Shown one piece after another: positions 1 to 21,922 of a stretch of 21,922 bases of DNA. Source of the stretch: a virus. The translations under genes and the position numbers were made by a program. The notes beneath the pieces were generated by a model. It was not told the DNA's origin and did not search any database. It saw only the letters and a list, made by a program, of their open reading frames with translations. Position 1 is the first letter of the stretch, and every line of letters begins with the position of its first letter. The DNA is taken from positions 1 to 21,922 of IMG/VR virus record IMGVR_UViG_3300043803_003042, one strand, 5' to 3'.

Positions 1-813
1 CTACTTTAATGGGTAGTTAGCTGTGAACACTTCTATTTTCTTTTTGGGTGGCTTTGTGGTATTGCTATTTGCAACAGAGACTGTTTGTTCAATGCTGAAT
101 GTATGCCATCCGTTTGCTTTGGTGTATTCCTTTAAGATAGGGCTTGGATAACTGGATAAAAGAAACTTTCCTTCTAACTTAGATAACAATTGTAGAAGTC
201 GCTCAAAATCTTCTATTGTGTAACCATCGTAGTGTCCGCAATCTGAATTGTAGTATGGTGGGTCAACATAGAAGAAACTATCCACACGATCTCGTGAGTT
301 GATGATACGTAGAGCGTCCGTGCTTTCTATTTGAACGTTCTGTAAACGTATGGATAGTTCCTCGCTGAATGAATCCCGTTTATTCGTTATTTTCTTTGAT
401 GTGGTGTTCTTTTTTACATCATAGCCCCAACTACCGTCTAACATTGCAGAAAAACTTTGTGTGCTTAAAACCCAAACAGCCCACGCTCTATCTATTTTAT
501 CAAACATGTGCGGGTTTTCGTTGATTACTTTAGCATCTCGATGTAGTGAACGACTATGTAATGAAATACGAATCTTCTTTTCTAATTCTATGAAATTGTT
601 TTGACAGATTTCATAAAAGTTGATTAACTCCCGATTGGTATCGTTTATTACTTCTATATTTGATTTGTTTTTTGACCAAAATACTGCTCCACCTCCAACG
701 AATGGCTCACAGTATAAATTGTGTTCAGGGATGATTGGTAAAATCGTTTTTACCAAATTTTGTTTTCCACCATAATAACTGATGGGTGTTTTTAAAGTGC
801 TTTTTGTTTCCAT
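1..813 (-). CDS. D12-class (Dam-like) DNA adenine N6-methyltransferase
   Basis: Predicted SAM-dependent methyltransferase that puts a methyl group on N6 of adenine in double-stranded DNA. The 270-aa protein shows the alpha-class motif order: motif X-like TPISYYGGKQNL near residues 9-20, SAM-binding EPFVGGGAVF at 36-45, an NDTNRELINFY motif II region near 57-67, and the catalytic DPPY at 184-187. Length fits solitary Dam/D12 enzymes. No restriction enzyme gene is next to it in the window, so protection of phage DNA from host restriction is the simplest inferred role. The target site cannot be read from sequence. It is the last leftward gene, separated from the tail genes by a long hairpin, so it may be expressed separately from the late operon. 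The ATG at 813 follows an AT-rich leader. The stop codon is at the window edge, so the gene is complete. Confidence 0.9.
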   Translation of the reverse strand: METKSTLKTPISYYGGKQNLVKTILPIIPEHNLYCEPFVGGGAVFWSKNKSNIEVINDTNRELINFYEICQNNFIELEKKIRISLHSRSLHRDAKVINENPHMFDKIDRAWAVWVLSTQSFSAMLDGSWGYDVKKNTTSKKITNKRDSFSEELSIRLQNVQIESTDALRIINSRDRVDSFFYVDPPYYNSDCGHYDGYTIEDFERLLQLLSKLEGKFLLSSYPSPILKEYTKANGWHTFSIEQTVSVANSNTTKPPKKKIEVFTANYPLK

Positions 814-841
814 TACTCTTGTTTTTAATTAATTTTGTAAA

Positions 842-929
842 ACCACAACTAAAAGAGCATATTATGCCCGCTGATGACATTGCGCCATCGATTGGGTATA
901 ATATGCTCTTTTCTTTTTTTAGTTGTGGT
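842..929. repeat. Long two-part inverted repeat, terminator-like hairpin
   Basis: The outer arms ACCACAACTA (842-851) and TAGTTGTGGT (920-929) are perfect complements. The inner arms 851-869 and 894-912 pair over 19 positions with a single G-U (base A851 can serve either stem), closing a 24-nt loop. The two stems are separated on the right by CTTTTTT. Read on the + strand, the inner stem followed by C and seven T is a good intrinsic terminator. Read on the - strand, in the direction of both flanking genes, the U-tract is poor (TTTT then AGTTGTGG). It sits between the last tail gene and the methylase, so it probably ends or attenuates the tail transcript or insulates the methylase. The outer arms are not needed for a terminator and remain unexplained. 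Confidence 0.75.
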
Positions 930-959
930 AGATTAAAATGAGAGTCGGTGGCGTTTTTT

Positions 960-1772
960 TTAATACACTCTAAAAGGTGGCAATAATTGTAAGTTTATCG
1001 TAAATGCAGGATCAATACCTATTGTTGATGGGTCTTGACCTGTATAAATTATTTGACCATCCGTTTTAATTGTAATTGTAGTAGGTTTTAATACTCCTGA
1101 TCCATTATAAAGAATATATGGAATATCAAAATCATATGGGGGTCTATAACCTGAAGGAAGGGTATTTATAACCATTTGATTATACCAAGAATCAGCTATG
1201 AAATATCCTGTTAAATGAACAAAACCATCTAAATCCTTCATACATTTCATAGTCCATGCAGGCAAACTACCACCAATAACTTGACTTGGTAAAGTTATCC
1301 AATCAGGTTTTTGAATTGATGCCAGATTATCTTTGATTTTGTGAAATATAGTCTTTGTTGATGTAAAAGCTTGTAAAGTAATCTGTGGTGAAAATGACTC
1401 AATCAATGTAACTCTATTAACTTGATATGTGTCATGTGATTGCTGATCTTTAAATACTTTTAATCCACTTGGATCGTATGTAGTTTGAAATGTCCAATAC
1501 CAAAATTGTGGATTTGGTGTTGACATAGTTTGAGAAGCATGATAATATATTTCACCATTGTATAATAAAAATCCTGATGTTAATATAGTATCAAAATTAG
1601 GTGCTCCTGATGAAGTAATTTCACAACCCGATAAAATTACTAATTCAGTATTTGATGTTTGATAAGGACTTGCTAATCCTTTTATGGCTTCAATAAATGA
1701 ATTTTGCATCCATCTCAAATCATCTGATTTGAAATCAAAACCTCCATTCTGTGTATTTATTAATTTATTCAT
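960..1772 (-). CDS. Tail fibre / receptor-binding-like protein
   Basis: A 270-aa protein at the distal end of the tail gene run. The N-terminal half has a pattern common in phage tail proteins that describe a quantity at the particle surface (GFLLYNGEIYYH, about residues 87-98). The C-terminal half, with LDGFVHLTGYF, a TLPSGYRPP turn and beta-rich alternation, looks like the distal head domain of phage fibres. No enzyme motif is visible. It lies 15 nt downstream of a small unknown gene and about 250 nt downstream of the large fibre gene. It is therefore probably a second fibre or a tip protein used in host recognition, though an assembly role cannot be excluded. The assignment rests on position and residue pattern rather than a named family. 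Confidence 0.6.
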   Translation of the reverse strand: MNKLINTQNGGFDFKSDDLRWMQNSFIEAIKGLASPYQTSNTELVILSGCEITSSGAPNFDTILTSGFLLYNGEIYYHASQTMSTPNPQFWYWTFQTTYDPSGLKVFKDQQSHDTYQVNRVTLIESFSPQITLQAFTSTKTIFHKIKDNLASIQKPDWITLPSQVIGGSLPAWTMKCMKDLDGFVHLTGYFIADSWYNQMVINTLPSGYRPPYDFDIPYILYNGSGVLKPTTITIKTDGQIIYTGQDPSTIGIDPAFTINLQLLPPFRVY

Positions 1773-1787
1773 CTTTGTCGAATTTGA

Positions 1788-2021
1788 TTAGATATAATAT
1801 TTTGATTTTACTTGGTCAGAAATACATTCCGAATCTTGAACTAAAGCAAATAGTAAAGGTGTTTGCAAATCAATGAAATCATTTATTGATTGCTGATTGA
1901 TTGTGTCCATTGTTAAATTTGCTTCTACTTTTTCTTTCAACTCTAAATGTTGTGGGAAAACTCGCAACCTATATTGTTCATTGATAGGTATAATTTCGTG
2001 TGTTAAAATAAATTGTTCCAT
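1788..2021 (-). CDS. Small tail-region protein of unknown function
   Basis: A 77-aa hydrophilic protein between the two fibre genes, starting 2 nt after the stop of the upstream fibre gene, which indicates co-translation. I do not recognise the family. There is no signal peptide, membrane segment or cysteine motif. The middle is polar and probably helical (ELKEKVEANLTMDTINQQ). Fibre genes of contractile phages are often followed by small fibre-assembly chaperones, so a chaperone role is a reasonable guess from position only. The competing + strand ORF in this interval has no operon context. Confidence 0.55.
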   Translation of the reverse strand: MEQFILTHEIIPINEQYRLRVFPQHLELKEKVEANLTMDTINQQSINDFIDLQTPLLFALVQDSECISDQVKSKYYI

Positions 2022-2023
2022 AA

Positions 2024-4498
2024 TTATTTTGTATAAACTGAATAAACTCCAAACATTCCGATGTCTAATCTTCCTGTGTTGTTATTACCTCCACCACTTC
2101 CCATGCATCGGGAAGTTACCATTGTTAAAGCAGTAGTAGCACTTGGTAAATTAGTTGAAATTGTTCCTTCTGCAATTGCTCCTGTCTCGCCATTTACAAC
2201 ACGGTATAATACATTTGAGCTACCTATTTCATTGTAAAGCGTGACTGAATACATTGTGGTTAGTTCTGCACCTGCAGTTCTATTAGCAGGGAAACTTGCT
2301 CCTAAATCAATTTTACTTGCAACTCCACTCGCATCGTTATAAAACACTTGAAGGTTGGTATCTGTACTTTCTGAACCTATTCCTACAATATCAGTTAATG
2401 TATCTACCTGAACGGTGTCTGAATATGTTGGTGCTAATGTTGAAGCTTGCATTCCGTGAAATTGTCTACACCCACTTGCGTATACTGTATCAGGAATTCC
2501 AAAATCTAATACATATCTAAAGCCTGCTCCAATATAAAACAATGAACCATTAAATCTTAAATCAAGCATATGACCTGTTGAAACAACTGTATGGTAATAA
2601 CCAATTCTTATTTGTTTTGTAAGGTAGGTTGTACTAGCGATGGTTTTAGCCGCTACAGATGCATCTACTGTTAAAGTGATACCCCCTGAACTATCAGTTG
2701 TTGTTGAACCATTTCTTGTTGTAATACCTCTAAACGTTTCGTGAGATTTTAGTTTAGGTATGATTGATGAACTACCACCGATTGCGGCATTAATTTGTGA
2801 TACAACTTCATTGTAAACTGCAAGGGTTGTAGGGTAAAGCGTATTATTTTTAGTAGTAAAATCTGTTACCTTATTAGATAATAATTCTCGCAAACCCAAA
2901 GCTGTTGCCATTGACGTTGCAAAGTTTGGGTCATTACCTAACGCTGCAGCTAATTCATTCAATGTATCTAAAGTTGCAGGGGATGAATTTACTAATGCTG
3001 TAATTTGCGATACAATTTCATTGTAAACTGCTAGGGTTGTTGGATAAAGCGTATTGTTTTTAGTAGTAAAATTTGTTGCCTTATTAGATAATAATTCTCG
3101 TAAACCCAAAGCTGATGCCGTTGACGTTGCAAAGTTTGGGTCATTACCCAATGCTGCAGCTAATTCATTCAATGTATCTAACGTTGCAGGGGATGAATTT
3201 ACTAATGCAGTAATTTGTGCTACAATTTCATTGTAAACTGCTAGGGTTGTCGGATAAAGTATATTGTTTTTTGTTGCAAAGTTTGTAGCCTTATTAAGTA
3301 CATTTTCTGCTGTATATCCTAAACCGCTTTCATTTGCCCAAGTAATATTGCCTGCACCATCTGTTTTCCAAATCTGACCAGGTGTACCGTCTGTTGCAGG
3401 AAGTCTATAATTTTTAAACTTAATATTTCCGTCTCCATCTAACTCAAAAACGATAGGGTTTTGAATACTTGAAATATCTAAATATCCTGAATCATAAGAA
3501 CTAGCTAATTTAATTCTGAAAGCTGTTAGAGCCATTCGATAAACTTCAGGGTACATAGCCCATCCGTTACGAACGTAATCATCTTTTGCGATAACTTCCA
3601 TTTCAAATGTAGTGCTTCCTCCACCGTCATCTGTTTGTCCTGTTCCAAGCCATCTTCCAAGTATATCATTTACTAAAACACCACTAGGACTTGATTTTGT
3701 ACCTCTTGCTTTTCTCATTACAACGGTGTTCGTGTTTATATCTGACCAATTGGCTAATCTTAAAACACTATTACTAGCAGTACCTTGACTTTCTACATTT
3801 AGGTAAGTACACCCAACTTGTGTAAGATTTCCATTACCATCATCAAATCGAAAACCTACTTCGGTACCTACATTATCAACGAATGTAAATCTTGAATTGG
3901 ATTCAATATGATTTAAACCAATGAATAATGCTACTTGTCCTGAATTACCTGAAACTACAGAATAGTTTTGAGTAGGTGAAACATAGATATCACCCAATAA
4001 AGCCGTGGTAATAACAATTCCTAAAAATAGCTTATCACTTTCAGGTGTATTTGATATCGTTTTTGTACTTGGATGCCAATAAAGGAAATCGCCTATTGTA
4101 AATGATGTAGTATCAATACCTGTAATCATTCCTTCTTCAATAAATGTTCCGCTCGTTCCATTTGCAATGGTAGTTGTGGCAACATAAATATGTGAAAGAG
4201 CCTCTTCAGAACTATTTATTGGTACAGCTGTAATAATACCTCCATTGGGCGAATCTATAGCGCATAAACTGCCTTTTTCAATTGGATATCCTGTAATGTT
4301 TTTAAAGGTTTTAATCCCTGTATTGAAATTAATATTGGATTGAATTAATTGCAAAAACTGTTCTTGGGTCATTCTTCTTGTTTGGTACGTTCCGCCTTCT
4401 CCTTCTGGTCCTGAAACGTATTTATCAACCCAAAATAAATTTTTTGAATTTGATTCTAATAAATTAAATAAGGTCTGTTTTTTTAGTTGCTCTCCCAT
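2024..4498 (-). CDS. Large tail fibre protein with tandem fibre repeats
   Basis: An 824-aa structural protein. The N-terminal part (about 1-180) is probably the baseplate-attachment region. From about residue 402 there are two nearly identical 70-aa units plus a partial third, each holding the hallmark LNELAAALGNDPNFAT of phage tail-fibre repeat domains (PF03406-like). The C-terminal 240 residues are beta-rich, with SGCRQFHGMQAS, LGASFPANRT and a glycine-rich stretch near the end. They look like the lectin-like or jelly-roll tip found on many fibres and are the likely receptor-contact part. Its start codon overlaps the stop of the upstream gene by 1 nt, so the two are coupled. As the longest surface protein here it is the main candidate for host-range determination. 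Confidence 0.85.
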   Translation of the reverse strand: MGEQLKKQTLFNLLESNSKNLFWVDKYVSGPEGEGGTYQTRRMTQEQFLQLIQSNINFNTGIKTFKNITGYPIEKGSLCAIDSPNGGIITAVPINSSEEALSHIYVATTTIANGTSGTFIEEGMITGIDTTSFTIGDFLYWHPSTKTISNTPESDKLFLGIVITTALLGDIYVSPTQNYSVVSGNSGQVALFIGLNHIESNSRFTFVDNVGTEVGFRFDDGNGNLTQVGCTYLNVESQGTASNSVLRLANWSDINTNTVVMRKARGTKSSPSGVLVNDILGRWLGTGQTDDGGGSTTFEMEVIAKDDYVRNGWAMYPEVYRMALTAFRIKLASSYDSGYLDISSIQNPIVFELDGDGNIKFKNYRLPATDGTPGQIWKTDGAGNITWANESGLGYTAENVLNKATNFATKNNILYPTTLAVYNEIVAQITALVNSSPATLDTLNELAAALGNDPNFATSTASALGLRELLSNKATNFTTKNNTLYPTTLAVYNEIVSQITALVNSSPATLDTLNELAAALGNDPNFATSMATALGLRELLSNKVTDFTTKNNTLYPTTLAVYNEVVSQINAAIGGSSSIIPKLKSHETFRGITTRNGSTTTDSSGGITLTVDASVAAKTIASTTYLTKQIRIGYYHTVVSTGHMLDLRFNGSLFYIGAGFRYVLDFGIPDTVYASGCRQFHGMQASTLAPTYSDTVQVDTLTDIVGIGSESTDTNLQVFYNDASGVASKIDLGASFPANRTAGAELTTMYSVTLYNEIGSSNVLYRVVNGETGAIAEGTISTNLPSATTALTMVTSRCMGSGGGNNNTGRLDIGMFGVYSVYTK
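2774..3295 (-). repeat. 210-nt tandem coding repeat in the tail fibre gene (2.5 copies)
   Basis: Units read leftward: 3295-3086, 3085-2876 and a partial 2875-2774. Unit length is exactly 210 nt, so frame is kept. Each unit encodes 70 aa beginning NKATNF or NKVTDF and containing YPTTLAVYNE. The copies are close enough at nucleotide level for homologous gain or loss of units, which would change fibre length. Confidence 0.9.
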
Positions 4499-4803
4499 TA
4501 TGAAATAGTTAAAGTGATATTATTCGTGTTTGTAACTTCATTGTCATTTGTAAATAGTAATGCGATACCATTATTATTTAATTCATCCGTTTTGATATTT
4601 GTTGCAGGCACAATTCCATTTGATAAATAATAGTTTACTGTTCTTTTTTTTATAGGTTGGATGGATTGTAATTGTTCAATATTTTGAATTGATAAATAAG
4701 TTAGATTATTCAATTTCAATAAATCAAACAAGGACTCAACCGTACCTGTACTGATTAAGCAGATATCTAAAATAGTTTGCGTATTTGAGGTCTTAATTGT
4801 CAT
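4498..4803 (-). CDS. Small LysM-like baseplate/tail-tip protein
   Basis: A 101-aa protein. The N-terminal half (TILDICLISTGTVESLFDLL) has the spacing of the LysM-like or tail-protein-X-like domain that starts many small tail proteins in Bacteroidetes phages: a repeated hydrophobic helix-turn ending in a leucine-rich stretch. The C-terminal half is polar and asparagine-rich (NDNEVTNTNNITLT). It lies between the baseplate/tail-I-like gene, with a 4-nt overlap, and the fibre gene, with a 1-nt overlap. A link between baseplate and fibre is therefore plausible. The family is recognised only loosely. Confidence 0.55.
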   Translation of the reverse strand: MTIKTSNTQTILDICLISTGTVESLFDLLKLNNLTYLSIQNIEQLQSIQPIKKRTVNYYLSNGIVPATNIKTDELNNNGIALLFTNDNEVTNTNNITLTIS

Positions 4804-5279
4804 ATTATTTCTATTGAATATTGTTTTCCTGGTGTTTTATACAAGTCAATCAATCTTCTTAATTGAACTTCTGAAAAAACTACGTCTGATGGAATATAAA
4901 TGGTGAAATCTTGTATATTATTTAACTCTGATGCGTTAAATAGATATGTTTTTTCTTCGTTTTCAGCTGTGTTAAATAAATAAGTCTTTTCATTATCTTC
5001 CACGGCATTAAATAAGAAAACATTGATTTCATCAAGCACGTCATCTATATAAATTCTTCTTTGTGTATTATCGTAGTAGTCATTCAGAAGATGCTCCAAG
5101 GATATTACTTGACCTGTAAAGGTTAAATCATATTTAACCGTGTCAAAGAATGCATAAAAGGCTGTGTAACTCTTTTGAATTACATTTTTACACACCTCCA
5201 TATAAGCTAAAAATAGCGGTGTTCGCATTCGTAACGGAACACTAATTAGCATTAAGTAATATAAGTCAATTGCTATCAT
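4800..5279 (-). CDS. Baseplate/tail-end protein in the tail-protein-I position
   Basis: A 159-aa protein directly after baseplate J (4-nt overlap), the place occupied by tail protein I in P2 and by the gp48 family in Mu. The N-terminal part (LISVPLRMRTPLFLAYM) and the RRIYIDD element near residues 74-80 resemble Bacteroidetes phage proteins found at this position. Residues 88-116 carry a short tandem repeat, YLFNTAENEEKT and variants. No enzymatic motif is seen. It probably helps join the baseplate to the fibres. Position supports this more than sequence does. Confidence 0.55.
   Translation of the reverse strand: MIAIDLYYLMLISVPLRMRTPLFLAYMEVCKNVIQKSYTAFYAFFDTVKYDLTFTGQVISLEHLLNDYYDNTQRRIYIDDVLDEINVFLFNAVEDNEKTYLFNTAENEEKTYLFNASELNNIQDFTIYIPSDVVFSEVQLRRLIDLYKTPGKQYSIEII
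4935..5018 (-). repeat. 36-nt coding tandem repeat (about 2.3 copies)
   Basis: Two 12-aa units and part of a third: FLFNAVEDNEKT, YLFNTAENEEKT, then YLFN. The units are diverged at nucleotide level but in frame. The repeat lies in the C-terminal half of the tail-end protein. Confidence 0.7.
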
Positions 5280-6139
5280 CCTAGTATATATGTAATAGTC
5301 GTTGATAATGGAAATGAAGGGTCTATCTCTAAATACCCAGCATTAGGGTTATAATAATCTACTATTGGTGCATAAGCCTGTGTTCCGAATTTTGCAGATG
5401 CATTGTCAAATACTGGATTAATAACTCCTGTTGTTTTTTGTAAAAAATCAACTAATTCAGTTGCATTAAATTTCCCGTTAAATGGTAGATTTTTGATATA
5501 GTTATTAATTGTTTCTTCAATTGGTTTTGTAACACCATCTGAAATCAATTTGCCTGTTGCATCTATTACCAATGGGTCTACATAGATGTGCATATACAGT
5601 TTTAATTCGTCTGCAGGTCTTGAAACGGATAATACTTTTACCCCTGCAATTTTCATTTTTTTGATGTAATTATTAAATGATGTCAATGCTGATGCGTGAA
5701 CATTATTAAGGGGTATAATATTTCCTGCGTTGTCTAAACTTGCCACTTTGATTAAAACATAGTTTCCTTCATCTGTTACGGATGCTAGTTTTACTATTTT
5801 ATTGGCTTCATTGATGGTTGGGTATTTCCAAGTACCATCTTCAAAAACAATAGTATCTCCAAACTGAAAATTCAATGCTAAATTTCTATACCAATCTGTA
5901 TTTGCAACTTTGATTTCTTTGGCTTTATTTTCAATCCAAAGTTTATGTTCGTCAAATAATTTTTCTAATGTCCAAATAGACAATGCTATGATATAGAAAA
6001 ATATTCCTTCAAAACTAACTTTGGAAAATTGTGTGTCAAAATCAACTCCTGCTGTCAATCCATACAAGTTTTGAATAGTTGAATTATCTACAAAGTTTTG
6101 AGTTAATTCGTTTTTTATTTCCTGAATAGTACGTGCCAT
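5276..6139 (-). CDS. Baseplate J-like wedge protein (Mu gp47-like)
   Basis: A 287-aa protein that matches baseplate J/gp47 in size, order and pattern. It has a long N-terminal helical region (about 1-75), a central domain with VLSVSRPADELKLYMHIYVD, which resembles the strand-rich core of the family, and a C-terminal segment with IEETINNYIKNLPFNGKF followed by ATELVDFLQKTTGV, the usual sequence in which a helix precedes the last strands. In contractile tails this protein polymerises around the hub to form the wedge ring. It is flanked by a gp25-like gene upstream and a tail-I-position gene downstream, the classic gp25-J-I order. Confidence 0.85.
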   Translation of the reverse strand: MARTIQEIKNELTQNFVDNSTIQNLYGLTAGVDFDTQFSKVSFEGIFFYIIALSIWTLEKLFDEHKLWIENKAKEIKVANTDWYRNLALNFQFGDTIVFEDGTWKYPTINEANKIVKLASVTDEGNYVLIKVASLDNAGNIIPLNNVHASALTSFNNYIKKMKIAGVKVLSVSRPADELKLYMHIYVDPLVIDATGKLISDGVTKPIEETINNYIKNLPFNGKFNATELVDFLQKTTGVINPVFDNASAKFGTQAYAPIVDYYNPNAGYLEIDPSFPLSTTITYILG

Positions 6140-6141
6140 AA

Positions 6142-6477
6142 TTAATAATTTGCTTCAATTTTTATATTATTCACAGAGTATAAATCAAGCTCTGTTATGT
6201 TTAAATCATCTTTTGAAAAATTTTGTCGAATGGTGTGTCTTATAAATAAGAAATCTTCACTCAACAATAATGAAATGAAACCAACTCCTAGCGTTGGATA
6301 TTCTTTCAATTCACCAGGATTAATCAATAAGATTAATGCCTTGTTTTGTTGTAAGGTAGAACCAATCACCAACCCCGAAATGATTTTTCCATTTAAGTCT
6401 TTTTTTACGTCAACCTTTAAATCAAAAGGAACTCCGTCACCTTGTGTGTCGTTTAGTTGTATTGCTCTATCTTTCAT
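6142..6477 (-). CDS. GPW/gp25-like baseplate wedge protein (Mu gp46-like)
   Basis: A 111-aa protein of the gpW/gp25 type, the small wedge component that nucleates sheath assembly at the baseplate. Visible pattern: an N-terminal strand region, then NKALILLINPGELKEYPTLG, which matches the family's central stretch (a helix or strand followed by a G-x-P-x-x-G loop), then a RHTIRQNFSKDDLNI helix near residues 80-94. It lies 2 nt upstream of baseplate J. Length is typical. Confidence 0.75.
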   Translation of the reverse strand: MKDRAIQLNDTQGDGVPFDLKVDVKKDLNGKIISGLVIGSTLQQNKALILLINPGELKEYPTLGVGFISLLLSEDFLFIRHTIRQNFSKDDLNITELDLYSVNNIKIEANY

Positions 6478-6482
6478 ATTAA

Positions 6483-6716
6483 TTAGCTTATAGTTGCTGT
6501 ACCTGGTCCTGTTGTTGTACCTGTTTGCGCTACTGCGGTTCCTGCGGTGCTTACAGGTATTCCTGCTGCAACAGTAATTGTCGCTCCTTTTACATAGGTG
6601 TCTATTATTGTTGCTAGTTTATCAGCAAATTCATCTGTAGCATCCTTTTCTTTTTTCATCATATCCTGCAATAAGGATTTGATGTCGGATTTAAGTTTTG
6701 GTTTATTTAAAGGCAT
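6483..6716 (-). CDS. Small baseplate-region protein with Gly/Thr-rich tail
   Basis: A 77-aa protein with a charged helical N-terminus (about 1-42, KSLLQDMMKKEKDATDEF) and a low-complexity Ala/Gly/Thr/Pro tail (VSTAGTAVAQTGTTTGPG). I have seen proteins of this shape beside the spike gene in several contractile phages but know no assigned function. It starts 1 nt before the spike gene's stop region ends, so it is part of the coupled operon. It may be an accessory of the spike or wedge. Confidence 0.55.
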   Translation of the reverse strand: MPLNKPKLKSDIKSLLQDMMKKEKDATDEFADKLATIIDTYVKGATITVAAGIPVSTAGTAVAQTGTTTGPGTATIS

Positions 6717-7226
6717 TTAACTACTTTTTAAAAGGTTTTTAAAATCCGTTTCTAACTTATTCAATGCAGTAATAGTGGGCGGTAATGGTGTGCCACTTGG
6801 TCCTGTTCCTGTTGATACTTGTAATTGCTTTATCAAACTTGATAGGTCAGAGAAAATGGTAAGTAAATCCGCTTTGTCATTTTTTATAATGAATTTTCCA
6901 TCTGTGGTATCTATTAAAAATCGAACACCTTTTTGTTTGATTTCAAAAGATTTTAACTTATCTATTTTTATTACCATTAGGTCTTCCAATCCTCCCGAAA
7001 CAGATAAAAGCCAAACTTTAGAGTTTTCAATTGGTGTAAGTACAAAGTAATCTCCTGAATTATCTATAATTGATTTCAGTCTGATATCAGGCAATTCTAA
7101 CCCAGTAGATAATTTTACAGTACAGGTATCATTTTCAATTGACACAACGTCTGCAATAATCACACTCATTGGTTGTATAGATGTGATTTCTTTTAGGTAA
7201 GAAGCTATTTTTTGAATCTTATCCAT
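6717..7226 (-). CDS. Baseplate spike/assembly protein V-like (Mu gp45-like)
   Basis: A 169-aa protein in the gpV/gp45 position between the hub and the gp25-like gene. An OB-fold-like stretch is visible (about 20-90, with IADVVSIENDTCTVKLSTG and an SGDYFVLTPIENSKVWLLSV block). Then comes IKIDKLKSFEIKQKGVRFLIDTT in pieces typical of the beta-helical spike base, then a helical C-terminus with a Gly/Pro-rich linker (STGTGPSGTPLPP). In the family it forms the trimeric membrane-piercing spike. No iron-binding HxH tip motif is visible, so the tip may be completed by another protein. It overlaps the hub gene by 8 nt. Confidence 0.7.
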   Translation of the reverse strand: MDKIQKIASYLKEITSIQPMSVIIADVVSIENDTCTVKLSTGLELPDIRLKSIIDNSGDYFVLTPIENSKVWLLSVSGGLEDLMVIKIDKLKSFEIKQKGVRFLIDTTDGKFIIKNDKADLLTIFSDLSSLIKQLQVSTGTGPSGTPLPPTITALNKLETDFKNLLKSS

Positions 7227-8193
7227 TTGCTAATTTGATACCAAGGTTAATAGTTCGTTTTCCTCCTGCATCTGAAAACTCGGTTTTCACCGCAGTTACA
7301 TAATAAGTTCCTTTTTTATCGGGGTAGTCATTGTCTGTAATTTGGGCTGAATACGTTGGCTCAACGTATGGTATTAACCAAGCATCAAAACTGCCTTCGT
7401 ATCCATCAAATGACCTGCGTGATAGTTCTGCATCGGCAATTCGTTTTAAATCGCCTGCGTTCATTGCGCCAACTTTTATGGTAATAGAATCACCACCAGT
7501 TGTGCCTGATTTAATCGATTGTACTTTTCCCTTTTTATCAATGCTTTCTACTGTGATTTCAAATTTCTTATCAATCGCTTTTTTATACTCTAAAGAGGAT
7601 GACTCGATGTTTTTTTGCATTGAATATTTTACGCTTCCTCCTTTGTCTTTGTAGGGTGCGTGTATGTGTAATTCATTTGTTTCACTTTTGAAATAGATAT
7701 TACAACGCAATTCTTCTCGTAATTTTTTCAAAACGTCATACGCTGTTGCTTGGTGTATTACAAACTTTTCATACCCTAAATCATAATCACAAATTACTTT
7801 ATAGTTAGAATTTACTTGACTGATTAAATAGTTTGCAATATCCTTTACAGTAGTTGTTTTAAATACCTTATCAGCAATTTGTTTTCTAAATACAAATAGT
7901 TCATCTTCACATTTGATTTCAAGGGATGAACCTGCATTTGTAATTTGCTCAACGTATCCAATAAATTCTGTTTTTAGAGGTGATGAATAACCTAATTCGA
8001 TTTTGATTGATGAACCACGTTTGATTTTACTTTCAAAATTCAATACCTTATTCAATACTGCTTCAGGTAAAACAATAGTAGCGGTATCCGCAAGTAACTC
8101 TACAGATTTTTCAATAACAATAGAATGTATCAAAGCAAGACGGTATTTTTTACCGTCTGTAGTAATCTCTATGTTATATTTCATTGGATACAT
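7219..8193 (-). CDS. Baseplate hub protein, gpD/Mu gp44-like
   Basis: A 324-aa protein with the layout of late-control gene D / gp44 hub proteins. The N-terminal barrel holds GSSIKIELGY and TEFIGYVEQI (about 60-85), a conserved pattern meaning a feature of given size offset from the tube axis. A helical insertion follows with TVKDIANYLISQ and AYDVLKKLREEL, then a second barrel, and a C-terminal DAELSRRSFDGYEGSF followed by a beta-strand ending KGTYYVTAVKTEFSDAGGKR, also typical of the family. It forms the central tube-like hub under the tail tube. It lies between the DUF6046-like gene and the spike gene. Confidence 0.85.
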   Translation of the reverse strand: MYPMKYNIEITTDGKKYRLALIHSIVIEKSVELLADTATIVLPEAVLNKVLNFESKIKRGSSIKIELGYSSPLKTEFIGYVEQITNAGSSLEIKCEDELFVFRKQIADKVFKTTTVKDIANYLISQVNSNYKVICDYDLGYEKFVIHQATAYDVLKKLREELRCNIYFKSETNELHIHAPYKDKGGSVKYSMQKNIESSSLEYKKAIDKKFEITVESIDKKGKVQSIKSGTTGGDSITIKVGAMNAGDLKRIADAELSRRSFDGYEGSFDAWLIPYVEPTYSAQITDNDYPDKKGTYYVTAVKTEFSDAGGKRTINLGIKLANG

Positions 8194-8196
8194 TGT

Positions 8197-8865
8197 TTAT
8201 TCTATTTCTAGTAAAAAATCAGCTGAAAAATCACTTGTGCATTTCAATTCATAGGCTTGTACATTTTCTCCTTTGGTGAATGGAAAATCAAAATCATCCA
8301 CCACTAAATAATTTATTCCTAATAATTGAAGCGGTTCACATTGAACTTGAATTCCTAGTGGCCATGTACAATAATCTCTTAATTTTTCAAAGTCGGCTTT
8401 TGGGAAACATTCTTCAACTGTTCCTATTTCATTTTCTCCAAATAATATTCCTGTTATGGTAATATCATAATCATCCTGCGACCAATGTTCTTTAATTGTA
8501 CCGATAAAGTTTTGTGCCTTTGCTACGCTTCGTTTTACTATTTTATTTTTTCCTTTTATGGAAATAAATGGTTCGTATGGAAAAGTGTACCATGGCTCTT
8601 TATTTGGGTCATTTTCGGTTACTCTTCTAAATTTTAAAGGGAAGAAATGAGTGTCAACGCTTGGATTGTCTGCCTTCCAAATATTTGAAGCCTTAAAACT
8701 TTCTGAACTGGTTATACCAATTTTCTGATTAAATGGTAAAAACGGAACAGTAGGTAAAGGATGTTTCATTACCTCGTTTTGAAAAGCAGTAAAACGAGGT
8801 ATTGATTCAGCAACTTTTGTTCCTGCAAGTGAAAGAAATAATATGCCTTTGTCTGAATATGCCAT
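8197..8865 (-). CDS. Tail protein, DUF6046-like, between tape measure and hub
   Basis: A 222-aa protein in the position of Mu gp43 (between tape measure and hub). I recognise the general type as the Bacteroidetes phage family DUF6046, from a proline/aromatic-rich first half (HPLPTVPFLPF) followed by KAQNFIGTIKEHWSQDDYDITI and IQVQCEPLQLLGINYLVVDD. No catalytic motif is seen. Its start codon overlaps the tape measure stop by 1 nt. By analogy it would be a tail-tube terminator or hub-associated adaptor. The family name is from memory and should be confirmed by a profile search. Confidence 0.65.
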   Translation of the reverse strand: MAYSDKGILFLSLAGTKVAESIPRFTAFQNEVMKHPLPTVPFLPFNQKIGITSSESFKASNIWKADNPSVDTHFFPLKFRRVTENDPNKEPWYTFPYEPFISIKGKNKIVKRSVAKAQNFIGTIKEHWSQDDYDITITGILFGENEIGTVEECFPKADFEKLRDYCTWPLGIQVQCEPLQLLGINYLVVDDFDFPFTKGENVQAYELKCTSDFSADFLLEIE

Positions 8866-11216
8866 TATATTGATGTTTTAGCCATTGCTAACACACGAAC
8901 TAAAGCGTCCATTACTTGTCTTTCCATATCTGTAGTGGCTTCCGAAAACTCGTTACCTTTAACTGTTAGCGTTTCTACAAGATTTTTGAAATTGATGTAA
9001 ATTTTTGTGTCTTTTGTTCCGCCTGTTACAACGTCTTCATTGGTTTTAGAAAGCGGTGTGTTGTCTTTTGAATTGTCTTTCGGATTTGGGTTTATCCTTT
9101 CTAATACTCCTGATTTTTTTGGGGATTTAATCCCTGTTTTAGCAGGACTATCAGACATACCAAGCATATTCATAAACTTTTGCTTAGTATCTCCAAGGCT
9201 ATCATTATTCCATTTCAAAGAAGAACCTGCTTGAATTGTATACTTGACTGTATTTTTCCCCTCTTCAATGGTTTTATTTTTACTTTCAATGAGTGCTTTC
9301 TTTCTTGCTTCAGATTCTTTCTTTATACGTTCTAATCCCTTTTGTGCTCCTTCTTTATCCCATAATGACTTTACTTTGTACCATCCTTTTTGGATTAGTT
9401 CAAAGGCACTCATAAATACATGTCCCAAAGAAAGCGCATAAGTCTTCATCGCATAAAAAAATGTCATAAATCCTGATTTGATAGCTTTAAGTGTAAAACT
9501 CCAAGCCTTTCCCCAACCATCAATGCGAGATACTAGGTACATTATGATTGCGATTAATGCAATAATACCTGCAATAACCCATGTGGTAGGACTTGCATAT
9601 AGTATCCTATTTAAACCTGTTTGTGCAGTAGCCCATAGCCAAGTTGCAGCTGCAACACCTTTGTTTGCGATTGCTTTTGCATTTGTCCAAAATATGGTGG
9701 CTTTATCAACGATTAAGTTTTTTAAACCCCAACCATTTTTTAATTGTTCCCAAAATACGATTGCTTTATCCCAAATCACTTTTGCCTTCATTACAGCAAT
9801 CAGTCCAAGTATGGTTCCTGTGATGGTATAAACCCAAACATTCCCTTCTTGAAATTTTTGTATTAACCAATTGGTAGCATCTGATGCACCTCCAATGATT
9901 GTAGCCAAAAACTCTAATGGTGGAATAACAATGGTACTTACAATACCTCCTAAATTGATACCGATAGCACTTAATTTTGTCATTACGGATTTAATTCTAT
10001 CCATCGGATTAATAGAAAGCTTAAAAGCCTTTTCCGTCTCTCCCTGCGAGTTAGCAACCTCTTTCAGAGTGTTTTTTAATTTGTCTGCATCGGATGAAAG
10101 CACAATGAAGGCACTTCTTGCTTCTTTATCCACCAATCCCATTTTTGCTAAAAAGGATGATTTCTTTTCATCAGACATATTTTTCATTTTGTTTTGCAAG
10201 TCTCCGAAAATGTCATTCATTTCACGAATTGTTCCTGACTTGTCAAAAACTCGTATGCCTGCTTTACTCAAATTTTTACGCACGTCAATTTTTCCCAATG
10301 CAGAGAAAGCATTTTCCATAAGAACCGCTGAACGTTCAGCACTCTGCCCTTTACCCGTCATATAGGCAAATACTCCTGCAGTTTCTTTAAAGTTTACGCC
10401 TAAAGCTTTTCCCGAAGCAATGAGACCAGGCATATATTGAGCAAAGTCTGAAAACTCTCCTGCGCCCACACGTTTAGCCGCAAAAAATGTATCCATTACC
10501 TCTTGTGCATTGGTGTTTTCTTTACCAATCAATGACAACGATTGAGCAAGCGCATCAGATACAGTTGTTAGGTCGGTAAATCCACCTTTTGAACCTTTAA
10601 GAGCAGTTTTCAAAATTTGAGTTGAAAGTGTAACGTCTCCTGTTTGAGAAAGTATTTTTTCAAACGAATCAGGAACTGTGTTTAAGTCGGCATTGGCTTC
10701 TGTACCAATTCCGATAAGTTCCTTTTTTAATTTTGAAAGTTGTTCCTGATTAAGTTGTGCTGTGGTATTGATTTTAGCCATACCTTCATCAAACTTAAAA
10801 GCCATTTGCCCTGTTTTGAAAAGGGCGGCACCTGCCATTGTAATTGGATTGGTTAAAAAATTAGAAAACGGCATACTTTGAATGGCATCTTTCATATTGC
10901 GTTTGAATACGCTACCATTAATGGTATCTAAATGATTGATTTCCTTTTCAAGTTTTTTGATTTCGGTGTTGTATGCCCTGATTGATTTTAAATTAGAGGC
11001 AGGTATCCACTCTTTTTCGGCTTTTAATAGTTCTAATTTGGAACGTAAAGAACCAACAGAACCGCCCATGTCCTCAATCAATTTAGATGTCTTTGCACTT
11101 TGAGTTTGCAACTTTGCGAATTTATCCAAAGCATTGTCAGATGTTATTCCAATTTTTTGTAACTTGGAACTCATCTTGTCATTGAGTGATAAGATATATT
11201 CTAAAGTGTTTGACAT
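8865..11216 (-). CDS. Tail tape measure protein (TP901 type)
   Basis: A 783-aa protein that sets tail length. Residues 1-110 are coiled coil. Residues about 140-400 hold the conserved tape-measure core, including GGFTDLTTVSDALAQSLSL and AGEFSDFAQYMPGLI. Three hydrophobic stretches follow (about 417-443, 461-478 and 545-563), thought in the family to help breach the host membrane. The C-terminal region is charged and helical, with a Lys/Pro/Asn linker near 690-725. No muralytic domain is seen. At roughly 1.5 angstroms per residue the tail would be on the order of 115 nm long. This is an inference from the general rule. The start codon is directly back to back with a + strand ATG. Confidence 0.95.
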   Translation of the reverse strand: MSNTLEYILSLNDKMSSKLQKIGITSDNALDKFAKLQTQSAKTSKLIEDMGGSVGSLRSKLELLKAEKEWIPASNLKSIRAYNTEIKKLEKEINHLDTINGSVFKRNMKDAIQSMPFSNFLTNPITMAGAALFKTGQMAFKFDEGMAKINTTAQLNQEQLSKLKKELIGIGTEANADLNTVPDSFEKILSQTGDVTLSTQILKTALKGSKGGFTDLTTVSDALAQSLSLIGKENTNAQEVMDTFFAAKRVGAGEFSDFAQYMPGLIASGKALGVNFKETAGVFAYMTGKGQSAERSAVLMENAFSALGKIDVRKNLSKAGIRVFDKSGTIREMNDIFGDLQNKMKNMSDEKKSSFLAKMGLVDKEARSAFIVLSSDADKLKNTLKEVANSQGETEKAFKLSINPMDRIKSVMTKLSAIGINLGGIVSTIVIPPLEFLATIIGGASDATNWLIQKFQEGNVWVYTITGTILGLIAVMKAKVIWDKAIVFWEQLKNGWGLKNLIVDKATIFWTNAKAIANKGVAAATWLWATAQTGLNRILYASPTTWVIAGIIALIAIIMYLVSRIDGWGKAWSFTLKAIKSGFMTFFYAMKTYALSLGHVFMSAFELIQKGWYKVKSLWDKEGAQKGLERIKKESEARKKALIESKNKTIEEGKNTVKYTIQAGSSLKWNNDSLGDTKQKFMNMLGMSDSPAKTGIKSPKKSGVLERINPNPKDNSKDNTPLSKTNEDVVTGGTKDTKIYINFKNLVETLTVKGNEFSEATTDMERQVMDALVRVLAMAKTSI

Positions 11217-11426
11217 ATGATTGCGATTTTGTTTGGTGCTTATGTTGTTGCAGGTATTGTATTTTTTCTGAAGAAATCAACAGGAACAATTTTCACTGTT
11301 TTATTCTTACCTTTTTCAATCCTACATGCTTTGATTACAAACCATGACAATAGAAGACCTACAGCCATTTTTCTGCTTGTAATCTTTACAATTTTTGTAT
11401 CAGTAATGTATAAGCTATTCGGCTAA
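11217..11426 (+). CDS. Candidate small membrane protein, antisense to the late operon
   Basis: A 69-aa ORF on the opposite strand from its neighbours. It is highly hydrophobic, with probable membrane segments near residues 2-18, 23-41 and 49-66, separated by KK at 19-20 and NHDNRRP at 42-48. This looks like a real multi-span protein. Codons are ordinary for the window. Its ATG is adjacent to the tape measure ATG (shared CATATG), and its end overlaps the chaperone extension tail-to-tail by 12 nt. It fills the only sizeable gap in the leftward operon. No good promoter or ribosome site is visible. The alternative is a 42-aa leftward ORF (11368-11240, starting MAVGLLLSWFVIK) that ends 23 nt before the tape measure start. 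Only one of the two need be real. A superinfection-exclusion role would be speculation. Confidence 0.42.
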   Translation: MIAILFGAYVVAGIVFFLKKSTGTIFTVLFLPFSILHALITNHDNRRPTAIFLLVIFTIFVSVMYKLFG

Positions 11427-11627
11427 ATCTGAATTGTTGTTATTTGCTTTTTCATTATGCCTAATCCATTTCAATTCTTGTAATCGCATAGCCCATTCTT
11501 CATCTGAAAGACTATCGGGGTCATCAATCCGAAAATAGTAACGCAATAGTGCGTTACCAATTCGGATGTGTTCATCATTGTCGACCTCGACAGCCTCTAA
11601 TACTTTTCCAGTGATGCTTTTTGAACT
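11415..11627 (-). CDS. Tail chaperone C-terminal extension (GT-like), entered by -1 frameshift
   Basis: An open -1 frame relative to the tail chaperone. It begins after a TGA at 11630-11628 and ends at TAG 11417-11415 (70 codons). It contains no ATG, GTG or TTG in its first 27 codons, yet encodes a protein-like, acidic, helical sequence (IRIGNALLRYYFRIDDPDSL then SDEEWAMRLQELKWI). In contractile and lambdoid phages the tail chaperone is made in a short form and a longer frameshifted form, with the two binding the tape measure and tube. Position just before the tape measure gene, lack of a start, and overlap with the chaperone all fit that arrangement. The predicted long form is about 171 aa. 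Confidence 0.7.
   Translation of the reverse strand, partial: SSKSITGKVLEAVEVDNDEHIRIGNALLRYYFRIDDPDSLSDEEWAMRLQELKWIRHNEKANNNNSDLAE
11579..11609 (-). other. Probable -1 frameshift signal in the tail chaperone gene
   Basis: Read leftward, the 0-frame codons are CTG GAA AAG TAT TAG. The sequence G GAA AAG (11609-11603) allows the lysine tRNA to slip from AAG to AAA, the A-AAG type of slip, and is one base away from the lambda site G GGA AAG. After 10 nt comes a small hairpin, TGTCG-AGGT-CGACA (11592-11579). The heptamer is not strictly canonical, so the exact slip codon is uncertain. Another position in the 11627-11597 overlap is possible. Confidence 0.55.
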
Positions 11628-11929
11628 TCAATAATTCCTTCAAGTTCACCGCAAACAGATAAGAATAACATATCATCTGTTTTGATATCGTCATCGCCGC
11701 AAAGCCAGCATTGGTTTAACAAAACTTCATTAAATTTTAAATGGTCTTGTTTTCCTGCTACTCCTGCGTATGAAAGAACTTTTCGTGTAGGTGCTTTTAA
11801 CCAACATTGTTTACCACCTTCAAGCTTAATACGGTAAATTTTACCATGCTTGTCTTTCAATTCTTTGATTTGCTCTTCTGTCAAATCAACAAATCCATTG
11901 TTTGTTTCGATTGCCTCTTTATTTACCAT
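11597..11929 (-). CDS. Tail assembly chaperone (gpG / Mu gp41-like)
   Basis: A 110-aa acidic, helical protein placed between tail tube and tape measure, the tail chaperone position. It has LTEEQIKELKDKHGKIYRI near the N-terminus and NEVLLNQCWLCGDDDIKTDD in the middle, a pattern familiar from Bacteroidetes phage proteins at this locus. I chose the ATG at 11929, six nt past the tube stop, over an upstream ATG at 11962 that would overlap the tube gene by 28 nt and add 11 unlikely residues. It would coat the tape measure before tube polymerisation. The gene ends at TAG 11597, with an open -1 frame continuing beyond. Confidence 0.75.
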   Translation of the reverse strand: MVNKEAIETNNGFVDLTEEQIKELKDKHGKIYRIKLEGGKQCWLKAPTRKVLSYAGVAGKQDHLKFNEVLLNQCWLCGDDDIKTDDMLFLSVCGELEGIIEVQKASLEKY

Positions 11930-11934
11930 GACTA

Positions 11935-12342
11935 CTAAACATTTTGTTGGATATCTAAACAAATAAAAGGAAGTGTTATTTCTTGAAATTTATCTCCTTG
12001 TTTTGTTCCTTTTTTAGCTTCAGTAAATCTACAACCTACCATGCGATCTGTTTTTAAAATATCAGGTGGATTTCCATAAGTACAACTTATATCGATTGAA
12101 AGTGATAATACTGAACCTTTTCCTGCAACAACTAATGCTTCATAGTCACTTTGTAACATTGTAACATTACCTTCATAGGAAAAATTTCCTGATTGAATTG
12201 CTTTTGGTTTTCCACCTTTACCATATACAACCTCACGTTCTACTTTTTCGGTGTATTCAACACCTCTCAGACCTAGCAAGTCCTTTCCACCTACAATCAC
12301 TGTAGTGTCTGAAAATTCGTATTCTCTTGAATTAAATGACAT
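11935..12342 (-). CDS. Tail tube protein
   Basis: A 135-aa protein downstream of the sheath gene, with the size and strand-rich pattern of contractile tail tube proteins (Mu gpM-like). Visible elements are an N-terminal EYEFSDTTVIVGG, a LLGLRGVEYTEKVEREVVYG strand pair (about 23-42), YEGNVTMLQSDYEAL with a helix, and a C-terminal FQEITLPFICLDIQ strand. It forms stacked hexameric rings through which DNA passes. The sheath-tube-chaperone-tape measure order is the standard one. Confidence 0.82.
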   Translation of the reverse strand: MSFNSREYEFSDTTVIVGGKDLLGLRGVEYTEKVEREVVYGKGGKPKAIQSGNFSYEGNVTMLQSDYEALVVAGKGSVLSLSIDISCTYGNPPDILKTDRMVGCRFTEAKKGTKQGDKFQEITLPFICLDIQQNV

Positions 12343-12368
12343 TTTAATATAATTTAAAAAATGATTAA

Positions 12369-13589
12369 TTATTGTACAGGAACGTATCCTAATGGAACTT
12401 CAATGTATGTAGCATACCCCTTTGGTCTAACTCTTAAATATTCCAATTTAAGTTTTGAGTTTGAAGCCATATTATTAGTCAAGTCCATTTTTACGACTAC
12501 ACCTTTGTCTTTGTCGTTAGATTTGTCAACTGATAATTCTCCATTGTCGGTCATTTCAGAAGCAATTCTTCTAATAATGTTTCCTTCAATTGTAGTAGCA
12601 TCGAAAGGGGATAATGTTCCATCTGCATTTAAGTCAAAATCTCCTTGTAGGAAATCAAGCATTACATCATAAGCAAGACGGTATGCTTTATCAATCACTC
12701 TTCGTCTTACCAAGAAATGATAATCATCACCAGTGTCACAAGCTAAATGATCTTCCACAAAGAAATAACCGCTTCTACCTACGTGTTGACGAAAAGTCAT
12801 ATATCCTTTATCATGGATGCTTTCTGTATCAAACTCCTCTACAGGTGTATCTAAAATATACACGTTATCTGATTTAACAGGACCATCAATAACCTTTGCA
12901 ATTTTAACATGTACAGGATTTTTTGCAATTCTTCCTGCTAATAATCCCATTGCTGCACCTTTGCTTGCAGTGGTTCCTGTGCGCTTTTCTGTATCTCCAA
13001 TTAATACACCTACACGATTGTCTGAACGTAAAAGCAAATCAGGCAATGCAGTAATAGTACCATTAAAGTTATAGCCTTCAATTAAAACAAAAATTGGTGC
13101 TTTTTTCGTATCCGTGTAGTTTACAGAATAGGTTTGAGCAGCAGTAATGGAAGGAACTACGTCGCTATCCAATCCATTCACGATTGTATGCGTGTATGAA
13201 TTATCTGGATTAAACACTGTGATGATACCTCTCAAACGACCATTGGCTGTATTTGTGAGTTTATCTGCAGGTGCTACACCATTTACAGGAATAAATACCT
13301 CACTTATTTTTACGGTACGAGCCACGCCCATAATCCATAATTCAGTGCCTTCACCTGCTTCATTGTAAAACTCTTGTAAGAATTTATACAACTTATGGTT
13401 AGGAATACTGTCAACAATCCCTAATGTTGCTACAGACTTCATTCCTTTAACCACATAAGGCGTGTTTAATAAAAATGTTGTTCCTACAGCTTCAGCATTG
13501 CAAATTAATCCTAATACTCCATCAGGACTAACCGAAACAGAGCCAATTGCTCCGTTTTGAAAATTAATATCTATGCTTGGAAAACTCAT
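12369..13589 (-). CDS. Tail sheath protein (DUF2586-type)
   Basis: A 406-aa contractile sheath protein. Sequence landmarks: LGLICNAEAVGTTF (about 26-39), which resembles the N-terminal strand region. Next come a helical YKFLQEFYNEAGEGTELWIMG (in pieces, about 68-88) and a central PDLLLRSDNRVGVLIGD region. A C-terminal half follows with GYFFVEDHLACDTGDDY, RRRVIDKAYRLAYDVMLDFL and a final strand KLEYLRVRPKGYATYIEVPL, which in sheath proteins joins neighbouring subunits. Presence of a sheath, tube, gp25 and J shows this is a myovirus-type tail. An antisense ORF at 12361-12672 is a shadow of this gene. Confidence 0.88.
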   Translation of the reverse strand: MSFPSIDINFQNGAIGSVSVSPDGVLGLICNAEAVGTTFLLNTPYVVKGMKSVATLGIVDSIPNHKLYKFLQEFYNEAGEGTELWIMGVARTVKISEVFIPVNGVAPADKLTNTANGRLRGIITVFNPDNSYTHTIVNGLDSDVVPSITAAQTYSVNYTDTKKAPIFVLIEGYNFNGTITALPDLLLRSDNRVGVLIGDTEKRTGTTASKGAAMGLLAGRIAKNPVHVKIAKVIDGPVKSDNVYILDTPVEEFDTESIHDKGYMTFRQHVGRSGYFFVEDHLACDTGDDYHFLVRRRVIDKAYRLAYDVMLDFLQGDFDLNADGTLSPFDATTIEGNIIRRIASEMTDNGELSVDKSNDKDKGVVVKMDLTNNMASNSKLKLEYLRVRPKGYATYIEVPLGYVPVQ

Positions 13590-13591
13590 GG

Positions 13592-13846
13592 CTATTCTGA
13601 TTTAGCAGTTTTTGACTTGTTTTTAGAAACTACTTTATCAGTATTTTCTTCAACTTTTTTTCCTTCAGTAGTATTTTCTTCAAATACTTCTTTTACAAAT
13701 TTCACAGGTTTCTCAACTGTTTCAATTGATTTGTCTTCAAGCGTTCTTGCATGTAATTTTGCATCTGAATGCTCATAGAAGGCTTGTCCATCAGCAGTTT
13801 TAAAATACTGCTTTAAATTTGGGTGTTGTTCGAAAATATTATCCAC
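13592..13846 (-). CDS. Small conserved-type protein of unknown function
   Basis: An 84-aa protein just upstream of the sheath gene, 2 nt away, overlapping the spanin-like gene's end by 8 nt. The N-terminal half (FEQHPNLKQYFKTADGQAFY then SDAKLHARTL) resembles short proteins seen in Bacteroidetes phages near the head genes. The C-terminal half is lysine/glutamate-rich low complexity (KKVEENTDKVVSKNKSK). No function can be assigned from sequence. Possible roles are head completion or a small internal protein, by position only. Confidence 0.6.
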   Translation of the reverse strand: MDNIFEQHPNLKQYFKTADGQAFYEHSDAKLHARTLEDKSIETVEKPVKFVKEVFEENTTEGKKVEENTDKVVSKNKSKTAKSE

Positions 13847-14333
13847 GTCTAATAAATTTTAGGGGTTTAACATAGTAGCCTATCAAACTGATGATGGCAA
13901 TTAATAAAATGATTCTTGCAATCCAAAGTTGAATAATGACATACCAGGGATATGGTTTGTCTACTTTAATAGTTCTAATTTTTGTTTCAATTTTGGTATC
14001 AAATTGATGTTGTTCAATCCATTGTTTATATAAGGCTTGTGCCTCTGCATAACAGTCAACTTGTAACTTGTTATTTTTAATTTTCACTTTGGGAACTTTG
14101 ACATATTTTCCTGAATCGGTATTCAGAATATTATCAATCTTAATCCTACCATTGGAATCTACTTTCAATGATGCTGTATAAGAGCTTGTATCAGCTTTTA
14201 CAAGGTAGACAGTATCTCTAACTATTTCCTTTGTTGTGTGTGCTGAAACTACAATGTTTTGCGGTGTTGTTTTCGTGGTATGACATGATACCAGGAATAA
14301 TAACAAGGTGAGTAAATAAAATGCTTTTTTCAT
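13839..14333 (-). CDS. Unimolecular spanin (u-spanin) candidate
   Basis: A 164-aa protein with two membrane anchors. The N-terminal lipoprotein signal has the lipobox LVSC with Cys17, and the C-terminal transmembrane segment is at about 130-154, followed by a basic KPLKFIRRG tail, which predicts a cytoplasmic C-terminus. The roughly 110-residue middle is periplasmic and strand/charge-rich. An outer-membrane lipid anchor plus an inner-membrane span in one chain is the defining layout of u-spanins such as phage T1 gp11, which fuse inner and outer membranes in the last step of lysis. It follows a CHAP endolysin and a small membrane protein, making a lysis cassette. A few residues near R140 are polar inside the hydrophobic stretch. 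No family search was possible. Confidence 0.72.
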   Translation of the reverse strand: MKKAFYLLTLLLFLVSCHTTKTTPQNIVVSAHTTKEIVRDTVYLVKADTSSYTASLKVDSNGRIKIDNILNTDSGKYVKVPKVKIKNNKLQVDCYAEAQALYKQWIEQHQFDTKIETKIRTIKVDKPYPWYVIIQLWIARIILLIAIISLIGYYVKPLKFIRRG

Positions 14334-14347
14334 TTTTAATTAAATTA

Positions 14348-14794
14348 TTAGATTCTTAAAAAACCTTTGCAAGATGATATGGTGCGTGTTCTGCGACAAA
14401 CCTCATACCCCTCACGAGAACCATCATCGTTCGTATTGCCTTCGATGGTTTGAATTTTTGTTGATGAGATTACTTTTTCAACAAAGCCTGTGTGTCCTTT
14501 TCCACCTCCAAAATCCATTATAAAAATGTCTCCTGCTTGAGGTGTTTTTTGTCTTAATAATGGTTTTGAATTCCACTGATCCATAACACCACCTGTTTTC
14601 TTTAGTGGGTTTATTGTGGCTTTTTGGCTTACACACCAAAAAACAAAAGCCATGCACCATGAATACCCCTTTGATAAGCCTACACTTTTTAGGTACTTTT
14701 CTACGTCTGTACCTGCGTTTGAGCCTTTCGGCATCTCTTGAACTCCTAATTGGGTTGTGGCAACTTTTAATACCTCTTCGGCTAATGGTGTCAT
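14348..14794 (-). CDS. CHAP-domain endolysin
   Basis: A 148-aa cysteine-histidine amidohydrolase/peptidase that cuts peptidoglycan. Catalytic residues are visible: Cys47 in YSWCMAFVFW, His101 in GKGHTGFVEK, and an acidic/Asn partner in IEGNTND (E118/N120). QAGDIFIMDF at 86-95 is the usual strand before the His. The protein is only the catalytic domain, with no cell-wall-binding module and no signal peptide, so release depends on a holin. The start codon overlaps the upstream membrane-protein gene by 4 nt. The spanin candidate follows 14 nt later. Confidence 0.88.
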   Translation of the reverse strand: MTPLAEEVLKVATTQLGVQEMPKGSNAGTDVEKYLKSVGLSKGYSWCMAFVFWCVSQKATINPLKKTGGVMDQWNSKPLLRQKTPQAGDIFIMDFGGGKGHTGFVEKVISSTKIQTIEGNTNDDGSREGYEVCRRTRTISSCKGFLRI

Positions 14795-15096
14795 GACTTT
14801 CCGTTTAATTGTTTGTATTTTTTTAATTCGTCCGTGAGCTGTTGTACACTTGCCATCAGCTCATGAATTTGCGCATCCTGTTCTTTGATTGTTTTGGTTG
14901 CTGTTTCAAGATCACCCAAAACTTCTTTGTACCTACGTGTCATATCATCAAGTAATTCCTGATAATACTGTGCGTTTTTTATAGCATTATCAATCTCTTG
15001 GGATTTGACTTGCGCCAAGGTTTGTTTTCTCGAAAATATCCAAGCCACAGCTCCCGAACCGAGAGCTGTAAGCGTGGCATATATAGCATCCATCAT
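14791..15096 (-). CDS. Holin-like membrane protein with coiled coil
   Basis: A 101-aa protein with a single membrane segment at about 4-20 (AIYATLTALGSGAVAWIF) followed by RK and a long coiled coil to the end. Position immediately before the endolysin (4-nt overlap) suggests a holin. By the positive-inside rule, the basic residues after the segment place the coiled coil in the cytoplasm. That argues against an i-spanin, whose coiled coil is periplasmic. Similar Bacteroidetes phage proteins are usually left unnamed. Single-span, long-tailed proteins are atypical holins, so the call is by context. Confidence 0.55.
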   Translation of the reverse strand: MMDAIYATLTALGSGAVAWIFSRKQTLAQVKSQEIDNAIKNAQYYQELLDDMTRRYKEVLGDLETATKTIKEQDAQIHELMASVQQLTDELKKYKQLNGKS

Positions 15097-15117
15097 AACA
15101 CAAACAACACTGAAGGA

Positions 15118-16014
15118 TTAATAAGTAGCTCCGATGTACTTGTTTCTTACAGGCAATGCAATAAAGTAATGTCTGTAGTTTAATCGGTTCGTTTGGTTTT
15201 TAGTATCCGCTTTGTCGAAATACTGTTTTGTAGAACCTGTTTTCTTCACAATATTTTCTACGGTAAAGAAGAAAGAAGCTTTTCTATCTCCTGTTGCTTC
15301 CACTGCGCCAAATGCTTTTTTAGCACCTGCAGAGTCAAACAATGGGTTACCTACATATTGATGAATTTCAAATCCTGCAATGACAGGTACTGTTTGTCCT
15401 TTTGCGTGATCGATTAAACGATCTGCAAAGTTTTGGCGGTCTAATAACAAGTCATTGTAGTGATCCGGTGACAATACTACACGTCTGCCTTCTACTGGTG
15501 CTTCCATTTTATCGAAAGCATCTTTCATGGCAACTAAATCAGCGTAAGTCATTCTTTTTCGTGTACCGATTACTTCACCTGTTGCCTCTAACACTGGTGT
15601 GTTCACTGTATTAGATTGCGGTGCAATAGCGTGTGCAGCTTTTCTGAATTTCTTCTTATTGATGTCACGTAAGTGTGGCTTGGTAGCCGCATCAATAATT
15701 GGATAAGATGCACCAATTGCAGCATCATCTGAAATAGTAGTTGCTTTTGTTTGGTATTTATCCAATGTGATTGTTACAGAATCATCATCGTATGCCTGTT
15801 CAGGAATAGGATATGTTGTATTGTTCACTAATACGTCTACTTCAAATTCTGATGTAGGGATGTGAATTTGGTTTAATTCACCTGCTTGACCTTCTAAGGC
15901 TTCGAATACAGGTGTGTTTAATTCTTCTACACCGTCTAACCAAGGTGCTGAATCTTGTGTTGTAAACAAAGTTCTAACTCTGTTTAACCATACTTCTGGA
16001 AAATTTGCTGGCAT
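15118..16014 (-). CDS. Major capsid protein (HK97-fold, Mu gpT-like position)
   Basis: A 298-aa capsid protein placed just after the prohead protease/scaffold gene. The pattern is right for the family: a strand-rich E-loop-like region (FEVDVLVNNTTYPIP, about 57-71), a P-domain helix with RKAAHAIAPQ, and GRRVVLSPDHYNDLLLDRQ (about 177-195), the usual sequence just before the A-domain. It has the C-terminal FFFTVENIVKKTGSTK region and an RHYFIALPVRNKYIG end. No fused protease domain is present, and the N-terminus lacks a long scaffold delta domain, consistent with a separate scaffold in the upstream gene. Confidence 0.85.
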   Translation of the reverse strand: MPANFPEVWLNRVRTLFTTQDSAPWLDGVEELNTPVFEALEGQAGELNQIHIPTSEFEVDVLVNNTTYPIPEQAYDDDSVTITLDKYQTKATTISDDAAIGASYPIIDAATKPHLRDINKKKFRKAAHAIAPQSNTVNTPVLEATGEVIGTRKRMTYADLVAMKDAFDKMEAPVEGRRVVLSPDHYNDLLLDRQNFADRLIDHAKGQTVPVIAGFEIHQYVGNPLFDSAGAKKAFGAVEATGDRKASFFFTVENIVKKTGSTKQYFDKADTKNQTNRLNYRHYFIALPVRNKYIGATY

Positions 16015-16039
16015 TTCTCTTTGATTTAAAAATTAATGA

Positions 16040-16960
16040 TTACTTAAATAGTTGATTGTATGATTCAGGATGCTCTTCCTTGAATTTTAATTGATCAGCA
16101 AGTGAAAGTTTTTGGAAATCTTCAATTGTTTTTACTTCTCCATTTGTAGCTGGGTTATTCACTTCCGCTCCTAAATTTGCTTTTTTAGGCATTGCAGAAA
16201 CTGCTTTTTCTACTGATGCGAAATCGCTTAAAGCCATTTGCACAAAGTTTTCTCTTACGTCCGCTGTAAGCTTTCCTTCTTGAATAGCTCCGTCAATCAA
16301 TCGCTCTGCTTTTGATTTCAATTCAGCGGTTTCTTTTGCTTCGAAAGATGCAATTTTGTCATTAGCAGTTTTCAAGTCTCCTACTAATTTTTCAATTGAT
16401 GTTGACAACGCTAAGCTGTCTTCTGTGTTTTGCAAGCCTAACATTTGTAGTGCTGCTACCGATAAAACTAATTGTTTCATGTTTTGATTTAGATTTAGAT
16501 TTTCCTTTACTTCTTGAATACTTAATTTCACCTGATCCTCCGTCATTAATTCTCCTGACTCTGCAAACAATTTCAATGCGTTTGAATTAGAAGGAATGGC
16601 ACAAATTGAAACTTCTGCTAATTCACTTTTAAGTAAAATCCATGAACCATCAGGTTGTTGTTCAAAATCTCTTGATTTAAAAAATAAACCCATTGAACAA
16701 CCTTTGATAAATTCACGTTCTACTTTGCCAGCGATTGTTTTAGCATTTTCATCTTCCATATCGAATTCGGTGTCTGCTTTTAAAAGCGAACCTTCAATAC
16801 GAATATTTGTCCATCTACCGATCACATAACTTGTACTATTAACATGATCATCCAACATTACAGGATTGTCATTGAATCGCTTTAAATCAATTCCTGCATT
16901 GGACACACTAAACCCATAAGAATTTTGTTTGGTTTCGTCATTTAGAATAAATGTTGGCAT
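16040..16960 (-). CDS. Prohead protease-scaffold protein (Mu gpI-like)
   Basis: A 306-aa protein. The N-terminal half (1-135) is an S78-type caudoviral prohead serine protease. It has the likely catalytic His39 in LDDHVNS, Ser89 in KGCSMGLFF, and the conserved ELAEVSICAIPSNSNA near 113-128. The C-terminal half (about 160-306) is helical and charged, like the scaffold part of Mu gpI, with LLxx repeats and a capsid-binding-like end (LSLADQLKFKEEHPESY). In Mu an in-frame internal start makes free scaffold (gpZ). Here Met161 in NQNMKQL is a plausible internal start, but unproven. This is the first gene of the leftward operon. The candidate promoter lies just upstream. Confidence 0.85.
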   Translation of the reverse strand: MPTFILNDETKQNSYGFSVSNAGIDLKRFNDNPVMLDDHVNSTSYVIGRWTNIRIEGSLLKADTEFDMEDENAKTIAGKVEREFIKGCSMGLFFKSRDFEQQPDGSWILLKSELAEVSICAIPSNSNALKLFAESGELMTEDQVKLSIQEVKENLNLNQNMKQLVLSVAALQMLGLQNTEDSLALSTSIEKLVGDLKTANDKIASFEAKETAELKSKAERLIDGAIQEGKLTADVRENFVQMALSDFASVEKAVSAMPKKANLGAEVNNPATNGEVKTIEDFQKLSLADQLKFKEEHPESYNQLFK

Positions 16961-16994
16961 AGGCTTACATTAAGTTTTACGTCTATTGTGGCGA

Positions 16995-17026
16995 CAAATA
17001 TTGCAAGCATTTACAGGGTGTTCAAA
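16995..17026 (-). promoter_or_regulatory. Candidate Bacteroidetes-type promoter for the leftward late operon
   Basis: On the - strand, TTTG (17026-17023) is followed after 20 nt by AATATTTG (17002-16995), one mismatch from the TAnnTTTG -7 element of Bacteroidetes sigma-A. Transcription would start near 16988, leaving a leader of about 28 nt before the prohead protease ATG. The fit supports a Bacteroidetes host, but a late phage operon could equally use an activator. Confidence 0.5.
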
Positions 17027-17044
17027 TATCAATGCAACCGTTTT

Positions 17045-17083
17045 TTTGAAATTTTAAAAACCATTGTATTAGGTTCATTTTTG
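17045..17083 (+). promoter_or_regulatory. Weak candidate promoter for the rightward packaging operon
   Basis: On the + strand, TTTG (17045-17048) is followed by TAGGTTCA (17070-17077, two mismatches from TAnnTTTG, spacing 21) or by CATTTTTG (17076-17083, one mismatch but spacing 27). Neither is a full match. The rightward unit must start somewhere in this 139-bp gap if it is not read from further left, which the opposite orientation of all neighbours excludes. Confidence 0.35.
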
Positions 17084-17099
17084 TATCAAAATCAACAGC

Positions 17100-17534
17100 A
17101 TGGGACTCTCAAAAAATCAGGAAAAGGAATACGCTAAAATTCTATATGTAAATCAAAAGCTATCTCAAAAAGAAATTGCAGAACGCTGTGGCGTATCTGA
17201 AAAAACAATTAGCAAATGGATTAAAGATGGCAAGTGGGAAGATATGAAACGCTCAATGATTATTGTAAAGGAAGAGCAACTTTCAGACCTATACGACAAA
17301 CTTGCAACCTTAAATAATCACATCAAAGAGTTTAATGGAAATATGGTAAGCAATAAAGATGTAGATACCATTTCAAAGCTTACTGCATCCATTCAAAAAT
17401 TAGAGGTTGAAACATCCATTGGTGAAATTATCGATGTGGCTAAAAAAATAATCGATTTTGTTAGACAAAGTGATTTAGAGTTTGCCAAAAAGCTAACCAT
17501 CTATTTTGATTTATTCATTCAAGAAAAAATGTAA
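17100..17534 (+). CDS. Small terminase-like protein with helix-turn-helix
   Basis: A 144-aa protein at the start of the packaging operon, 2 nt before the large terminase gene. Residues about 20-42 form a clear helix-turn-helix (QKEIAERCGVSEKTISKWI), followed by a helical region, probably for oligomerisation. This is the layout of small terminase subunits, which bind the packaging site (pac/cos). It sits in the position of Mu gp27/DUF1804-type proteins. A transcription regulator with an HTH cannot be excluded from the domain alone, but the operon position makes terminase the better call. Confidence 0.78.
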   Translation: MGLSKNQEKEYAKILYVNQKLSQKEIAERCGVSEKTISKWIKDGKWEDMKRSMIIVKEEQLSDLYDKLATLNNHIKEFNGNMVSNKDVDTISKLTASIQKLEVETSIGEIIDVAKKIIDFVRQSDLEFAKKLTIYFDLFIQEKM

Positions 17535-17536
17535 CG

Positions 17537-19066
17537 ATGGCTAAAAAAACCAACAAACAATATTTAGAAGAATGGAATGCGTTTCGGGAAAACATTTCCA
17601 AAGCAACACCCATTGATTTAAATGAAACTGCAACTGAAAAAATTAAACGTATTGCACAGTTAGAAAAAGACACTGAAAAATGGTTTAAGTACTATTTCCC
17701 AAATTTTTACTATGCAGAGCCAATGCCTTTTCACATAAAGGCTACCAAACGAATTATTTCAAATCCTGAATTTTATGAAATACGTGCTTGGTCACGTGAG
17801 CTATCAAAATCAGGTAGAACCATGATGGAAATTTTATTTCTTGCTATGACAGGAAAGAAAAAGAACATTCTAATGATTTCAAGTACTTACGACAATGCAG
17901 AACGACTTTTACTACCATACAAAGCCATATTAGAAAAAAACAATCGTTTGATAAATGACTATGGTGTACAGGAAAGTATCGGGCAATGGGAAGCAGGTGA
18001 GTTTGTAACTAAAAAGGGGGTTGCATTTAGAGCACTAGGAGCAGGGCAAAGTCCTCGTGGAACACGTAAAGACGAAATTCGTCCTGATACCATTCTGATT
18101 GATGATATTGATACGGATGAAGAATGTAGAAATCCTGAACGTATCAAACAAAAAGTAAAATGGATTGAAGAAGCATTAATTCCTACACGTTCTATTTCCA
18201 ATCCTTTATTGATTATCGTATGTGGTAACGTGATTGCTAAATATTGCTGTGTTACTGAACTAGCAAAAAGAGCCGATATATTTGATATCATAAACATTCG
18301 TGATAAAAATGGAAAGTCTACATGGCCGACAAAGAACACGGAAGAAATGATTGACCGTGCACTTAAAAAAATTTCATATAATGCAGCGCAAAAAGAATAT
18401 TATAACAACCCTGTAGTAGAAGGAGACACCTTTAAAGAGGTAAACTATGGTAAGTGTCCACCGATGAAACAATGTGAAGAAATTCTAGTATATGCTGACC
18501 CAAGTACCTCAAACAAAGACAAAGGAAAAAGTGGGAGCGCATCTACAAAAGCAGTAGGTATCATTGGTTTTTGTAAAGGTAAATACTATGTATATCGGGT
18601 TTGGATTGATATAGCAAGTAATGCTACGTTTGTGAATTGGCTATTTGAAGCGTATCAAGTGCTACATGAAAATAAAATTGATGTAAAACGAATTTACATT
18701 GAAAATAACACCTTACAAGACCCATTTTACGAACAGGTAATACTTCCATTAGTTTACAAAACTTCCGAACAAAAAGGATACTTCATTTCCATAAATCCTG
18801 ATACCCGAAAAAAGCCTGAAAAGTTTTATCGTATCGAAGGAACCTTGGAGCCTATTCACCGAATGGGGAACCTCATTTTTAATGAAGAATTAAAAAATGA
18901 AACCAATATATCTCGAATGGAAGACCAATGGTTAGGTGTATCCCCAAATTCAAAAACTATGGATGGACCAGATATGATTGAGGGAGGTGTTTGGATTATC
19001 CAAGATAGAAGAGTAAAAAAACGTACCACCTATGTGGTTTGTAAACGAGTAAGTCACAAATACTAA
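17537..19066 (+). CDS. Large terminase subunit (ATPase-nuclease)
   Basis: A 509-aa packaging motor and headful nuclease. ATPase part: a deviant Walker A, SRELSKSGRT at about 86-95 with Lys91, and Walker B ILIDDID with Asp189/Asp190 and CGN at about 229-231 as a coupling-motif candidate. RNase H-like nuclease part: Asp321 in LVYADPSTS, Glu389 in YIENNT, and Asp476/Asp479 in MDGPDMIEGG. All acidic residues needed for two-metal cleavage are present. The lysine is in the later position normal for Walker A, but the usual G-x-x-x-x-GK glycines are missing, a known variation in terminases. It is translationally close to both neighbours. Confidence 0.93.
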   Translation: MAKKTNKQYLEEWNAFRENISKATPIDLNETATEKIKRIAQLEKDTEKWFKYYFPNFYYAEPMPFHIKATKRIISNPEFYEIRAWSRELSKSGRTMMEILFLAMTGKKKNILMISSTYDNAERLLLPYKAILEKNNRLINDYGVQESIGQWEAGEFVTKKGVAFRALGAGQSPRGTRKDEIRPDTILIDDIDTDEECRNPERIKQKVKWIEEALIPTRSISNPLLIIVCGNVIAKYCCVTELAKRADIFDIINIRDKNGKSTWPTKNTEEMIDRALKKISYNAAQKEYYNNPVVEGDTFKEVNYGKCPPMKQCEEILVYADPSTSNKDKGKSGSASTKAVGIIGFCKGKYYVYRVWIDIASNATFVNWLFEAYQVLHENKIDVKRIYIENNTLQDPFYEQVILPLVYKTSEQKGYFISINPDTRKKPEKFYRIEGTLEPIHRMGNLIFNEELKNETNISRMEDQWLGVSPNSKTMDGPDMIEGGVWIIQDRRVKKRTTYVVCKRVSHKY

Positions 19067-19071
19067 ATACT

Positions 19072-19524
19072 ATGTTTTTACAGAAAGACGAACTAAAATC
19101 AAAATCATACGCCTACATCTTAGAGCAAATTACGGAAGGTGATGATACAATCATTGAAGAAGGGATAAATGCCGCTATTGAAGAGGTGAAAAGTTACCTA
19201 ACACCAAATAATAAACAAGCTTGGTTAGATGGTCGAAAGGTATATGATGCAGAAGGTATTTTCAACGCTACAGGCAACGATAGAAACGCATTGATATTGA
19301 GTTTTACAAAAAACATTGCCGTTTGGAAAATCATTGAATTATGTAATGCAGATATGCTTTATGAAAAGCAACGTGAGTTATATGATAGAGCAATTAACTA
19401 CCTCGATAAATTGTCAAAGGGGCAAGTTACTATTTCATTATTACCAAGCATAGACCCAACTTCTTCCATTGCTTCAAAACAACCATTTAGATACGGTAGT
19501 AGAACCAAATTTAACCATTATTAG
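19072..19524 (+). CDS. Mu gp36-like head-tail connector (DUF1320)
   Basis: A 150-aa helical protein between the large terminase and portal genes, matching the DUF1320/gp36 family in size and pattern: an EGINAAIEEVKSYL helix near 29-42, then NDRNALILSFTKNIAVWKI, and YDRAINYLDKLSKGQVTI near 103-120. The family forms the adaptor ring under the portal. In Mu the order differs (gp36 is further downstream), so placement between terminase and portal is a rearrangement seen in Bacteroidetes relatives. Confidence 0.78.
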   Translation: MFLQKDELKSKSYAYILEQITEGDDTIIEEGINAAIEEVKSYLTPNNKQAWLDGRKVYDAEGIFNATGNDRNALILSFTKNIAVWKIIELCNADMLYEKQRELYDRAINYLDKLSKGQVTISLLPSIDPTSSIASKQPFRYGSRTKFNHY

Positions 19525-19526
19525 TT

Positions 19527-20777
19527 ATGAATATCTTTAATAAAATAGGAATAGGACTAAGTAATATTATAAGCCCATCCACAAAACAATTATCTTCAAA
19601 CAATACAAACTCATTAAAAAATCAAAAGATTTTACCTTGGAAATTGAAATCAACTTCCAAAATAAAAAATGATATCCGTAGCTGGGAACGTGCTTACAAC
19701 AATGCAAATGCCGAAGAACCTAAAAACTTTGATTTACAATTATTGTTTGAAGATATTCGATTAGACTCATTGCTAAATTCACAAATTGAAAACAGAATTA
19801 ATCGCTGTTTAGGTGCTGATTTTTCATTGGTAAATAAAAAGGGAGAGGTAGACCAGGAACAAACCGATTTGCTTCGTAGAATGACCACGTTTAGGAAAAT
19901 AACACGTGAAATTTTGAACAGCAATTATTATGGTTACTCATTAGTTGAATTACAACTCATAAAAATGCCTGACAATTCATTTAACGTGGATGTGTCTGCT
20001 ATACCACGTACCAATGTAGTGCCACAATCAGGTAAATTTTATCCTGATTATTCAGAAGACAAATTCATCCTGTACAGAACAATGAATGAATTTGGTACTT
20101 ACATTTTAGAGTTTGAAGGTAATGAACGTTTTGGTTTACTAAACAAAGCCATTCCGCATATATTAATGAAACGTTTTGCACAATCATGTTGGTCAGAATT
20201 ATGTGAGATTTATGGTATACCACCACGTGTAATGAAAACAAATACACAAGACCCTGATATGTTGGCAAGAGCCGAGGCAATGATGCGAGATACAGGTGCA
20301 GCTGCTTGGTATATTATTGATGAACACGAAAAGTTTGAATGGGCTACAGGTGTACAAACCAATGGTGATGTTTACAAAAACCTGATCACTTTGTGTTCAA
20401 ACGAAACAAGTATGTTGATTTCAGGAGCAATTATCGGACAAGATACCGTGAACGGTTCCAACTCTAAAGAGAAAGCATCACAAGACATATTATCCGACCT
20501 TGTGAAAGCCGATAAAGCGTATGTAGAAGAATGTTGGAATAATCAAATTGTACCTGCTTTAATCAAATTAGGTATCTTAAAAAAAGACATTACTTTCCGT
20601 TTTGATGCAGTAGAAGATTTAGGAGAATTATGGACAAGAACAAAAGACACTTTTCCATTTATGAACGTAAATCCTGAATTTGTAAAAACAAAGTTTGGTA
20701 TTGATGTATTAGGCTTAAAAGACAGCGCCAATAACGGAAACACAAAACTAAAAATAGACGATAGTTTTTTCGTTTAA
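19527..20777 (+). CDS. Portal protein (DUF935, Mu gp29-like)
   Basis: A 416-aa portal subunit. Landmarks: WERAYNNANAEEPKNFDL and LFEDIRLDSLLNSQIENRIN (about 52-92), a conserved N-terminal block of DUF935, then SNYYGYSLVELQLI (about 132-145). Further on are FAQSCWSELCEIYGIPPRV, a hallmark stretch of the gp29 family, and ISGAIIGQDTVNGSNSKEKA (about 296-315). It is shorter than Mu gp29. The portal forms a dodecameric channel for DNA entry and exit. The last codons, AGT TTT TTC GTT TAA, hold the slippery heptamer described separately. Ribosomes that do not slip make this 416-aa form. Confidence 0.92.
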   Translation: MNIFNKIGIGLSNIISPSTKQLSSNNTNSLKNQKILPWKLKSTSKIKNDIRSWERAYNNANAEEPKNFDLQLLFEDIRLDSLLNSQIENRINRCLGADFSLVNKKGEVDQEQTDLLRRMTTFRKITREILNSNYYGYSLVELQLIKMPDNSFNVDVSAIPRTNVVPQSGKFYPDYSEDKFILYRTMNEFGTYILEFEGNERFGLLNKAIPHILMKRFAQSCWSELCEIYGIPPRVMKTNTQDPDMLARAEAMMRDTGAAAWYIIDEHEKFEWATGVQTNGDVYKNLITLCSNETSMLISGAIIGQDTVNGSNSKEKASQDILSDLVKADKAYVEECWNNQIVPALIKLGILKKDITFRFDAVEDLGELWTRTKDTFPFMNVNPEFVKTKFGIDVLGLKDSANNGNTKLKIDDSFFV

Positions 20778-20795
20778 CCCCCGAACAAACGGGGG
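20765..20795 (+). other. Candidate programmed -1 frameshift signal between portal and gpF
   Basis: Slippery heptamer T TTT TTC at 20765-20771, in the correct phase with the portal codons (AGT TTT TTC). A 6-nt spacer (20772-20777) contains the portal stop TAA. Then comes a perfect 6-bp hairpin CCCCCG-AACAAA-CGGGGG at 20778-20795. Slippage by one base reads TTT CGT TTA ACC CCC and continues without a stop through the gpF frame. The parts and spacing are those of classical -1 frameshift sites. The hairpin lacks a proper T-run after it (ATTATTTC), so it is a poor terminator. Confidence 0.72.
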
Positions 20796-21922
20796 ATTAT
20801 TTCAAAAGTCTACATTCAAGAGTACATTCATTATATGCTTGCACATGTGATATTTGTCAAGATATTAAATTTCATAAACTATCAGCTGACACAGGACTGA
20901 TTAAAGAGTTATTAAACACCTTTTCAAAAGCGTTTAAAGCCTTACACGAATTTCAATCTTACAAAATATCAGATTTACAAAATGTTCCGGAATATAAGAG
21001 TGCCATACTTGATACTTTTGATATTTTAAAACAATCCGTATCTGAAGGAATAAAAGATAATACTATTTCAGGCACTTTAAAAACTGCCTTATTAAGCGAT
21101 GTTTTTTTGTTTTCAGCATTAAGAACCCATGCGCAACTATTTGAAGCCTCACGTTTGTTAAAAACCGCAGATGGTGGCATCAAACCATTCAACCAATTTG
21201 CACAGGATATTGCTTCAATCAACAAAAATTACAACGAAAATTATCTTCAAGCAGAATATCAATTTGCAACTGCTTCGGCTTTGATGGCTCAAAAATGGAG
21301 TGATGTTGAAGAAAACCAAGACCGTTATAATTTACAATACCGAACCGCAGGAGATGAAAAAGTAAGAGCGTCACACCAAGCACTGGATATGATTACTCTT
21401 CCTGCATCTGATACGTTTTGGAATACATATTATCCACCAAATGGGTGGCGTTGCAGATGTGATGCTGTCGAAGTATTGAAAGACAAATACGATGTTTCGG
21501 ATTCTGAATTAGCAATTAAAGCAGGAGAAAAAGCCACAACACAACTTGATAAAAATGGAAAAAACAGACTTGAAATATTTCGATTTAATCCTGGTAAGCA
21601 AAAGGTAATTTTTCCACCAAAGCACCCATACCGAAAATTACAAGGCGCAGATGGAGTTGTGAAAACCTACGATAAAAAACTATTAAGTAATCAGCGTAAA
21701 GAAATTAGACTATGGGCTAAAGATAATTTAGTAGGGCAAACAGTAAAACACCCTAAAATTGATAAGCCAATACAATTCACAACTACTGGTATCAAAGAAG
21801 CGTTAAACCAACCACATAAAAATATTTTTGATAAGAATGAAGCCGTGAGAGATATTAAACAACTTATTCATAATTCAAAATTTGTTAGTAAGGGAATAGA
21901 TAAAGATGGTGGGAAAAAAGAA
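20765..21922 (+). CDS. gpF-like minor head protein, no start codon, cut by window end
   Basis: An open frame of 386 codons, -1 relative to the portal, bounded on the left by TAG 20762-20764 and still open at the window edge. It is unmistakably a Mu gpF / SPP1 gp7-type head morphogenesis protein: YRTAGDEKVRASHQALDM then FWNTYYPPNGWRCRCD (about residues 195-240), the signature of the family. An N-terminal CTCDIC cluster may bind metal. After the signature, a region with RKEIRLWAKDNLVG and TTTGIKEALNQPHKNIF resembles the BECR-fold (barnase/EndoU/colicin/RelE-like) domains often attached to gpF, but is incomplete here. No ATG, GTG or TTG occurs in the first hundred or so codons, so expression as a frameshift fusion to the portal is the likely route. 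Confidence 0.85.

Follow-up and report, generated by a model that had tools for sequence, protein, structure and literature searches.

A candidate -1 frameshift site between the portal and MuF genes of Mu-type phages from Bacteroidota

In the tail-chaperone genes of lambda (gpG/gpGT) and SPP1 (17.5; UUUUUUC) a -1 frameshift fixes the ratio of the products (PMC5009743; PMC6316719), and in T3/T7 gene 10, phage A2 and the Listeria phages A118, A500 and PSA part of the capsid copies are C-terminally extended by recoding (PMC5009743). For the bacterial dnaX gene (tau/gamma), the shift truncates the product in E. coli and extends it in some bacteria, while Thermus uses transcriptional slippage on a run of nine A or T (PMC5009743). 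DNA passes into and out of the phage head by way of the portal ring. SPP1 gp7 binds the portal (gp6) and enters the procapsid in few copies (PMC6316719), and in-frame portal-MuF fusions are present in Microbacterium phages of clusters EA and EB (PMC7302621). Recoding is thus well established for the tail chaperones and capsids of phages, and its use at the portal appears to be new: no report of a portal-MuF frameshift was found in the open-access literature (subscription papers and preprints were outside the search).

Here we analyse a window of 21,922 nucleotides, an IMG/VR contig (G000) from a Mu-type tailed phage. On its + strand are genes for a terminase-small-like HTH protein (from 17100), a large-terminase candidate assigned by position without a Pfam match (from 17537), a Mu gp36-like adaptor (from 19072) and the portal (Portal_Mu/DUF935; 19527-20777; PF06074, E = 1.3e-63; TAA stop at 20775-20777), whereas the - strand encodes the prohead protease, capsid and tail proteins. 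The 3' codons of the portal gene read GAT AGT TTT TTC GTT TAA, and the slippery heptamer T TTT TTC (20765-20771, +) is observed in portal phase (AG-T TTT TTC GTT TAA), as at the junctions of relatives. It is followed by a 6-nt spacer, GTTTAA (20772-20777, +), which includes the portal TAA, and by a putative stimulatory hairpin (20778-20795, +) composed of CCCCCG (20778-20783), a 6-nt loop (20784-20789) and CGGGGG (20790-20795). This perfect 6-bp GC hairpin has a folding energy of -12.4 kcal/mol (z = -2.4; 3 of 200 shuffles were equally stable), and its stability and covariation are kept in relatives. After a slip the next codon would be CGT (20771-20773).

The gpF/MuF frame, -1 relative to the portal, opens exactly at the heptamer (the preceding codon is TAG) and comprises 386 codons from 20765 to the contig end at 21922 (+), where the C-terminus of gpF is missing. 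It has no start codon of its own near its beginning; the earliest ATG, GTG or TTG is the TTG of codon 115 (21107-21109, +). The earlier note had reported the in-phase heptamer, the hairpin 6 nt downstream and a -1 frame of more than 100 codons without a standard start, and all three are present as it described. A programmed -1 ribosomal frameshift site is expected to have an X XXY YYZ heptamer in phase with the 0 frame, a structure downstream of a 5-9 nt spacer, a -1 ORF that is open across the site, under protein-level selection and without its own start, and conservation beyond protein-coding need. The window meets these expectations, the second with its 6-nt spacer and 6-bp stem and the last through codon choice and through one stem being read as different peptides (see below).

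The protein encoded by the -1 frame belongs to the Phage_Mu_F (MuF/SPP1 gp7) family since its PF04233 domain (21194-21466, +; residues 144-234) scores above the curated cut-off (48.7 versus 29.6 bits) and lies downstream of a portal gene. Further on is a partial LPD3 cargo-type domain (PF18798; 21689-21907, +; residues 309-381). As polymorphic MuF cargo would lead one to expect, the C-terminal domains of gpF vary, with LPD3 in the window and PBECR2 in a locus of Porphyromonas phages (L015). In an AlphaFold model of the window gpF (mean pLDDT 85), residue 115 is inside a helix (residues 103-130; block-mean pLDDT 85-94), which makes TTG 21107 an unlikely start, and initiation there would cost the protein approximately 110 residues, confidently predicted helices among them. 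Comparison of the model with the PDB using Foldseek gave nothing meaningful. As a side observation, a second start-less -1 ORF of 70 codons (11415-11627, -) overlaps the end of the ORF at 11597-11989 (-) before the tape-measure gene, an arrangement that resembles lambda G/GT tail-chaperone frameshifting; inspection by eye revealed no perfect X XXY YYZ in this overlap (CAA AAA GCA ... CTG GAA AAG).

We propose that some ribosomes would pause at T TTT TTC (U UUU UUC) because of the hairpin 6 nt beyond it, slip by -1, bypass the TAA and enter gpF, generating a portal-gpF(MuF) fusion of at least 799 amino acids (415 from the portal and 384 from gpF; the junction-spanning peptide would be, for example, ...DDSFFRLTPEQTG...), while the rest would stop and yield plain portal. 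The portal ring would then be built from short and long subunits, and MuF would reach the portal vertex by covalent linkage. We assign a probability of roughly 0.93 to the production of a fusion by a -1 slip and of plain portal otherwise, an estimate based on sequence without protein, Ribo-seq or reporter data; that ribosomes slip in the host, how often they would do so, and that the portal ring inside the head thereby receives a fixed number of MuF copies are all inferences.

Searches for related loci with single window proteins gave almost nothing and a 12-row portal alignment yielded no searchable block, and relatives were instead collected using narrower alignments, pattern scans and a genome search with PF06074. 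In phage records, tblastn aligned gpF from its very first residue with gut phage contigs (L003-L005) and Bacteroides phages; the junctions of these relatives (TTTTTTCGACTGAGCCCTTCTGACTACGAAGGGC, TTTTTTCGACTGAGCCCCGATGATTATTCGGGGC etc.) have the identical heptamer and spacing, stem arms that are different but complementary, and gpF in the -1 frame. A blind scan of IMG/VR with a DNA pattern only (heptamer, spacer and stem; TTTTTTCGNNNNRGCCCCN{3,12}GGGGC) returned at least 120 contigs. Among the matches listed, 119 of 120 adjoin a portal and/or gpF match; where a portal match is present, the heptamer follows the phase of the portal, with two exceptions. The same pattern applied to 85,000 bacterial species genomes gave portal-gpF junctions in at least 73 of the 118 matches listed. 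Also among the matches listed, 67 of the 69 tabulated genome junctions are from Bacteroidota, mostly Bacteroidales (the remaining two are metagenome bins), and 46 tabulated loci have no MAG or uncultured label. The site is carried by the common and culturable Bacteroides prophages hankyphage p00 and BKO1-TP4. The other 45 bacterial-genome matches listed are scattered or correspond to a Pseudomonas leader hairpin: in L137, L142, L158, L175 and L182, TTTTTTCGTTTTGGCCCC...GGGGCC is located shortly upstream of a nitrate-transporter-like gene and is probably an attenuator unrelated to portals.

For an unbiased sample, loci were found by the portal protein alone (PF06074 in Bacteroidota genomes plus the related-locus search) and subsequently classified, with expected numbers of slip sites estimated from equally long windows at other places in these ORFs. 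Of 42 non-redundant split -1 loci found in this way, 38 have a slip site at the junction (0.6 expected), as do 25 of 27 fused loci (1.7 expected), showing that the site is specific to the portal-gpF junction. Judged from the collection scans, this same-ORF null and the codon-choice test described next, the window element is far above chance.

The Phe-Phe pair at the junction is encoded as T TTT TTC in 60 of 61 protein-found loci, compared with 2 of 75 Phe-Phe pairs elsewhere in the same portal ORFs. The codon containing the first T of the heptamer specifies ten different amino acids and always ends with T (174 non-redundant sites); since these sites were picked for having the heptamer, only the amino-acid diversity is informative. 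Of 165 relatives with a strong stem (mostly 6-8 bp), 151 have a spacer of 5 or 6 nt, and the mean folding energy dips sharply only at the site (mean z of -2.0 versus -0.22 for the upstream control). Stem pair 6, which the search pattern did not specify, forms a Watson-Crick pair in 132 of 146 sequences (49.5 ± 5.1 when shuffled) and is represented by four pair types (GC 68, TA 32, AT 23, CG 9), pair 7 is paired in 87 (43.7 ± 4.9 when shuffled), and for the outer pair 0 no covariation was found. The covariation score for 30 sequences of equal length is 0.304 versus 0.088 for shuffled sequences and at most 0.079 for slid structures. Conservation of heptamer, spacer and stem with synonymous constraint, which the earlier note had put forward as a check, is hence borne out by compensatory changes as well as by codon choice.

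Whole stems also differ among the protein-found loci, e.g. CCCCCG/CGGGGG (window), GCCCGA/TCGGGC, AGCCCTTC/GAAGGGCT and AGGGCTGG/CCAGCCTT, and L330 and others, which count against the proposal, have a stem of other sequence or a long loop. A protein motif (AP..GA, 0 frame) was considered as the cause of the stem and rejected: the GCCCC..GGGGC stem is read as Ala-Pro..Gly-Ala in the 0 frame in one group and as Ser-Pro..Gly-Leu in the -1 frame in the other main group, so no single peptide accounts for the stem. Among the loci that speak against the proposed frameshift are three with a damaged stem. In L256, L260 and L263, which also count against it, the T TTT TTC and the 5' arm are kept, the 3' arm is lost and the downstream gpF is another version, which looks like recombination inside the element. 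Beyond the stem, substitutions in the gpF frame preceding any ATG are distributed as 51/41/124 over codon positions 1/2/3 (18 disjoint pairs of related loci), showing at the level of sequence that protein-level selection acts on this part of the frame in relatives.

In the genome sample, 44 split loci overlap in the -1 register, 5 in the +1 register (all with an ATG), and 26 are fused in one ORF. Single-frame homologues, which the earlier note had suggested looking for, thus exist: L015 has a single ORF of 853 amino acids with PF06074, PF04233 and the nuclease-like PBECR2 domain, and portal and gpF are also fused in MT838538 (L011) and many others. Among the fused loci, an in-phase T TTT TTC with its stem persists at the junction in L011, L015, L023, L028, L036, L048, L082, L369, L298 and others. 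Junctions without T TTT TTC mostly have another in-phase heptamer (A AAT TTT, T TTT TTT, G GGA AAG or A AAA AAG) or a run of A9-A11, and those with A AAT TTT usually have their own hairpin downstream as judged by eye. Fused loci are found with an A tract (L002, L013, L299, L349, L373, L378 and L389; in most of them exactly ten A, the -1 stop following within 27 nt), with A AAT TTT (L355, L384 and L385) and with G GGA AAG plus a GC hairpin (L340 and L342), and split loci with an A9-A11 tract at the junction are L006, L014, L324, L328, L329, L386 and L391. The layout of the earlier note, in which the shift extends the portal into gpF, holds for the window but is not the only one among relatives.

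Since fused relatives keep the slip site, a mirror-image, dnaX-like use must be considered, in which a -1 shift would release a short portal. In these relatives the -1 stop is 6-27 nt further on at A9+ and A AAT TTT sites and 45-96 nt at T6C sites. All eight A9+ loci have the -1 stop within 27 nt (8/8; 0.49 expected each); in fused T6C loci it is no nearer than chance and is not claimed as added evidence. The dnaX-type arrangement, a 0 frame giving the long product and an early -1 stop, is not met in the window, only in the fused relatives. On a tree of 118 portals less than 62% alike (a quick tree under a site-homogeneous model) the fused and split states require at least 17 changes, and the starred branches force 15 for the fused label. 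L023, L036, L369, L082, L015 and L298 are fused, widely diverged and have kept the element, which argues against a relic. As far as these sequences tell, it is the slip that is conserved and not the gene layout.

Alternatively, gpF might be made alone, through internal or non-AUG initiation or through termination-reinitiation at the portal stop, with heptamer and hairpin being incidental. A strong Shine-Dalgarno sequence is not known to be required in Bacteroidota, and in hankyphage-type loci (L008/L012) an ATG that overlaps the portal stop (...TTTAGAATGGTGATG...) is annotated as the gpF start, so that gpF may also be made alone there; together with the conventional gpF ATG of a few relatives (L009 and L010 from Flavobacterium phages, L338 and others) this indicates that the fusion is not essential everywhere. 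However, the window has no start before codon 115, itself in a high-confidence helix, homology begins at the heptamer, and the position of the first ATG is scattered among relatives, from 9 to 1020 nt downstream. The expectation that relatives lack a gpF start is accordingly met insofar as no start codon is conserved, even though a minority has a usable ATG. Separate synthesis would also leave the codon constraint on the heptamer, the covarying stem and the slip sites in fused ORFs unexplained, and we give it only a slim chance. In the public annotation of L006 (Winogradskyella phage Peternella_1), gpF begins 98 nt past the portal stop, at a GTG; where gpF has been annotated in this way from an in-frame GTG or ATG beyond the slip site (L006, L008/L012), its N-terminus is probably cut short. 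Slippage of RNA polymerase on a homopolymer, rather than of the ribosome, is possibly used at the A9-A11 tracts, which occupy the same junction in both split and fused relatives, and in Thermus dnaX a run of nine Ts yields the two products in about equal amounts (PMC5009743). In the window, as in most relatives, the run has six T and then a C, the spacer is conserved and the hairpin covaries; spacer and hairpin are called for by a ribosomal mechanism only, which speaks against polymerase slippage at T6C, as do the mixed heptamers A AAT TTT and G GGA AAG of other lineages. For the window we judge transcriptional slippage to be very unlikely.

A true single ORF could also appear split as a result of a homopolymer sequencing or assembly error, or of prophage decay, and single-ORF fusions do exist, as do two T7 alleles that merge the portal and gpF frames with spacer and stem kept (L072, and L165/L294 from a Flavobacterium covae chromosome; either natural or sequencing errors). 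Against this, T6 with the same -1 register is present in 156 non-redundant split loci, including loci without a MAG or uncultured label, and a stem would be irrelevant to an error. The homopolymer error was rejected because the site recurs in independent genomes, in hundreds of contigs with isolates included, and we regard the chance of an error or of decay as negligible. The hairpin might instead serve as a transcription terminator or as some overlapping regulatory element at this gene border, as its GC-rich stem directly 3' of a stop codon suggests, but this is scarcely credible given the fixed distance of 5-6 nt from the heptamer and the mid-gene position in fused ORFs; the terminator reading was rejected since no T run follows the hairpin on either strand. 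Ribosomal -1 slippage into gpF therefore remains our preferred reading. That such a fusion is made, as inferred in the earlier note, is strongly supported by the sequence comparisons, but the fusion may not be a small minority product, considering that fused relatives keep the site.

The presence of the same kind of site in both layouts is, as a guess, easier to reconcile with a ratio near one half than with a few percent. Selection may maintain a ratio device that is independent of layout: the portal rings of Bacteroidota Mu-type phages would combine short portal subunits and portal-MuF chimeras in a set proportion, and the device would have been rebuilt using several ribosomal heptamers as well as polymerase slippage on A9-A11, at an efficiency that is probably high, perhaps near half, and not a few percent as in Gag-Pol. 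We consider this generalization evenly poised between right and wrong. Recoding at the portal would explain how a few MuF proteins, many of them bearing nuclease or toxin-like domains, come to sit at a single vertex; it predicts that cryo-EM and mass spectrometry would reveal mixed portal rings, and it would mean that a translational ratio is conserved while the gene layout flips repeatedly. Public gpF start sites (e.g. Peternella) and fused portal annotations would need revision.

Compared with known systems, the element is like lambda gpG/gpGT in being an in-phase heptamer in a phage structural module that adds a C-terminal extension to the upstream protein. It differs in that it affects head/portal genes, being located between the PF06074 portal and the PF04233 MuF gene and not, as a G/GT-type site would be, between the tail tube and tape-measure genes, and also in that the slip site is present in single-ORF fusions and that a covarying hairpin is the rule. 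In capsid frameshifts the capsid is extended, often by Ig-like domains, whereas here the portal would gain MuF, which elsewhere is a separate gene. As for dnaX, the products would share the N-terminus and the three solutions (truncation, extension and transcriptional slippage at nine A/T) seem to recur; unlike dnaX, these are phage assembly genes using T TTT TTC, A AAT TTT and G GGA AAG plus A tracts, and the many layout changes fall within one phage group. The Microbacterium EA/EB fusions are plain gene fusions for which neither a slip site nor a short portal is reported (PMC7302621). Gene order and function are the same as for phage Mu gp29/gpF (D108 29/30) and SPP1 gp6/gp7. The D108 annotation gives gene 30 as a CDS of its own that shares 20 nt with gene 29, and in SPP1 association with the portal is by strong binding, where we propose fusion.
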